The notes beneath the pieces are model-generated. The model worked only from the letters and a program-made list of their open reading frames with translations, ran no database searches and was not told where the DNA came from. A program made the translations under genes and the position numbers. 64,000 nt of DNA from Actinomycetaceae bacterium (GTDB taxonomy: Bacteria > Actinomycetota > Actinomycetes > Actinomycetales > Actinomycetaceae), in contig JAQYTG010000001.1 in NCBI GenBank assembly GCA_028724905.1, forward strand, positions 33,590 to 97,589. The letters run 5' to 3'. Positions 1-64,000 of this stretch are shown here, piece after piece. Position 1 is the first letter of the stretch. Each line of letters begins with the position of its first letter.

Positions 1-365
1 AACACCGTGCCAGCAGCATCGACACCTTCTCTGGAGAGCCTCTTGCCACAGTTAGACCTGATGATGCAACTAGTGGTTGCAGAAACGGGCCAAAGTTCAA
101 GGCACAGTTGGTAGATTGCAACCGAGGATTTTCCCATAATGATTTTGGCGGCTTTGCTTCCACGCGTCGCACAGCGCGGGCAGGACGCGACACAAACCGC
201 ACAAGCACGGGCGGAACACAGCACAAGCCACACATAGCGTGAGCACACGCATGGCAAAGTCAGCGCACGCACACATAGAAGCGCAGGCTGCCCCATCAGC
301 GTGCACAGCTCATAGCAGAATTGACGTGCGCAGCACGTACGCACGGAGGTAGAAAAGGAGCAGGT
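1..365. other. Intergenic or partial gene end, no supported gene
   Basis: Two plus-strand frames are open from the window edge (stops at 112-114 and 240-242). Either could be the 3' end of a truncated gene, but neither gives a recognisable protein. A minus-strand open frame at 97-306 is Cys/Ala-rich and looks non-coding. An AAGGAG ribosome binding site at 355-360 belongs to the next gene. Confidence 0.4.
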
Positions 366-1379
366 GTGATACTCGCAGATAAAATCATTGAGCTACGTAA
401 GAAGAATGGCTGGTCTCAAGAACAGCTTGCTGCCGAACTGGGAGTGAGCCGGCAAGCCATATCGAAGTGGGAGAGCGCTCAATCCATTCCAGACATCTCT
501 AGGATTCTAGAAATGAGCGAAATTTTCGCAGTCTCTACCGATTTCCTGATTAAAGACGAGATGGAGATGTCGCCATCCGTACCGCTTGATCCTGGCACAT
601 CGCCCATCGAAGCCTCTGGCGTCACTAAACGGCAAGTTTCTATGGAAGAAGCCGTGGCTTTCCTGGACGCAAAGACTCGCTCTGCCCAGCTCATCGCGCT
701 TGGCGTAGCTCTATGCATCCTCGGTGTCGATATCCTGATCACTTTCACCACGCTGTCTGACTTAAAAATGTTGCCGTTATCGGAGAACGTATCTGCAATC
801 ATTGGCGTGCTGAGTATGCTGATTCTGATCACTATCGCGGTGGTGATATTCATTTTCTTCGGGATGCAAACGAAGCGTTTTGAATACTTAGAAGAGGAAG
901 TTTTTGAAACGGCCTATGGCGTCACGGGCATGGTCAAACAACGGAAAGAGAAGTTCCTCCCTCAGTTCACGTGGAAAGTCATCGTCGGTGTCGTCCTCTG
1001 TCTCTTTACCCTCATGCTCATCATTGTGGGATCTGTGTTGAGCGGTGACGCCGATAACGCATCCTCACATACCACTTTATTTCTGGTGGCTGGCTTACCG
1101 CTGGTCGCTATCGCAGTCTATTTGTTCGTCTCCGTCGGCATCCCGTGGGGTGCGATGGCACAACTGCTTCAAGAGGGCGACTTCACTGCTAGCAATAAAG
1201 CCAAAAACAAGATCATCGAACCAGTCGCAGGAACGTTTTGGGTGGCTACCACTGCAGTCTTTCTGGGATACAGTTTGAGCACCAACAACTGGGAGAAAAG
1301 CTGGATCATCTGGCCCGTGGCCGCGCTAGTCTTCGTGGTGCTGGTGATCATTGTGGAAGCCTGGTACGAACGCAAATAA
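366..1379 (+). CDS. XRE-family HTH regulator with C-terminal membrane domain
   Basis: Predicted membrane-anchored transcription regulator of 337 residues. Residues about 5-60 form a typical Cro/C1 helix-turn-helix (QEQLAAELGVSRQAISKWE). A variable linker and about five or six hydrophobic segments follow (for example LIALGVALCILGVDILITF and the C-terminal IIWPVAALVFVVLVIIV). I chose the GTG at 366 because AAGGAG lies five bases upstream; an ATG 45 bases further up would add residues that do not fit the HTH family start. Such fusions often control adjacent transport or stress genes, but no partner is evident here. The inducing signal is unknown. Confidence 0.85.
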   Translation: MILADKIIELRKKNGWSQEQLAAELGVSRQAISKWESAQSIPDISRILEMSEIFAVSTDFLIKDEMEMSPSVPLDPGTSPIEASGVTKRQVSMEEAVAFLDAKTRSAQLIALGVALCILGVDILITFTTLSDLKMLPLSENVSAIIGVLSMLILITIAVVIFIFFGMQTKRFEYLEEEVFETAYGVTGMVKQRKEKFLPQFTWKVIVGVVLCLFTLMLIIVGSVLSGDADNASSHTTLFLVAGLPLVAIAVYLFVSVGIPWGAMAQLLQEGDFTASNKAKNKIIEPVAGTFWVATTAVFLGYSLSTNNWEKSWIIWPVAALVFVVLVIIVEAWYERK

Positions 1380-1395
1380 AACAGCGCGCCACAGG

Positions 1396-1441
1396 CCTAG
1401 CAGCAAGCTACTCTCCCACCTAGCAGAGAACTACTCTCTTA
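1396..1441. repeat. 23-bp tandem repeat, two degenerate copies
   Basis: Copies at 1396-1418 and 1419-1441 share the pattern CCTAGCAG..AACTACTCTC. They lie between the convergent 3' ends of the HTH membrane protein and the ClbS-like gene. Confidence 0.75.
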
Positions 1442-1461
1442 CCCAGCTGCCAGCCAATCGG

Positions 1462-1977
1462 CTAGCAGCCAGCTAGTTTCTTCCACTTTCTGATCTTGGT
1501 GCGAAACGTGGTAAATGGCGCCACCGTATTGATGTGCACCCATTTCCACACCGGCCACGCTGAGGGCGTAGATGATGCCCACGCCCGCTGCTTTGCGCCG
1601 AACAATTCGGCGTCGGTGAAGTTTCCAACCATGTGGACCACCTCACCAAGCAAGCGGCCGAATGCGTCGATCAACTCGGTGGGAGTTGCCCTCTCCCAGT
1701 GTTGATAGAACGACTCATACAAACCACCCAGCTGATTCCACTTAAAGCCAGGCGCTGGCGTCACCACAGCGCGCCCTGCTTGTTCGCCTCGTTCCCAACC
1801 GAGCAGCAGCTCCATCCAGCCAAGCTGATAGGCGATCATCTGGCGGGGCGTACGATCCACACCATCAAGCAAGCGATCCCAGCCATCATCGGGCACAGCT
1901 TTGAACTCGCCAATAAAAAGACCGCCACGCTTAGCGATCTCGGCAGCTAATTCTGCGCCAGATTCATACGATCTCAC
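1462..1977 (-). CDS. ClbS/DfsB family four-helix-bundle protein, copy 1
   Basis: 171-residue protein of the ClbS/DfsB family (formerly DUF1706, DinB-like superfamily). ClbS is known as a colibactin self-protection hydrolase; most relatives have no assigned substrate. Family features seen are the PRQMIAYQLGWMELLLGWE segment, the PAPGFKWNQLGGLYESF segment and a C-terminal basic FRTKIRKWKKLAG. I chose the GTG at 1977 because GGGGAGG lies eight bases upstream and because this start gives exactly the same length as its near-identical paralogue at 51151-51666. It is a single-gene transcription unit next to VapBC. No colibactin-like pathway is visible in the window, so the function is open. Confidence 0.85.
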   Translation of the reverse strand: MRSYESGAELAAEIAKRGGLFIGEFKAVPDDGWDRLLDGVDRTPRQMIAYQLGWMELLLGWERGEQAGRAVVTPAPGFKWNQLGGLYESFYQHWERATPTELIDAFGRLLGEVVHMVGNFTDAELFGAKQRAWASSTPSAWPVWKWVHINTVAPFTTFRTKIRKWKKLAGC

Positions 1978-2047
1978 CGTGTGCACCTCCCCTGCCATTT
2001 TATCCCGAACCATAGCTTGAGCAGTAGTTAAGTGGTATCGTCAAAGT

Positions 2048-2299
2048 ATGAGTACCACTTATGCCATTTCAATGGGAGATCGGGGTCGAGTCGTCGTCCC
2101 GCTTTCTTTGCGCACCAAGCAAGAATGGTCACAGGGCACCAATTTGATCTTTATAGAGACTCAATCCGGCGCTTTTCTCACCTCGCGCGAACAGGCAAAA
2201 TCTTTGCTGAGAAAACAACTCGCAGGTGAATCATTAGTTGATGAACTCATCGCTCAACGCCATCACGAAGCACTTGGAGACGACAATGATGGTTCTTGA
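2048..2299 (+). CDS. vapB: AbrB/SpoVT-like antitoxin (VapB type)
   Basis: 83-residue antitoxin with an N-terminal swapped-hairpin AbrB DNA-binding domain (SMGDRGRVVVPLSLRTK) and a C-terminal tail expected to bind the toxin. The coding end overlaps the start of the PIN-domain toxin, the usual VapBC arrangement, so the pair is translationally coupled. A possible -10 (TATCGT) ends only six bases before the ATG and no Shine-Dalgarno sequence is seen, so the mRNA may be leaderless. The antitoxin would repress its own promoter together with the toxin (family knowledge). Confidence 0.88.
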   Translation: MSTTYAISMGDRGRVVVPLSLRTKQEWSQGTNLIFIETQSGAFLTSREQAKSLLRKQLAGESLVDELIAQRHHEALGDDNDGS

Positions 2300-2648
2300 T
2301 GCCTCTGCTCTGCTCGCGTTCCTGCAGGGAGAGGAGGGTGCAGATCGCGTCGAGGCTGCGCTTCTAGACGGGTACGTAAGCGCGGCGAACTGGTCAGAAG
2401 TTGCACAGAAAGTACTCGCTAGAGACGCTGATTGGCAGCTGACGGCAACATTGTTGCACAGTTACGGATTGACGATAGAACCAGTGTCACAACAAGATGC
2501 CGAAGTTGCCGCGTCGCTATGGCAACGAGGTTCAGGTCTATCTCTTGCTGACAGGCTATGCCTTGCCCTAGGAGAGCGTCTCTCGGTGCCCGTACTCACG
2601 GCAGATAAGGCTTGGGGTAAATCTGAGCAAGTGCACCAGATCCGGTAG
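2286..2648 (+). CDS. vapC: PIN-domain ribonuclease toxin (VapC)
   Basis: About 120-residue PIN-domain RNase. Acidic residues typical of the metal site are visible in the N-terminal MVLDASALLAFLQGEEG, the central LADRLCLALG and the C-terminal VLTADKAW. VapC enzymes cleave tRNA or rRNA. The start is one of two adjacent ATGs at 2286 or 2289, both inside the vapB coding region, with GGAG just upstream. No truncation or missing key residue is apparent, so the module looks functional. Confidence 0.9.
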   Translation: MMVLDASALLAFLQGEEGADRVEAALLDGYVSAANWSEVAQKVLARDADWQLTATLLHSYGLTIEPVSQQDAEVAASLWQRGSGLSLADRLCLALGERLSVPVLTADKAWGKSEQVHQIR

Positions 2649-2666
2649 GAAAACGAGCGGTGATTC

Positions 2667-2799
2667 CCGCAATAATGTAGTGGTTTCATTGCGGTATTTG
2701 GGTATCATCTAAGAGAGCGATATTGCTTCGCTCGCCAGCTTTATTCTGTGAGGAGTTGTTTTTCCGATGAAGATGTGATCTCCACTCAGCTTGGCTGAG
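2667..2799 (+). promoter_or_regulatory. Structured leader with three inverted repeats and a tiny ORF, upstream of ABC-F gene
   Basis: The 187-base space before the ABC-F gene holds three inverted repeats: CCGCAAT/ATTGCGG (2667-2673, 2688-2694), GAGCGA/TCGCTC (2715-2720, 2728-2733) and CTCAGC/GCTGAG with a 3-nt loop (2785-2790, 2794-2799). An AGGAG at 2751-2755 precedes the tiny ORF ATG AAG ATG TGA (2767-2778). This layout resembles translation-attenuation leaders of antibiotic-resistance ABC-F genes. The regulatory role is inferred. Confidence 0.45.
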
Positions 2800-2835
2800 A
2801 TGCTGCCAGTTAGTTCTTATGCCTTGGAGATCACT

Positions 2836-4494
2836 ATGCCCGCGATTAGCATTAATAACGTTTCTTTTTCTTACTCTACTATTCCAGTGTTAGATCGCAT
2901 TAGCCTGTATGTGGGTGACGGCGAGCGCGCCTGCTTGGTTGGACCAAATGGGTGCGGTAAAACCACGCTGCTGCGAATCGCCTCAGGGGATCTATCACCA
3001 GATCAGGGCACAGTCACAGTGAGTGCAGTGACGCCTAGGCTATTTCAGCTGCCGAACGTTGAGCGCTTGAGTGGGAGCGTCGATGATTACCTCACGGCGG
3101 CGTTACATCCACTGCGAAGTATCGCCACCCAGTTTGATAACGTCACCACCCGCATCAGTGGGGACACTTCAGCTCTTAGCGCTACCAGTGAGGATTATGA
3201 TCAGCTACTGGCTCAAATGGTGTACTTAGATATCTGGGCACTCGACGCGCGAATGGCCGAAGTGATGGCTGGCCTTAGCTTGGAGGCTTTTATCGGTTCA
3301 GAGCGGGGCAGGGATGTGAGCACGCTGTCTCCTGGGCAACGCGCTCGACTGCAGTTAGCCATGACGCTCATTATGAAACCTGGAGTGCTGATTCTTGATG
3401 AACCCACCAACCATCTCGATAGTGACGCCATCAGCTTCCTCACTCACGCAGTGAAAGGTTGGGACGGGCCAGTGCTGATGGCGAGCCACGATCGGGCGTT
3501 CATCGAGGACACCGCCACAGTTGTATACGACATGGACGTCCAGGTGTGGAATGAGTTGGCGAAAGCTGGGGGCAACAGCGAGGTAGCCGGTCTTTATCGG
3601 TGTGCGGGCACATATTCGGATTATTTGGCCGAAAAGACCGGCGCTTGGTGTAAATACGCTGAGCTGCACGCCACGCAGCAGGCCGAAAAACGCAAGCTAG
3701 CACAACATCGGCACGCTGCCAGCACAATTGCTCGGGGCGGAGTAAGAGTCGCCACCGCTTCAGGCAAAGCGAAAAAGTTTTTCGCCGACCGCGCCGCATC
3801 AACAGCCCAGCGGCGGATACGAAACGACGACAAACGATTAGATATTTTAACCAGTCACGAGGTACGTAAACCTCGCAGTTATGAACTATCGTTTCGGTTC
3901 GCGCAACCCGTAAGACGCTCGGGAATAGCGGTATCCGTCAGGCAAGCTGGCGTGAAAGGGCGCCTGGCTCCCGTCAGCTTCGATCTCGCTCATGGTGAGC
4001 ACCTGCTCGTCACCGGTGCTAACGGCTCGGGGAAAACCACGCTCTTGAACTGGATCTATACGGGAGCACCGCCGGCTGACGGGCAGGCAAGCGGAACGAT
4101 GAGCCGCAGCAAAGCAGTGAGCATCGTCCCCCAGCATTTGCCCACAGCAGATGACCCTGGTTCTGCTACATCTGGTGGCAGCGGATCTGGTGTTAGTGCA
4201 GACGTGTGGCAAAACGGAATCGGACAAGCGGGAAAAGGGATTTTGCACCCGTCCATGTGGGCAACCCCGATCGCGCAGCTGTCAGCCGGAAACCAACGCC
4301 GAGCACAGATCGCACTAGCAATTGCATCAACACCAGCCATACTGATCATTGACGAACCAACCAACTACCTCGACCTAGACACCATGCAAGTACTAGAAGA
4401 AGCGCTAGATAGCTGGACAGGCACGCTCATCATCGCCAGCCACGACCACTGGCTCATCGAGCACTGGCACGGCAGAAAAATCCACATCAGCTAA
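2836..4494 (+). CDS. ABC-F family ATPase (ribosome-associated, possible antibiotic resistance)
   Basis: 552-residue duplicated ABC ATPase without membrane segments, the hallmark of ABC-F proteins, which bind the ribosomal E site. Domain 1 has Walker A GPNGCGKTT, signature LSPGQRARLQL and Walker B ILDEPTNHLD. Domain 2 has GANGSGKTT, signature LSAGNQRRAQI and IIDEPTNYLD. The second residue pair keeps the Glu needed for hydrolysis. The two domains are joined by a charged, basic linker around residues 245-340. I chose the ATG at 2836 (GGAG six bases upstream) over an upstream ATG at 2791. Length and structured leader favour the antibiotic-resistance (target protection) group over EttA-type factors, but the drug class cannot be read from sequence. 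Confidence 0.85.
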   Translation: MPAISINNVSFSYSTIPVLDRISLYVGDGERACLVGPNGCGKTTLLRIASGDLSPDQGTVTVSAVTPRLFQLPNVERLSGSVDDYLTAALHPLRSIATQFDNVTTRISGDTSALSATSEDYDQLLAQMVYLDIWALDARMAEVMAGLSLEAFIGSERGRDVSTLSPGQRARLQLAMTLIMKPGVLILDEPTNHLDSDAISFLTHAVKGWDGPVLMASHDRAFIEDTATVVYDMDVQVWNELAKAGGNSEVAGLYRCAGTYSDYLAEKTGAWCKYAELHATQQAEKRKLAQHRHAASTIARGGVRVATASGKAKKFFADRAASTAQRRIRNDDKRLDILTSHEVRKPRSYELSFRFAQPVRRSGIAVSVRQAGVKGRLAPVSFDLAHGEHLLVTGANGSGKTTLLNWIYTGAPPADGQASGTMSRSKAVSIVPQHLPTADDPGSATSGGSGSGVSADVWQNGIGQAGKGILHPSMWATPIAQLSAGNQRRAQIALAIASTPAILIIDEPTNYLDLDTMQVLEEALDSWTGTLIIASHDHWLIEHWHGRKIHIS

Positions 4495-4735
4495 GGCAAA
4501 TGAGGTACCACACCGATTGAGACGGCAGCCGCTTACGGTGGTGCTTGCTCCCAATCAACTCATTCTCAGTGACACCTGAGCACAAGAGACTATGTGGCCT
4601 TGAGGCGCGAGCTTCGGCTTGCTTATGGCACTGTGGTATGGAAGACGGAAGTGGGTGACTCGCTCTCGGCCCTGCACTGCCCGCCAATGTTCACTAATGG
4701 GCGAGAATCTTAGAGTTTCGGGATTGTAGAGTTTG

Positions 4736-4741
4736 TAGAAT
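4736..4741 (+). promoter_or_regulatory. Putative -10 box of a leaderless mRNA
   Basis: TAGAAT ends seven bases before the ATG of the gene at 4749 and there is no ribosome binding site. Transcription would start at or next to the start codon. The -35 region is poor. Confidence 0.4.
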
Positions 4742-4748
4742 TGCTGCC

Positions 4749-5096
4749 ATGAATCGAGAACTTACTACCGATGAACGCGATCTTGTGACCGCTATGCTTC
4801 AGCACGGTGCAATATGTGACGGAAAAACGGCAACTGTCGCAGACCGCGAACGTTGGTGTTCCCAGATTCCGAGGCTGCGGGTCATCGGGACGTGTGGGTG
4901 TGGTTTATGTCCGACGATTAACTTCACCGAAGACTATGAGCCTGCAACGCGGCTCTATGTGGAGGCTTATGATCCAACACAAAACGCAGGGATCATCCTC
5001 TTCATTGATGATGACCTACCCTCGTGCCTGGAGGTATATCCGGAAGATGATCAAAAGGTGGTGCTCCCCAAAGTGGAGGACGTCGACTTCACCTAG
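4749..5096 (+). CDS. Conserved hypothetical protein, 115 aa
   Basis: Small soluble acidic protein that I cannot assign to a named family. It has a CGCGLCPTI segment with three closely spaced Cys (GTCGCGLC), which could bind metal or be redox-active, and an acidic C-terminal half (FIDDDLPSCLEVYPEDDQ). The ATG at 4749 has a -10-like TAGAAT seven bases upstream and no Shine-Dalgarno sequence, suggesting leaderless translation. A strong terminator lies directly downstream at 5132-5163. It appears monocistronic. Confidence 0.65.
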   Translation: MNRELTTDERDLVTAMLQHGAICDGKTATVADRERWCSQIPRLRVIGTCGCGLCPTINFTEDYEPATRLYVEAYDPTQNAGIILFIDDDLPSCLEVYPEDDQKVVLPKVEDVDFT

Positions 5097-5131
5097 ACCT
5101 CGACTGCGAAATCCGCAAACCTGGGTATGCG

Positions 5132-5163
5132 AAAGTCCCTGACTGCACAGAATCAGGGACTTT
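5132..5163. terminator. Bidirectional intrinsic terminator
   Basis: Arms AAAGTCCCTGA (5132-5142) and TCAGGGACTTT (5153-5163) form a perfect 11-bp stem with a 10-nt loop. T residues follow on both strands, so it can end both the hypothetical gene (plus) and the tRNA (minus). Confidence 0.8.
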
Positions 5164-5168
5164 ACTAG

Positions 5169-5242
<74 letters not shown>

Positions 5243-5619
5243 CCGACCATGCCACCATCACATCACAATCCATGCAGTGATGCACTGCTGGCATTGCTTC
5301 CATCGCACTGCAAAGCCGCACCACAATGAAGCCTCTCTAAGATAGCACACTCCGCAGCCATTAGCCAAGGCCGATTTTATCAATGCGGGCCCACAACGGG
5401 CCCGCGGCGGTTCGCGACGATCACGATGAGCTGCAAAGGTTCACGATGAGCTGCAAGGGCTCACACCGGTTCACGGCGGGCTGCGCTCTGAATTGCTAGA
5501 ATTGACCGTTGATGGTACCAGCTACCCCACATTCAAGCGAAACAAAGCTAAAAAGCACAACACAGCCAAACAAACTTCAAACAAGGTGAAATAAACCAAG
5601 CCGAGAACGGGGAGAGACG
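5243..5619. other. Intergenic region with inverted and tandem repeats
   Basis: No gene seen. It holds a perfect 8-bp inverted repeat GCGGGCCC/GGGCCCGC (5385-5392, 5398-5405) and a 20-bp tandem repeat, two copies within about 5420-5459, built on TCACGATGAGCTGCAA. The following gene has GGGGAGAG just upstream of its ATG. Confidence 0.6.
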
Positions 5620-6426
5620 ATGCTCGCACACTACGAAGCAGGAAACCCTAGCAATCCTATGGTGGCATTTGTACATGGGGTGTGCGACGTCGGCGCGCAG
5701 TGGGCAGAGCTTATGCAACATCTCGCAGACCGCTACTTCCTCATCGCTTTCGACTCCCTCGGGCACGGCCTATCTGAGCGATATACACAGGAGGATCTTG
5801 CCTCCCCCGCGGATGCCGCTATGGCCGCCCTCGCCGAAGCGCTCGAATACCAAGAAAAACTGCACGGCAAACGCGCCGCCGTGATTGCCCACTCAATGGG
5901 CGCTGCGATCAGCTCCAAGCTCGCAGTGCACCGCCCCGAATTATTCACAGGCCTCATCCTAGAAGATCCCGCTTGGCTGAACGATCAGCAGCGAGCTGGT
6001 TACCTCAACCGCAGCGCCGAGCAGGTTGAGCTGAGCAATATGTGGCGCAACGATCCAGTGGAAAACCTGCGCAACAACACCCTAGAGCGCCCGCATTGGA
6101 GCAGCACTTCTCACACCGCGTGGGCATACGGAAAAACGCTCGTGGATCCGAATTTAATCGCCACTGGAGTGGTCAGCTTCCCCGACGCCTGGGAGGATGT
6201 GGCCGCGGCCATCACCGTGCCTACCGTCGTCATCACCTCTAATACGGATAGAGTGCTCGTAGGAGAAGCCGGAGCTGCTGCTATCGCCCAGCTCGCCAAT
6301 CCAGTTCTCAGCGTGGAGATGATCCCTGACGCCGGACACGGGGTTCGGCTCGACGCCCCCGAATCTTTCTACGCTATTGTCGATCGTCAGCTGCAGTATC
6401 TTTTCGCAGCTCAGAGCGGCCGATAA
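5620..6426 (+). CDS. Alpha/beta-fold hydrolase
   Basis: 268-residue serine hydrolase of the alpha/beta fold. The oxyanion region FVHG is at 17-20, the nucleophile elbow AHSMG places Ser92, and the likely acid and base are Asp210 (SNTDRV) and His240 (DAGHG), so the triad is complete. No signal peptide is seen, so it should be cytosolic. GGGGAGAGACG precedes the ATG. Its 3' end overlaps by 53 bases the convergent regulator gene of the sialic-acid locus. The substrate is unknown; esterase, lactonase and peroxidase relatives share this pattern. Confidence 0.85.
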   Translation: MLAHYEAGNPSNPMVAFVHGVCDVGAQWAELMQHLADRYFLIAFDSLGHGLSERYTQEDLASPADAAMAALAEALEYQEKLHGKRAAVIAHSMGAAISSKLAVHRPELFTGLILEDPAWLNDQQRAGYLNRSAEQVELSNMWRNDPVENLRNNTLERPHWSSTSHTAWAYGKTLVDPNLIATGVVSFPDAWEDVAAAITVPTVVITSNTDRVLVGEAGAAAIAQLANPVLSVEMIPDAGHGVRLDAPESFYAIVDRQLQYLFAAQSGR

Positions 6427-7183
6427 TACTTCTCAACGGGGCATAGTGCTGCTCCACAGCTTCTAAATATCCGCCCAGATCCCCCTGCTCAGCAGCGGCG
6501 AGCATATGCTGATGCGCCATTGCCGTCTCCTTGAGTTCGGGGCTACTCGGCTCACTGAGAGTTGGGATGATCGTCTGATGCACGAGCCACATTGCGCCGG
6601 TGAGTTGGCGCAGCAGATCGTTGCCTAGACATTCAAAAATCCCCAGATGAAAAGCAATATCCTCTTCTAAATACTGTTTTCCTTGCCCAGAGAGTTCAAG
6701 CATTCGCTCTACTATAGCGTGCAGCTTTTCCTGATGCGTGCCGCGCAGGGCGTTCACCAGCCCTGGAGCCACCCCGCAGTCAATCGCGTAGCGCGTGGCT
6801 ACAACCTCCTCGAATACTTTTTGCCCATGCACAGTATCGGGATCTTCTAAAGCATTGCGGATCACGAGCGTATCCACGAGCGGATGCAGCGACATATTCC
6901 CCACGAAACTCCCACGCCCGCGCTGCACTACCACAATGTCAAGAGCCTCTAGTTTCCGCAGCGCCTCCCGCACAGATGAGCGAGAAACCCCCAGGAGAGC
7001 ACATAGCTCCGCTTCGCTCGGAAGAGCATCTCCAGGGCTGAGGTGATGCGAAAGAATATAGAGTTTGATAGCGTCCATCGTCGCCGTTGAACGATTTTGC
7101 GGAGCAAGCCGTTTCGCTTCTCCTGGAAAAAAATCCGCAGGGTATTTTTCCATCATTGCTTGAAATGACTTGTCAGACAACAT
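6374..7183 (-). CDS. GntR/FadR-type regulator, probable sialic-acid repressor
   Basis: 269-residue FadR-subfamily regulator. The N-terminal winged HTH (about residues 30-95) has SPGDALPSEAELCALLGVSR and VVVQRGRGSFV; an all-helical FCD ligand-binding domain follows. It sits next to the nan/transporter genes, where NanR of this family responds to sialic acid, so that role is inferred. I chose the ATG at 7183: a perfect TATAAT (7191-7196) lies seven bases upstream, giving a leaderless or nearly leaderless mRNA. The palindrome TTGTCAGACAA spans the first codons and recurs in the transporter promoter, which suggests autorepression. An upstream ATG at 7261 would place the promoter inside the gene. 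Confidence 0.85.
   Translation of the reverse strand: MLSDKSFQAMMEKYPADFFPGEAKRLAPQNRSTATMDAIKLYILSHHLSPGDALPSEAELCALLGVSRSSVREALRKLEALDIVVVQRGRGSFVGNMSLHPLVDTLVIRNALEDPDTVHGQKVFEEVVATRYAIDCGVAPGLVNALRGTHQEKLHAIVERMLELSGQGKQYLEEDIAFHLGIFECLGNDLLRQLTGAMWLVHQTIIPTLSEPSSPELKETAMAHQHMLAAAEQGDLGGYLEAVEQHYAPLRSIIGRSELRKDTAADDRQ
7170..7180. promoter_or_regulatory. Candidate operator of the FadR-type regulator (autoregulatory copy)
   Basis: Perfect palindrome TTGTC-A-GACAA covering about +4 to +14 of the regulator transcript. A copy with one mismatch lies in the spacer of the transporter promoter at 18689-18699. Confidence 0.6.
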
Positions 7184-7190
7184 ACTCTCG

Positions 7191-7196
7191 ATTATA
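7191..7196 (-). promoter_or_regulatory. -10 box of the FadR-type regulator gene
   Basis: Consensus TATAAT on the minus strand, seven bases before the ATG at 7183. No Shine-Dalgarno sequence is present. Confidence 0.55.
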
Positions 7197-7324
7197 CAGG
7201 AAACGTATGGAAAAGCCGGTACAATCTCTGCGGTTGCGCCAACAAACTCCAGCGGATTCAAAGCACTGCGGGATTTTCGGTTCTACCAGTTCAGCAGTCG
7301 GCATCACGCGTGACGCCGTGAGCC

Positions 7325-7350
7325 GCACGCAGCCACCTGTAGCTGCGTGC
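7325..7350. repeat. 9-bp inverted repeat
   Basis: GCACGCAGC (7325-7333) and GCTGCGTGC (7342-7350) with an 8-nt loop, between the divergent regulator and hydrolase genes. It lacks a T tract, so its role is unclear. Confidence 0.5.
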
Positions 7351-7377
7351 AGTTTACTGTAGTAGCCAAGCGTGCGC

Positions 7378-7475
7378 ACCATGCGTGACGCCAGTGTGAG
7401 TGCCAAGCGTGACGTCAGTGTGGGCGCTAAGCGTGAGCGTCATACGTGCTCCGCCAAGCCTGACGTCAGTGTGGC
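7378..7475. repeat. Degenerate 24-27 bp tandem repeats
   Basis: Four units built on AAGCGTGACGTCAGTGTG fill part of the intergenic stretch 7184-7637, where I see no gene. The core GCGTGACGCC also occurs at 7308-7317 and in a cluster at 35174-35220. Confidence 0.65.
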
Positions 7476-7637
7476 GCCGCCCGACTCTAGTGCGCCAAGA
7501 TGCTGTGGTGACGCCGGTGCACGATCTGGCAGACGCTCACAGCGACGCAGTGTGCTTTCCGTTGAACAGAGGTTGAAGAGCACAGGCAGCGAGGAATCCG
7601 CCGCGCAGAGAGAACAGATAGGAATGAGGCATAGCGC

Positions 7638-9473
7638 ATGAACGACGTTCGATACACGGTAGCAGGAACTCCCATCCGTGGCACTATTGTGGCTTTCGCA
7701 GGAGCTGACGGCAGCGTCGATCATCTCTGTTCGGAGCTGGCATTAGATTGGCAGATCGTCACGGTGGACACCCTGGGCGCAGGCAGCATCATCGACGTGG
7801 CGCCGCACAGCTGCCCTGCCTCATCTTCGGATTCGCACAATGCTCTGCCAGAGCCACGCAGGACAGAGCCGCCGCACAGGACAGAGCCGCATAGAGCCTC
7901 CCCCGAGCTGTACAGTAGCCCCCTCAAGCTAGGTCAAACCTCGCCGGATATATCCGCAGATGAGGTGGAGCGGGCACTGCACTTTGCCATTGCCCGAATC
8001 GAGCAAACACACGATCACGGCGTGGTGCTCATGGGGAGCGGGCGTGGAGCGGAACTCGCCGCACGGGTAGCACAGCGCATTCCGCAAGCCATCATCGCTC
8101 TCGTACTGGATTGTGCTCCCGCACGAGTTTTCAGCGTTCTTGGCACGACGGATGCTACTGCCGTCAAAACCGCTGCCACGACGAAGACCCCTATTGGCAC
8201 TCATGCCACCGATGCCGCCGCACTGGCGAGTTCAGACGCTCATTCAAGCCCTCATCCAGTCGCTTATTCAGACACCGACTCAGGAGTGACTCCTACCGCC
8301 ATTCCAACGGCCAGCTCTGCCGTCACCCCCGATTCTGCTCTCGTCAGCGAGGATCATCTCGATGCCGCCGCCGTCGTTCGTTTCCTTGATGCCGTATACC
8401 CCGAAAGCCGCGAGGCGCAGCCATACATCGAACCAGAGCTTCTGGATATTATTCGCCAGTCTCCCACTCCCGCCCACATCACGATTGGGCAGGCACGCGA
8501 ACGCTCCGAGCAGTTTTATCAGCCGGTGGAGTTACCGCAGGGCTTCAGTATGCGCATTCAGCAGCTCAGTTCGGATTCTTCGCGCAGCTTTGAGACCCGT
8601 CTTATCTGCGGGGAAGGAAACGTGGGAGCTGTGCTTTTCGTCGTCCACGGCGGAGGATACGTGGCTGGCACCGCCAAGGGTGAAGATATCCGATGCGTTG
8701 AGCTTATTCACGATTTTTCCGCGTACGTGTGGCCCGAGGGCGACGCTACATCAGACACGGCAGCAAAAACGTTCCTGAGCGTCACCCCAGACTACGCTTT
8801 AGCTCCTGAATTTCCACATCCGGCGGGGCTACGCGATACACTCACGGCTCTGCGATGGACGTTCGCAGAGTTTCCTCACCTGCCCGTGATCCTCTACGGA
8901 GATTCTGCCGGTTCGGGCATGATCCGCCAGCTCCTACACCACTTGGACGAGGGCGAGCTGGCCGCTATTTCCGGCGTGATAGCTTTAGAGCCTTGCCTGA
9001 GCCCGCGCATGGACACTGCATCTTTCGCCGCCTACCGAAACGCCCTCTCGTGGACGAAAGAATCGGCAGAAAATGCTTGGGAAGCCTACGGCATGACCGG
9101 AGCTCGCGCAGCCGTAGCTCGGCTGCGCGAAGCTGGCATGGATAGCGTCCGCGCAGCTGAGCAGGGCTATGGCCTGCCCACTCCCCCGATTGGCTCAGTC
9201 GGGCTGGAAGAGGTGGAGCCGCCAATCACTCATCTCAGCCCGAACTTCCCCGCTACGCTCATCGTGATCAATCCTGCAGATACGTTGCGCGATGAGGGTA
9301 TCGCCTGGTTTACGCACTTGGCTGATCTGGGGGCGAATGTACAAATTCACTCGTATCCAGGTACATTGCACGGCTGGTTATCAGCCAGTGGCACCCACAC
9401 CTGGGAACGGGTACGCCGCGATCTACGCCCATTCGTGGCAGAAGTGATTGCGCACCACGCTGCTCAGTCCTAG
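7638..9473 (+). CDS. Two-domain alpha/beta hydrolase with HSL-type esterase C-terminus
   Basis: 611-residue protein. Residues about 330-600 form a hormone-sensitive-lipase-type esterase: HGGG oxyanion motif at 337-340, nucleophile Ser423 in GDSAG, Asp548 (NPADTL) and His578 (LHGW). Residues about 1-160 resemble a second, decayed alpha/beta hydrolase half whose elbow reads MGSGRG (132-137), with Gly where the nucleophile is expected. A Ser/Thr/Ala/Pro-rich linker (about 165-235) joins the two. No signal peptide is seen. GAGG lies eight bases before the ATG. It faces the nan genes, so a sialate O-acetylesterase role is possible; that is inference only. Confidence 0.8.
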   Translation: MNDVRYTVAGTPIRGTIVAFAGADGSVDHLCSELALDWQIVTVDTLGAGSIIDVAPHSCPASSSDSHNALPEPRRTEPPHRTEPHRASPELYSSPLKLGQTSPDISADEVERALHFAIARIEQTHDHGVVLMGSGRGAELAARVAQRIPQAIIALVLDCAPARVFSVLGTTDATAVKTAATTKTPIGTHATDAAALASSDAHSSPHPVAYSDTDSGVTPTAIPTASSAVTPDSALVSEDHLDAAAVVRFLDAVYPESREAQPYIEPELLDIIRQSPTPAHITIGQARERSEQFYQPVELPQGFSMRIQQLSSDSSRSFETRLICGEGNVGAVLFVVHGGGYVAGTAKGEDIRCVELIHDFSAYVWPEGDATSDTAAKTFLSVTPDYALAPEFPHPAGLRDTLTALRWTFAEFPHLPVILYGDSAGSGMIRQLLHHLDEGELAAISGVIALEPCLSPRMDTASFAAYRNALSWTKESAENAWEAYGMTGARAAVARLREAGMDSVRAAEQGYGLPTPPIGSVGLEEVEPPITHLSPNFPATLIVINPADTLRDEGIAWFTHLADLGANVQIHSYPGTLHGWLSASGTHTWERVRRDLRPFVAEVIAHHAAQS

Positions 9474-9692
9474 CGATCGCGCAGCTCAAGTCCTAGAGTT
9501 TTCCTGCCTAGCTCGCGTAGCTTGGCAACTGGGCGAGCAACGCTTTCTGTACCGCCTCTCACTAGGAGCGGCCAGGCTTGACGCACCGCTATAGCCGCGC
9601 AGCGCACAACCCATACCGAGCACACTCAGGCTCGAAGTGCCGCAAGCAGCTGCAAGCGCACATAGGCCCGCCACAGAAGTGATTGCGCGTCA

Positions 9693-10376
9693 TTAGCGCT
9701 CCACAGCCGCCTTAAACCAGGTGGTGATGCTCGTAGGGTGAGTGATTGCCGTACCGACGACAACGGCGTAAGCGCCCGCATCCATCACTGCAGCTGCCTG
9801 CTCAGGGGTGTGCACTCGACCCTCGCAGATCACCGGCACGTCGGGGAATGCCGTCACCATCTCGGAGAGCAGTTCAATATCGGGGCCGTCAGTTTTTGGC
9901 CGATCTCCTGTGTATCCAGCGAGCGTGGTGGAGATGATATCCGTGCCAGCTTCAACGGCGCGTTGCGCATCCTCGAAGGAGCCACAGTCGGCCATCAAAA
10001 TGGCACCCTCGCTGTGCAGCTGTTCCACGGTTTCCCGATAGCTCAAACCGTCTGGACGAGGGCGCCCCGTAGCATCGAGCGCCACAATATCAGCGCCCGC
10101 CATCACGCAGGCACGCGCATGGCGCAGCGTGGGGGTGATAAACACTCCCTCATGCCCCTCTTTCCAGATTCCAATCACGGGAATCTCCACTCGGCCTTTG
10201 ATAGCCGCAATATCCGAAAGCCCCTGACACCGGATAGCTCCAGCTCCGCCGATCTCAGCTGCACGAGCCATCTGAGCCATCGTCTCTGGGGTGCGCAATG
10301 GCTCCCCAGGATACGCCTGGCATGAGACGATTAACGTCCCACGAATCGCATCAAGTACGTCACTCTTTATCGTCAT
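9693..10376 (-). CDS. nanE: N-acetylmannosamine-6-phosphate 2-epimerase
   Basis: 227-residue NanE-family TIM barrel that converts ManNAc-6-phosphate to GlcNAc-6-phosphate, the last step of the Neu5Ac pathway before amino-sugar catabolism. Family features seen are GAGAIRCQGLSDIAAIKG, the catalytic-Lys segment VIGIWKEGHEGVFITPT, and the phosphate-binding C-terminal AVVVGTAITHP. It is full length. It is the most downstream gene of the minus-strand sialic-acid cluster, about 200 bases after nanK. NagA/NagB, needed for the next steps, are not in this window. Confidence 0.95.
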   Translation of the reverse strand: MTIKSDVLDAIRGTLIVSCQAYPGEPLRTPETMAQMARAAEIGGAGAIRCQGLSDIAAIKGRVEIPVIGIWKEGHEGVFITPTLRHARACVMAGADIVALDATGRPRPDGLSYRETVEQLHSEGAILMADCGSFEDAQRAVEAGTDIISTTLAGYTGDRPKTDGPDIELLSEMVTAFPDVPVICEGRVHTPEQAAAVMDAGAYAVVVGTAITHPTSITTWFKAAVER

Positions 10377-10417
10377 CTTCTACCCTTATCTGGCTCTCAG
10401 CCCTCAAAATTATTTTG

Positions 10418-10500
10418 TTTCCCTTTAGCTTCAGTCTTGTTTCTCTTTAGCTTCAGGCCTTTTTCTCTGTCTCTAGTCTTTTATATCTCTAGGCCTTTAT
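10418..10500. repeat. 22-bp tandem repeat, purine-rich on the transcript strand
   Basis: Copies TTTC(C/T)CTTTAGCTTCAG at 10418-10439 and 10440-10461, plus a degenerate third copy, lie between nanK and nanE. The nan mRNA here would be purine-rich. Confidence 0.6.
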
Positions 10501-10580
10501 GTGCCGACGCACTGCACGAGCCGGCACCGCTCGCTGCACAGCTGATACCATTGCACGAGCCGACGCGCCGCACGAGACCG

Positions 10581-11540
10581 TTATGATGCGGTGACGCCAG
10601 CGAGGCGGAATGCTTCACGCGCAGCTCCGAGAAGCGCTGCGTTGTTTCCCAGCTGTGCACGGCGCAGATCCAGAGACTGCTCAAGGTAGGCCGGCAATAG
10701 TTCGCGCAGTCGCGTTTCCATCGCTTCCCACCACGCACTGCCGACTCTGGAGACTCCACCCCCGAGCACAATCACCTCAGGATCGAGCATCATCACATAC
10801 CAGCTCACCACTTCGCCAAGGCGACGCCCTAAAGCTCGCGTGACGTCAAGCGCCACCGGATCTCCCTCAGCGGCGAGATCCATCACGAGCTGTCTGCGTA
10901 CCTCATCGGTTGCTGCAGGGCCATTGGCCTGGCGATAAAAATTCACCATTGCTGGCCCAGCAGAGTTTTGCTCGAATTTTGCCGGTAACTGTCCGTCTTC
11001 CACCCGCGGCTCATCGGCAAATGAAATTCTCGCCATCCCGATCTCTCCAGCCATGTGGTGTGCGCCCTCCAGCACGGTGCCATCGAGGCAAAACGCGCAA
11101 CCAATACCTGTGCCCACGGCCACCATGAGCATGGAACGTGCATCTTTGGCTGCACCTATCCAAGATTCACCGACGGCGTGGGCATTGGCATCATTAATCA
11201 CCTTTATCGGCACTGCCTGCGCCCACTCCAAGCGTTCACGCAATCCGTGAACAATATCGGTTCCCACCCAGTTGAGGATCGTCCCCGACGAATGCACCAC
11301 CACTCCGCGCTCGGCGTCAATTGCTCCGGCAGCACCAATCCCGATCCCAGCAGGCACGTCGCCTAGCAGGTCGTACGCACGCCCAATGAGCTGTGCAAGC
11401 GTGTCGAGAATGGCATCTCGGCCAATCTGAGATGGCGTGGGGGCTGTGATCTTCTCGCTCAGCTGCTGCCCAGATGAACTGATCAAGGCCGCAGCCATTT
11501 TTGTTCCGCCGATATCGACGGCAATCGCCGTTGCTACCAC
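10581..11540 (-). CDS. nanK: N-acetylmannosamine kinase, ROK family
   Basis: 319-residue ROK-family sugar kinase that phosphorylates ManNAc. It has the ATP-binding DIGGTK near the N-terminus, catalytic Asp in INDANAHAVGES, and the MAGEIGM segment. The Cys-rich zinc motif common in ROK proteins (CxCGxxGCxE) is absent; that region reads DEPRVEDGQLPAKFEQ. I chose the GTG at 11540 because AAAGGAG lies five bases upstream and the resulting protein begins VATAIAVDIGGTK. It lies between nanA and nanE, which fixes the likely substrate. Confidence 0.9.
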   Translation of the reverse strand: MVATAIAVDIGGTKMAAALISSSGQQLSEKITAPTPSQIGRDAILDTLAQLIGRAYDLLGDVPAGIGIGAAGAIDAERGVVVHSSGTILNWVGTDIVHGLRERLEWAQAVPIKVINDANAHAVGESWIGAAKDARSMLMVAVGTGIGCAFCLDGTVLEGAHHMAGEIGMARISFADEPRVEDGQLPAKFEQNSAGPAMVNFYRQANGPAATDEVRRQLVMDLAAEGDPVALDVTRALGRRLGEVVSWYVMMLDPEVIVLGGGVSRVGSAWWEAMETRLRELLPAYLEQSLDLRRAQLGNNAALLGAAREAFRLAGVTAS

Positions 11541-11909
11541 TGGCACTCCTTTTCGTGATCGTTCATGATCATTCGTAATCATTGGATCGTCTGATTGTTT
11601 GTTCGTTGCAACGGCGGCAGTGCGTGTGTGCGAATGCCGTCATATTCGTGCGTACTGCCGCCATGCGTGAGTGCAGATGTCCTCACGCGCACCCAGATTG
11701 TGCACCGATTGCGCCCCAAAACCGGCGCGGGCGTCCACAAGGCTTTATCGAGCAAACGAGTTTTTATATCGAGCGCGAGCTGTATCGGCCGCATATACGC
11801 GGCCGCACCAGCAGCTCTAGCCCCAGCAAGGCCAGAGTTGCCAGCACGCAAACTAGTGAAACCAGCCAGCTTTTATCAGCCGCGCGGGCGCACGTGGCAC
11901 CAACTTTTA
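11541..11909. other. nanA-nanK intercistronic region with hairpin
   Basis: No gene seen in this 369-base gap. A perfect 7-bp inverted repeat CGGCCGC/GCGGCCG (11786-11792, 11799-11805) with a 6-nt loop lies downstream of nanA. It has no T tract and may be an mRNA stability element or weak terminator. Confidence 0.5.
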
Positions 11910-12824
11910 TCAGCTCAGCAGGCCGACTTTGCGCAGCACGCTAGCGACGTGCTCCACGTTCTCGCCCGTCAGCGCAGCCACCGGACGCGGCATCTCGTTC
12001 GTGTCAAATACACCCAGCAGCTGCAGCGCAGTCTTGAATGAGCCGATGCCAGCTCCGAAGCCTTGCACTCCCGTCACCTGCACAATAGTCATCAAATCAG
12101 CGAGGCGATCCTGCTCTTTACGCACGGCCTCCCAATCCCCTGCCTGGAATGCGTCCCATTGACGCACATAGCCGGTGGGATCCACGTTGCCCAGCCCTGG
12201 CACGCAGCCATCTGCGCCGCTCATATAGGCTCCATCTACCACTACTTCATGGCCGGTGAGTAGCTGTAGCGGATGGCCAGCTTCCTCGTTGAGTCGAGTG
12301 AGGAATCGGAAGCCAACGTCGTCACCAGAGGAATCTTTCACGCCCTGCAGCACACCTGCTTTGGCCAAATCAATAATCAGATCATTGGGTAGTTTCCAGT
12401 GCACGCACACGGGAATGTCGTAAGCCCAAATTGGCAGTTCGGTGGCTTCGCGCAGCAACTCGAAGTGCTTGCGAATCTCAGTCACTCCCTGCAGCGCATA
12501 GAACGGGGCAGTGGCCACCACAGCATCCACCCCAATTTCTTCGGCCTGCCGGATATGTTCGATCACGCGATCAGTCTCGGTGTCGATCACGCCAGCCAGA
12601 ATCGGGATACGCCCAGCCACGATGCGTTTCGTCTCGCGCAGAATTTTTTCTCGGCGATCACTGGTAGAAAACACCACTTCCCCGCTTGAGCCGAGTGCAA
12701 ATAAGCCATGAATGCCGGCTTCGATCATGCGGTTGATATGGCGCTCAAGCGAAGGCACATCGAGCTCACCGTTTTTGAGTGGAATGGATAGCGGCGGAAC
12801 TACGCCGCGAATTGGCTTAGCCAT
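11910..12824 (-). CDS. nanA: N-acetylneuraminate lyase (DHDPS family)
   Basis: 304-residue class I aldolase of the DHDPS/NAL family. It cleaves Neu5Ac to ManNAc and pyruvate. The carboxylate-binding motif GSSGE is at 45-49, the catalytic Tyr135 in WAYDIP and the Schiff-base Lys163 in GVKDSSGD. The lyase assignment over dihydrodipicolinate synthase rests mainly on context: it is followed by nanK and nanE and preceded by a sialic-acid-type transporter. AAAGGAG lies upstream of the ATG with a long spacer. No truncation is seen. Confidence 0.92.
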   Translation of the reverse strand: MAKPIRGVVPPLSIPLKNGELDVPSLERHINRMIEAGIHGLFALGSSGEVVFSTSDRREKILRETKRIVAGRIPILAGVIDTETDRVIEHIRQAEEIGVDAVVATAPFYALQGVTEIRKHFELLREATELPIWAYDIPVCVHWKLPNDLIIDLAKAGVLQGVKDSSGDDVGFRFLTRLNEEAGHPLQLLTGHEVVVDGAYMSGADGCVPGLGNVDPTGYVRQWDAFQAGDWEAVRKEQDRLADLMTIVQVTGVQGFGAGIGSFKTALQLLGVFDTNEMPRPVAALTGENVEHVASVLRKVGLLS

Positions 12825-12991
12825 TATTTATTCTCTCCTTTAGAGAAGCGTTGTGTATCTGTGACGACGGCACGCACATATAATGTGATGCACGTTTCGT
12901 CTGCCGCGAGTTGCGTGCAATGCGAGGCGCGCCCAGTGCGCAGCCTGCGCTATGCATCAGCAGCGCGCATCGCTGTCACGCTGATTGTTCC

Positions 12992-13840
12992 TCAGCTGAG
13001 GTTTGGATGAAGCAAGCTCGGAGCTGCCCCCAGGAGCTTGCGGGTATAAGGATCTTGCGGGTTGCTGAGCAGCTCGTGTGCAGGGCCTTCTTCCACCACC
13101 ACACCTTTATTCATCACGGCAATACGATCTGAGATGTAACGCACGGTCTGAATATCGTGGGAGATAAATACCATGGCTAGACCCAGCTCTTCGCGCAGAT
13201 CACTCAAAAGGTTGAGGATCTGGGCACGCACCGAGACGTCGAGTGCAGAGGTCGGTTCATCGGCAATAATGGCTTTCGGCCCGAGCGAGAGGGCGCGGGC
13301 AATGGCCACGCGCTGGCGCTGCCCGCCCGAGAGCTGCCCGGGCAGAGCGCCCAGAGCTGAAAGCGGTAAACCCACCAGCCCGAGCAGCTCCCGAACCCGC
13401 TTTTCGCGGGAGGCTTCATCGCCGATTTTGTGCACCCGAAGCGGGTCTGCGAGCTGATCTTGTACCGTCATACGCGGGTTCAGCGCGGTGGCAGGATCCT
13501 GGAAGACCACGGATACTACCTTGCCGATGTGACGGCGATCCTCAGCGGTTCGCTTCGTCACGTCTTTGCCCATGAAATAGACTTTGCCTTTCGTGGCCAC
13601 CTGGAGGCCGCACATCACGTTGGCGGTCGTCGATTTCCCGCAGCCCGATTCGCCCACAATACCGAGCACTTTGCCAGGCATAATTTTCATATCTACGCCG
13701 CGCACAGCGTGCACATGATTGGGCTTGAAAATGGAACCGGTACGAGCTTTGAAAGTGACCTCTACCCCTTTCAACTCAATAATCGGCATATCTGGATCCG
13801 CAACTAGCGCATTTGGCGCGATCGTCGTCTCTTCTGCCAC
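12992..13840 (-). CDS. ABC transporter ATPase, OppF-like (sialic acid)
   Basis: 282-residue ATPase with Walker A GESGCGKST, signature LSGGQRQR, Walker B IIADEPTSALD and an oligopeptide-type C-terminal extension (NPQDPYTRKLL). I chose the GTG at 13840: AAAGGAGG lies seven bases upstream, whereas the TTG at 13846 would have almost no spacer. It starts two bases after the stop of the permease-ATPase fusion gene. With that gene it provides the two ATPase subunits of an Opp/SatABCD-type importer; sialic acid as substrate is inferred from nanA-K-E downstream. Confidence 0.9.
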   Translation of the reverse strand: MAEETTIAPNALVADPDMPIIELKGVEVTFKARTGSIFKPNHVHAVRGVDMKIMPGKVLGIVGESGCGKSTTANVMCGLQVATKGKVYFMGKDVTKRTAEDRRHIGKVVSVVFQDPATALNPRMTVQDQLADPLRVHKIGDEASREKRVRELLGLVGLPLSALGALPGQLSGGQRQRVAIARALSLGPKAIIADEPTSALDVSVRAQILNLLSDLREELGLAMVFISHDIQTVRYISDRIAVMNKGVVVEEGPAHELLSNPQDPYTRKLLGAAPSLLHPNLS

Positions 13841-13842
13841 GA

Positions 13843-15903
13843 TCAAGCCTCCTTTCCTGCCGGTACGTAGCGGGGTGCACGCTGGTAGACGCCCTCCTTG
13901 GTGGGCAGTGCAGCATAGACGTGCTCCGGCCCCACGAGCTCAAATTCCAGCGGAATATCGGCGCCGTAATCTGGGTGCGATGAGCGCGGTGCGAAGCGAT
14001 CTCCAACTGGGAAATCTTTCGGGCTGGGCACCGTGCCAGGAACCTGGTGGAGCCGTCCGGAGCCGGATTCGATCGAGAGCACAGCGCCAAGTAGGCCGCG
14101 CGTATATTCGTGTGTCGGATGCTCCAGGAGTTCACTCGTCGGAGCTTGCTCCACTACTTGCCCTGCATACATCACGGTAATCTTGTGTGCTACTTCGGCC
14201 ACGAGTGCGAGATCATGGCTCACGAACACCATGGCAAATCCCAGCTTCTCACGTAGATCATTGAGCAGTGCGATCACCTGTTTCTGTACCGTGACGTCGA
14301 GCGCCGTCGTCGGCTCATCGGCGATCACCAGCTTAGGATCACGGGTGAGTGCCATAGCGATCAAGACTCGCTGACGCTGCCCGCCAGAGAGCTCGTGTGG
14401 ATAGGATTCCAGCGTACGCTTCGGATCCAAGCCTACGAGTTCCAAGAGCTCCTCAGCGCTGCGAGTACCCCCACGCCTCGTGAGCTGCTTCATCTGGGCT
14501 TTAATGAGCATCGCCGGATTGAGTGAGCTCAACGCATCCTGATAGATCATAGCCATTTCATTGCCCAGAAGTGCCTGGCGCTCCTTGGCTGGCATCGTGA
14601 GCAGATTTTTGCCCTGGTAGAGAATTTCTCCCTCAAACTGCGCACGTGGATCAATCAAACCCATAATTGTGAGTGCCGTGATCGACTTACCGCAGCCGGA
14701 TTCACCTACCAAGCCCATCGTCTCGCCCGGGCGAACCGTGAAACTCACTTTATCCACCACGTTTACATCACCGTGACGTGGGAACTTGATGCTGAGGTTT
14801 TTCACTTCGAGCAGCGGCGCCTCGCCTGTAAACTGGGAATCATCGAAGCGATCCGTGCGCCGAGATTCCACACTCTTCAGAGCATCGAGACGAGCCTGTA
14901 GTGACGCCGCCTGCTCCTTATAAGCACGGCGCGGATCGAGAAGCAGCGCGTCTGCTTCGCGGTCTGCCGTATTTTGCTCCACTTTCACGGGAGCCGAAGC
15001 TGGAGCCGCCACCATCGCATCGGTAATACCCTCCGAGAGGATATTGAGGCACAGCACGGTGATCATAATCAACAGCCCTGGGAAGAGCGCCGTCCACCAT
15101 GCACCGAGGATAATAGAGCCATTGGAGGAAGCATCTGAGAGGACGTTACCCCAGGTGGGCACCATCGTGGATTGCAGACCAGAACCAATAAAGGTCAAAG
15201 ACGCCTCCAAGATGATCGCGTCGGCCACCAGCACCGTTGCAAAGACGAGCACTGGAGCTGCAGTATTGCGAATCACGTGTTTCACCAGAATCCAGGGGGC
15301 GCGAGCACCGGAGACGATGACGGCACGCACGTAGTCTTCTCCGTATGCAGCCATTACGTTGGCGCGCACGATACGAGCCAACTGCGGAGTGTAGACGAAT
15401 GCGAGGGAGAAGATAATGACGACCACCAGGCCAATCCGGTTGCCTTTCGAAATGCCACTGAATACGAGCACCGTTACAGCAGCCATAGCAATACCTGGCA
15501 CTGCCATGATCACATCGAGAATACGCATAATCACTTCAGACAATGATTTACGCACAACAGCAGCAATAGCTCCGATGACAGAGCCCCCAATTAGTGCGAC
15601 AAGAGTGGCGAATAAACCGATTGCCATGGAGAAGCGTCCGCCGTAAAGCAAACGCGACAAAATATCACGTCCTGCATAGTCGGTGCCGAAAATGTGTTCG
15701 CCGCTAGGCGGAGCTTCGATTGCATCGGTAAACACTCGTTCAGGTTGATATGGCGCAATAAGAGGGGCGGCAAAAGAAAGTATCACTAAAAGGACAATGA
15801 CCACTATCGAAATTCTCGCGCCGATACTCATGTTGCGCACTCGAGAGAATCGAGCACGAGGTTTAATCACGATGTCTAGCTTTTCTTTTTTCGTTTTCAT
15901 CAT
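13843..15903 (-). CDS. Fused ABC permease-ATPase (SatC-like)
   Basis: 686-residue fusion. Residues about 25-295 are an OppC-type permease with an N-terminal membrane segment, FGTDYAGRDILSR and an EAA loop near 199-213. A linker (about 300-360) leads to an OppD-type ATPase with Walker A GESGCGKS (400-407), LSGGQRQR and IADEPTTALD. Such a permease-ATPase fusion is a known feature of the SatABCD sialic-acid transporter of Haemophilus ducreyi and related Opp-type systems, which supports the sialic-acid assignment. The gene begins two bases after the preceding permease gene and runs into the second ATPase. Confidence 0.9.
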   Translation of the reverse strand: MMKTKKEKLDIVIKPRARFSRVRNMSIGARISIVVIVLLVILSFAAPLIAPYQPERVFTDAIEAPPSGEHIFGTDYAGRDILSRLLYGGRFSMAIGLFATLVALIGGSVIGAIAAVVRKSLSEVIMRILDVIMAVPGIAMAAVTVLVFSGISKGNRIGLVVVIIFSLAFVYTPQLARIVRANVMAAYGEDYVRAVIVSGARAPWILVKHVIRNTAAPVLVFATVLVADAIILEASLTFIGSGLQSTMVPTWGNVLSDASSNGSIILGAWWTALFPGLLIMITVLCLNILSEGITDAMVAAPASAPVKVEQNTADREADALLLDPRRAYKEQAASLQARLDALKSVESRRTDRFDDSQFTGEAPLLEVKNLSIKFPRHGDVNVVDKVSFTVRPGETMGLVGESGCGKSITALTIMGLIDPRAQFEGEILYQGKNLLTMPAKERQALLGNEMAMIYQDALSSLNPAMLIKAQMKQLTRRGGTRSAEELLELVGLDPKRTLESYPHELSGGQRQRVLIAMALTRDPKLVIADEPTTALDVTVQKQVIALLNDLREKLGFAMVFVSHDLALVAEVAHKITVMYAGQVVEQAPTSELLEHPTHEYTRGLLGAVLSIESGSGRLHQVPGTVPSPKDFPVGDRFAPRSSHPDYGADIPLEFELVGPEHVYAALPTKEGVYQRAPRYVPAGKEA

Positions 15904-15905
15904 AA

Positions 15906-16886
15906 TTACACCGACCTAATACGCGGGTTGATGAGCAGGTAGAGCATATCCACGATAATGTTCACCACGATAAATGCAAGTGCCACCACAAGCGCAGCAG
16001 CTTGCACCACTTCCACATAGTTACTCTTCACACCATCGACCAGCACTTTACCCATACCGTTGAGACCGAAAATAATCTCAATCACGACAGCGCCACCCAT
16101 CAGATACCCCACGCGCAGGCCAAGAACGGTGACGGGGGTAATCAACGCATTGCGCAACACATTGCGTCCGATCACGACAGGGCGAGGGATGCCAGCGCCA
16201 ATTGCAGTACGCACATAATCACGATCAAGTTCTTCTACCACGGATGTGCGTACCACGCGCGTCATCTGCCCAATCACTGGGGTTGCCAGAGCAATAGCTG
16301 GTAGGAAAAGGCGAAGTGTCCACCCTCCGATGTCTTCTGAGAACTTTGGTAGTGCTCCAGCAACTGGCACGCCTGGAAGGAAATTCAAACCGAGCAATAC
16401 GAGCATTGCAGCGAGCCAGAAAGACGGAGTGCCAATAAAAATCACGGAGAGCACGCGAATAATCTGATCTGGCCAACGATCACGATAAATAGCAGCAATC
16501 ACGCCTAGTGGGAAAGCAAAGATAACTGCGATTACCAAGCCGTATGCTGTGAGTTGCAAGGTGACGGGAAGAGCTGCAGCAATCAAATCAATAATTGGCG
16601 AACCAACACCCACGCCATAGTTACCGAAGTCTCCAACTATAAGCCCCGTGATGTAATTCCAATAACGAATCAGCACCGGAATCGGGGTCCCATCCGGGTA
16701 GGCGTAGCCGTGAGAAATACGGTATGCCGTGACCTGCGCCTGATCAGAAGCATTATCGCCCAAAGCCATCCATGCTGGATCAATAGGGCTCAACTCCATC
16801 AAGAAGAAGACGAGTGCCGTCACCCCGATTGCCATCAGCGGCAAAGCAATCAAACGCCGGCCAATCAATCTTATCAAGTTGTTCAT
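15906..16886 (-). CDS. ABC transporter permease, OppB-like (sialic acid)
   Basis: 326-residue integral membrane permease with an N-terminal membrane segment (LIALPLMAIGVTALVFFL), several more hydrophobic segments and the conserved EAA-type loop around TAIGAGIPRPVVIGRNVLRN. AAGGAGATGTTCT precedes the ATG. It pairs with the permease half of the adjacent fusion protein. A strong hairpin (16929-16966) separates it from the binding-protein gene upstream, so it may be expressed below the level of the binding protein. Confidence 0.9.
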   Translation of the reverse strand: MNNLIRLIGRRLIALPLMAIGVTALVFFLMELSPIDPAWMALGDNASDQAQVTAYRISHGYAYPDGTPIPVLIRYWNYITGLIVGDFGNYGVGVGSPIIDLIAAALPVTLQLTAYGLVIAVIFAFPLGVIAAIYRDRWPDQIIRVLSVIFIGTPSFWLAAMLVLLGLNFLPGVPVAGALPKFSEDIGGWTLRLFLPAIALATPVIGQMTRVVRTSVVEELDRDYVRTAIGAGIPRPVVIGRNVLRNALITPVTVLGLRVGYLMGGAVVIEIIFGLNGMGKVLVDGVKSNYVEVVQAAALVVALAFIVVNIIVDMLYLLINPRIRSV

Positions 16887-16928
16887 AGAACATCTCCTTA
16901 CTCGCTAGCCACTTCGCAAGGAATGACA

Positions 16929-16966
16929 GGGGGTGGTGCTTACTCTGTAAAGTAAGCACCACCCCC
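16929..16966 (-). terminator. Strong intercistronic hairpin after binding-protein gene
   Basis: Perfect 16-bp stem, arms 16929-16944 and 16951-16966 (starting GGGGGTGGTGCTTACT), with a 6-nt loop. There is no T tract on the minus strand, so partial attenuation or 3'-end protection of the upstream message is more likely than full termination. Confidence 0.6.
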
Positions 16967-17017
16967 CACGCCAATTAATTTAACGAAATGTGATTAACGA
17001 GTTTTACTTCGTTGAAC

Positions 17018-18622
17018 TCACTTGACCGTGGTGCCTAGAAGCTGGAGACCAGTGACACCAATTGGGGTGACGTTCTCCACCTTTTCAGGGTTATAAGCGG
17101 TCAGAATGGTGTGATAGAAGAGCGGATAGAGCGGAGCCTGCTCAGCAATCATATCCTGGACTTCGCCCCACTTTGCCTTGCCTTTATCACCAGTCAAAGC
17201 ATCAGCATCGTTCATAGCAGCAACGAGTGCGTCGTATGCGGCTGGATCGGATTCAGCCAAGCGGAAGCGATCCTTCATAAAGAGATCAGCATAGAACCAG
17301 CCCTTGAGGATGATACCAGGGTCGGCACCGAAGGTGGATGGATCACCAGGAGCGATGACCAAGTCGAAATCACTGTTTGCCACCTTGTTGTTCCACACAT
17401 CTCCCGAAGCAAGTGCCTGGAGATTTACCTTGAACCCAAGAGCCTCGAGGTTTTGCTGGATCTGTGGCCCCATGCTAGCAATCCACGTATGGTCTGTGGT
17501 GAGAACACTGATCGTAGTGCCCTCAGCTACCCCAGCTTTAGCAAGCTCTGCTTTAGCAGCAGCTTCATCGTAATCAAACTGTACGGCTGCTTTCTTGTAG
17601 TTCGGGTTGATGTCAGGAAGTGGAGAGGTAGCCTCTACACCCATACCAGAAAGAGTGGTATCGATGATGGTCTTAGTATCGATACCTGTGAGCACGGCTC
17701 GGCGAACTTCTTTCTTGTCGAATGGAGCCTTAGCAGTGTTAAACATCGCCATTGCAATGCCATAGCCAGTGGCCTGCTCCACTTTCCAACCCTTATCCTC
17801 AAGCTTCTTTGCACCAGCTGGATCCACGTTTTCCACGATATCAACTGTGCCACCAAGAGCAGCTGTCAAGCGAGCAGTATCGTCAGTTTCGGAAGTCCAG
17901 AAGATTTTCTCAACAGTGGCTGGATTATCGCCGTTGTAGTTCGGGTTTGGAACGGCAGTGGCAGACTTATCAGGATCAATTGCGGTGTACATATATGGAC
18001 CAGTACCAATTGGCATTTTCGTGTTCTGGTCGAAAGTAGAATCTGCTTTTAGCACCTTAATGTCTGCGAGACGCTCTTTGAGATACTGCTGAGGTGCGGT
18101 GAGTTTGATGGTGACGGTGCTGTCGTCTTTTGCTTCAATCGATTTAATGAAAGAAATGAAAGCTGCATAGGAGGAGGTGACGACGGCTCCCGTAGCATCT
18201 TTTTCACCTTCAACAATACGCTTATAGGAGGCAACCACATCTTTTGCAGTCACAGCGGTGCCATCGGAGAACTTTGCACCATCGCGGAGCTTGACCTCAT
18301 ATTCAAGATCCGAAATTTTGGTGGGCTCATCTTCTGCAGCCAATGCTTTGTGCGCAGTGAAGTTTGTGTAGTCTAACTCATACAGACCCTCAACTACGTG
18401 CATATTTGTGCCGACTGCAAATGCTGAAGAAGTGTTTGATGGATGGAAGTTTGTGGTCTTATAAGCAGCAGCTACGTTGAGAGTGCCAGTAGGACCGCCG
18501 GATTTAGCCGTACCGCCCTTGCTATTGCTACCTGAGCTCCCCCCCCCGCAAGCAGAAAGAGCCAGGGCTGCAGCTGCAAGAACTGCACCAACTTTAGCCC
18601 ATCGCTTTGTAGAACGCATCAT
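17018..18622 (-). CDS. Solute-binding lipoprotein, family 5 (sialic acid transporter)
   Basis: 534-residue extracytoplasmic binding protein (SBP_bac_5, Opp/Sat type). A basic n-region, hydrophobic core and lipobox LSAC put the lipidated Cys at residue 25, followed by a Gly/Ser-rich linker. Directly after that Cys, three GGG codons form a run of nine G on the coding strand (18539-18547), a possible slippage site that would shift the frame. GGGGAGG lies just before two adjacent ATGs. It is the first gene of the transporter-nan cluster, under a promoter with a 17-bp spacer that contains the putative operator. Sialic acid as ligand is inferred from context. Confidence 0.9.
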   Translation of the reverse strand: MMRSTKRWAKVGAVLAAAALALSACGGGSSGSNSKGGTAKSGGPTGTLNVAAAYKTTNFHPSNTSSAFAVGTNMHVVEGLYELDYTNFTAHKALAAEDEPTKISDLEYEVKLRDGAKFSDGTAVTAKDVVASYKRIVEGEKDATGAVVTSSYAAFISFIKSIEAKDDSTVTIKLTAPQQYLKERLADIKVLKADSTFDQNTKMPIGTGPYMYTAIDPDKSATAVPNPNYNGDNPATVEKIFWTSETDDTARLTAALGGTVDIVENVDPAGAKKLEDKGWKVEQATGYGIAMAMFNTAKAPFDKKEVRRAVLTGIDTKTIIDTTLSGMGVEATSPLPDINPNYKKAAVQFDYDEAAAKAELAKAGVAEGTTISVLTTDHTWIASMGPQIQQNLEALGFKVNLQALASGDVWNNKVANSDFDLVIAPGDPSTFGADPGIILKGWFYADLFMKDRFRLAESDPAAYDALVAAMNDADALTGDKGKAKWGEVQDMIAEQAPLYPLFYHTILTAYNPEKVENVTPIGVTGLQLLGTTVK

Positions 18623-18680
18623 GTGTCCTCCCCTTTGAGAAACAAAAAATTACACCCGATCAATCAAATCGGACACCCTT

Positions 18681-18709
18681 AGCTTAACCTGTCTGACAAG
18701 TTGGTGCAA
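18681..18709 (-). promoter_or_regulatory. Promoter of the sialic-acid transporter operon with embedded operator
   Basis: On the minus strand -35 TTGCAC (18704-18709) and -10 TAAGCT (18681-18686) are 17 bp apart. The near-palindrome TTGTCAGACAG (18689-18699) lies in the spacer. It differs at one position from the perfect palindrome at the FadR-type regulator start. Confidence 0.6.
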
Positions 18710-18770
18710 ATAGAGAAAGCGTAACAGTTTGATTACGACTCTCTTCACCACCACAACGCGGGCATCAGGG

Positions 18771-18842
18771 TATCTATCAGCACGGAGACCACGATATCTA
18801 TCAGCACAGGAACCGCGATACCTATCAGCAAGAGCACCGCGA
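18771..18842. repeat. 24-bp tandem repeat, three copies
   Basis: Units 18771-18794, 18795-18818 and 18819-18842 begin TA(T/C)CTATCAGCA. They lie between the transporter promoter and the UPF0182 terminator. A minus-strand open frame through them only reflects the repeat. Confidence 0.8.
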
Positions 18843-18950
18843 TGAGATCGCCTGGCCGTTGAGCTATCGGGGTTGATCTTATCGGTCAGGTTTTGCCACC
18901 TCGCCACCTTCATAAGCCACACATGATTAACAACTATTACCCGTTAGCTC

Positions 18951-18998
18951 ATAAAAAGCTGGTTGCGTCTCACCCCATTGGAGCAAGACGCAACCAGC
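18951..18998 (-). terminator. Intrinsic terminator of the UPF0182 gene
   Basis: A 13-bp stem (GCTGGTTGCGTCT at 18958-18970 with its complement at 18986-18998) is followed on the minus strand by TTTTTAT. Confidence 0.85.
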
Positions 18999-19038
18999 GT
19001 CGATATCAACCGCAGCTCTTTATATCTTCTCTGCGGCG

Positions 19039-22000
19039 TTACTGCTGTGCTTGCTGCTGAGCCTGCACGGCCTGCTGCACAGCTTTGGAGAGTTTGTCTT
19101 GAGCCGCACCAAAGGCCGCCCAATCACCTTTCTGGCGAGCGCTCTCAGCTTCTTTGACGGCAGCCTGAGCATCGTTCAAGGCATTCTGCAGTTGCTCTTG
19201 CGCGGTGCCGGTAGCCGGAATGTTCGGCGTTGGAACAGGCGCAGCAGGAGGAGTGTCGCTCGGCGCAGCAGGCGTTGGCGTTTCAGGAGCTGGAGTGGCG
19301 GTGCCAGAAGCACCACTGGTTGCGCCAGCTCCAGATGCTCCGGCGCCCTCAGGTACCGGCGCCTCTTTCGTCCCTGCTATTTCGGCGTCACCAGCTTTCA
19401 CACCAGAGTCACCGCCAAACACCTGATCAAGCGCCTCATTCAGGGTAGGCGCAAAGCCCACTTGATCTCCGAAGAGCGTCAATACATACTGCAGCGTTGG
19501 ATACTGCGTACCGCTTGAGGCCTGCACGTAAATTGGCTGTACGTAGAGCAAACCGCCACCAATCGGCAAAGATAGCAGATTGCCTTGAATCACTTGCGTG
19601 CCGCCGGTGCGCAGCAAGTTCAACACCGTCGAGACGTTTTGAGCTGCCAGCATAGTGTTTTGCGCCTGGCCAGGCCCGCTCACCGTGAGGTCACGTGGAG
19701 CTTCAAGCAATCGGAGTTTGCCATACGAATCTGCAATCTTGCCGGTGGTGCTCCCCGCGTTGGAATCGGCAGCCAAGAAGCCCGTCATCACGTTGCGGTT
19801 GGTGTTGCCGCCAGGGATATATGAGGTCGTGAGTGAGAAACTCGCAGAATCCATGCCTGGCATTTGCAGCGTGAGGTAGTACGGCGGCTGCGCCGGACCC
19901 ATCCCTGCCTCGCTCTGTTGCTCAACAATACGAGAGGTGGGCTCACGAGGCACCTGCCAGAAATCGCCACCAGAGTAGAAGCTCTTAGCATCTGTGACGT
20001 GGTAGCGCGCAAGCAGGGTGCGCTGCACTTTGAACAGATCCTCTGGATAACGCACGTGCGCAATCAGATCGCCAGGCATCTTAGCTAGCGGCGTGATCTG
20101 CCCTGGGAAGATCTTTGACCACGCATTAATAATCGGGTCTTCCTGATCCCATTGATAAAGCGTGACGGAACCATCGTAAGCGTTCACCACGGCTTTGACG
20201 GAGTTGCGAATGTAGTTGATTTCTCCGCCTCCAATCACCAAACCATTGGAATTGAGGAAATCCGAGGTTGCTTCCCTCAGCGTCTCGCGCGCGGAGTATG
20301 GATAGTTATTAGACGTGGTATAGCCGTCAATAATCCACACCAGCTGTTTCGGAGTATCGGGATTATCGTCCATATCCACGACGGCAGGCACAGCTTTGGA
20401 ATCGAGGGTGAGGTATGGAGCTACTTTTTCCACACGCAAATGCGGATTGCGATCAAAGAGAATCTGAGATTCGTTCGTCACGCGATCTGAGAAGAAGAGC
20501 TCCGTAGAACGGAAACGAATCGCATACATGAGCTTGTCCCAGATATTTGCAATTCGCGGCCCACCGTCACCTTTATAGGTGGTGTTTACCTGGCCGTTTT
20601 CTGCCTTGTCGTCAGGGTAATCTAACTCCCACGGATCGGCTCCATCTGGCGCACCAACAATCGAGTAACTGGGGCTCTGCTGGCCAAAATAGACACGCGG
20701 CTCATACTCCCCTAGCTCACCAGTGGAGGGGATGCCCGCCTCCCAGAAGCTCGGATCGCCCTTTGTCGTCACGGTGTTGCCATAGCCCGTAGCCACCCCG
20801 AACCCGTGAGTGTACACTGTGTGATCGTTCACCCACGAACGCCGCTCTGTGGAAAGACCTTGGAGGTTAAGTTCACGAACGCCAATCACGGTATCGCGCA
20901 GCTGCCCGTCGATTGTGTAGCGATCCACCGTTAGCGGATCGAGGAATTCATAGTACTGCCGGTTTTGCTGCAACTGGTTGTACGAGGGCGCCACGATATT
21001 TGGATCGAGCAGACGAATCTGTGCAGCCGTTTCAGAATCCTGGCGCAACTGCCCTGGCTCGGCAGTAGTGCGAGCAGCATACTGCTGAGTCTGCACCTCA
21101 TCGAGGCCATAAGCATTGAGCGTAGCGTCGATATTGCGCTGAATATACGTAGATTCTAACTCGGCAGCATTTGGATCCACCTTGAACTTCTGCATCAAGA
21201 ACGGATAGAGCATCGTGAGCACCATGCCCACTGCCACAGTAGAAACAATCCCAATCAAGACGAGTTTCCACTTGCGCGACACCCCTGCCCACACAAAGAG
21301 CAGCGCCACCAAGGCCACCACAATAGCGAGGATCGTCAGCCCTGGTTTAGAAGCATTGATGTCGGTAAAGGTGGCTCCCGAGAAGCGGGCGTTGTTGCCT
21401 AAAAGCAGATCATAACGGCTGAGCCACAAATTTACGGCCACACCAAGCGTGATGAGCGCCGCCAAAATACCTATATGCAGATGCACTTTCTTGCTGGCCT
21501 TGAGCTTGCCTTTCACATTCGTGATCGCACCGACGAGCCAGTATCCCACCACGGCGGCAACGGCACTGAGCACCATAAGTATGAGGAAGAATCCAACGAG
21601 CTCATGCAAAGCTGGCAGCGTAAACATGTAGAAGCTCACATTGAGACTATATTCAGGATCTTGAGCCTGAAATGCTCCGCCGGTGATCCACAGCAAGAAT
21701 GTGCTCCATTGAGGAGCGAACCGCGCACCCATCACCACTGCCAGCAACGCCGGAAATAGCCCAAAGACTACCCACTTTCTGCCTGACAAAGCGCCACGAT
21801 AGTCGGCCTCTCCGGCCATCTTCGAGAACAGCTTCGCCGCAGCCTGCGGATCAAATCCTTCCGCAAAACTTCCGCCAAAAGACGGCTTGCCACCACTGGC
21901 AGAATCCGCACGAACAGAGTCTGCGCTGGCGTCACCACCGGCAGAGGTAGCCGAAGATGCGCGCTTGCGTGCGGACTTTCCGAGCGCACCGCCGCGAGTG

Positions 22001-22281
22001 GCAATCCAGAGATTGAGTTCCACCACGGCGAGCGTGAGTGCAAAAGCGACGAGCCCCACGGCAATAAACGCGCCATACTGAGTCCAGAAGACTCGGGCAG
22101 CTTTGATCTGGCCGAACCATCTCCACTCGGTGTAAAACGAAGCTAGTACCACCAGCGCCGCCAACAGCACAGCTAACACTATGAGCGTGGGGATAAAAGC
22201 TCCTGTTTTGGCAGAGCTACGAGGCTTCTTCGGGCGTTCAGGCCGCCACTGAGCAAAGGTTGTGCTAGACATACCTCCCAC
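19039..22281 (-). CDS. UPF0182 family large membrane protein
   Basis: 1080-residue UPF0182 (COG1615) protein of unknown function, widespread in Actinomycetota. The N-terminal third has about seven hydrophobic segments with the family-typical FYTEWRWFGQIKAARVFWTQ. A large extracytoplasmic part follows (EPRVYFGQQSPSY, PYLTLDSKAVPAVVD). The C-terminus is a Pro/Ala/Thr linker and a Gln/Ala-rich coiled tail. The start is uncertain: the frame opens with GTG GGA GGT ATG, so either the GTG (22281) or the ATG nine bases later. It is monocistronic with its own terminator. It lies next to the Lon-like protease, a common actinobacterial arrangement. Confidence 0.92.
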   Translation of the reverse strand: MGGMSSTTFAQWRPERPKKPRSSAKTGAFIPTLIVLAVLLAALVVLASFYTEWRWFGQIKAARVFWTQYGAFIAVGLVAFALTLAVVELNLWIATRGGALGKSARKRASSATSAGGDASADSVRADSASGGKPSFGGSFAEGFDPQAAAKLFSKMAGEADYRGALSGRKWVVFGLFPALLAVVMGARFAPQWSTFLLWITGGAFQAQDPEYSLNVSFYMFTLPALHELVGFFLILMVLSAVAAVVGYWLVGAITNVKGKLKASKKVHLHIGILAALITLGVAVNLWLSRYDLLLGNNARFSGATFTDINASKPGLTILAIVVALVALLFVWAGVSRKWKLVLIGIVSTVAVGMVLTMLYPFLMQKFKVDPNAAELESTYIQRNIDATLNAYGLDEVQTQQYAARTTAEPGQLRQDSETAAQIRLLDPNIVAPSYNQLQQNRQYYEFLDPLTVDRYTIDGQLRDTVIGVRELNLQGLSTERRSWVNDHTVYTHGFGVATGYGNTVTTKGDPSFWEAGIPSTGELGEYEPRVYFGQQSPSYSIVGAPDGADPWELDYPDDKAENGQVNTTYKGDGGPRIANIWDKLMYAIRFRSTELFFSDRVTNESQILFDRNPHLRVEKVAPYLTLDSKAVPAVVDMDDNPDTPKQLVWIIDGYTTSNNYPYSARETLREATSDFLNSNGLVIGGGEINYIRNSVKAVVNAYDGSVTLYQWDQEDPIINAWSKIFPGQITPLAKMPGDLIAHVRYPEDLFKVQRTLLARYHVTDAKSFYSGGDFWQVPREPTSRIVEQQSEAGMGPAQPPYYLTLQMPGMDSASFSLTTSYIPGGNTNRNVMTGFLAADSNAGSTTGKIADSYGKLRLLEAPRDLTVSGPGQAQNTMLAAQNVSTVLNLLRTGGTQVIQGNLLSLPIGGGLLYVQPIYVQASSGTQYPTLQYVLTLFGDQVGFAPTLNEALDQVFGGDSGVKAGDAEIAGTKEAPVPEGAGASGAGATSGASGTATPAPETPTPAAPSDTPPAAPVPTPNIPATGTAQEQLQNALNDAQAAVKEAESARQKGDWAAFGAAQDKLSKAVQQAVQAQQQAQQ

Positions 22282-22758
22282 GCTATCAAAATTCTTCAGC
22301 TAGCTTCATCTTTATTCTCCAGCCAACTTTAGCTTTCACCGAAGAATCCTCTACCCGCTCATTATTTCTCGCAGCTGAATCACCGCAGTCAGCATCATCC
22401 TCCACGCTAAATGACTCTACATGGCTCCTCGCAGAATGCCCGCACATGGACCACCCCTCACTGAGTGCCTTACGGCTACATGGCCGCAATCAGATGATCG
22501 GAGCTGAGCTACATCATTGTGGTTGAATCAGCATAGACACATCATCAGGGTGGTCACCGCGGCCGAATCAGTACAGTCTGCATCACGGCCTACATCACCG
22601 CAGCTGAATCACCGCGGCTAAGCTGAATAATTCTGAATCTGGATCATCTCTCGCGCTTGCGAACGCGCGCAAAGCATCCCTCGCTGTTGCGAATGCGCGC
22701 ACAGCACCCCGATGCCGCCGCGGAAACTACCGATGAAGCTCACGGCAAACCTGGATGC
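22282..22758. other. Intergenic region with degenerate repeats
   Basis: No gene seen. Two 30-bp units, TCGC(G/T)(C/T)TTGCGAA(C/T)GCGCGCA..., lie at 22651-22680 and 22681-22710. Between about 22550 and 22630 are looser repeats of ACCGCGGC(C/T)GAATCA type. Confidence 0.6.
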
Positions 22759-24057
22759 CTATCCCACAGTTTCCAGAGCTGAACACAGCGTGAGATCAGT
22801 GGTATCGCCAGCGCCAATAGCCTGCGCTACCGTCACTGCTTCCTCAGCTGTGCTCACCGCCCACACCCGCATATGGGCTGGTTCGTGGCCGATCGTTTCG
22901 GCACAGTTGCCGCGTGGAGCCAGAAAATCACTCACGCCGTGTTCTGCTGCCCCACGCATTTTGTGCACAATACCGCCTATTGGGCCGATCTTGCCGTCCC
23001 ATCCCATCGTCCCTGTACCGCCGATCACGGCTTTCCCAGCTAGCGAACCCTCTGTGAGCTGATCGTAAATGCCAAGCGTAAACATCAATCCGGCGCTTGG
23101 ACCCCCAATATCTTTCAAGCCATAGCTCGCTTTCCCAGGCAAGCGCACATCCGTGACGCTCATCGCCACCCCAAGCATCGCTCCCACCTGCAAAGCGCCG
23201 TGCTGATCCGGACGCTGCGCCACCGTCGTCACCGAAACTTCTTGTTCACGCCCATCACGCACGATTCGCAGTTGCACTTGCTGGCCAGGATTCACCGCAG
23301 CTAGGAACTCTGCCAACTCCATAAAATTTGCCACCGGCGTATAGTCTGCTCCGCGCCCAACTCGCCGAATACCTGTGAGCACATCTCCCACGCGCAGCAC
23401 GGATCCGGAGGGATATTCTTTGCTTACTTGCACCACCGTGAGCTTTTCACGCACTGGAAAACCGGCGAGATGAAAGGCTACCGCTGCCGCTGAATCCTGC
23501 GAGGATGCCATCTGCTGCTTATTACGCTGCTCGACGTCATCTGCGGTGACGTCAGCAGGATAGAGCGCACGCACCGGAAATAGTTGGTAATCAGAGCGCA
23601 TCAATGCCCACAGCGCCTCGAATCCTGTAATGCCCTCGCTCGGGGTACCCCACGAACTCACCGTCGTCAAGAAAATCTCTGAATCGCTGGGGTACGTGGA
23701 GACGCCACTCACCGCCACCACTGGTTTCTTCTCCACCTGACCATTGACGTTGAGCGCCGGCCCCGCTCCCTCCATGCCGAATCCGGTGGGCATCAACAGC
23801 GCAAGAGCCACCAGAGCTACGAGGAGCATCGCCGTCACGCGCACACGCCCCGCAGCAGACCGTGGATCACGGGTAGAGCGCGGTTCGCTTGTAGCGTGCG
23901 GTTCGGGCACAGACCTAGGCTCGGGCACAGACCGAGCACCCGAGGTGTCCGAAACATCTGAAGCAAACCGTCGCCCAGCAGCGTGGCGCCGCCTCACCAT
24001 CGAGCGATTTGGCCGCGCAGCGAACGCATCAGCTGAAGAGGAATCAAGACCTTGCAC
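22759..24057 (-). CDS. PDZ-domain Lon-like (S16) membrane-anchored protease
   Basis: 432-residue YlbL-type protease. A basic, Arg/Ser/Pro-rich cytoplasmic N-terminus (1-72) leads to one membrane segment (AMLLVALVALALLMPTG). A PDZ domain (about 200-290; KEYPSGSVLRVGDVLTGI) precedes the Lon-type catalytic domain with Ser in GGPSAGLMF and Lys in GIVHKMRGA, so the Ser-Lys dyad is intact. The active site lies outside the membrane. It begins with GTG at 24057 and is divergent, about 40 bases away, from the metalloprotease-like gene, so the two share a short promoter region. Confidence 0.88.
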   Translation of the reverse strand: MQGLDSSSADAFAARPNRSMVRRRHAAGRRFASDVSDTSGARSVPEPRSVPEPHATSEPRSTRDPRSAAGRVRVTAMLLVALVALALLMPTGFGMEGAGPALNVNGQVEKKPVVAVSGVSTYPSDSEIFLTTVSSWGTPSEGITGFEALWALMRSDYQLFPVRALYPADVTADDVEQRNKQQMASSQDSAAAVAFHLAGFPVREKLTVVQVSKEYPSGSVLRVGDVLTGIRRVGRGADYTPVANFMELAEFLAAVNPGQQVQLRIVRDGREQEVSVTTVAQRPDQHGALQVGAMLGVAMSVTDVRLPGKASYGLKDIGGPSAGLMFTLGIYDQLTEGSLAGKAVIGGTGTMGWDGKIGPIGGIVHKMRGAAEHGVSDFLAPRGNCAETIGHEPAHMRVWAVSTAEEAVTVAQAIGAGDTTDLTLCSALETVG

Positions 24058-24062
24058 GCGGA

Positions 24063-24068
24063 TATACT
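24063..24068 (+). promoter_or_regulatory. -10 box in divergent promoter
   Basis: TATACT lies 30 bases upstream of the metalloprotease-like start; its complement includes TAGTAT usable for the Lon-like gene on the other strand. Confidence 0.4.
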
Positions 24069-24097
24069 ACTGTATGAATCTGAATAAGGAGGGCTCG

Positions 24098-25657
24098 ATG
24101 AGCGACAACACCACTCCCCCTAATGGCTTCGGCTTTGCCGCATCTGGCGGTTCAGACGACGACTGGCAGGAGATGCTACGGGCAGTTTTCGGCGATGCCG
24201 CAGCCGACGACATCGCCGACGCTTTGAAATCTCAAGGAATTGACCCCCGCGGCAACCTTGGCGGAGTGCTCAGCGGCAAAAATTTCACTCTAATCACGCA
24301 GCAGATCCAAGATATGCTCGGCTCTGCCGGAGACGGGCCAGTGAACTGGAAAATTGCCGAACAGGTGGCTCGGGAAACTATTACCAGCAAACACCTAGAT
24401 CGTCTCAGTTCACACGACGGGGAGAAAGCTCGCAACGCTCTGCGCACAGCTTCGCTCTGGCTTGATGTTGCTACCGGATTCGATCCGAGTAACGGGCCGA
24501 GTATGGCTTGGACGCGCCTTGATTTCGTCGCTCACGCCCTGCCTACGTTCCGCAAACTACTCGAACCCGTCGGCGCACATATTTCGCGCGCCTTTTACGA
24601 TTCTTTCACCGCGCAGCTAGAGGATATGCCAGAGCAGATGCGTGGAATGCTGGGCAATCCGGCACATTTCATTGGCAAAATCACCGGCACAATGATCGGC
24701 GTGCAATACGGCTCTGCTCTGGCGGAGCTGGCAGCCCACTCATTTGGTAGTTCCGATACAGGTCTGCCGCTGATGGAGGGTTCTAGCTGTGCTCTTGTGC
24801 CCTCTAACGTGGCAGATTTTGCCGAAGGGCTAAAAGCAGAAAGAGACGAAGTTTTGCTCTATGTGGCGGCTCGTGAAAATGCCGCTTCACGGCTTTATTC
24901 GCGCGTGCCCTGGCTGCGAGCGCGCATCCTGGATACTGTGAGCGCTTTTGCCGGCCATATTGCTATCGACACAGATGCTATCGAAGAGCAGCTGCGTTCC
25001 TCTCTGATGAGCCAAAACCCCGTCACCCAGCTTGATCTCTCCAGCATTTTCACGCTGGAACTTACTGAGTATCAACAAGAGCTGCTGGCTCGCCTGGAAC
25101 TGTTGCTCTCGCTGGCAGAGGGATGGGTATCGCACGTCACGTCAGCTGCTGTAGCTCCGCATTTGCCTAATGCCGTGGCGCTGAAAGAGATGCTGCTGCG
25201 GCGTTACGCCACAGACAACCCCGCTAAAGCCGTGTGGGAGGGGCAGCTCGGAATGCAGCTCACCCCTCGTTCGCTGCGCGAGGCGATTACTTTTTGGGAC
25301 ATGGCCTCTACGCGCTTAGGGATCGACGGGCGCGAAGCCCTCTGGGCACATCCGGATCTGCTTCCAACGGCAGCAGATTTGAAGAATCCCGAGCAGTTCT
25401 TCACAGCGAAAGAACCCAGCGCTATCGAAGCGGAGCTAGATTCTTTCCTCGAAGACCTCCTCTCCCAAGCTGAGAGCAGCAGCGGCGTTAGTGACGACAG
25501 CTCCCAAGCAGCGGACGACTCCCAAGCCGCAGATAACTCACAAGCCGAGAGCAACAGAGTTTCTGGTGACGGCAGTGAAGACAGTGGTGCTGCTGCTAGC
25601 GGTGGTGATGGCGGCGCAGCTGACGAAGTTGGCGACGAGAGCGGCGACGAACAGTAA
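24098..25657 (+). CDS. DUF2342-type zinc-metalloprotease-like protein with altered active site
   Basis: 519-residue protein of the actinobacterial DUF2342 / putative zinc-dependent metalloprotease group. It has the N-terminal Gly-rich start, the central RVPWLRARILDTV and the EGWVSHV segment typical of the family. The expected metal motif (R/H-E-x-x-H) reads RENAA in VAARENAASRLYSRVPWLR, so the final His ligand is Ala. The last 60 residues are Ser/Asp/Gly/Ala repeats. I chose the ATG at 24098: AAGGAGG lies five bases upstream. Divergent from the Lon-like protease and followed by the E1-like gene, as is common in this phylum. Confidence 0.82.
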   Translation: MSDNTTPPNGFGFAASGGSDDDWQEMLRAVFGDAAADDIADALKSQGIDPRGNLGGVLSGKNFTLITQQIQDMLGSAGDGPVNWKIAEQVARETITSKHLDRLSSHDGEKARNALRTASLWLDVATGFDPSNGPSMAWTRLDFVAHALPTFRKLLEPVGAHISRAFYDSFTAQLEDMPEQMRGMLGNPAHFIGKITGTMIGVQYGSALAELAAHSFGSSDTGLPLMEGSSCALVPSNVADFAEGLKAERDEVLLYVAARENAASRLYSRVPWLRARILDTVSAFAGHIAIDTDAIEEQLRSSLMSQNPVTQLDLSSIFTLELTEYQQELLARLELLLSLAEGWVSHVTSAAVAPHLPNAVALKEMLLRRYATDNPAKAVWEGQLGMQLTPRSLREAITFWDMASTRLGIDGREALWAHPDLLPTAADLKNPEQFFTAKEPSAIEAELDSFLEDLLSQAESSSGVSDDSSQAADDSQAADNSQAESNRVSGDGSEDSGAAASGGDGGAADEVGDESGDEQ

Positions 25658-26159
25658 ACTCGCCGGTGAAACTGCTCACAGCGGTACTAGAGGCCTAGCT
25701 GGTGGTGGGAGTGACGACGAGGACATAGCGGAGCCGCAGAGAAGAACGCTAGACAACCTCGCGGCATAGCTAAGAACGGAACTGGCGCAACCAGCTGGCG
25801 GTGTGGCTGCGGTGACGGCTGCGTTCGCAGTCACCTGCGCACTTCCCACGCACAGCTGATACCACTAGCCTGCCTGCCAGTCACTCCATGCCCGAAACCT
25901 GCTTTCCGTCAGCAGATGATGCCGGTCGCCGATTTTCTGCGCAGGGTTGCCACTATCGAATGGCAATTCTCTCGACTTGGGGTGCAGCCCGTATTGGAAA
26001 AATTAGCCAATTAATAGTAACCAACCACCCATCACAGTTTTACGGTTTTCCACAGCTGTGGAAAACTCCGCTGCTGTCCAGCGTCCGTGATTTACGATGC
26101 TGCTACCGCAAGTCAGATAGCGCGATAGCTCGCGCACAGCTAGCAGGGTGGAAGAGACT
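25658..26159. other. Intergenic region containing a 22-bp perfect palindrome
   Basis: No convincing gene. A perfect palindrome at 26045-26066 (GTTTTCCACAG and its complement) carries two inverted TTTTCCACA sequences, one mismatch from the DnaA box TTATCCACA. The local sequence is more A/T-rich than its surroundings. Confidence 0.6.
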
Positions 26160-27251
26160 ATGCACATCAATGAGGGATTGGGCGTGTTTTGGCCGGCTGT
26201 TGATCGCGCGCAGATTGGCCTCGATCCGCGCACTGGAGCCACACTGGAGGGATTTTCGGCTGCGGAAATCAATCTCGTCGATGCACTCACGCAACCGCAC
26301 ACAGATGTTGAGTATTGGCAGCGGGCTCGCGCGCTTAAAATCCCGCGATCGCGCGCCCAACAAATTCTGGCGCTCCTCGATAGCGCCGGCTTGCTGAGCA
26401 CTGATCTGCCGCATCTACCAGATTGCGCCGCCTACTGGCGTATTCGTCACGCCGTCCCCACTCACAGAGCTGCTGCTCACGTACACATTCCAGTGCTTGA
26501 CAACGTGGGCGTGGCAACTGCTATATCTTGTGCACGCGCAGGGATCGGCATCATCACCACTGCCGATACTGCCATCGTCTCGCCCAGCGATCACGGCGCT
26601 CTCGCTCGTAGACACCTCGGTATGCGGAAACATTTGGCACTCACCACGGCGCTTCGAGAAGAGAATCCTGCTGTGAACACTGCCTCTTCTCAACTCCCCG
26701 ATATGGTGGTACTCACTGGCTCTTACGGCATTGACCCGCACGCCTCAGCGATGTATAGCGCGCAAGGCATTCGGGTATTGCACGCTTGGGTTGAGGAGGT
26801 GGATAGCTATCTCGGCCCACTGACCATTGCCCACGAAACTCCTTGCGCTATGTGCGTCAATCTACACCGCATAGATGCCGAGCCAGATTGGGCTCTGCTG
26901 GCTCCTCAAGCCTTTGCCGCACGCCCACTCGTAGTTGAAAGCACCACCACGTCGCTACTCGCTACGCTGTGTACCCGCGAGATTCTTGCTGAACTAGACG
27001 GCCATGCCTCACCGCTGCGCGAATGTATCTATCGCATACCGCCATACCCCGAACCGGCCGAGCTACTCACCGTCATTTTTCATGTCCGCTGCGGCTGCAC
27101 AGCAGATCGTCAGCAGGCAGTCTTTTCGCCGCCCAACCCGTCGGCGTACCCGTCGGCGTCTGCTCCAGTGCTCCGCTCAGCCTCCGTTTCAGACCCACCA
27201 AATATTCCTCACCAGAAGCCCCTGGCCTCTCGGGAGAAAACACACATTTAG
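26160..27251 (+). CDS. E1/cyclodehydratase-like protein (TIGR03882 type)
   Basis: About 363-residue protein resembling the actinobacterial 'bacteriocin biosynthesis cyclodehydratase domain' family, related to ThiF/E1 adenylyltransferases. Visible parts are an N-terminal winged-helix-like region (about 30-90), a Rossmann-like segment VLDNVGVATAISCARAGIGIITT and a PCAMCVNLHRIDAEPDW motif with CxxC; a CGC near residue 315 may complete a zinc site. The last 50 residues are a low-complexity Pro/Ser tail. The start is ATG 26160 or the GTG 12 bases earlier. No precursor peptide or YcaO partner is nearby, so it is probably a housekeeping orphan. Confidence 0.7.
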   Translation: MHINEGLGVFWPAVDRAQIGLDPRTGATLEGFSAAEINLVDALTQPHTDVEYWQRARALKIPRSRAQQILALLDSAGLLSTDLPHLPDCAAYWRIRHAVPTHRAAAHVHIPVLDNVGVATAISCARAGIGIITTADTAIVSPSDHGALARRHLGMRKHLALTTALREENPAVNTASSQLPDMVVLTGSYGIDPHASAMYSAQGIRVLHAWVEEVDSYLGPLTIAHETPCAMCVNLHRIDAEPDWALLAPQAFAARPLVVESTTTSLLATLCTREILAELDGHASPLRECIYRIPPYPEPAELLTVIFHVRCGCTADRQQAVFSPPNPSAYPSASAPVLRSASVSDPPNIPHQKPLASREKTHI

Positions 27252-27503
27252 GCAAAGTATATGTAGGCAGCGTCAGGGCGCAGCAACGTTAGGACGAACC
27301 AAGCGATCCAGTTCCAGAGCTAGGCCAAACCGAAGTCAGCACTGGGCAATGCCAGAGCAAGGCGGAGTCAAAGCTACGCGAAACCCGAGCTAGGAAAAGC
27401 CAAAACAATTCAGCCCCAGGCAAGCCACGCCCAGATCAAACCAGCTCACAAGCAAACCATGCCCCGAGCAAGCCAACCCCAGATCGAGCAGAAGTAGCCG
27501 GAG

Positions 27504-29576
27504 CTAGCTAGAGCCTGAGCGCACGATCTGCAACACCTGCTCACCGTAAGCGGCGAGTTTCGTCTTCCCCACCCCTCGAATATCGCCAAGCTGCGCCAGA
27601 TTCTCTGGGCGCACCCGAGCTATCATCCGCAGCGTTGTATCGTGAAAAATCACGTACGCAGGTTTCCCCACACTACTGGCTACTTCGGCACGCCACTGTC
27701 GTAAGCGCTCAAAGAGCTCCAAAGCCTGCGGAGATTCTTCCTGAAAACTCCGTATATCCGCAGTGCTGCGACGGCGCACTTGAGTTGCCCGCGAATCTTC
27801 GCGCGGCCAAAGATCTGCGAGAAACCGCGAAACTTTACCCTGCGAGCGCGTCCCATACGAGCGAGCATAGCTCACATAGAGCTGCTGACGCGCACGGGTA
27901 ATTCCCACGTAGAGCAGTCTCCGCTCTTCTGCCACTGCCTGCGGCGTCTGCGCATACGAGATCGGTATCAGCCCCTCTGCTATCCCAGCCAAAAAAACGA
28001 CGTCCCATTCGAGCCCTTTCGCACCGTGCAACGATGAGAGCGTGACGGCGTTGGTGAGCGGCACGTTGTGCAGCTCGGCGCGCTCTTCCAATTCAGCCAC
28101 AAACTGCCCTATCCCTGCGTGACGCCGATCCCATAGCTCCTGCGCCAGCGCCCGTAACGCTTCCAAAGATTCCCAGCGTTCTCGGCTCGCACCGCGCGCT
28201 GAGGGGCCTTCAGGCCGCCATCCCATGTTGCGCAGCGCCCCTTCCACAAGTTCTGGCAATGGAGCCGAATCTGTGTCAAATCCCGTTTGCGCCGGAGCAG
28301 CCACATCGACATCTCCCAAACCACGGACGTTTCCCAAACCGCGAGCGCCCGATTCTTCTCTGGCCAACGCCCGCAAAACCACCATCGCTTCGCGCACTTC
28401 TCGGCGCCTAAAAAAGCTCTCTTGCCCTTGCAAGACGAAAGGTAGTCCGGCGTCACCCAAAGCCCGCTCAAACTCCGCCGACTGTGCATTAGTGCGATAG
28501 AGAATAGCCACATTACTGAGCTTCTCCCCTTGGGCTGCCAGTGCTTTAATCGCGGCCGCGATCTTTTGAGCCTCTTGGGAGCCGTGAGCATAGCTAGCAC
28601 ATTCCACGGCTTTGCCAGAGTGAGACATAGCCCGTAGCTGTACGGGGTGCACGTCCGTTGCACCAGCCAATACAGAGTTGGCGAGCGCAATAATCTCCGG
28701 CGTCGATCGGTAGTTTCGTGCCAATACGATCTCTTGCGCACGCGGATGTTCTCTAGTGAAGTGCTCAAGGTATTCCGAGCGCGCCCCCGTAAACGAGTAA
28801 ATAGTCTGCGCGCTGTCTCCCACCACGCACAGATCGTGGCGATCCCCTAGCCACAGCTGCAAAAGCCGGTGTTGCATCGGAGAGACGTCCTGATATTCGT
28901 CCACCACAAAATACGAATACTGTTCGCGGATATTGCGCGCTATATCTGGGCGATCAATCATCAATCCAATCAGAATGAGAATGACATCTTCAAAATCAAT
29001 AACTCCACGCTCAGCTTTAAGATCTTCGTACACCTTGATGAGCTGGGCAATTTCTTCAGGGGTTCGAGCAGCTACTCCCACTCTCTCGGCTTTTCGAGCC
29101 TGCACCGGATAATCATCGGCGGTGATGAGCGAGACTTTCGCCCACTCGATCTCGGCGGCGATATCCCTCACGGTAGGGAGGTCGGTCGGCATTCCCAACT
29201 GGGCAGCAGCAGCCGCTACAAAGGCCGCTTTCGACTCCTTGATTTCTGGCGCATTGCCGCCAATAGCGTTCGGCCAAAAATAGCGCAGCTGAGAGAGCGC
29301 AGCAGAGTGAAAAGTACGCGCCTGCACCCCGCGAATCCCCAGATCACGCAGCCGCGAGCGCATTTCTCCAGCAGCACGAGCCGTAAAGGTGACGGCGAGC
29401 ACCTGCTGTGGCCGTACAGCTCCGGTGCGCACGGCATTCGCAATCCGATATGTGATTGCGCGCGTTTTTCCGGTGCCCGCACCTGCCCGCACGCATACGA
29501 ATCCTCGCACAGCTTCAGCTACTGCGCGTTGGTCAGGATCGAGTGCCGCCAACAGGTCAGGCTGCATAGATTCCAC
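27504..29576 (-). CDS. uvrD2: UvrD-like SF1 DNA helicase with HRDC domain
   Basis: 690-residue superfamily 1A helicase. Walker A is GAGTGKTRAI near residue 33, Walker B FVVDEYQDVSP, with motif III GDSAQTIYSF, motif IV RNYRSTPEI, motif V LSSLHGAKGLEWD and motif VI LLYVGITRARQQLYVSYA. The C-terminal 75 residues form an HRDC domain, as in mycobacterial UvrD2. It acts in DNA repair or recombination. The start is ATG 29576 or the ATG nine bases downstream. The 250 bases after the stop hold degenerate GAGCAAGCCA-type repeats and no gene. Confidence 0.93.
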   Translation of the reverse strand: MESMQPDLLAALDPDQRAVAEAVRGFVCVRAGAGTGKTRAITYRIANAVRTGAVRPQQVLAVTFTARAAGEMRSRLRDLGIRGVQARTFHSAALSQLRYFWPNAIGGNAPEIKESKAAFVAAAAAQLGMPTDLPTVRDIAAEIEWAKVSLITADDYPVQARKAERVGVAARTPEEIAQLIKVYEDLKAERGVIDFEDVILILIGLMIDRPDIARNIREQYSYFVVDEYQDVSPMQHRLLQLWLGDRHDLCVVGDSAQTIYSFTGARSEYLEHFTREHPRAQEIVLARNYRSTPEIIALANSVLAGATDVHPVQLRAMSHSGKAVECASYAHGSQEAQKIAAAIKALAAQGEKLSNVAILYRTNAQSAEFERALGDAGLPFVLQGQESFFRRREVREAMVVLRALAREESGARGLGNVRGLGDVDVAAPAQTGFDTDSAPLPELVEGALRNMGWRPEGPSARGASRERWESLEALRALAQELWDRRHAGIGQFVAELEERAELHNVPLTNAVTLSSLHGAKGLEWDVVFLAGIAEGLIPISYAQTPQAVAEERRLLYVGITRARQQLYVSYARSYGTRSQGKVSRFLADLWPREDSRATQVRRRSTADIRSFQEESPQALELFERLRQWRAEVASSVGKPAYVIFHDTTLRMIARVRPENLAQLGDIRGVGKTKLAAYGEQVLQIVRSGSS

Positions 29577-29763
29577 AGACTATCTCCTCCTCAGCTCTCG
29601 ACATACACGAAGCCACCTTAACCCCGCGGTGTACCCCGCGCTCTCAGTAGGCTTCAGCTCGCAGGACGTCCTGAGCCCTCCTGGGCTCGTTTCTTTGCTC
29701 ACTGCTATCGCGTCACTCACCAGTGTAGAAGCCGCCTTAGGGAAATAATGACGAAATTTTCTT

Positions 29764-30885
29764 TCACCGCCAGGTGCGCGCCACTACGGACTGCCCTATT
29801 ACCCGCGAACCGCTGTACACCACGACAGACTGCCCCCGCGGCAGTCCGCGTATTTCTTCATGCAGATCTACGAGCATCCGCCGCTCTTCACCTGTACCCT
29901 CGCCCGTCATCGTCACCGTGGCCGGCACTTCACGCCCGTGGGCACGCACCTGCACGGCGGCTTCCACGCCAGCACTCGGATCCATCTCTTGTGCCAACCA
30001 CACGGGGCTTTCCCCTTCAATATGGGTCAATGCCAGAGCCTCTTTAGGGCCTACGGTGATCACGTTGCTAGCCGCATTCACATCTAGCACGTATCGCGGA
30101 CGCCCATCTGCAGCTGGCACCGTCAGCCCCAAACCTTTGCGCTGCCCGATGGTGTAGCCGATCGCTCCCTGGTGTTCCCCCAGCACGCGGCCTTCTTCGT
30201 CACGGATTTCCCCTGGCTCAGAGCCTAAGCGAGCCCGCAAGAATCCGAGGGTATCGCCGTCAGGAATAAAACAAATATCAAAGGAATCCGGCTTTGAGCT
30301 CACCGGTAAACCTCGCCGAGCTGCTTCTTCACGCACGGCTTCTTTCGAGGGAATCTCACCCAGCGGGAAGAGGGCGTGCGAGAGCATATCGTTACCAATG
30401 GCGCTGAGCACGTAGCTTTGGTCTTTGTCTCGATAGGCCGCCCGATGCAGCTCTACTTTCTCGCTGCCCCCTCCGGTGTGGGGTAAAAGCCGTGCATAGT
30501 GACCGGTGGCCACGGCGTCAAAACCATGCTCAAGAGCATATTTTTGCAGCACCGCGAATTTTACGTGTTCGTTGCAAAACACACAGGGATTCGGCGTCTG
30601 CCCAGCGGCGTAACGATTGAGAAACTCCTGAATCACGATGGCAGAAAACTCCTGTGCATAATCCCACACATGGAAATCCACGCCCAGTAGCTCGGCAATA
30701 TGAGCAGCATCTCGCTGGTCTTGAGGGTTACCACACCCGCGAACTGGACCCGTTGGCACATCGGTGGAGGCGAGATTCGCGTGCAGGGCGAGATAGACGC
30801 CCGTTACCTCATGCCCCGCTTCCACGGCTCTCGCCGTTGCCACCGAGGAATCCACTCCCCCACTCATCGCTGCAAGAATCTTCAT
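29764..30885 (-). CDS. mnmA: tRNA 2-thiouridine(34) synthase
   Basis: 373-residue MnmA/TrmU. The PP-loop SGGVDSS lies at residues 8-14. Catalytic Cys residues are present in NPCVFCNEHVKF and in SFDICFIPDGD. The central IGQRKGLGL segment is conserved. The enzyme thiolates wobble uridine of tRNA-Lys, -Glu and -Gln. Length is normal. It is separated from uvrD2 and clpC by non-coding DNA and appears monocistronic. Confidence 0.96.
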   Translation of the reverse strand: MKILAAMSGGVDSSVATARAVEAGHEVTGVYLALHANLASTDVPTGPVRGCGNPQDQRDAAHIAELLGVDFHVWDYAQEFSAIVIQEFLNRYAAGQTPNPCVFCNEHVKFAVLQKYALEHGFDAVATGHYARLLPHTGGGSEKVELHRAAYRDKDQSYVLSAIGNDMLSHALFPLGEIPSKEAVREEAARRGLPVSSKPDSFDICFIPDGDTLGFLRARLGSEPGEIRDEEGRVLGEHQGAIGYTIGQRKGLGLTVPAADGRPRYVLDVNAASNVITVGPKEALALTHIEGESPVWLAQEMDPSAGVEAAVQVRAHGREVPATVTMTGEGTGEERRMLVDLHEEIRGLPRGQSVVVYSGSRVIGQSVVARTWR

Positions 30886-31356
30886 AGGGCATAGTCTAAA
30901 GAGCCAGGTGCAATGCTTCCAGCGCAGAACACTTTCAGTTCACCCCAAATCAATCCGTATGAAAGCTCAGCGAATTTCGGCCAATCTCAGCCCATCTCGA
31001 TAAATTCACATAAAATCTCAACTGTTCTCAGCAATCACATCCGCTGCAGCTGGCTGAGAAAATGAACTGCTCCGCCAGCAAATCCCCAGCAATGCGCCCT
31101 TGCCCGATCACATCAACCCACCCGACGTGATGAGCTGAGCGCCAGCAATACCACCCCAAGCAGACACTCAAGCGATAGCATTAGACCACTCGGCACCAGC
31201 AGCACAAGATCCGCCGGCCAGCACAAACCCAGCAGCACAAACCCAGCAGAACAAACCCAACTGGCAGCATCAGGCTCAATGGCCGAGCTAGCTGGCCGGC
31301 ATAGCCAGGGCTGCGCGTCTTGGCTGCGCCCTGGCTACACCCTGCTCACATCCTGG
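30886..31356. other. Intergenic region with repeats and hairpin after clpC
   Basis: No gene seen. Near 31218-31257 there are about three copies of a 14-bp unit CAGCAGCACAAACC. A 9-bp inverted repeat TAGCCAGGG/CCCTGGCTA (31302-31310, 31329-31337) lies just after clpC and could act in its 3' end formation, although no T tract follows. Confidence 0.55.
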
Positions 31357-33894
31357 CTAGCTCGCGTTATCCTGCAAGCCAACGATCGCCTCCACGTCTT
31401 CAGCCGGATTGACCCCCTCAGGAAGTTGATAATCCGAATCGTGGCCGCTAAACGTAAAGCTCATCGGGACGTTCTCTTCATCCACATCCACCACGATGGT
31501 CTGCCCCTCATGGAAATCACCAAAGAGCAACTTCTCAGAGAGTGCATCCTCGATATCGCGCTGAATAGCACGGCGGAGCGGACGTGCCCCCAGCACTGGA
31601 TCAAAACCGCGATCAGCGAGTAGCTGCTTCGCCTTATCCGAGAGCGCTAAGCTCATGCCTTTCTCCTGCAGACGCTTATCCAGCTTGGAGATCATCAGAT
31701 CCACGATCTGCAGAATCTCATCACGGTTGAGCTGCGGGAAAACGATCATTTCGTCCACGCGGTTGAGGAACTCTGGGCGGAAATGATTCTTCAGCTCCTC
31801 GCTCACTCGTGTTTTCATCCGATCATAAGATGCCACTTCATCTTGATCGAACTGGAAGCCTGTCTGTACACCCTTGGCGATATCCTTGGTGCCCAAGTTC
31901 GTCGTCATAATAATAATGGTGTTCTTGAAGTCCACCACTCGCCCTTGCGAATCCGTGAGCCGTCCTTCTTCCAAGATCTGCAGCAGGGAGTTAAACAGAT
32001 CTGCGTGCGCCTTTTCAATCTCATCAAAGAGCACCACAGAGAACGGCTTGCGGCGAACCTTTTCAGTGAGCTGCCCGCCCTCGTCATAGCCCACATATCC
32101 TGGAGGGGCACCGAAGAGCCGCGAGACGGTATGCTTCTCTTGGTATTCACTCATATCTAGGGTGATGAGCGAATCTTCGTCCCCAAAGAGGAACTCTGCC
32201 AATGCTTTAGCCAACTCCGTCTTGCCCACGCCCGTAGGGCCGGCAAAAATAAACGAACCACCTGGCCGGTTGGGGTCTTTCAAACCGGAGCGCGAACGGC
32301 GAATGGCCTGGCTCACAGCTTTCACGGCTTCCGTCTGCCCGATCACCCGCTTGTGCAGTTCGTCTTCCATTCGCAGCAGTTTGGCCGACTCTGCCTCGGT
32401 GAGCTTGAAGACTGGAATGCCGGTACTCATGGAGAGTACTTGGGCGATGAGCTCCTCATCCACCACAGCTTCCACATTGAGTTCGCCAGCTTTCCACGCA
32501 CGCTCTTTTTCGTCACGCTGCTGAGAAATCTGCTGCTCTTTATCACGCAAAGCGGCGGCTTTCTCAAAATCTTGCCCAGCAATGGCGGCATCTTTCTCCG
32601 CTCTCACCTGCGCCAGTTCTTCCTCCAGTTCGCGCAGCTCAGGAGGAGCCGTCATCTTTTGGATAGCCAAGCGAGCACCAGCTTCATCAATGAGGTCAAT
32701 AGCCTTATCCGGCAAGAAACGATCGTTGATATAGCGATCAGCGAGCGTCGCTGCAGCCTCAAGAGCCTCATCTGTGATCGTCACGTGATGGAACGCCTCA
32801 TAGCGATCTCGCAACCCCTCAAGAATTGCAATCGTCTCTTTCACGCTTGGCTGTTCCACCTGAATCGGCTGGAAACGCCGCTCAAGAGCTGCATCTTTCT
32901 CGATGTACTTGCGGTATTCATCAAGCGTGGTAGCTCCGATCACTTGCAGTTCGCCGCGAGCCATCATTGGTTTGAGCAGTGACGCCGCATCGAGAGCACC
33001 CTCAGCAGCCCCCGCTCCTACCAGTGTGTGAATCTCGTCAATAAAGAGAACGATATCTCCACGATTCTTGATCTCTTTCAAAATTTTCTTCATACGCTCT
33101 TCAAAATCTCCGCGGTAGCGCGAACCCGCCACCAACGACCCCATATCGAGCGAATAGAGCTGTTTATCGCGCAGCGTCTGAGGCACCTTACCGCTGGCAA
33201 TGTTTTGCGCCAGCCCCTCCACCACAGCAGTTTTACCTACGCCAGGTTCTCCAATCAGCACCGGATTATTCTTGGTACGCCGACTGAGCACCTGCATCAC
33301 ACGTTGAGTTTCGTTGTAACGGCCAATCACCGGATCGAGCTTGCCCTCACGAGCCTGCGACGTGAGGTTGCGTCCGAACTGATCAAGCACCGACGATCCC
33401 GCCTTAATACCGCTCTCGCGCTGGCTCCCAACGCCCACGCCCACAGTCTCTTTACCTTGATAGCCCGATAGTAGCTGTGTCACCTGCTGGCGTACCTGTG
33501 GCAAGTCTGCTCCGAGTTTCACCAACACTTGCGCCGCCACGCCCTCTTGTTCACGGCACAAGCCCAGCAGCAAATGTTCGGTGCCGATATACGAATGGCC
33601 GAGCTGTAGCCCCTCACGCATCGCATACTCCAGCACTTTCTTAGCCCTCGGAGTAAACGGAATGTGCCCACTAGGATGCTCTTGCCCCTCGCCGATGATC
33701 TCCACCACTTGCTCGCGCACACCGTCAAACGTAATGCTGAGTGCCTCCAGAGCTTTCGCTGCCACACCCTCGCCCTCTTTTATCAAGCCGAGCAAGATGT
33801 GCTCCGTGCCAAGATAATTGTGTTTCAGCCCGCGAGCTTCTTCTTGAGCGAGCACGATCACACGTCGGGCACGATCAGTAAATCTCTCAAACAA
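31357..33894 (-). CDS. clpC: ATP-dependent Clp protease ATPase subunit ClpC
   Basis: 845-residue Hsp100 unfoldase that feeds ClpP. Two N-terminal repeats (about 1-145) are followed by the first AAA+ module (GEPGVGKT), a UVR-type middle region ([18 protein letters not shown]) and the second AAA+ module ([18 protein letters not shown]). The start is TTG at 33894: GAGGAG lies six bases upstream and the protein then begins [20 protein letters not shown], the family start. An in-frame ATG far upstream is not used. A ClgR-type box (34061-34071) lies about 170 bases upstream, so control by ClgR is likely. Confidence 0.96.
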
Positions 33895-34635
33895 TTCGTT
33901 CTCCTCGTAAGTGCTTGCTTGCCAGACGGCGCTCTCCACATTCTCGTATGCCGGCATGACTGCCAGTGGCACATCAGGATGTGTGACGCCGCACAGCACA
34001 CAGCCACGCTTATCAACTCATCCACTCTAACCGCACCACTCGCAAAGCCTTTCCCCATTTCGCCGAGGGCGTTATCGCCTGCACAAAAAGCATTATTTCC
34101 CATGCCAAAGCTGGGCTATTGGGTGAACGTTATTGATTGCGAATTGCAGCTATATGAAGAGGGCAATTACATGAAGAGGGGCAATATCGCCGGCGGGTTA
34201 TTGTAGCGATCAGGGAAGCGATCAGGAGTACTACTATTAGCAGGCTGTTTTAGCTAGTACGAGGGAGGATATTACTCAGATTTCGCCGCTCGGTAAAGTG
34301 ATCTACCAGTCAGGCTTATCGCGTGGGGACGATACTCGATACTGCCGGCCGCCAGGTGGCAAACCAGAACTAATACCGACAGGGCGAGCCAGGATTAGTA
34401 CCGACGGGGCGAACCAGAGCTAATACCCACGGCCAATCATCATGTCGGGCTAGGAATTGCTACTACTCCATGGCTGGTCCAGCAATTCGGGTGATGTCAT
34501 AAGGGGATCGGGTGCGCTATAAGGGCATCAGGAGTTGATGTGATCGGCCGGCAGTCTCGCATCCGCACCTCAGCCCATACCCATCGTTACTACACCTCAG
34601 CCCACGCCCGTCGTCACTTTGCGCACACCTAAGGC
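33895..34635. other. Long clpC upstream region with repeats
   Basis: No gene seen in about 740 bases. It holds the ClgR-type box, a 12-bp direct repeat (AGCGATCAGG units, 34203-34228), a 25-bp tandem repeat in three copies (34362-34434, ACCAG..(C/T)TA(A/G)TACC(G/C)AC) and a 27-bp repeat in two copies (34566-34619, CACCTCAGCCCA). Confidence 0.65.
34061..34071 (+). promoter_or_regulatory. ClgR-type operator upstream of clpC
   Basis: CGCCGAGGGCG matches the actinobacterial ClgR consensus core CGCYNANRGCG at every defined position, flanked by A/T on both sides. It lies about 170 bases upstream of the clpC start. Confidence 0.55.
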
Positions 34636-35103
34636 TCAGGCCTCGGCAATGATGGTAAACGGACCGTCGTTCACGATCTCCACGTCCATCATCGCCCCAA
34701 AACGCCCCGTCTCCACGTGCAGCCCATGATCGCGCACCGCCTGCACTAGTTCATCAAAAATCGGCTCAGCCACATCTCCTGGGGCAGCATGGCTCCACCC
34801 TGGTTTCTTTCCCTTGCGCACATCCGCATAGAGCGTGAACTGCGAAATAATCAGCACCGGAGCATTCACTTCTTCGGCGCCCATCCGTTCGCTCGGATCA
34901 TCACTCCCCTGGGGAGAACGCAAAAGTTTAAGCTGTGCTATTTTACGAGCAATTTTCTCGATTTGCACCGCACCATCAGTGTGGGTAATGCCAACTAATA
35001 CGCACAGACCCGCTCCAATATCACCAGTGACGACGGGCTCGCCGCTAGGATCGTCAGTCACGGTGACTTTCGCCCGCTTCACTCTCTGAATAACAGCCCG
35101 CAT
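34636..35103 (-). CDS. dtd: D-aminoacyl-tRNA deacylase
   Basis: 155-residue Dtd, which hydrolyses D-aminoacyl-tRNAs. It starts MRAVIQRVKRAKVTV, has the active-site SQFTLYAD and a C-terminal VNDGPFT cis-Pro motif (GP). A loop between residues 80 and 98 (SPQGSDDPSERMGAEEV) is longer than in many homologues. I chose the ATG at 35103 with GAGGGG seven bases upstream; an upstream ATG would add 20 residues foreign to the family. Confidence 0.94.
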   Translation of the reverse strand: MRAVIQRVKRAKVTVTDDPSGEPVVTGDIGAGLCVLVGITHTDGAVQIEKIARKIAQLKLLRSPQGSDDPSERMGAEEVNAPVLIISQFTLYADVRKGKKPGWSHAAPGDVAEPIFDELVQAVRDHGLHVETGRFGAMMDVEIVNDGPFTIIAEA

Positions 35104-35173
35104 TGTTCGCCCCTCTTCTATGTGCCGTACCCACGCCACCAGCGTGCGCCCCGTATCACGCAAGGCTACACAT

Positions 35174-35220
35174 CATGCGCGACGCCGTGCGATGCGTGAC
35201 GCCATATCATGCGTGACGCC
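35174..35220. repeat. Cluster of ATGCG(T/C)GACGCC repeats
   Basis: Three close copies of ATGCG(C/T)GACGCC lie upstream of dtd, near 35175, 35192 and 35209. The same core occurs at 7308-7317 and 7383-7392. Confidence 0.6.
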
Positions 35221-35286
35221 GTAGCACTTGAGTTGGATTATACCGATCGAATTATACCGATTCACATCTCGCGGCCTACACCTACA

Positions 35287-36420
35287 TCAGTCATGCGCGT
35301 GACGCGGCTTAGGTTTTTGCCCCGACGCCAGTGCTGCCCGCGCCCTGCGCAGCGCAAACGCTGGATTTTCAGTTGGCGACGCCGATGACTTTCCACTCGG
35401 ATCCACAATCATATCTTGTGAGGCCACAAACCCGCTTCCCTCACCAATGCCCGTTCCACCCTCAATCGTGAGCACAGCTTCTAGCGGCACTGTGCGTTTC
35501 ACTAAGGCCAAGGCCACCGGCCCTTGTTCGTAGTCGCGTGCCACACTTGTGAGCACTCCCACGGGTTCGCCATCTAAGCTCACCACCGCCCCACGTTTAG
35601 GCAAATCGGCGTCAGGGCCTTCAAGATACAGAAAAACTAGCCTGCGCGGCGGTTTGCCCATATTGACGATCTTGGCCACCGTCTCCTGCCCAGGGAAGCA
35701 TCCTTTGTTGAGCCAGACGGCTGTGCGCAACCAATCGAGTTCATGCGGTAGCACTCCCTCTTCGAGAATTTCAGTACTTGGCCGAGGGCGTCGATCTACA
35801 ACGCGCGCTGCCTCCCACGCCTGCTCGCTCACAGCTATCAGCCCTGCTTGCTCCAGTGCATCCGCCACCGCTGGTGCACGTTCTGTATCCGCTACCAGCA
35901 GACTGCGGTGAACGCCATGAGCAGGGTGGGTAGCGTCGTCACGACCATAATGTGCACCTCCAGAGCTCACCTGAGGCCAGCGATCTTCCCAGGTGTAGAG
36001 CGCACTGGCCAGCGCATTTCCAGGGAGCTGATGCTTTTCCAGGAGCGTGACAAACGCCGTCACCGGCTGCAACGATACCGATACCCGCATCATAAATTTC
36101 ATAGATTCAAGAAACTCCGCCAACGGTCTAGCCCCTCCCACATCAGCGAGCAGGAACGTCTCTTCTGCCCCCTCGCTAACCGCAAAAGCATGGAGGATGT
36201 GCCCTTGGGAATCGAGAATAAGCCCCTCAAGATCTTCCCCGAGTTGCAGACGGGTGAACGGGGCGGTCGTGAGATTATTGAGCCACGTGAGGCGATCTTC
36301 CCCTCTCACCACCACAGTTTCAAGATCAGAAAACTCCACGTATGCGTGCCCATCTCGCAGCCGAGCTTCTTCCACCAGCGGATTGGCACTAGCAGCCTTG
36401 TGGGTATTCAAAGTATTCAC
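35287..36420 (-). CDS. ygfZ: YgfZ/GcvT-domain folate-binding protein
   Basis: About 377-residue YgfZ-family protein (tetrahydrofolate-binding GcvT fold) that assists Fe-S cluster enzyme maintenance. The signature K-G-C-(Y/F)-x-G-Q-E is present as NKGCFPGQETVAKI with its conserved Cys. The N-terminal VEFSDLETVVVRGEDRLTWLNNL fits the family. The start is uncertain: I favour GTG 36420 with GGGGG upstream; the frame stays open to 36477. A C-terminal Arg/Ala-rich tail is species-specific. Confidence 0.9.
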   Translation of the reverse strand: MNTLNTHKAASANPLVEEARLRDGHAYVEFSDLETVVVRGEDRLTWLNNLTTAPFTRLQLGEDLEGLILDSQGHILHAFAVSEGAEETFLLADVGGARPLAEFLESMKFMMRVSVSLQPVTAFVTLLEKHQLPGNALASALYTWEDRWPQVSSGGAHYGRDDATHPAHGVHRSLLVADTERAPAVADALEQAGLIAVSEQAWEAARVVDRRPRPSTEILEEGVLPHELDWLRTAVWLNKGCFPGQETVAKIVNMGKPPRRLVFLYLEGPDADLPKRGAVVSLDGEPVGVLTSVARDYEQGPVALALVKRTVPLEAVLTIEGGTGIGEGSGFVASQDMIVDPSGKSSASPTENPAFALRRARAALASGQKPKPRHAHD

Positions 36421-36594
36421 GTCGCCCCCGTATCTATATCGGTATCTCCACACCAGCATCTCCACTGGCATCTGCACACCTCACACGTACCGTCGCGTAT
36501 ACGTTATGTGCACTCCATTACGATGTGTGCTCCATATGGCTTCCAGCAGCTTCTCTTTGCCTCTCACTACCGTCGTGCGAATCGGATTTTACTG

Positions 36595-36678
36595 CCGTAC
36601 ACATCTGGTTTTACCAGTTTTACTGCCGGTCGAATCAAGTTTTACTGTCGTCCGCATCGTGTTTTACTGCCGTCAGCG
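36595..36678. repeat. 22-bp tandem repeat built on GTTTTACTGCCG
   Basis: Four TTTTACTG(C/T)CG cores, the last three in 22-bp register, overlap the 3' end of the nitrobindin-like gene, so its last residues are encoded by repeat DNA. Confidence 0.7.
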
Positions 36679-37250
36679 TTCATCTGCCGTGTGAGCCGCC
36701 CTGCCATATAGGAACTCATCGGGAATCCAAATGCTTCCATGTCGTAAGAGTAAAGCAGATCTGAATCTATATGGCGAGCGCGAATGGCGGCGCTATTCAC
36801 GTTCGCCCCCGCAGCGGATCGAGCTAGTACATCCGTGACGACGTGCAGCTGCCCTCCGCGAACTAGCCCCACTAAAATCTGGCTAGTACCTGCAGGCGAA
36901 GCCAGCATCGCCTCCAATGCATACGAACCATCCGACTGCTGATCTACTGTGGGATTGACGCGCAGATAGCCTGCTGCCGCGCTCCACAGCTCTCTTTTCC
37001 CTAGCTGCTCCCACGTAGATATTCCTGAGCACTCCTTATTCACGTCGCTAGCTGGTTCGTTGGCCAACCAGATACGCGAATTTATATACACATAAGGCCC
37101 GCCGTCACTCGCATCTATGTGTAGCTCATGCAGATACGCCGCAGCAGGTACGTTCTCATATTCGAGCACTCCCCCTCCATGCCAGCAGCCAACGAGCCAC
37201 GCGAGCGGATAGTTTTCAGGAGCGAGATCATCTGGAATATCCATCATCAT
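36642..37250 (-). CDS. FABP/nitrobindin-like beta-barrel protein
   Basis: About 202-residue protein of the actinobacterial FABP-like (nitrobindin/THAP4 C-terminal-like) family. The N-terminal PLAWLVGCWHGGGVLEYENV carries the GxWxGxG signature, and the C-terminal DLLYSYDMEAFGFP matches the family end. Relatives bind heme b through a His and react with NO or peroxynitrite; whether this copy binds heme is not certain. The start is one of three adjacent ATGs (37250, 37247, 37244). The last residues run into a tandem repeat. Confidence 0.82.
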   Translation of the reverse strand: MMMDIPDDLAPENYPLAWLVGCWHGGGVLEYENVPAAAYLHELHIDASDGGPYVYINSRIWLANEPASDVNKECSGISTWEQLGKRELWSAAAGYLRVNPTVDQQSDGSYALEAMLASPAGTSQILVGLVRGGQLHVVTDVLARSAAGANVNSAAIRARHIDSDLLYSYDMEAFGFPMSSYMAGRLTRQMNADGSKTRCGRQ

Positions 37251-37409
37251 ACGTCCAGCATACGTGAGCGCATGGCAAGATTCGATTGGTCGTGAGGCGG
37301 AGCTATTCAAAGTAATCTATACCAGCACCAGCTTTCCCGCCGATCCCCACGCCTAGGAGCCGAGGCCTCATAGTACCTAGGTATCTCAGAGCACCCTATA
37401 CCAGGCAAC

Positions 37410-38144
37410 CTATACCAGCAGCCAGCTAAACATATAAGCGAGCATCCCGAGTATACAATGCGCAATAAGATCCCTCGAAATACCTGCCATCGGAGAGACA
37501 CTCGACACCCTGCGGGTGGCACGCCCCAGCAAAACGTAGATCAGCGCCGTCACGATACCGAGTGAGAATCCTAGCCACAGCTGTACCGACAGCAGCCAGG
37601 CCATGAGCAGACCCGCCACGGCGCCGTTAAACAATGCCAGTGCATGAGCCGTACGTGCGGGAATGGACTCCACCAAGGCCACAGTGGCAAGGACGACGCC
37701 CACTAGGATCGTCTCAGTGCGCCCCAAATCTGTACACCACACAAAAATCCACAGAGTCGCCATCACTATCAGCACGCATCCAGTGAATGTGCCCGCTGCC
37801 TGCTCAAGTAGTTGCGGCCGCCCATCGCGGCGCAACATTTCAGCAACAAACGTAGCAGCCACACTCAGGCCGAGGACGAAACTCATCGCCGTCAGCGTGC
37901 CCCAATTAGCCACCCCAAGAGCGACTAGGGCAACCAGCCCCATCACTAAACGCGCCGCGTTGGGATGCGGCACATCCAGTAGCTTTCCCCAGCCCAGCAG
38001 CAAGAGCACCACCACTATGGCGACGCAGACCAGCCCCACTCCTTCATTTGCGAGCGCGCCACACACCAGCACCAAAGCTCCGCCGACGCCAACCGCTATG
38101 CGCCTAGCTATCTCTTTTGCTTGCACATAGTTTTTCTCGCTCAT
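37410..38144 (-). CDS. Integral membrane protein of unknown function
   Basis: About 244-residue protein with roughly eight hydrophobic segments (for example ALVLVCGALANEGVGLVCVA and AGLLMAWLLSVQLWLGFSLG) and short charged loops. I do not recognise a family; the general look is like HdeD/DUF308-type proteins. I placed the start at the ATG at 38144 (MSEKNYVQAK), since upstream residues are not membrane-protein-like, but no clear ribosome binding site is seen. A strongly structured intergenic element lies 207-292 bases upstream and could be part of its 5' leader. Confidence 0.6.
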   Translation of the reverse strand: MSEKNYVQAKEIARRIAVGVGGALVLVCGALANEGVGLVCVAIVVVLLLLGWGKLLDVPHPNAARLVMGLVALVALGVANWGTLTAMSFVLGLSVAATFVAEMLRRDGRPQLLEQAAGTFTGCVLIVMATLWIFVWCTDLGRTETILVGVVLATVALVESIPARTAHALALFNGAVAGLLMAWLLSVQLWLGFSLGIVTALIYVLLGRATRRVSSVSPMAGISRDLIAHCILGMLAYMFSWLLV

Positions 38145-38350
38145 AGGGGAATTCTCGCACGCCGTGGCAGCTTTGAAAAATGTGCCCGCCCGTGGCTTGC
38201 CCCCATGCCTGCCCTTGCAGAGCGGATCGCTCCTACCCGACGTCACTCATCCGCAGCCCATCCGTGCATTTCAGGCCATATTTTCAACTGGCAAAAATAC
38301 GATGCAAAAACGCGTGACAATCTCGCGCGTATGCGTTAGATTATTACCAA

Positions 38351-38436
38351 GACACCGGATCGCGAAAGCCCCGGGCTCCAATAATTTGCCGCTACGAGCG
38401 GCCTTCGCGCCGACAGGCGCTATCAGGTTCGGTGTC
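38351..38436. ncRNA. Candidate structured RNA element
   Basis: GACACCG (38351-38357) pairs with CGGTGTC (38430-38436), closing an 86-base stretch. Inside, CGCGAA (38361-38366) pairs with TTCGCG (38404-38409), AGCC/GGCT forms a small hairpin (38367-38377), GCCGCT/AGCGGC forms a 6-bp hairpin with 3-nt loop (38388-38402), and GCGCC/GGCGC a 5-bp hairpin (38407-38420) that competes with the second stem. The strand is unknown. It could be a riboswitch-like leader of the membrane protein (minus) or a small RNA. Confidence 0.4.
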
Positions 38437-38447
38437 CTAGACTTCGG

Positions 38448-38481
38448 CAGGGGTTGCAGCGATAAAGAGCTGCAACCCCTG
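38448..38481. terminator. 13-bp hairpin downstream of clpB
   Basis: CAGGGGTTGCAGC (38448-38460) and its exact complement (38469-38481) enclose an 8-nt loop. It lies about 120 bases after the clpB stop. There is no T tract on the minus strand, so termination is only probable. Confidence 0.55.
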
Positions 38482-38598
38482 TTGCTATCACTTTCAGTAT
38501 CACGATGCGGGCTAATAATTACGGGGCTAGTGGACAATAGTTATTGATGTTTTTGCTGCTTTTCGTTGCCTGCCGACTTCACTTCACCAACCGCCAAA

Positions 38599-41277
38599 TC
38601 AAACTACTCGCAAACTCAAGCGGTGTGCTCTATCGACGTCATGCACTGAAGAAGCAGCATCAGTGCCAGCACCCGAGACGGCATCGTCGAAGAAACTGGT
38701 ATCAATATCTGCGCTATCTACCAGCACGTGCGCCCCATCTTTCACCTCGCCACTGAGAATCATCGCCGCAAGTTGATCGCCGATCTCGTGTTGAATCAGA
38801 CGGCGCAGCGGACGGGCTCCGAATGCCGGATCGTATCCATCCATGGCGAGCAGAGCTTGAGCACCATTCGTCACCTCGAGATCAATACGCCGCTCTTTCA
38901 GGCGCTTCTCCAGCTGAGCAACTTGCAGTTGCACAATCTGCCCGATCTCGCTCACCGTCAGCGGCGCAAAGAAGATCACGTCGTCAAGTCGGTTCAAAAA
39001 TTCTGGCTTAAACGCCGCTCGCACCAGACCCATGACACCCTCGCGCTTTTGCTCATCGTCCAAATCAGGATCCGCGAGGAATTGCGAACCCAAATTCGAC
39101 GTGAGAATCACGATTGTATTGCGAAAATCTACCGTGCGCCCTTGTCCGTCAGTCAGCCGCCCGTCGTCAAGCACTTGCAACAAAATGTCAAACACTTCTG
39201 GATGAGCTTTCTCCACTTCATCAAGCAAGATGACGCCGTATGGACGTCGGCGTACCGCTTCTGTAAGCTGCCCACCCTCTTCATAGCCGACATATCCTGG
39301 AGGAGCCCCCACCAGGCGAGCCACTGAATGTTTCTCCGAGTACTCGCTCATGTCGATGCGCACCATCGCCCGCTCATCGTCAAAAAGGAAGTCAGCAAGA
39401 CTCTTGGCCAACTCCGTCTTGCCCACACCCGTGGGGCCGAGGAACATAAAACTGCCGGTAGGACGATTAGGGTCTGCCACACCCGCCCGAGAGCGCCGCA
39501 CAGCATCCGCCACCGCCTGAACGGCTTTCTTCTGCCCGATCAGGCGCTTGCCGATGTACTCTTCCATATGCAAAAGTTTCTCCGTCTCCCCCTGCAACAA
39601 GCGACCCACAGGAATGCCCGTCCAGGAAGAAACCACCTCCGCAATACCATCAGCATCCACTTTTTCCGCAATCATCGGCACAGCGTCCGCCTCATGGGCT
39701 TGGTCTTGGTGTTCCTCCCCCTCGGCAATTTGGCTCTCAACTTGCGGGATTTCTCCATTCTGGATGCGTCCAGCATCTTCATACCGCCCCTCACGGATGG
39801 CCTTTTCCAGCTCGGTGCGCAATTCATCCAACCGCACACGCAGATCACCAACTTTATTACGCCCAGCTTTTTCGGCTTCCCAGCGGGCGTTGAGGGCAGC
39901 GAGTTCTTCGGATTTGTCCGCCAACTCCGCCTCGATTTTCTCCAGACGATCCGCTGCGCCAGCATCGTCATGGTCGGAATCAGTCTCCTCAAGATAGGCT
40001 TTTTCCATCTTGAGCCGATCTACTTGCCGCCGCAGCACATCAATTTCTTCTGGGGAAGAATCAAGCTCCATCCGCAGCCGCGAGGCTGCTTCGTCGATCA
40101 AATCAATGGCCTTATCTGGAAGTTGCCGCCCAGAAATATAGCGATCAGATAGCTGAGCTGCGGCCACCAATGCCCCATCAGAGATCGTCACTTTGTGATG
40201 CGCCTCGTATTTTGGCGCAATACCGCGCAAGATAGCCACAGTGTCTTCCACACTTGGCTCCCCTACAAAGATCTGCTGAAAGCGGCGCTCCAGAGCAGGA
40301 TCTTTCTCAATGTATTCACGGTATTCATCGAGCGTGGTGGCTCCCACTAGGCGTAGCTCCCCCCGAGCCAGCATCGGTTTGAGCATATTGCCAGCATCCA
40401 TCGCCCCCTCAGAGCCAGCTCCGGCTCCCACCACCGTGTGCAATTCGTCGATGAACGTGACGATCTCACCGTCGCTGTCTTTGATCTCAGCCAGCACTGC
40501 TTTGAGCCGCTCTTCAAATTCACCTCGGTATTTAGCTCCCGCCACCATGCCAGAGATATCGAGCGAGATGAGACGTTTACCTTTGAGACTAGCTGGCACA
40601 TCTCCATCCACAATACGCTGAGCCAGCCCCTCCACCACGGCAGTTTTACCCACACCAGGCTCTCCGATCAACACTGGATTATTCTTGGTACGCCGGCTAA
40701 GCACCTGCACCACCCGCCGAATTTCACCATCGCGTCCAATCACCGGATCGAGCTTGCCCTCGCGAGCCATTTGGGTGAGGTCAGTGCCATATTTTTCCAG
40801 CGCCTTAAACGTCCCCTCAGGATCAGGGCTATCGACATTGCCGGATCCTCGCACCCCTGGAAGTGCAGCTTTCAGCTGATCGTGCGTGACGCCAGCAGAG
40901 CGCAAAATCTCGCCAGCGCTCGCTTGCGTCGTGCTCAGGGCAAGCAACAGGTGCTCTGTAGAGATATAGGAATCTCCTAAGGCAGTGGCTTCTTTGCCCG
41001 CATCCGCTAGCACTAGTGAGAGGTTGCGGGATACTTGCGGCTGCCCCACCGAAGATCCCCTCGCTCCTGGAAGCGTGGCGAGCACTGCCGTCACCCGCTG
41101 CATAATAACTGCGCGGTCCACTCCCACAGCGTCAAGCAAAGCAACAGCCACACCGTCACGTTGCTGCAGTAGCGCAGCGAGCAGATGCGCGGGTTCGAGC
41201 TGAGGATTACCCGCTGTCGTTGCCATTTGAATAGCCTGCGCCAGCGCTTCTTGGCTCTTCGTCGTCAATTTGTCCAT
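38599..41277 (-). CDS. clpB: ATP-dependent disaggregase ClpB
   Basis: 892-residue Hsp100 disaggregase. It has the N-terminal Clp repeat domain ([14 protein letters not shown]), first AAA+ module (GEPGVGKT), the long coiled-coil middle domain typical of ClpB (about 410-540; [20 protein letters not shown]) and the second AAA+ module ([18 protein letters not shown]). I chose the second of two adjacent ATGs (41277): GGAGG lies five bases upstream. The frame remains open much further upstream but is not protein-like. An HspR-type inverted repeat lies about 150 bases upstream, suggesting heat-shock control. Confidence 0.95.
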
Positions 41278-41427
41278 CATAACCTCCAGCATCACTGGCA
41301 CTACTTCTACGCCGCAACACCTCAACACCACAGCAGTGGGCATCGCAGCATTGAGCACACCGATGCACCCACCACCTAGGCATTGGCATTTCATCTGTCC
41401 AAGTTCAGCTACTTCAACGCAGCTATA

Positions 41428-41448
41428 GTTGAGTCTATTCCACGCAAC
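41428..41448. promoter_or_regulatory. HAIR-like (HspR) inverted repeat upstream of clpB
   Basis: GTTGAGT-N7-ACGCAAC resembles the HAIR consensus CTTGAGT-N7-ACTCAAG with the exact 7-base spacing; the two arms are complementary at six of seven positions. Confidence 0.5.
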
Positions 41449-41899
41449 TTTAAGAATCAAGAACCATCCATGTTTTGCCGAGTAAAAGCATAAGTAAAGG
41501 CACAAATAAAAGCAGAGGAAAGCGATATCGCGGGGATGAGAGAAGCGAAAAAGAGAAGGGAGAAAGATAGATAAGGAGTGGACATGAGAAAAAGGGGAAG
41601 GAGAGAGACAAAGAGGGTAGACAAGGCAATGAGAGCGAGCAGGAAAAGGAAATGCCGGATCAAAGCAGGCATCAGGAATCAGGCAACTTCTTACAGCTGT
41701 ATCAGCGCTCCCACCCCCAGCGCTGGCTATGGGGGAGTTCTGCGCTGACGATGAGGGAAATATCGGCAAGGCTCGTAGTACCGACAAAGCGGGAGTACTG
41801 CGGAGGCAAAAGTACTGCAACGATGGGAGTTTACTAAGACGGTGGGAGTTGCGAGGAGGCAGGAGTCACAGGGAGGGAAGATCCGACGTCAGTAAAGCT

Positions 41900-42019
41900 G
41901 GCGCTGCTAGCAACACGCCCACACCCGTACCTAGAAACTCACACCTGTAGCAAGACACTCACACTCGTAGCAAGACGCCCACACCTTTAACACGACACCC
42001 ATACCCGTAGTAAGACGCC
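41900..42019. repeat. 20-bp tandem repeat, six copies
   Basis: Units start at 41900, 41920, 41940, 41960, 41980 and 42000, with consensus near CACACC(C/T)GTAGCAAGACGCC. The array ends about 115 bases before the small alpha-helical protein gene. Confidence 0.85.
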
Positions 42020-42134
42020 ACACCCAAGGCAAATTTACATTATCTTTCGCCATAGCTATTCATACGCACTTCAAAGCCCGTATACTCGAAGTGAGCCGCA
42101 TTGATGCGGATAGTAGAGAGAAAGGGGGCTGCGT

Positions 42135-42356
42135 ATGGGTTTCTTAGATAAGGCCAAGGAAATGGCCGGAGATGCAGCTGACAAGGTAAAAGACGTCGCA
42201 GGCGACGTAGCCGATAAAGCAAACGAAGCAATCCATAGCGAAAAAGCCGAACAGGTGAGCGACTCCATTCTCAATAAAGTGAATGAGCTCGCCGGTGGCA
42301 ACGAAGCCGTGAAGAATGTGACGGACAAAATTGATCAGGCAATCGGCAACGAGTGA
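42135..42356 (+). CDS. Small helical protein, MT0933/Rv0909 antitoxin-like
   Basis: 73-residue protein made of short amphipathic repeats (GFLDKAKEMAGDAADKVKDV). It resembles the actinobacterial MT0933-like antitoxin family (Rv0909 type) and general CsbD/LEA-like stress proteins. No cognate toxin gene is adjacent, so the antitoxin label is weak. The ribosome binding site AAAGGGGG lies six bases before the ATG and a strong terminator follows, so it is a monocistronic, probably well-expressed gene. Confidence 0.75.
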   Translation: MGFLDKAKEMAGDAADKVKDVAGDVADKANEAIHSEKAEQVSDSILNKVNELAGGNEAVKNVTDKIDQAIGNE

Positions 42357-42405
42357 CTGATACGCCTCAAGGCTACTCAATAGACCTTTGGCCTTCCTTG
42401 GCCGG

Positions 42406-42441
42406 AAGTGGCTCATGTGCAGGAGCACATGAGCCACTTTT
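42406..42441 (+). terminator. Intrinsic terminator
   Basis: A perfect 15-bp stem (AAGTGGCTCATGTGC, 42406-42420, with its complement at 42425-42439), a 4-nt loop and a TTTT end. Confidence 0.9.
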
Positions 42442-42859
42442 CACTCCTGGCCCCCTCCCCCCCCTAGCCCTGATCCGCCGCTATCTTGCGACTAGCCGTC
42501 GCCGCACCTAAGCGTCGCAGATTAGCACGATCGGTCAGTTAGAGCACCGCTTAGGGAGATATGCTCAGCTAACTATTTTTAGCGTCGGGGCTTTTAACAT
42601 CGGGCGAGGCGATTATACAGGTCGGCTAATTTTCATGCGGGGGATCAACCTGACCGCACGATCACCTCACAGCTAGGGCAGCTTTTCTTACTCACCCTAT
42701 ACCCACCAACACTCACCCCATGCCACCAGCAGGAAAGCAACTTCACCACGACTTCTGCGCGTCACCACAGGCGAAACCCATGATCACGTCACCACAACTT
42801 TTGCCTGCTAGCTCCAGTCTGGTTAGCTGTCTGACCGCTTAGCTATCCGCTTAGTCGTC
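42442..42859. other. Intergenic region without recognised features
   Basis: I see no gene or clear regulatory element between the terminator and the sialidase stop codon. Confidence 0.6.
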
Positions 42860-45800
42860 TCAGCAGCGCTGACCGCGTTTGCCACTAGCAGCGAATCCTG
42901 CCCCCACAAGCATGAGCAGTACCGCAAGCCCCACTAGCGTTGCAGTTGTGGAACCGCTACGCGCCAGCGATGGATCTGCATCCAGATTGCCTGCCACCGC
43001 TGGCTTTTCTGGCTTCAGGATCGACGTGCCAGCACCACTGCCACCGCTGGACGGTTCCCCAGGAGCCGGCGCCTCGGGATCATCGGAACTACCAGGAGTT
43101 TCAGGATCCACCGGCTGCTCAGGTTGCTCTGGCTCCTCTGGATCGCCAGGTTGCACTGGATCAACCGGTTGCTCCGGATCACCAGAACTGCCAGGATTCT
43201 CCGGATCCACCACGGGGCGCTGCTCCACCACGATATTGAAAGTCATGGTAGACACTTTCCCGTCTGCGTTTCTAGCACTCACCGTCACCGTGAAAGTACC
43301 CGCAGCAGTGGGCGTGCCAGAGATCTTGCCCTCTGCCCACTGCAATCCTGCTGGCAGGCCAGAAACACTAGTAATCTCACCATTTTCCACGCTCAGCGCA
43401 ATATCAGCGATAGCACTTCCCACGCTCGCAGCTACATTTGCCACGTCAGCTATCACCGCATCTGGAGCCACTGGCCTAGCTGCCACGGCAAAGATGAGGG
43501 TGAATTCATCGCTTGGATCTGATTCTACATACTCCTGCGGATAAGTCACCAATACTTTCACTGACACCTTTTGCCCGTATTGATCCTCGCTGGGAGTAAA
43601 AGTCACCACGCCAGTGCCAGGATCTATCTGAGCTTGGGCGGGAGCATCTGGTGCTAGCGCAAATACCGCGCCCTCAGGCTTTTGCGCTGACGTGCCGTCA
43701 GCTTCCATCACGAAACCCACAGCCGCGCTAGTGCTAGCTTTACCCACTTCAGCCGGAATCTCGTCTGCGCCCACAGATGGATCTAAGGCAGCTGGCGCAT
43801 CAGCAGCTGGATCCACCACGTTGATGAGGATCTGCCCACGGGCGCTAAAGGTGCCAGGAACCGCTGGGAGATTTGCGTCGTCACTCACTACTTCGGTGAC
43901 GGTAAACGGCACAGTGATGGCTCCTAGCTCGGCATCTTCTGGCACAGTGCCAGTGAGCGTGCCATCTTCAGCCAGATTTAGCCAATCTGGAGCGCCCGCA
44001 CTCAAGGCATAGGTGACTGCCCCGCCGTTGCCCGCTAACGTCAATCGCATCCCCGCAGGCAGCTGGCTGCCCGGCTCCACGCTGGCATCATTGCCATTCA
44101 CACTGGGAGCCAAGAACGTGTGCTCCCAGTCTGGCACAGCACCCTCAGGCAGCACATAGCCGTGCTCAGCCAAACCATTCATCGCCACCGAGATCTGTTC
44201 GCCAGGCTGAGCGGTATATGTGCCAGGAGCTTTCGCTTCGCCATTGACCACGTAGGAGATGGAATTATCAGGAATTTCGTAGGTGCGCGTGGCAGTGCCG
44301 TCCGCAGCCACCTCATCGGTGATGGTGATGCCTGGCGTCGCTCCCACCCGTTTCATGGCTGCAAATTCCGCCGCTGAGCCGAAGTTATTACCAGTCACGG
44401 TGCTGGTGGCAGCGGTGATTGAGAACTTTACCCACGGGCCGGTAGTGCCAGCGGGCAGATCAAAGCTCTGCACATCCCTAGTGTCGCGCGGATTCACGCT
44501 CGCCACTTTCGTCCAGCTCACGCCGTCTGGCGACGTATAAATATTGGCCGCACTGGCATTGCCATTGGTGCCGCTTTGCCGCTGCTGATACTGCACCGAG
44601 CAGATCTCTTGGCCGGCAACTGCATCCGTCTTCCACCAGGCTTCAATCGGATAAGCGTGCCCGTTCCACGCCGAGTGCCAATGGGTGCTGGTTTGCCCAT
44701 CGAAAGCTAGGCGCACCGGACCCTCATTAGGTAATCCTTGCGTGGGCTCTTCAGAGTTTGCTCCATAGTTGTGCCCATCGAGGCCGGCCCTCACGCAGGC
44801 GTTCACCGCCGCATTTAAGCCGACTTCTGCACTGAGCTGATCGCCGCCAGCATCAGCAGTAAAGCGGATCGTGGCGTCACCACTGCCATAATTATTGGCC
44901 ACCCAAAATTCGAGCACGCCCGTCTGCCCAGCTCGGATCGGCCCTGTTGAGCCTGGAGCTGGAGTAATCTGCCAGCCTGGTGGCAGCTGCGGCGTCACCG
45001 TCAGCGGATCCAGATCTGCCGAGATTGGCGCTTTCACTTTCACCGTGATTTTTACCGGACTACCTGGAACGACCTTCGTGGACTCAGCGCTCGCCGTCAT
45101 AGTGGGGTCATCATCTTCCTGCTCGCCGATCATGTTGAGCAGAATCGAGCGAGCCCCCACCATCGCTCCCCAGTGCGGAGCGCTGTCGGTGTTCGTGTCT
45201 CCCACCCCGGCGATCACGCGGTTTACTTCATCCATATCCACACCAATCGTGCGCTTTGCTTCACGGATGATCTCTGCGTCGTCAATGCCGTCTTGGAAGA
45301 CTTCCCAGCGCATCGCTGATACTGGCCCAGCTTCTGGAGAATCTTTGGTACCCCCTGGATAGACTACATATTCATCGCCTTGGGTGTACATGAACGTGGG
45401 GTTGCTATACACATCTTCTGGCCAAGAGTTGAAAGTCCAGCGCAAGAAGCCATCTAAATCTTTTTTGCCCACGATCCAGCTCAGATTGCGCGCTGACATC
45501 AGTGGAGACGGCGTGATCAGGTTTGGCTTGAGCGGCTGCGCCCAGGTGTAAAGCAGAGTCTGCTCGCCCGCTTCTCGACGTTCTCTAATCAAGCTATCTG
45601 GCACAGAGTTAATGATTTGGTAGCTAATAGCCGAATACGGCGTGAGGTCTACTTCATTCACAGCATCTGCAGCCGCTGCCAACTTACCCTGCCACTGCGG
45701 AGCGATTTCTTCCAGAATCGCGTGCACTCGATTCATAATCGCTTCGCTCTGCTCGTCAAACATCAGTGACGTGCGATCAAACCAGCCTTTTTCGTCTAGG

Positions 45801-48800
45801 TGAGCTTTGAGAGCATTCAAGAACTGCCCCCACGCTTTGTTATAGTCGGCATCCCCCACGTTCACGCGCTTATCCACCAGCTGGCCAGTGCGAATGTCGA
45901 GATACGTGAGGCGATCCAACTGGCGGAAATTCACCATCGAGAAAAGGTGAATCGGCCCGTTGATTCCTGCCTCTTCGTGCGCCGTCACCAGCTTGTCAAA
46001 CACCGTGAAGTCGAAACTATAGTCTGTGCCGTCAAAACTCCATTCCACCGCTGGTTTGTAGTGAGAATTGGTCTGCGGATGGCCGTTTTCCAGCTTCCAC
46101 GGATCGTCGTTGATGACGATATTGATCACGTCTTGCTGGGCATCAGCTAGCTCACGTAAATATGGTTTCATGTGCTCGAAGTGCTCATCGCTCCACAAGT
46201 CATCGCCATACCAATCTGCAATGGCGTCTGGGTGCCACCACAAATCCAGAATAAATGGCCGCTTATCGTGAGCCAGCAACTGCACATCACGCACTGATGT
46301 GCGCACCGGATAGCTGCCGATCACCTCACCATCGAGCTTGAGAGTAATAATCTGCTCGATAATCCCCGTGGGCGCATCTGGGGCCACATGCGCCACAAAC
46401 CACACGCTTTGATTCTTCCCTGCCTCGATCTGCGGGGCGGCTGTGCGCAGCGGATCAATAGTGGAGCCGCCAGTTAAAGCGCCATTATTGCCGTTTTTAA
46501 TCTCACTGGGATAGCTAATCTCCCACGTGACGCCAGGAGCATCGCTCACCTCGGCGCTGAGCTGGCCAGGCATGGGCAAGTTCACCACCAGCTGAGCGGA
46601 AGTGCGGTTGTCTTTCGCCATCTCCAAGCCCAGATCATGCCCATCTGGGAGCAGCCAGCTATTGACCTGCTCAGTGGGCATACGCAGATAGCTAGAGCTC
46701 TGGAAATCACCAGTGGGCACATACACTTTCGCGCCCGCCGCGTCAGTTCCTGAGATTCCCGATAGGTCGGGGGAAGTGGTATCAAAATCCACCCGCAGCC
46801 GATTGCTCGTGTGCCGCACTTGCCCTGCGCTGGAGTTTGCACTCACGGTGAATGTAGGCTGCCACGAGCCACTATTCACTTCTTGTTGCGTAAACACGTG
46901 GCGCAGCAATGCACTAGATAGATTGCCCGCACACATTCGAGATTCACCCGCAGGAATCGCTCCACTCCACTTGCAAGCAGCGATATTGGTGAAAGAGGAA
47001 TTTGCCGATACTTGGGTGTTGGTTATCGGCACGTTGCCAGTGTTGGTGACGCGCGCCCACACCACTGCATTATCACCCACGGGAGAATATCCGCTATCTC
47101 CATTTTTGTCGTTATAAATAGCATCTAAATACGGCTCAATTTTCACCTGCGGATTCGCCCGAGCGCCACGGGCAGCAGTCACAGTAAGAAACAGATACTG
47201 CTGTGACGTCTTGCCATCGGCAGTGTAAGTGGCTTTCAGCATTCGATTACCAGCCACCGAAGTAGGGATCGTGATTGGCACTGCCACCCGCGAGCTAGCG
47301 CCTGCCTCAATCGCGGGCACCTGAGCAGTATCTACCTGCGTCCACACCCCATCGGTGCCGGTGATAGCAAGCGTGCCCGCAGGGATCTGGGCACCCGTCT
47401 GATTAGTGATGTCTACCCTATATTGCACCCGTGCTCCGGCGGTAAACGTGCCGCGATTGGCGGCGCTCGTCTCCTGTCCAGCGTTTTTCGCACTAATCGG
47501 AGCACACAGCGTATTCATCTTGGTGGTATCCACCGACGTGTAGGCAATCTCCACGTAGCCAGCGCGCTCATAGAGCACTCCCACCTTGCCGGTGGCCTGC
47601 CCACTAGCGTCAAAGATGGGCGTGCCCGTCACGTATTCTGCTTCATCAGGATCAATAGTGAGCCGGCCTGGCCACGTGGCTCCATTATCGCAAGAAATTT
47701 TCGCGCTCACATTGCGCCGAATATTAGGATCCTCGGAATTGAGCAGCATGAGCATCTTAGCTTTGGGATCATCTAAGGCAGCATCTGGATAGACGCGCAG
47801 GATCGTGCCATTTGAGGTGGGATCTATCTGCTGGCCGTCAAGTTGCCTGCCGCCCCAAGTGGCACCGCCGTCATCAGAAAACGCCACCATGCGCATTCCA
47901 CCCGCACCGCTCACGCGCCCGCTCATCATCAAGCGCCCATCGGAGAGCTCCACCGCTTTGTTTTCATCTGCGGCCACAGTGGAGGGAGTGCCAAATTGCC
48001 AATTCTCGCCATGATCATCAGAATACAAGCTCACCACTTTAGTGCCGCTGGCGTTCACCACGTATTGTTGCACAAGCCTGCCCTTATACTGCTCACTGCG
48101 CAGCTGGATTCCTTCGCCCGAGGCCGCGAAAATTCCGCCCCAGCTAGAATCTTTCGCTTCTTGAGTGATGTTTTTGTGACGCCAGGTGCTGCCATTATCG
48201 TCCGAATAGGAATACAGCACTTGCATCGTGCTTGGGTCGCCCTCGGTGTTGCTAGCACTCGCACCACTGAATCCAGCAGTGACGCTGCCCGCATAAAATA
48301 CGAAAATCCGCCCAGTCTCGCGGTCTACTAGCACTGAGGGATCACCATTGCCAGCTCTGCCAGCCTCATAGCGCACAGTTTGCACTGGCCCCCAGGTGTG
48401 GCCACCATCTTTGGAGCGGCGCATCACCACCCCGATATTCGCTGGCAGATCGTCCATATTGGGGCGCATATCATAGAAAGCCAGCAAATCGCCATTTGTC
48501 GCTTGCGTGAGCGCCGGGATCCGGTAGCGCGCTGCCTTGGTTATGCCGTCGTACCACTTGTTCAGTATCACTGTGGTACCCAGGGGATTTTCTTCAGCTC
48601 TGGCTGGAATCGCCCCCACTGGCGTAACTAGCCCCACCGCCACCACAGACAACACGCACGCACAACTCAGCGCTATTCTCATCAGCCTGCGCGTCAGTGG
48701 GTTTGTAGGCTTGTTTGTCAGCGCGTTTGTCGGCGGGTTTGCAAGTCTGTTCGTAAACTTGTTCGTCAGCCTGCGCGTCAGCGGATTCGTGAGTGTGTTC

Positions 48801-48859
48801 GTCAGCAAGTTCGTGCGTGAGTTCGTGAGCCCGTTGCCTTGCTTCATGTCAGATTTCAA
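42860..48859 (-). CDS. nanH: Wall-anchored sialidase fused to GH123/DUF4091-like glycosidase
   Basis: 1999-residue modular surface enzyme. Residues 11-59 are TN-rich tetrapeptide repeats, then a signal peptide (MRIALSC... to ARA, 60-88). GH33 sialidase follows (about 95-450): YRIP at 112-115 with the first catalytic Arg, and five Asp boxes (149, 219, 280, 328, 389). Two beta domains (about 465-690) precede a GH123-like region (about 700-1200) with an Asp-Glu pair in LMFDEQSE (1035-1036) and a DUF4091 end (GDEYVVYPG). A CBM32/F5-8C-like module lies at 1352-1505, Ig-like modules at about 1510-1880, a Pro/Glu-rich wall stretch, then LARSG (1965-1969), a membrane segment and KRGQRC. The start is TTG 48859 or ATG 48847. 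It releases Neu5Ac, and probably beta-GalNAc, from host glycans for the nan operon. Confidence 0.9.
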   Translation of the reverse strand: MKSDMKQGNGLTNSRTNLLTNTLTNPLTRRLTNKFTNRLANPPTNALTNKPTNPLTRRLMRIALSCACVLSVVAVGLVTPVGAIPARAEENPLGTTVILNKWYDGITKAARYRIPALTQATNGDLLAFYDMRPNMDDLPANIGVVMRRSKDGGHTWGPVQTVRYEAGRAGNGDPSVLVDRETGRIFVFYAGSVTAGFSGASASNTEGDPSTMQVLYSYSDDNGSTWRHKNITQEAKDSSWGGIFAASGEGIQLRSEQYKGRLVQQYVVNASGTKVVSLYSDDHGENWQFGTPSTVAADENKAVELSDGRLMMSGRVSGAGGMRMVAFSDDGGATWGGRQLDGQQIDPTSNGTILRVYPDAALDDPKAKMLMLLNSEDPNIRRNVSAKISCDNGATWPGRLTIDPDEAEYVTGTPIFDASGQATGKVGVLYERAGYVEIAYTSVDTTKMNTLCAPISAKNAGQETSAANRGTFTAGARVQYRVDITNQTGAQIPAGTLAITGTDGVWTQVDTAQVPAIEAGASSRVAVPITIPTSVAGNRMLKATYTADGKTSQQYLFLTVTAARGARANPQVKIEPYLDAIYNDKNGDSGYSPVGDNAVVWARVTNTGNVPITNTQVSANSSFTNIAACKWSGAIPAGESRMCAGNLSSALLRHVFTQQEVNSGSWQPTFTVSANSSAGQVRHTSNRLRVDFDTTSPDLSGISGTDAAGAKVYVPTGDFQSSSYLRMPTEQVNSWLLPDGHDLGLEMAKDNRTSAQLVVNLPMPGQLSAEVSDAPGVTWEISYPSEIKNGNNGALTGGSTIDPLRTAAPQIEAGKNQSVWFVAHVAPDAPTGIIEQIITLKLDGEVIGSYPVRTSVRDVQLLAHDKRPFILDLWWHPDAIADWYGDDLWSDEHFEHMKPYLRELADAQQDVINIVINDDPWKLENGHPQTNSHYKPAVEWSFDGTDYSFDFTVFDKLVTAHEEAGINGPIHLFSMVNFRQLDRLTYLDIRTGQLVDKRVNVGDADYNKAWGQFLNALKAHLDEKGWFDRTSLMFDEQSEAIMNRVHAILEEIAPQWQGKLAAAADAVNEVDLTPYSAISYQIINSVPDSLIRERREAGEQTLLYTWAQPLKPNLITPSPLMSARNLSWIVGKKDLDGFLRWTFNSWPEDVYSNPTFMYTQGDEYVVYPGGTKDSPEAGPVSAMRWEVFQDGIDDAEIIREAKRTIGVDMDEVNRVIAGVGDTNTDSAPHWGAMVGARSILLNMIGEQEDDDPTMTASAESTKVVPGSPVKITVKVKAPISADLDPLTVTPQLPPGWQITPAPGSTGPIRAGQTGVLEFWVANNYGSGDATIRFTADAGGDQLSAEVGLNAAVNACVRAGLDGHNYGANSEEPTQGLPNEGPVRLAFDGQTSTHWHSAWNGHAYPIEAWWKTDAVAGQEICSVQYQQRQSGTNGNASAANIYTSPDGVSWTKVASVNPRDTRDVQSFDLPAGTTGPWVKFSITAATSTVTGNNFGSAAEFAAMKRVGATPGITITDEVAADGTATRTYEIPDNSISYVVNGEAKAPGTYTAQPGEQISVAMNGLAEHGYVLPEGAVPDWEHTFLAPSVNGNDASVEPGSQLPAGMRLTLAGNGGAVTYALSAGAPDWLNLAEDGTLTGTVPEDAELGAITVPFTVTEVVSDDANLPAVPGTFSARGQILINVVDPAADAPAALDPSVGADEIPAEVGKASTSAAVGFVMEADGTSAQKPEGAVFALAPDAPAQAQIDPGTGVVTFTPSEDQYGQKVSVKVLVTYPQEYVESDPSDEFTLIFAVAARPVAPDAVIADVANVAASVGSAIADIALSVENGEITSVSGLPAGLQWAEGKISGTPTAAGTFTVTVSARNADGKVSTMTFNIVVEQRPVVDPENPGSSGDPEQPVDPVQPGDPEEPEQPEQPVDPETPGSSDDPEAPAPGEPSSGGSGAGTSILKPEKPAVAGNLDADPSLARSGSTTATLVGLAVLLMLVGAGFAASGKRGQRC
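48693..48836. repeat. 12-bp minisatellite in the sialidase 5' end
   Basis: About twelve degenerate units of GTCAGCGGGTTC type, in 12-bp register, encode the (L/P/F)-T-N-x tetrapeptides before the signal peptide. Copy-number change would keep the frame. Confidence 0.8.
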
Positions 48860-49064
48860 CCTTCACCTTTGAGGGTCTACATATTCACTGCAAAATGTAA
48901 CAGAAAAGTCCACATTCAACTACTCACACTTCATCCGCAAGAGCACAGCAGACATATTCCGAGCACAGACGTTGCGCTATCTGAATATGTTGTCACCACG
49001 CAGTCACCGATAAGACACAGATGTTTTCGTGCCTGAACTGCGATACGTATTGAATATTCGGCCA

Positions 49065-49357
49065 TTAAAAGCTTTCTTCCAGAGCATTAAACACGTCGTC
49101 TGTATCTTCGGAATCAGCAGAAAGTTCTTGAGAGTATCCGGTGCTCATAAATGAGTTAAAAGCTGCTTCGCCTATGGAATCACGGGCGGAGAGCCCGCTT
49201 GGAATGGTGAGGAGAAAGGGATCCCTTTGCGCATAACAATTTGGCAATAGAATGTGCTGATAGCCGTTGCTCGAGGAATCTCTATCGCCTCTAGGATTTC
49301 TTCGGCCTTCACCTTCACTTCTTCTGAGATGCGGATATGTACGCTTGCGGTTTTTAT
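49065..49357 (-). pseudogene. RelB/DinJ antitoxin, frameshifted and without start codon
   Basis: The first part reads KTASVHIRISEEVKVKAEEI...FYCQIVMRKGIPF, a clear RelB/DinJ antitoxin. The rest (LLTIPSGLSARDSIGEAAFN...DDVFNALEE) is in another frame, so one base was lost just after IPF near 49225. The expected ATG before KTAS reads ATA (49355-49357), with AGGAG still present upstream. No RelE toxin follows. The module is a remnant. Confidence 0.75.
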
Positions 49358-49911
49358 AACGGTGTTTCTCCTACAGCTTTCTATTAAGGATAGCGTAGAC
49401 AGATATATCGCATAATGCGGCACAAATAAAGAGAATCGCATAGTACGGCGGGCACGTATTTGCCGAGGAGCGGTAAGGGTATGCCAAACGGCAAAGGCGT
49501 CTACACTTTAGGTACGAAGATAAAGGCATCTATGCGATCTGCGCTCCCACCCCTGGGTCGCACTCGCTTCCACCTTCCTCACCCACCTCAGAAGTATAGA
49601 AGCTCAAAGATTCTATATCCCCGGATCGCTCGGAAACAGAGACGTTCATTCTGATACATCGCCGACTGGGAGTGCTTGATGTAGATGCTCGCTGGGTGGT
49701 GCAGTTAGGTGCAAAGCCTGTGGCAGACGCGAACTAGCATTCACGCAAGCTGGATTACTAATACGAACTCCTGATCAATACGCTGCACCCCATGCTGATG
49801 ATGGGGTGCAGCGCCGTCCTTTCGTCAATGTATCAAATGAGCATGGGTGGAGATGGAAGCGTCGAAGCCAGTATCAGACTCCGCGTCGAGAAAAGATGCC
49901 GCCAAGGTACA
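49358..49911. other. Intergenic region with hairpin
   Basis: A short open frame at 49460-49654 has no recognisable features. A 12-bp hairpin GCTGCACCCCAT/ATGGGGTGCAGC (49782-49793, 49801-49812) lies downstream of the DUF3021 gene and is its probable terminator. Confidence 0.55.
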
Positions 49912-50379
49912 TCACGACAGTTGATTATTGATACGTTTCACCTCAGCTCGAGTTGAAAGGAAGATGCCAAGCCATATCAGAAGATAAACGACGGCGATCG
50001 TGCCGATAATACCAAGGAGCTCGATTCCGCTAGTCCACCATTTCAGGTATGCCCCAGCGGCTAAACCAGTGATCAAAATGATTCCAAAATGCATAGCCGA
50101 GGTAAGCACCAGTGGGCGCGTTTGGTTCTTGTAAAGGATTCCTGCGAATGCACACACTACGCCATAAAGGGCATATATCATTCTTTCGATCAGCACGGCA
50201 TTGTTGCTGTTTTGGAACTGCTCTAGGAAAGCAGGCACGCCCGGAGAGTAACCGGCTCCGGCGATGTAGGAGAAGATGTAGGAGAAAATGAGCTCGATAG
50301 TGGTGCCGATCGTTACCCCGATGGCGGCTCCGGTGATAGTGAACCCTATAAGCTGTTTCGTCGTCATGGTACGTGCCAT
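49912..50379 (-). CDS. DUF3021-like four-helix membrane protein
   Basis: 155-residue protein with four membrane segments (LIGFTITGAAIGVTIGTTIE, MIYALYGVVCAFAGILY, FGIILITGLAAGAYLKWW, IGTIAVVYLLIWLGIFL) and a short polar tail. It fits the DUF3021 family, which is habitually encoded next to a LytTR-only regulator. In such LytTR regulatory systems the membrane protein restrains the regulator. The gene follows the LytTR gene after 79 bases in the same direction, so they form one operon. Confidence 0.78.
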   Translation of the reverse strand: MARTMTTKQLIGFTITGAAIGVTIGTTIELIFSYIFSYIAGAGYSPGVPAFLEQFQNSNNAVLIERMIYALYGVVCAFAGILYKNQTRPLVLTSAMHFGIILITGLAAGAYLKWWTSGIELLGIIGTIAVVYLLIWLGIFLSTRAEVKRINNQLS

Positions 50380-50458
50380 GGTAGTTGCCTCGTTTTCTTA
50401 TTTGTGTTGCTGGGTAGCGGGGATGCGTGGCGCCAGGAAGGCGCTATTTCTAGGGAAT

Positions 50459-50899
50459 CTATAGGCCAAACGCCGTCTTAAAATTCTTGAGGTGACGGCG
50501 TGCCACAAAGAAGCGAGAGCCGTCTTTGAGATGCACGGAAATCGTGGCTGAGATAGACAAATCGAGCCGATCGATGGCGGAGATATTCACTATTTCTGAC
50601 TGCGATATACGCACGAATTGATCGTGCGGAAGGAGGTTTTCCACCTCGTAAAGCCTTGCTTTTACTCGCCAATCTCCACTGGGTGTGCGCGCATACACGG
50701 ATTTGTCTTTTGTGAAGACCGCTGAAACTGTACGAAAGTCGAGCGGGATGGCTTCTTGATTTCGGGTACCTACAAGGCGGTTCGTATGGCGCTTAGAAGC
50801 TATCGCCTGGATAGCTCTCACGTCGTCGTCGATCTCGCTCGCCGTCACTACTACTTGAGTCTCCGGCGTAGCAGGATCGATCTTTAGAATCAGCTTCAT
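50459..50899 (-). CDS. LytTR-domain DNA-binding regulator without receiver
   Basis: 146-residue regulator. The C-terminal two-thirds is a LytTR domain (RTVSAVFTKDKSVYARTPSGD, LPHDQFVRISQSEIVN, ...LKDGSRFFVARRHLKNFKTAF). There is no receiver domain, so activity is probably set by the DUF3021 membrane partner. Direct 23-bp repeats at 50925-50978 lie just upstream of the start. LytTR proteins bind direct repeats spaced about two helical turns apart, so these are a likely autoregulatory site. Confidence 0.85.
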   Translation of the reverse strand: MKLILKIDPATPETQVVVTASEIDDDVRAIQAIASKRHTNRLVGTRNQEAIPLDFRTVSAVFTKDKSVYARTPSGDWRVKARLYEVENLLPHDQFVRISQSEIVNISAIDRLDLSISATISVHLKDGSRFFVARRHLKNFKTAFGL

Positions 50900-50924
50900 G
50901 CTCTCGTCTATCGTTCGATGGTTC

Positions 50925-50978
50925 GTTTGGTTATTGCCAATCGGCTAGTTTGGTTGCTGCCAATCAGTTCGTTTGGCC
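50925..50978. promoter_or_regulatory. 23-bp direct repeats upstream of the LytTR gene
   Basis: Units 50925-50947 and 50948-50970 read GTTTGGTT(A/G)(T/C)TGCCAATC, with a partial third (GTTTGGCC) at 50971. Each also contains the dyad TTGG-N6-CCAA. Confidence 0.6.
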
Positions 50979-51150
50979 TCAAAACCAGTAAAACGAAAGT
51001 ACTGAGCTTGCGTCCAGCCTCGCGCGATAAGCGGCGCGTTACGGGTGCTCATCGAGGAGAAATTGATGACGGCGCTTACTGGTGGGAGTGGCATGGTGCT
51101 TGGTAGAGCGAGGTGGCGAAGCGGAGATCTGCCGAGACTGCTCGCAGGAT

Positions 51151-51666
51151 CTAGTATCCGGCGAGTTTCTTCCACTTCCTAATCTTCGTACGGAAGGTAG
51201 TAAATGGTGCAACGGTGTTGATGTGCACCCATTTCCACACTGGCCAAGCCGAGGGGGTAGACGACGCCCACGCCCGCTGGTGTGAGTCGAAGAGTTCAGT
51301 TTGTGTAAAGCTACCTACCAGTTCGATTACGTCGCTCAGTAAAGAGTGAAATGCGCCGACGAGTTCGGTAGGGGACGCGCCCTCCCAGCGCTGATAGAAC
51401 GCGTCGTATAGACTGCCGAGTTGATTCCATTTATACCCTGGTGCAGGAGTCACTACCTTAGCGCCTGCTTGTTCGCTGCGCTCCCACCCGAGAAGCAGAT
51501 CCATCCATCCAAGCTGATAGGCAACCATCTGGCGCGGCGTGCGATCCAGGCCATCAATGAGGCGATCCCAATCGTCGTCAGGTATATCGGCGAACTCGCC
51601 GATAAAAAGTTTGCCACGCTTGGCAATTTCTGCGGCTAGCTCCGCGCCAGAGTCATACGACCTCAC
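51151..51666 (-). CDS. ClbS/DfsB family protein, copy 2
   Basis: 171-residue paralogue of the protein at 1462-1977, very similar throughout, including the same GTG start and GGGAGG site and the C-terminal FRTKIRKWKKLAG. The similarity extends to DNA level, so the duplication is recent. It lies in a region of decayed mobile DNA. Function as for copy 1: possible small-molecule or genotoxin protection, unproven. Confidence 0.85.
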   Translation of the reverse strand: MRSYDSGAELAAEIAKRGKLFIGEFADIPDDDWDRLIDGLDRTPRQMVAYQLGWMDLLLGWERSEQAGAKVVTPAPGYKWNQLGSLYDAFYQRWEGASPTELVGAFHSLLSDVIELVGSFTQTELFDSHQRAWASSTPSAWPVWKWVHINTVAPFTTFRTKIRKWKKLAGY

Positions 51667-51725
51667 TGCGTGTACCCTCCCCGAAGTGGCTCATTTCTCG
51701 GCATCGGCGCATTCGCGCTTCGCGT

Positions 51726-51795
51726 CAATCGCAGGAAAACGCTCGTGCACGTTTTCTGATCCGCGATTGCATCCCGGGTTCGACTCCCGCGTGTC
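51726..51795 (+). other. tRNA-like 3' fragment (possible attachment-site remnant)
   Basis: GGGTTCGACTCCCG resembles a tRNA T arm and is followed by a terminator hairpin, but no matching 5' acceptor or anticodon arm is found upstream. Instead a long imperfect hairpin (CAATCGC...GCGATTG, 51726-51769) precedes it. Confidence 0.35.
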
Positions 51796-51802
51796 GACCT
51801 AC

Positions 51803-51841
51803 GACAACAGCGAGCAGGCGTGAAACCTACTCGCTGTCGTC
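51803..51841 (+). terminator. Hairpin following the tRNA-like fragment
   Basis: GACAACAGCGAG (51803-51814) pairs at 11 of 12 positions with CTCGCTGTCGTC (51830-51841). Confidence 0.5.
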
Positions 51842-52028
51842 AAGAAACGATGACCTCGCATTTGATAAGGATGACATCGAGAATGATAAATGCCAGGTTG
51901 CGTTAGCGAGTATGCCTTAAGGGGGTCAAGAAAACTGCTTGCGTTAGCGAGTGTATAGCGCGTTAGCCCTGACCTGCGGAAACGCTCCCGAGCTCTAATG
52001 CCTCCCCCCGCCGTTCCGCTTTCTGGGC

Positions 52029-53116
52029 ATGAGAAAAGCCCGTCCGCGCACTCAAGCACGAACGAGCCAGAATCTTCATCTCAGATCTAAAGCTGCACGC
52101 TCACTTCCTCGCAACACGGAACACGAACCGGATCGTATCCTCATCCACGATATCGACCCGCAGACCTACCTGTCAGATTTACTGGTCACTACTTGCCCTG
52201 ACATGCTCGCAACGATGTTGCAAGCCTCCATTAACCAGTTGCTATCAGCTCAGGCTGACAGCCAATGCGGGGCTGATTATGCAACCGTGTCCACGGACAG
52301 GATCAACCAGCGTAACGGGTATCGCCACCGCCAACTCGATACACGCCTTGGCACACCGAATATCGAGATACCAAAACTACGCAAGGGCACATACTTCCCC
52401 TCTTGGCTCTTAAACAACGGCCCGTACTACTACCTAGCCTGCGATGCACTGACGATGAAGGTCCGCGAAGGCGGACGAGTGGTGAAAACCTCGGTCTTAT
52501 AAGCAACCGGCGTGAACAAAGAAGGCTACCGCGAACTACTAGGCATGCAGGTAGCCACCAGCGAGTCCGAAGCTTCCTGGACAGCATTCTTCGGCGATCT
52601 TCACACCCGCAGCCTTACACAGGCTTTCATGATCACCTCTGATGCTCATCTGGGTATCCAAGCCGCGATCGCTGCCGTGTTACCAACAGCGTCTTGGCAA
52701 CGATGCCGGACCCATTTCGCTAAGAACTTATCAGAGATGGTCTCGAAAACACAGTGGCCAGCCCTATCAGGGATCTTCCATGCAATCTTTCAACAGCCCG
52801 ATGCCAAAGCAACCTGGGACCAAGCCCGCGAGGCCATAACCCACTGCCATAACCGTTACCCCGACGTCGGTGATTATCTCGAACAAGCCCTCGATGACCT
52901 TCTAGCCTTTACCGCAGCCCCCAAAGCTGTTTGGACAAAGATCTGGTCAACAACCCCACCGAACGACTTAACCGCGAAATCCGTCGCCTCAGTGACGTCG
53001 TAGGTATATTCCCCGACCGCCAAGCAATCACCAGGCTCATCGGAGCCTTCCTATCCGAACAAAACGAGGAATGGAGCCAGCAAAAACGCTACATCTCACT
53101 GACCGTCCTCGAATAA
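52029..53116 (+). pseudogene. IS256-family (mutator) transposase, nonsense and frameshift
   Basis: Recognisable IS256-type transposase. The middle reads RNGYRHRQLDTRLG, then a stop at 52500-52502 interrupts the frame after GGRVVKTSVL; the same frame resumes with ATGVNKEGYRELLGMQVATS and SDAHLGIQAA, SWQRCRTHFAKN. Near 52950 one base is missing, and the end (NNPTERLNREIRRLSDVVGIFPDR) is in another frame. It is inactive. The likely right terminal repeat ends near 53215 (GGACTTGACC), about 25 bases before the CRISPR array. The left end is not clear. Confidence 0.85.
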
Positions 53117-53238
53117 ACAACCCACACCATCCCCCCAAACCACCATCAACAACAACTAAAGCAATCATGACACCCTAATCGAAAGAACAGATACACCACT
53201 CAAACGGACTTGACCCGCTTCAGAGATTCGCGGAACAC

Positions 53239-54304
53239 GGCTCATCCCCGCCTGCGCGGGGAACACCAATAAACTCACCAAATATGAGCTTGTGGATGAG
53301 GCTCATCCCCGCCTGCGCGGGGAACACGGCTTAGATGGCGTTCTGTATCCACCTTGGCTGGGCTCATCCCCGCCTGCGCGGGGAACACGGCATGGTTGGG
53401 ATACGGTAGCCGCCCATCGGGGGCTCATCCCCGCCTGCGCGGGGAACACGCAGAGGTGTTCCTCTATGGCACACGCTCGCAAGGCTCATCCCCGCCTGCG
53501 CGGGGAACACGATGGCCTCGCAGGTGTCGCCACTATCAGCCACGGCTCATCCCCGCCTGCGCGGGGAACACTTTTTCTGCAGGGTGGTTGAGTGCGGTCA
53601 TGCGGGCTCATCCCCGCCTGCGCGGGGAACACTTGGTGACGCACTAGCACCGGTGATTACGATGCGGCTCATCCCCGCCTGCGCGGGGAACACTCGATTT
53701 AATGACCCCAACACGCTGGAAATAAGGCTCATCCCCGCCTGCGCGGGGAACACGCCGATCTGGGTTGCTCGGCGTGCTTTCATGTGGGCTCATCCCCGCC
53801 TGCGCGGGGAACACCGCTTGACTTTATTTCATCCTAGCTTTACTCTCGGCTCATCCCCGCCTGCGCGGGGAACACTGCGAGCCGGTCTGAATGGTCGTCC
53901 AGGCGGGAGGGCTCATCCCCGCCTGCGCGGGGAACACCGCTTGCTAATCCAGCGTGCGCTCAAATGCCCGGGCTCATCCCCGCCTGCGCGGGGAACACTC
54001 TGGCCAAATCAAACGCCTCCACGAAGAGCACGGCTCATCCCCGCCTGCGCGGGGAACACCAAGCCCGCCGCGCCGAGGCCAAGTAGAAGCCCGGCTCATC
54101 CCCGCCTGCGCGGGGAACACGCACCTCGTTAATGTTCTTGTTGAAGAATTTTGGGCTCATCCCCGCCTGCGCGGGGAACACAGTTAATCAGGTGTCGTGC
54201 GGTGGCTGCGTTCGGGCTCATCCCCGCCTGCGCGGGGAACACTTACGGTCTCGTGCTTCTTGGATCGCCCTGAACGGGCTCATCCCCGCCTGCGCGGGGA
54301 ACAC
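53239..54304 (-). CRISPR. Type I-E CRISPR array, 18 repeats and 17 spacers
   Basis: Repeat of 28 bases (on the plus strand GGCTCATCCCCGCC...GGGGAACAC), identical in all 18 copies. Period is 61; spacers are 33 nt except one of 32 (before the repeat at 53726) and two of 34 (before 53910 and 54277). In crRNA sense (minus strand) the repeat is GTGTT, a 6-bp stem CCCCGC/GCGGGG with loop GCAG, then ATGAGCC, the expected 5' handle after Cas6e cleavage. The leader lies on the cas2 side, so transcription runs right to left. The trailer end lies next to a dead IS256 element. Confidence 0.98.
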
Positions 54305-54475
54305 TCTTGCTGACCAGTGCGTCTACCGCCAGCTCCTCGATTATACATCTAACCTATTTCGGCCTAACTGGAGGTTACCCAACGAACGTTTCCCGATCTG
54401 ATCTGCACATCACTATCGCACACAGTCCACGATGCGCGAGCTGTCACCGGTTCGAACGCCCGAACAGTTCAGCAG
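54305..54475 (-). promoter_or_regulatory. CRISPR leader with pre-crRNA promoter
   Basis: About 170 bases between cas2 and the first repeat. A consensus -10 TATAAT (minus strand, 54340-54345) would start transcription about 30 bases before the first repeat. Confidence 0.6.
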
Positions 54476-54823
54476 TTATCGATACTTTTTGCGCTGATGC
54501 CTCGCAGTCGACCAACCAGTTCTTCGCTGACTGGTTGAATGCTTCTGCCCAGCATCTGGCCGAATCATTAAGGTCAAACCATCAAAGTCTGTAGGATCCC
54601 AATCGTGCCGATGGGTTCGAAACATCATTCCCTGCTCGTTATTCGCAGAGCAGACCATGATTGCCCGGCCGTCTTTGCAAAGCGCGACGGTACGCGCCCA
54701 GATCTGCTCTCGTATCCGCGCGCTTGGAGTTCCCACGAACACTCCTGGCGCGATCTCCATCAGCCATTTCGTGAGATCACCCCGCAAACCTGCGGGTACG
54801 GCGGTCACAGTGAGAACAAGCAT
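54476..54823 (-). CDS. cas2: CRISPR-associated endonuclease Cas2e
   Basis: 115-residue type I-E Cas2. The start MLVLTVTAVPAGLRGDLTKW and the segment PGVFVGTPSARIREQIW are typical of Cas2e. It forms the Cas1-Cas2 integrase that inserts spacers. It begins 10 bases after cas1 and is the last gene of the cas operon, next to the leader. The C-terminal 25 residues are basic. Confidence 0.95.
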   Translation of the reverse strand: MLVLTVTAVPAGLRGDLTKWLMEIAPGVFVGTPSARIREQIWARTVALCKDGRAIMVCSANNEQGMMFRTHRHDWDPTDFDGLTLMIRPDAGQKHSTSQRRTGWSTARHQRKKYR

Positions 54824-54833
54824 CTTATCAACC

Positions 54834-55760
54834 TCACGTCCCCCAATTGATTCCAGCAGGAATCACTTCAAGATCGCTCCAGAGGTACAAGTCAACGTCA
54901 ACATATGCGTCATCTTCCGAGATATCCATAACCTCTTGAACATCGCGAACCATCCGTTGCATAAGCCGCGCAGAAACCACCTTGTCTCGGATACGTTTGC
55001 GCACGTTGAGTTCGTCGCCTTTCGCGCTTTCCGCAACCGCTTCAAAAGCAGCAGGAATAGAGATTTCTGCCTTATAAAGATCGGCGACGTCGTACACGAA
55101 CGCACGATCAGTGCCCGAGTGGATAATCCCGAGTGCGGGTATGAAACCAAGCCCGACGATCACTGCATGGGCAATTCCATACAACGCCGCCGACCCTTCA
55201 GTTAACGCCCGATTGATCGGATCACCCGCTTCGAAATCGTTCGGGTCATAAGACCGTCGCGTCCATTGAACCCCCGTGCGTTGAGCCTCAACGGAGTAGA
55301 TCGTTTTCATCCGTGCGCCCTCCCTGCCTCGAAGCTGCGCCATGGTCAACTCTTCGACATCTTCGTCAGGAAATCTCTTAGCATACATTCGCCGAGCGCA
55401 TCTTAATCGCGAGCGCTGGTTCGACCAGACTTTCGCGTGTGCCTCAGCGAATTTTGCTGTCTTCGCAGCCGGCCGACCATGAGCATAGTAGCGAACGCCT
55501 TTCGCTCCCACCCATACCACTGACGTCCCGGCGTCGCCCAGAAGCGCCATCGCCGCATAGGTCACCTTTGTTCCGGGATCCATAAGTACGACGGCGATCT
55601 GGGTCGCCGGAACGTGAGCGATTCCGCGTGAATCCTGAATGGTGAGAGCATTGCCATCCCTGTTGATCACCGCCCGTTCGACGTAAAGAAAAGAGATCCT
55701 GTTCTCCATCCTCGTCAATAAGAGGCGATCTATAGGTGTGCTACTCGGATTATCCGACAT
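54834..55760 (-). CDS. cas1: CRISPR-associated integrase Cas1e
   Basis: 308-residue Cas1 of type I-E. Likely metal ligands are Glu147 (RGREGAR), His214 (GIIHSGTD) and Asp224/Asp227 (FVYDVADLYK), all present. It catalyses spacer integration with Cas2. It starts two bases after the cas6e stop, so translation is coupled. Confidence 0.97.
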   Translation of the reverse strand: MSDNPSSTPIDRLLLTRMENRISFLYVERAVINRDGNALTIQDSRGIAHVPATQIAVVLMDPGTKVTYAAMALLGDAGTSVVWVGAKGVRYYAHGRPAAKTAKFAEAHAKVWSNQRSRLRCARRMYAKRFPDEDVEELTMAQLRGREGARMKTIYSVEAQRTGVQWTRRSYDPNDFEAGDPINRALTEGSAALYGIAHAVIVGLGFIPALGIIHSGTDRAFVYDVADLYKAEISIPAAFEAVAESAKGDELNVRKRIRDKVVSARLMQRMVRDVQEVMDISEDDAYVDVDLYLWSDLEVIPAGINWGT

Positions 55761-55762
55761 GA

Positions 55763-56431
55763 TTACACGCGGCCTCGTGCGAGTGTGAGCAAACCGCAGC
55801 CGTATCCCTTGGCACGGCCTATCCCGTTGACCAGGCCATAACGCAGTTTATTCGCGTCGACGATCTTCAAGCTTCCGGCAAAACGAGCAGTGACCAAGTG
55901 TATGTGGTACTGCGAATTCCCGTCGGATGCCCGCTTAACGAAGTTAAGAGTCTTGCTCTCTGTGACTTGAAAGCTGGGTTGCTCCGCCGAGCCGAAATCG
56001 ACGCCTAGCGATTCAGCCTTTCCAAACAACCATTTCGTCTGCTCTGGAATGCTGAGATGTGCCACAACCTTGCCACGCCTGCCCCGGCCCCGATTGATCG
56101 CCTTCGTCGGATTAGCTAAGAGCTCGAAGTTCCATTCTTGACCTTCGCCAATTCGATCGAGCAACCGATCGTAGTTGGCAGTTTCCTGCGGACGGGCTTC
56201 CCAGCCTGCTTCATCCACGATGCGCGCAGCGGTCGGTTTTTCCGGGCCAACGATATAAAGGGTGTGCTGATGTCCCCGCTGATCGAGACGCCACAGGATA
56301 CGTTCGTTCTTGACGACGACGTCGCTGGGGAAACTTGCTTGCACCGCAGCATGTAGTGCTTGTGGATTGGTCAGGTATTTTCGCCCTTGGCGGCGTGCCG
56401 GATTGAGTTGCACTCGAGTAAAGGTAGGCAT
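55763..56431 (-). CDS. cas6e: crRNA endonuclease Cas6e (CasE/Cse3)
   Basis: 222-residue Cas6e, which cuts pre-crRNA at the base of the repeat stem and stays bound to it. The probable catalytic His27 lies in NPQALHAAV, and the C-terminal Gly-rich loop IGRAKGYGCGLLTLAR is intact. Its start overlaps the cas5e stop by one base. It should also process the repeat-like hairpins of the RNA encoded between cas3 and cse1, which keep the same stem and handle. Confidence 0.95.
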   Translation of the reverse strand: MPTFTRVQLNPARRQGRKYLTNPQALHAAVQASFPSDVVVKNERILWRLDQRGHQHTLYIVGPEKPTAARIVDEAGWEARPQETANYDRLLDRIGEGQEWNFELLANPTKAINRGRGRRGKVVAHLSIPEQTKWLFGKAESLGVDFGSAEQPSFQVTESKTLNFVKRASDGNSQYHIHLVTARFAGSLKIVDANKLRYGLVNGIGRAKGYGCGLLTLARGRV

Positions 56432-57135
56432 CAGGAAATCACCTCATCGAAGAACGGATCGCGGTTCATACTTTCTCCATTCTGGATAGTTTTCGAACCA
56501 GCGAAGACCACCGTGCGCCAGTCATACTCTCGGCGTCGTTGAGCGAACGAAACGGGAACATCTTGCCTCGCGACGCCGATTTCACCCGGTTTGCCGTCAC
56601 GGTAGATAGGCAGTTCCACCTGCCGAGCAGATTCTTTCTTGTATGCGGCGGTTGCGTGCCAGACGTCGTGCTCAAGCAGGGCCTCGACTACCGGGTCATC
56701 AATAATTCCAAGGTCGAGCCGCGCTGGTGCTGGGCATGATCGACGGCCGAGGAATAGCGGATACACCGGTTCACGCAGGGCGCGCTGAAACCCTTCCAGC
56801 TCACTCCGATCTTCGCTACCAACCGCGGCTACGAAAGCCGCGTCTGCTAAGAAATATCGAGTCACTAATGTGGCGGGATCATTCGGATTGTTCTGCCAGG
56901 GCTGAGCCGTCTGGTAGTCGCGCAATAACGTACCTGGCTGGTCGACCCGCACCGCGAAATCAAGCCGACCGAGATCATCTAACGGAGCGGTCCGCTCTCG
57001 ACCAAGCGCAGAAGCTAACAGACCAATCACACCGGATTTGCTCGGCGTGGAACCTGTTGCCCTAGTCTTGTATCGGGACTCGTCACCCCACGATTGCATA
57101 GGCCCTTTGAGGAGTAAGAGTAGAGAATACTGCAT
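56431..57135 (-). CDS. cas5e: Cascade subunit Cas5e (CasD)
   Basis: 234-residue Cas5e. The N-terminal QYSLLLLLKGPMQSWGDESRYKTRATGSTPSKSG region, which grips the crRNA 5' handle, is conserved, as is LFLGRRSCPAP. It lies between cas7e (three bases upstream) and cas6e. Confidence 0.95.
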   Translation of the reverse strand: MQYSLLLLLKGPMQSWGDESRYKTRATGSTPSKSGVIGLLASALGRERTAPLDDLGRLDFAVRVDQPGTLLRDYQTAQPWQNNPNDPATLVTRYFLADAAFVAAVGSEDRSELEGFQRALREPVYPLFLGRRSCPAPARLDLGIIDDPVVEALLEHDVWHATAAYKKESARQVELPIYRDGKPGEIGVARQDVPVSFAQRRREYDWRTVVFAGSKTIQNGESMNRDPFFDEVIS

Positions 57136-57138
57136 TCG

Positions 57139-58281
57139 CTATTCCGCCTTAGCTGCAGCAAGAACCTCGCCAACCTTCTCGGAGAGCTCCTTGAATGTCA
57201 CGTTTTCCGCGAGCCCGGAGAACGGCTCACCCAATCCACCCGTTGCGAGAACGTAGGCGGCAAGAGGTTTCATGCCATACGTTTCTTCGATGTCGCGAGC
57301 TTCCTGAGCGAGAGCTTCGGCTGCAGCGCGACGGCGGGTGGAGTCTTCCCGTTCCACCGGATCTTCAAAGGCGTTAACGAGCGAGACGGATCTTGTGTTC
57401 CGGACCGCGATGTAGACGAGTTCGGGAAGCGTATTGTTCGCAAACGTATTCTGTTTGCCGGTGGGCATGGACTCCACAAACGCCTTCACGAAAAGAATTG
57501 CCGCCTTGTTCGCCATATCCGCATTTCCAAGATTTGTTGCAAGGCCTTCAACGTTGACCGTGGCAAACCGGTACAGGGTTGACGACATCATCTGGGTGGT
57601 GCCAATCATCCCCGCCCCGATCTCCTCGGCGTCTTCGAGGACGTCGTCGACCGCCGTGTAGTAGTCAAACTCCGGTTCTGACTCATGGACGCCGATAGCA
57701 TGCGCAACTTGCACCGAGGCGTCGACATTGAAGGCGGGCACATCGGCCAGCATCCGACCAAACATCGCCATATCGATAGAATGTTTAGTGTCAAGAATGT
57801 CTGTAGCCTCTGCTTTAGTGATCTTTCCACCATCAGCGTCAACGATTGCCTGAGCTGCTCGTTCAATCTGATGTGGGCTCAAGTACAAGAGCGCAGCCGT
57901 TGTGGGATAGGGCGACTGTTGCACAGAGTCCTCGCCATCTTTCGAAACCTTGGGCTCAACTAGTTTGATCCCCTGCTTCGAACCGGGAGCCTTAAAAAGA
58001 TCGCGCACACCCTCAATGGCCTTTTCCAGCCCAAACTCTGGCGAAAGTTCGATGACCCTTTTCGCGATAACCTCAGGAATATTCCGCGAACGCACGCCGA
58101 CAGCCTCCGAACCTATTTCATTCTCGAAATACCGCCTAATCGCCCGCTTCCAGGCCTGAGATGAGACCCGCTGGCGCGGAACTCCACCAAAAATGGCGGA
58201 CTTAGGTGCTCCGGTGTCGTCACGGTTGATGAGGCTCGGTGGCACTGTCTGTAGCGCGTGAACATCAATCACGAGTGTCAT
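57139..58281 (-). CDS. cas7e: Cascade backbone subunit Cas7e (CasC)
   Basis: 380-residue Cas7e, six copies of which normally form the Cascade backbone along the crRNA. Typical segments are the start TLVIDVHALQTVPPSLINRDD, GVPRQRVSSQAWKRAIR and the central ADMANKAAILFVKAFVESMP. AGGAG lies six bases before the ATG. Full length. Confidence 0.96.
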   Translation of the reverse strand: MTLVIDVHALQTVPPSLINRDDTGAPKSAIFGGVPRQRVSSQAWKRAIRRYFENEIGSEAVGVRSRNIPEVIAKRVIELSPEFGLEKAIEGVRDLFKAPGSKQGIKLVEPKVSKDGEDSVQQSPYPTTAALLYLSPHQIERAAQAIVDADGGKITKAEATDILDTKHSIDMAMFGRMLADVPAFNVDASVQVAHAIGVHESEPEFDYYTAVDDVLEDAEEIGAGMIGTTQMMSSTLYRFATVNVEGLATNLGNADMANKAAILFVKAFVESMPTGKQNTFANNTLPELVYIAVRNTRSVSLVNAFEDPVEREDSTRRRAAAEALAQEARDIEETYGMKPLAAYVLATGGLGEPFSGLAENVTFKELSEKVGEVLAAAKAE

Positions 58282-58304
58282 TGTTATCTCCTATAGGTTG
58301 TTGG

Positions 58305-58964
58305 TTAATTGGATTGTTTTTGGTCAGGTGTCGGTGTTGCGGAATAACTTCCACGGACAAAGTCTCTTCCCCAGCGAAGTTGGACGCCGGCTCGTTTCTT
58401 CGGATTTGCCAACGTGCGAAGATCCACTGCAAGCCGACCGTAATCGAAGCCAATATCCTGCGCTCGCATCAAGGTAATGAGCGAGCGGATGTGAACAAGG
58501 CGTGCACGCTCGCTTCCAGCGAGCAACATAGCATCGATACGTGGCTTGATTGAACCTGAAGATCCCTCTAGCTTTCGGTACAGATTGCCGCAAGCTTGCG
58601 CGAAACTCACACCATTCAGATGAACTTCCTGCGAGGCTGACTGCATGTGGATTGCGAATAGCGTCAACGCAATGTACGCCGCGTGCTCAGATGGTGACGG
58701 CTCGTCACCACGGCCTGCAAGCTTTTCACCAAATTCACCCTCCATCACGAAGAGTGCCTGGGCAAGAGCCAGTGGATTATTCGATATATCGAGACTGGCG
58801 TAACGACGCAACTGCGCAAGGTCAGCGCGAGCCTTGTGATGCTCCGGGGAGCTTGAGTCCGCAAGATACCCGCTCTGAAGCCTTTTGCATGTCACGTGAA
58901 CCGCGTATCTCAAATGGTTTTTCTCGGGCGCCACGTTAGCGCCGTCGCTAAGTACTTGCGTCAT
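58305..58964 (-). CDS. cse2: Cascade small subunit Cse2 (CasB)
   Basis: 219-residue all-helical Cse2, present as a dimer in Cascade. It shows the family segments ARADLAQLRRYASL and a C-terminal LAVDLRTLANPKKRAGVQLRWGRDF. Its start overlaps the cse1 stop by four bases (ATGA). Confidence 0.93.
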   Translation of the reverse strand: MTQVLSDGANVAPEKNHLRYAVHVTCKRLQSGYLADSSSPEHHKARADLAQLRRYASLDISNNPLALAQALFVMEGEFGEKLAGRGDEPSPSEHAAYIALTLFAIHMQSASQEVHLNGVSFAQACGNLYRKLEGSSGSIKPRIDAMLLAGSERARLVHIRSLITLMRAQDIGFDYGRLAVDLRTLANPKKRAGVQLRWGRDFVRGSYSATPTPDQKQSN

Positions 58965-60658
58965 GACGCATTCTCCTTCATATCGTCCTGATTAGCTTTT
59001 CCCTTATCGCTATGCGTTCGAGGGAGGGTCTTGTCCAGCGCCCACTGCAGGCGCTGGTAATAGTGGTAGGCGGAGACGACACGGCCTTTCGACTCCTCCG
59101 ATTGATCAAGAACTCGGCCAACAAAGGCTCGAGGTCCCGCACCACGCAGAGCAATCTTCGCCTGAACATCGATCGCGTCACGTACGACCTTCTGCCAATT
59201 GGTCACCCGCTCATCGAGCTCCTCGTTAGGCTCGCTCGCCTGCTCCGCGGTGAGCTCAGCTAGTTCCCGAAGCCAGGTATTGAATCGAGGTTCTAGCGCG
59301 GCAAGTACCCGATCCGTAGCCGCTACCCCGAATTGGTAGTCGCCACCGGCAGCCAATCCCAAGTTACCTACGAACTGCCCGAGTGCTACCGCGGCCTTCG
59401 TGGTAACGGCGGCAGCTTCGCGCACTTGAATTCTCAAGTCCTCTGACCCTTCCATCAACACAATCACCGGCATACTCATCTGGGCCGCGTAAGTCGTAGC
59501 AACCGATGACGCCTGGGGGCCATACTCGATGGAAACGAGCTCGAGATTCAACACAGGCGGAACGCCGTCCACCTCCTGCGCAAGTAATGCGAGGCTGTCG
59601 AAAATCTTCGGACGCTTCGGGGCCTTGTCCTTTCCGCTGTATCCGCCGTCCGTCTCAGCGACGACCAGTGCGTCAAAAGCTTTCCACATCGTCCGGTCGA
59701 CGTCGTATGGGCGCGGATAGTAAACGTCCTTACCCTTCTTGGATTTGTTCGCCGAGTATCTGTACGGTGTCATTGGGTCGCCAAAAACGTTCGCCCCGGC
59801 ATCTGGGATACCATCTCCGTTCGACACGACGACGCCGCACACCCGGCCGTCTTCAACATGCAGGCGCACCCGGCGTGATTGCCACGTCGCCAGATCTGCC
59901 GCACCTTGCGGGAAGGGGGGCTCCCCAACGGTTAATCGCTCATCTGGCCCATCGGGATGTCGCTCCCACACGGGCCGATCCTCGACGCTGAGAATTGCTT
60001 CTTTGGGGGTATTGAGAATGAGGGTGTCTAGGAGATTCTCACCGACGACGAGCGTTCCGCCTGTCATCCCAGACCAGCCCATTCCGATCGGGTAACCCTT
60101 ACCTCCCTTGACACGTGAATCCCCAACGGCCCCGGATTTAATTCCTGAATAGTCATACGCCTGTACGTACACGAGCCAACGGGCAGCTTCGGCCATGCTC
60201 AGCGAGTCACGTTCAACGCCTGCCCTCATAGAGAAGTAAGGATCTTGCGACTCTGGGACGATGGTCGACACGTGCTTGACCTCGCCCGAACTCACATGAA
60301 GATCCGCGACCTGCATGAAAGGACGCTCGGCATCCACAAGGTCGAAGCGATCCTCATAATTCTTCAGGTAGCTAAGAACCGCTTCGTCCCTACCGGAATT
60401 TTGAAGATGCTCGCGTAGACCCTCGAACCACTCGGCGTGGTTGAATGCTTCGCCCGGATCTACCTCGGTGTCGGGATGATGCGCCCGCCAGAAGATCGCA
60501 AGCAGTAAGCGCGTCACCGCGTAGTTCTGGGCGGGAGAGTCGCCTTGAATAAAAGAAATCTCATTTGAGCCGTCGAACACGTCGCGGATACCAACCATAA
60601 CTTGGTTCCCCTCGGCGTCGACGGCCTTAATCCAAGGTTCGTCGAGTAGTGAAAACAT
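58961..60658 (-). CDS. cse1: Cascade large subunit Cas8e (Cse1/CasA)
   Basis: 565-residue Cas8e that recognises the PAM and recruits Cas3. It begins FSLLDEPWIKAVDAEG, typical for the family, and has the central segment WSGMTGGTLVVGENLLDTLI and a helical C-terminal bundle. A strong AAAGGAGG lies just before the ATG. Its promoter (TATAAT at 60719-60724) is separate from cas3 and overlaps a site matching the seed of the crRNA-like RNA encoded on the opposite strand, so Cascade probably represses its own synthesis. Confidence 0.96.
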   Translation of the reverse strand: MFSLLDEPWIKAVDAEGNQVMVGIRDVFDGSNEISFIQGDSPAQNYAVTRLLLAIFWRAHHPDTEVDPGEAFNHAEWFEGLREHLQNSGRDEAVLSYLKNYEDRFDLVDAERPFMQVADLHVSSGEVKHVSTIVPESQDPYFSMRAGVERDSLSMAEAARWLVYVQAYDYSGIKSGAVGDSRVKGGKGYPIGMGWSGMTGGTLVVGENLLDTLILNTPKEAILSVEDRPVWERHPDGPDERLTVGEPPFPQGAADLATWQSRRVRLHVEDGRVCGVVVSNGDGIPDAGANVFGDPMTPYRYSANKSKKGKDVYYPRPYDVDRTMWKAFDALVVAETDGGYSGKDKAPKRPKIFDSLALLAQEVDGVPPVLNLELVSIEYGPQASSVATTYAAQMSMPVIVLMEGSEDLRIQVREAAAVTTKAAVALGQFVGNLGLAAGGDYQFGVAATDRVLAALEPRFNTWLRELAELTAEQASEPNEELDERVTNWQKVVRDAIDVQAKIALRGAGPRAFVGRVLDQSEESKGRVVSAYHYYQRLQWALDKTLPRTHSDKGKANQDDMKENAS

Positions 60659-60684
60659 CAGACCTCCTTTCAGTTACAGAGATG

Positions 60685-60717
60685 GTTTCTGTTTACAACG
60701 ATATTAGCATTTATTTA
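60685..60717 (+). promoter_or_regulatory. Protospacer-like Cascade target in the cse1 promoter
   Basis: GTTTCTGT at 60685-60692 equals the first eight spacer positions of the crRNA-like RNA. It is preceded by ATG (60682-60684), a functional type I-E PAM in E. coli. Beyond position 8 the match is poor, as expected for binding without Cas3 cleavage. The 33-nt footprint reaches the cse1 -10 box. Confidence 0.75.
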
Positions 60718-60718
60718 A

Positions 60719-60724
60719 ATTATA
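60719..60724 (-). promoter_or_regulatory. -10 box of the cse1 operon
   Basis: Consensus TATAAT on the minus strand, about 60 bases upstream of the cse1 ATG. The -35 region is weak and overlaps a palindrome. Confidence 0.6.
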
Positions 60725-60745
60725 GAAAGTTGATTTTAATCTTTC

Positions 60746-60759
60746 TGTTCTCGAGAACA
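60746..60759. promoter_or_regulatory. 14-bp perfect palindrome between divergent promoters
   Basis: TGTTCTCGAGAACA lies at the -35 region of the cse1 promoter and upstream of the promoter for the crRNA-like RNA. Related half-sites TTCTCG/CGAGAA occur upstream of cas3 at 63888-63902. Confidence 0.5.
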
Positions 60760-60777
60760 CTCTTGCATCCCTCCGCC

Positions 60778-60805
60778 TTCGACTTAAGCCAGCGAAAGCT
60801 ATATA
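60778..60805 (+). promoter_or_regulatory. Promoter of the crRNA-like RNA
   Basis: -35 TTCGAC (60778-60783), 16-bp spacer and -10 TATATA (60800-60805) on the plus strand would start transcription near 60812, just before the first repeat-like hairpin. Confidence 0.55.
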
Positions 60806-60811
60806 GTTGAT

Positions 60812-60907
60812 CCCGTTAATTCCCTGCTCTTGCAGGGATGAGCCGTTTCTGTAATTCAAATACAATTTGATTGGCTCCACCTCCCCGCGTGGCGGGGCTT
60901 TCCTTTC
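60812..60907 (+). ncRNA. crRNA-like regulatory RNA (CreR/CreA-type), repeat-spacer-repeat
   Basis: Repeat-like hairpin 1 (60815-60844) has stem CCCTGC/GCAGGG, a 4-nt loop and the exact handle ATGAGCC. Against the array stem CCCCGC/GCGGGG one C-G pair is changed to T-A on both sides, a compensatory change. A spacer-like stretch follows at 60845-60877, exactly 33 nt. Repeat-like hairpin 2 has the array stem CCCCGC/GCGGGG at 60883-60888 and 60892-60897, and a T-rich end that may also terminate transcription. It is encoded opposite to cas3 and cse1, between them. Processing by Cas6e and loading into Cascade is inferred. Confidence 0.8.
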
Positions 60908-60954
60908 TATGCACGCCATGCATGGCATCTTGCCCTTCAACTCGGCGTGTCATG

Positions 60955-63810
60955 TCATGATTCCTCGTCCGTTGTGCGTTCAGCGGACGAGGCCGCTTCT
61001 TTATCAGTCACAACTAGACCCACTTCCTTGTCGTAACTCAGGTCAAACCTTCCCACGTGCGCCTGACCAGACCGATCAAAGCGAAGAGCTACCTGGCCAC
61101 GAAGCAAAGCTGAGATAGACCATTCCACCGGCGTCTGCGCTTCAAGCTCACTCATGACCGCATTGAAATCCCCCTCCCATTTCGTCATTCGGACTGGGAG
61201 CCTGAGCGAACTGCCAGCAAGTTTGATTGCCTGCTGATAGGTAGGTTCGACGCCTTTGAGGACTTCGGACCCGTCGTCATCGTTTCCGAATGCGCGGTAA
61301 CCATAAGCCGTGTCCTGCACGGCAATTACCTCCACGCTGAACTCTGTATCGCGCACCTGAGCAGAACCGGCCTCTTCACCGCCCAAACCGCGGGAATCAT
61401 CGTGGGTGATGTTGAATAGATCGTGTAGCTCCGACGCTCCGGCCAAACAGGGGAAAAGAAATGTTTTGGCTCTCCCTACCGATAGACCCCTTTTCTTCGC
61501 ATCCTCGTTCACAGCCACGTCCCACCGCTCCTGCCAGCCCTCGGGTAGGTGCGGCTGGGCATCATAAACTCTGCGTACCAGCTCTGGGACGTCCGACGGC
61601 CGCCGAATCGCTTCCGGTAAATGAGCCATAGTTGAAAGGAGTATCGCTTCCCCGTAGATAAACTGGGTTCCCGAATCAAACCTCGGCACAGTATCGTCGT
61701 CGTAAACCCCACGAACAAAAACCATCGGTTCCCGGAGTTTCACGGGACGATCACCCAGGGGGCGTTCGTGGCGATGAATACGGCCAGCACGCTGAATAAT
61801 CAGATCTATCGGAGCAATATCAGTAATCAGCACATCAGCATCGATGTCCAGACTCTGTTCCGCCACCTGAGTGGCCACGATAATCTGCCGCCACGGCCGG
61901 CCCGCTCCCCGCCGGGCACGCGGACCAAGCCGCTCCCGCAATGCATCTTCCTTCGCGCTGCGATCAGACGCAATAAAAGCGGCGTGGTGCAATTCAACCT
62001 CGCCCGGAAAAACAGCAGAGAGTTCTCGATACGCCTCTTGCGCTCGCCGAATTGTGTTGCAGATGACGAGCGCGACCCCGCCGTCGTCGAGAAGCTCGCC
62101 GAGCGTTTGGCGAAGCACGCCTAGGTCATCACCAATCCGATGGACGGCGATCTGTGCGTCGTCCGGCCGCGGTGGGGTCGGGATTGCCCGTACCCCATTG
62201 GCATCAACCACGCTCACGAGTGGGTATGAACTGACGTCCAGCACCTGCGAAGCAGCTTGCGATTCACTCATGACAGCTGAGCCATAAGCTGCCGCCAGCT
62301 TTTTCCGCTGGGCTGGTGGAAGGGTCGCGGACATCAGAATCACGCTCATGCCATAGCGAGCGCACCACTGCAACACCCGGTATAGGTATTGGGACATGTA
62401 GGCGTCATAAGCATGGACTTCATCTATGAGAATCACTTTGCCAGCCAACGCCACGTGCCGAAGCATGGAGAAGCGCACCTTGAGAGCCATCATCAGTACT
62501 TGATCGACTGTGCCCACCACGAAATCAGAAAGCAACCCTTTGCGAGAACCCGATAGCCACTGGTTTGCGACGAGCCCGCCCATGTTTTCTTCGCTATCAG
62601 AGCCCCGCGTTAACGACGCCGCATTTTCTTTCGTTGTGCCGAACCGTAGCCGCTGGAATTGCTCAGAAAGCCGATTCTTAGAATGCGCAAGATACATGGA
62701 CGCCACACTGCCGCCGCGCGAGGAATGCCTCGCCCAGTCCACAACACGCTCAAACAGCCCATTCGCGGTGGCCATGGTTGGAGCCGCAACGTATACGCCC
62801 TGAGCACCCGAATTCTGCCCGAGGACGTGAGCCGCAGCCAGACCGGCCTCAGTTTTGCCTTCACCCGTTGGAGCTTCAATGATCATCAACATTGGGCCCT
62901 TGGCTGATTGAGCAGTCTCAACAGCAACGGCCTGAATCGGACGCACCTGTACCGAATCATCCCAAGCAAATGTGCGATTGAAAAGCTCTTGCACGCTGGC
63001 AGGAGGATCAACTGGTGTCCAGGGCAATGGGAGATTAATGGCCTCCATACCCGCCGCTACTCGCTCAGACTGCGGTGCGATCGCTCCGTAAGGGAACGCA
63101 TTCTCATTCGATGCTATCCAATCTGCCATGATTAGAAGTCCCACCATAAGCTGAGGGGCACCCGCTACTGGTTTCTTCTTCAGTTTGCCAAGAACTCCAC
63201 TGATCCCGGTAAGACCCGTCATTGACTCGATAAGCTCCGCGGCGACGTCGTCGAAACGGCACTCGCGCCCCTCAAGTTCTTTAATTTTTCTCTCGAGCAA
63301 AACCGGGTCTGACGTGAACCCATGATGAGCATCCACAACCGAGATCAGTGAGGAAACAATCGGCTTCTTTAGTCCGTTGGCTAGTAGCCAACGCCTCAGG
63401 AATACCGCAGAAGCTAACCCGTGGGGAAACTTGATATCCGGTCCCTCTCCTCGTGGCCAATCAAGTGAAAGCCCGGCCTCTTCAATCGAGCGAAGTAGAT
63501 AATACGAATCTGGACGCCGCTCAACTATGCGTTGAAAGGAGACAGACGCCTTACCGACGTCGTGAACCCCGGCAAAGAAAATATAAAGCTGCCGCACATC
63601 CTGTTCGTCGAGTTTCCAGATCGCAACCAGGGTCCGCTTCAACGAATCTGAGACCCAGTTGTCCCACAGCCACTCCGCCACGCAAGCTGTATCGATGAGG
63701 TGTTGCGGAAGCGGAAGATAGGCATCCTCGCATCCGGACTTTGCCCACAGGGAATGAGCTTGTGGGCTTAGGCTGTTGAGCCAGGTTTCTGCGCGATTTG
63801 CGATGTCCAT
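60955..63810 (-). CDS. cas3: CRISPR-associated nuclease-helicase Cas3
   Basis: 951-residue Cas3 with an N-terminal HD nuclease domain (His37, HD pair His83-Asp84 in AGVHDVGKAS, later DAHHG) and an SF2 helicase (Walker A APTGEGKT at 313-320, DEVH at 463-466, MSATLPP, QRAGRIHRH). It degrades DNA at Cascade-bound targets. GGAGG lies seven bases before the ATG. It is transcribed ahead of, and apparently separately from, cse1-cas2, with the crRNA-like RNA in the 296-base gap after it. All key residues are present. Confidence 0.96.
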   Translation of the reverse strand: MDIANRAETWLNSLSPQAHSLWAKSGCEDAYLPLPQHLIDTACVAEWLWDNWVSDSLKRTLVAIWKLDEQDVRQLYIFFAGVHDVGKASVSFQRIVERRPDSYYLLRSIEEAGLSLDWPRGEGPDIKFPHGLASAVFLRRWLLANGLKKPIVSSLISVVDAHHGFTSDPVLLERKIKELEGRECRFDDVAAELIESMTGLTGISGVLGKLKKKPVAGAPQLMVGLLIMADWIASNENAFPYGAIAPQSERVAAGMEAINLPLPWTPVDPPASVQELFNRTFAWDDSVQVRPIQAVAVETAQSAKGPMLMIIEAPTGEGKTEAGLAAAHVLGQNSGAQGVYVAAPTMATANGLFERVVDWARHSSRGGSVASMYLAHSKNRLSEQFQRLRFGTTKENAASLTRGSDSEENMGGLVANQWLSGSRKGLLSDFVVGTVDQVLMMALKVRFSMLRHVALAGKVILIDEVHAYDAYMSQYLYRVLQWCARYGMSVILMSATLPPAQRKKLAAAYGSAVMSESQAASQVLDVSSYPLVSVVDANGVRAIPTPPRPDDAQIAVHRIGDDLGVLRQTLGELLDDGGVALVICNTIRRAQEAYRELSAVFPGEVELHHAAFIASDRSAKEDALRERLGPRARRGAGRPWRQIIVATQVAEQSLDIDADVLITDIAPIDLIIQRAGRIHRHERPLGDRPVKLREPMVFVRGVYDDDTVPRFDSGTQFIYGEAILLSTMAHLPEAIRRPSDVPELVRRVYDAQPHLPEGWQERWDVAVNEDAKKRGLSVGRAKTFLFPCLAGASELHDLFNITHDDSRGLGGEEAGSAQVRDTEFSVEVIAVQDTAYGYRAFGNDDDGSEVLKGVEPTYQQAIKLAGSSLRLPVRMTKWEGDFNAVMSELEAQTPVEWSISALLRGQVALRFDRSGQAHVGRFDLSYDKEVGLVVTDKEAASSAERTTDEES

Positions 63811-63887
63811 GAGATACCTCCACGACGTCGGTGAAACTAACTCTCAGCATAATTCGGGCCTCCGACATTTTTTGCACGCCTCGTCAC

Positions 63888-63902
63888 CGAGAAGAATTCT
63901 CG
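63888..63902. promoter_or_regulatory. Inverted repeat upstream of cas3
   Basis: CGAGAA-N3-TTCTCG lies about 80 bases upstream of the cas3 start. It uses the same half-site as the palindrome in front of cse1. Confidence 0.4.
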
Positions 63903-63964
63903 CCGTCCCTGTCCTGGTGTACGTTTTGGGACAACCCCCACACACCGCCACCGCCGAGTCACTC

Positions 63965-64000
63965 ATGATCGTAGGACTCACAGCTCTCATCGCGCTGCTC
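63965..64000 (+). CDS. Possible 5' end of a gene leaving the window
   Basis: An ATG at 63965 opens a hydrophobic reading frame (MIVGLTALIALL) to the window edge, divergent from cas3. Only twelve codons are visible; the frame is also open upstream. It may be a membrane or secreted protein, or nothing. Confidence 0.25.
   Translation, partial: MIVGLTALIALL

Follow-up and report, generated by a model that had tools for sequence, protein, structure and literature searches.

The findings in this study suggested that a type I-E cas locus from an Actinomycetaceae bacterium holds, between its cas3 and cse1 genes, a minimal CRISPR that very probably encodes a CreR-type RNA, one that would steer Cascade to bind the cse1 promoter without cutting it and so repress the Cascade operon. 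CreR was reportedly described by Liu et al. in 2023 (Cell Host Microbe), and the regulator in the window, by which we mean the whole 64,000-nt stretch of DNA that was analysed, is best read as a further case of this kind already reported in that year. CreR was favored over CreA because the target is the promoter region of cse1, the first gene of the Cascade operon, and not a toxin gene; the reading of the earlier note, which had named CreA/CreR without choosing between them and without a target, is supported and is extended by the target found. If this is correct, the locus contains a self-contained, testable feedback circuit, in which the immune complex would meter its own synthesis via a dedicated guide.

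The cas locus lay at the end of the window on the - strand, with cas3, cse1, cse2, cas7, cas5, cas6e, cas1 and cas2 assigned by Pfam. The gap between cas3 and cse1 was 296 nt, and the mini-CRISPR unit was located inside of it on the + strand. At 60817-60905, outside the array, a repeat-like hairpin, a 33-nt spacer-like stretch, and a second repeat-like hairpin followed one another opposite cas3 and cse1, just as had been claimed from the sequence at the outset. Coordinates of all features are given in Table 1.

Table 1. Position and description of the mini-CRISPR unit, its target, and neighboring features in the window.
Feature	Position	Strand	Description
cas3	60955..63810	-	Cas3 HD, helicase and C-terminal domains; upstream neighbor of the unit
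Predicted promoter of unit	60779..60807	+	TCGACT-17-TATAGT; TATATA at 60800-60805; promoter scan
psiR1, degenerate repeat	60817..60844	+	TAATTCCCTGCTCTTGCAGGGATGAGCC; 20/28 identical to array repeat; stem CCCTGC 60822-60827, loop TCTT, stem GCAGGG 60832-60837, handle ATGAGCC 60838-60844
Guide	60845..60877	+	GTTTCTGTAATTCAAATACAATTTGATTGGCTC; 33 nt, length as in array
psiR2	60878..60905	+	Flank CACCT, stem CCCCGC 60883-60888, loop GTG, stem GCGGGG 60892-60897
Target site	60697..60729	-	Starts 71 nt upstream of cse1 ATG; AA PAM 60731-60730; TATAAT 60724-60719
cse1	58961..60658	-	PF09481, E 1.1e-103; first gene of Cascade operon, promoter region targeted
cas6e	55763..56431	-	PF08798, E 6.3e-57; predicted processing enzyme
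CRISPR array	53239..54304	-	18 identical 28-nt repeats GTGTTCCCCGCGCAGGCGGGGATGAGCC, spacing 61 nt nearly throughout

The unit was not an ordinary CRISPR array. psiR1 was the top + strand match to the array repeat in the window (runner-up, 18/28) and differed from it at 8 of 28 positions, with one stem pair changed on both sides (CCCTGC/GCAGGG versus CCCCGC/GCGGGG in the array), while psiR2 had no handle. The first hairpin bore out all that had been said of it (a 6-bp stem with one compensated pair, a loop of 4 nt, an exact ATGAGCC), and the guide was of the array spacer length, as claimed. For the second hairpin, the exact retention of the array stem was confirmed, but the loop was 3 nt instead of the 4 nt of the array, and CTTTCC followed the stem in place of a handle; none was needed, since no spacer follows in the unit. 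A terminator-like hairpin with a T-rich tail (60883-60897, + strand) coincided with psiR2, and both this T-rich end and the promoter-like TATATA upstream were visible in the + strand, in agreement with the initial description. The promoter scan of 60600-61000 returned 2 sites, compared with 0.3 in shuffles, and the TATATA of the unit was aligned in Actinobaculum suis and in L043. Folding of 60812-60905 was stronger than in all 200 shuffles (z -3.34). A comparison of 60600-61100 with Rfam produced no hit up to E = 1. The sequence supported the description of a degenerate mini-CRISPR with the potential for a Cas6e-processed guide.

The guide matched a single site in the promoter region of cse1. 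When its first 16 bases were compared with both strands of the window, the best non-self site was at 60729 on the - strand (13/16, AA before it), and the next reached 12/16. Guide positions 1-17 corresponded to 60728-60712 (-), with a match of 15/15 at positions 1-5, 7-11, and 13-17 beside a PAM of AAC (guide G TTTCT G TAATT C AAATA C A, target C TTTCT A TAATT T AAATA A A). Mismatches within positions 1-19 were confined to 6, 12, and 18; over 20-32, 4 of 13 positions matched. The scheme of leaving out each sixth base comes from the literature and was applied after the 13/16 site had been seen; under this scheme, the next best site in the window reached 11/15, and with AA required, 15/15 was reached in 1 of 20,000 guide shuffles and in 0 of 20,000 promoter shuffles. 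The pattern AANTTTCTNTAATTNAAA, with at most 1 mismatch allowed, occurred once in the 2.06-Mb source genome, which is rated 93% complete. Seed (positions 1-5 and 7-11) and PAM together thus matched the promoter region of the locus's own cas genes. The label "promoter" was given to the targeted stretch because of its TATAAT and its position upstream of cse1; the promoter scan found no - strand sigma-70 site for cse1, and the TATAAT lacked a good -35, so that the stretch is the putative cse1 promoter. The AA PAM was deduced from guide-target pairs, not from protospacers. Two other sites were considered as targets and set aside, one at 60685 on the + strand (8 nt) and one at 60683 on the - strand (12 of the first 16), as neither had AA before it and the 60729 site scored higher in the same scan.

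The first of these sites also bears on whether the RNA could act as an antisense or other base-pairing small RNA on the cse1 mRNA and not via Cascade. The 8-nt identity at 60685-60692 (+) would allow pairing with the cse1 leader. However, this site has no AA before it, the 8-nt run is the maximum within 12/33 overall, and A. suis has another base at its last position, while the strong target is cse1-strand sense and would be unable to pair with cse1 mRNA. The relatives described below further argued against it, as AA and the low matches at positions 6 and 12 recurred while target strand and unit orientation varied. We consider an antisense RNA extremely improbable, and return to a Cascade-borne guide.

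Guide-target pairs were also sought in relatives. Cse1 was present in 74 of 213 genomes of the family, and the family/order set comprised 79 loci, of which 4 came from the order and 75 from the family, counting the window and A. suis, with Cse1 in 79/79 (one partial). In a class-wide search, Cse1 was found in 73 of 394 genomes, with 86 places listed; the further set comprised 60 of these 86 (the first 61 minus G000 and G037, plus G584). The stretch upstream of cas3 and the gap separating cas3 from cse1 were scanned for a handle and stem together with an AA site that agreed with guide positions 1-5 and 7-11. In masked counts, candidates overlapping array-like repeats were dropped, which removed L069 and L115 from the family set and L131 and L179 from the further set; L071 and L152 were kept despite having no proper second hairpin. 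Generic handles alone served for 12 further loci out of 60, as their own handle could not be read (no I-E-like repeat in 8, a cut one in 4), and likewise for several family loci.

With masking, 28 of the 79 family/order loci had an AA pair at 9/10 or better, 17 of them exact, compared with 0-5 loci for each of the other 15 dinucleotides (at most 1 exact). Guides swapped onto other loci yielded 20 pairs at 9/10 or better and 1 exact pair per 1580 locus trials. The masked further set gave 13/60 loci with AA (10 exact; swaps, 17 and 1 per 1200), 7 with CC (5 exact), and at most 4 for other dinucleotides (at most 2 exact). From swapped guides, approximately 1 locus per masked set was expected, versus 28/79 and 13/60 observed. 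Before masking, AA gave 30/79 family/order loci at 9/10 or better and 19 at 10/10 (200 permutations: mean of 0.95 loci, maximum 4, and 0.08, maximum 1, respectively), and with 15/60 further loci, 10 exact (swaps, 19 and 1 per 1200). Without masking, dinucleotides that occur in arrays scored as well. Of the 225 family-set candidates, 10 with CC reached 9/10 or better (4 exact); among 458 in the further set, there were 54 with CC (45 exact), 13 with TC (6), 13 with GG (1), and 15 with AA (10). All eight CC examples inspected were repeat-to-repeat matches. No pair at 9/10 or better was found in 51/79 family/order loci, L046 with its 61-63% identical Cse1 being one of these, or in 47/60 further loci (masked). 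For the 51 pairless loci, a unit may lie elsewhere, be absent, or fall short of the threshold, as happened to L045 and A. suis in a stricter scan.

Among the closest relatives, both hairpins were kept and the guide changed together with its target. In the five closest unit-bearing loci (the window and A. suis, with L043, L044, and L045), every guide matched its own target at 10/10, versus 4-7/10 for cross-matches among the five, except for the near-identical window/A. suis pair. Targets in relatives lay upstream of cse1 or cas3, the places searched, and target strand and unit orientation varied. The check that had been proposed for relatives was therefore passed in part: kept hairpins with a changing guide were found in the closest relatives, but a conserved 33-nt spacing was not, as the distance was 32 nt in A. 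suis and L043 and ca. 21 nt in many others.

Two further loci are described here in their own right. In L107 (G114, ~10976-11073), cse1 was without its first ~439 codons and only the second hairpin remained, beside cas3; the regulator and a Cascade subunit seem to have been lost in one deletion. Upstream of cas3 in L057 (~3970 and ~3948), one guide matched two AA sites 22 nt apart, at 10/10 and 9/10, a possible double operator.

The pairing pattern in relatives followed the geometry of the Cascade R-loop. Across 24 non-redundant pairs of the family, matches at positions 6, 12, and 18 numbered 8, 6, and 3 (ca. 6 expected by chance), while those at positions 13, 14, and 15 numbered 19, 16, and 15; none of these positions had played a part in selecting the pairs. 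Left out of the 24 were L066 (an array artefact), the redundant L085, L095, L097, L099, and L120 (the last with L042), and loci whose best handle scored below 6/7. Positions 6, 12, and 18 are the bases flipped out in Cascade (as described in the portion of PMC5904413 used here). Because pairing skipped each sixth base, the signature indicated Cascade on DNA, not antisense RNA. The many guide-promoter pairs of relatives would trace, on sequence evidence alone, an R-loop geometry in blocks of five with few matches at 6 and 12.

Another explanation is that the unit is a decaying, functionless repeat-spacer-repeat left over from an old array. The divergence of psiR1 from the repeat (8/28), the lost handle of psiR2, and the condition of the A. 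suis unit, which had a C.A mismatch in both stems and ATGAGCT as its handle, would fit such decay. The gap as a whole was also no more conserved than four-fold sites of cse1, with 8% versus 10% divergence to A. suis and 30% versus 27% to L043; since it diverges about as fast as those sites, gap conservation alone was no argument for function. A fossil, however, would not retain a 15/15 match to the adjoining promoter, nor would it show guides in relatives changing together with their targets. In handle sites chosen with no stem filter, moreover, the stem went with the guide-target match, a perfect 6-bp stem being present in 12/19 sites with an exact target versus 35/688 others. A remnant without function is on these grounds quite unlikely.

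The unit could also be a CreA-type antitoxin, in which the unit RNA would guide Cascade to repress CreT, a small toxin gene, and losing Cascade would be harmful as a result. Its architecture and seed rule are as in CreA (PMC8501985, in the portion used here), and the stretch from the target to cse1 holds a five-codon frame, ATG CTA ATA TCG TTG TAA. That frame was absent in L043 and had a GTG start in A. suis, however, and no ribosome-binding site was visible for it; cse1 itself begins 71 nt after the targeted region, and the search in relatives, confined to the regions upstream of cse1 and of cas3, found the targets there. In the alignment of relatives, in which RNA toxins would be undetectable from sequence, no conserved small frame was found between target and cse1, and the frame was dropped as a CreT toxin candidate on this basis. 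An antitoxin role is very improbable, and a CreR-type regulator of Cascade remained the preferred reading.

The distance from handle to second hairpin in relatives fell into two classes. With masking, 19 family and 5 further units had a distance of 26-27 nt, and 8 family and 7 further units one of 37-39 nt. The two classes held 39/41 units (43/45 unmasked), fewer of them independent cases because of shared ancestry, and none lay at 28-36 nt. The units outside both classes (L071 at 58 and L152 at 18) had no proper second hairpin. After subtracting the 5-nt flank, guides were 21-22 or 32-34 nt; for example, lengths were 33 nt in the window and 32 nt in A. suis and L043 versus 21 nt in L044 and L045, and the close relatives L099 and L100 differed by a 12-nt piece. 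The 12-nt step between classes equals two Cas7 subunits. In type I-F1 Cascade, spacer length grows by 6 nt with each Cas7 and interference stays off when R-loops are shortened, type I-E being less restricted (PMC7296934, in the portion used here). In the type I-B system of H. hispanica, spacers of 21-24 nt repress strongly and 20 nt much less, and interference and priming are gone at 24 nt or less (PMC10989794, likewise). In E. coli, mismatches over positions 19-32 gave strong Cascade binding, with no interference or priming detected in the data reported there (PMC5904413, in part).

We put forward, as a proposal whose chances of being right and wrong are in our view evenly balanced, that type I-E regulatory guides are quantised at approximately 33 and 21 nt, with no intermediate sizes, and represent two natural routes to binding without ever cutting, either by mismatch of a full-length guide after positions 17-19, the case of the window, or by a guide exactly two Cas7 steps shorter, which forms a four-Cas7 mini-Cascade for repression; carrying the I-F1 and I-B spacer-length behavior over to I-E is part of what this assumes. 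If true, it would amount to a natural mini-Cascade for repression, and would bear on the evolution of self-targeting without self-cutting as well as on how type I CRISPR interference is designed. A limited literature search, with the original CreR paper outside its scope, returned no title on two natural guide lengths or on CreR in Actinomycetaceae.

For the window, we infer transcription, processing, loading, repression, and feedback of the unit RNA as follows. Transcription would proceed from the unit's own predicted promoter and start at ~60812, just before psiR1, as the promoter-like site ends at 60807. Cas6e would then cut after the psiR1 and psiR2 stems, yielding an RNA of ca. 60 nt with the 5' handle AUGAGCC. 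Cascade loaded with this RNA would base-pair to the template strand of the cse1 promoter region through guide positions 1-5, 7-11, and 13-17, and the R-loop would stay too short for Cas3 cutting, since the guide match ends near position 19. Repression would be lifted when Cascade is drawn off the promoter by ordinary crRNAs or is lost to an anti-CRISPR.

Several observations concern the origin and surroundings of the locus. A. suis DSM 20639 was the sole relative from the named-genome scan, with Cse1 ~91-92% identical. Cse1 identity was 38% and 30% to the same-genus species G003 and G004, versus 92% to A. suis, 91% to G221, and 73% to G220, all of other genera; as Cse1 is far closer to other genera than to its own, the cas locus, including the regulator, looks to have moved horizontally. 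Beside the array, at 52029-53003, two adjacent open frames matched different parts of the Mutator-family transposase PF00872 and are seemingly a broken insertion element. Short degenerate direct repeats (family D3), rich in CGTCAG/TTCGT motifs, were present at 48679-48835. The base after ATGAGCC was A in 0/18 array repeats of the window and in 1/22 repeats of L001, a pattern suggestive of the third PAM base being carried along into the array.

CreRs are crRNA-like RNAs that regulate cas genes in type I and V-A systems (PMC12737573 and PMC12948488, in the portions used here). The window unit resembles these in being a crRNA-like unit at a cas locus, with no toxin apparent from the sequence and a guide matching the cas operon promoter region beside a PAM, and differs in lying within the gap from cas3 to cse1, on the strand opposite to both, and in a match that extends to position 17 in blocks of five. 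CreA acts through positions 1-5 and 7-11 (PMC8501985); like the CreA of CreTA, as far as the portions of PMC8501985 and PMC9458426 used here describe it, the unit has two degenerate repeats, a psiR1 stem more diverged than that of psiR2, a PAM, a seed at 1-5 and 7-11, and tolerance at 6 and 12. In contrast, CreA silences a toxin RNA, its target being the promoter of a linked toxin RNA gene, whereas the stretch targeted here leads into cse1 and no toxin was found. Engineered short-spacer type I repression (PMC10989794 and PMC7296934, as given in part) also combines short guides or R-loops with a lack of cutting; those cases are of other subtypes, while the short guides of the relatives are natural and the guide of the window is full length.
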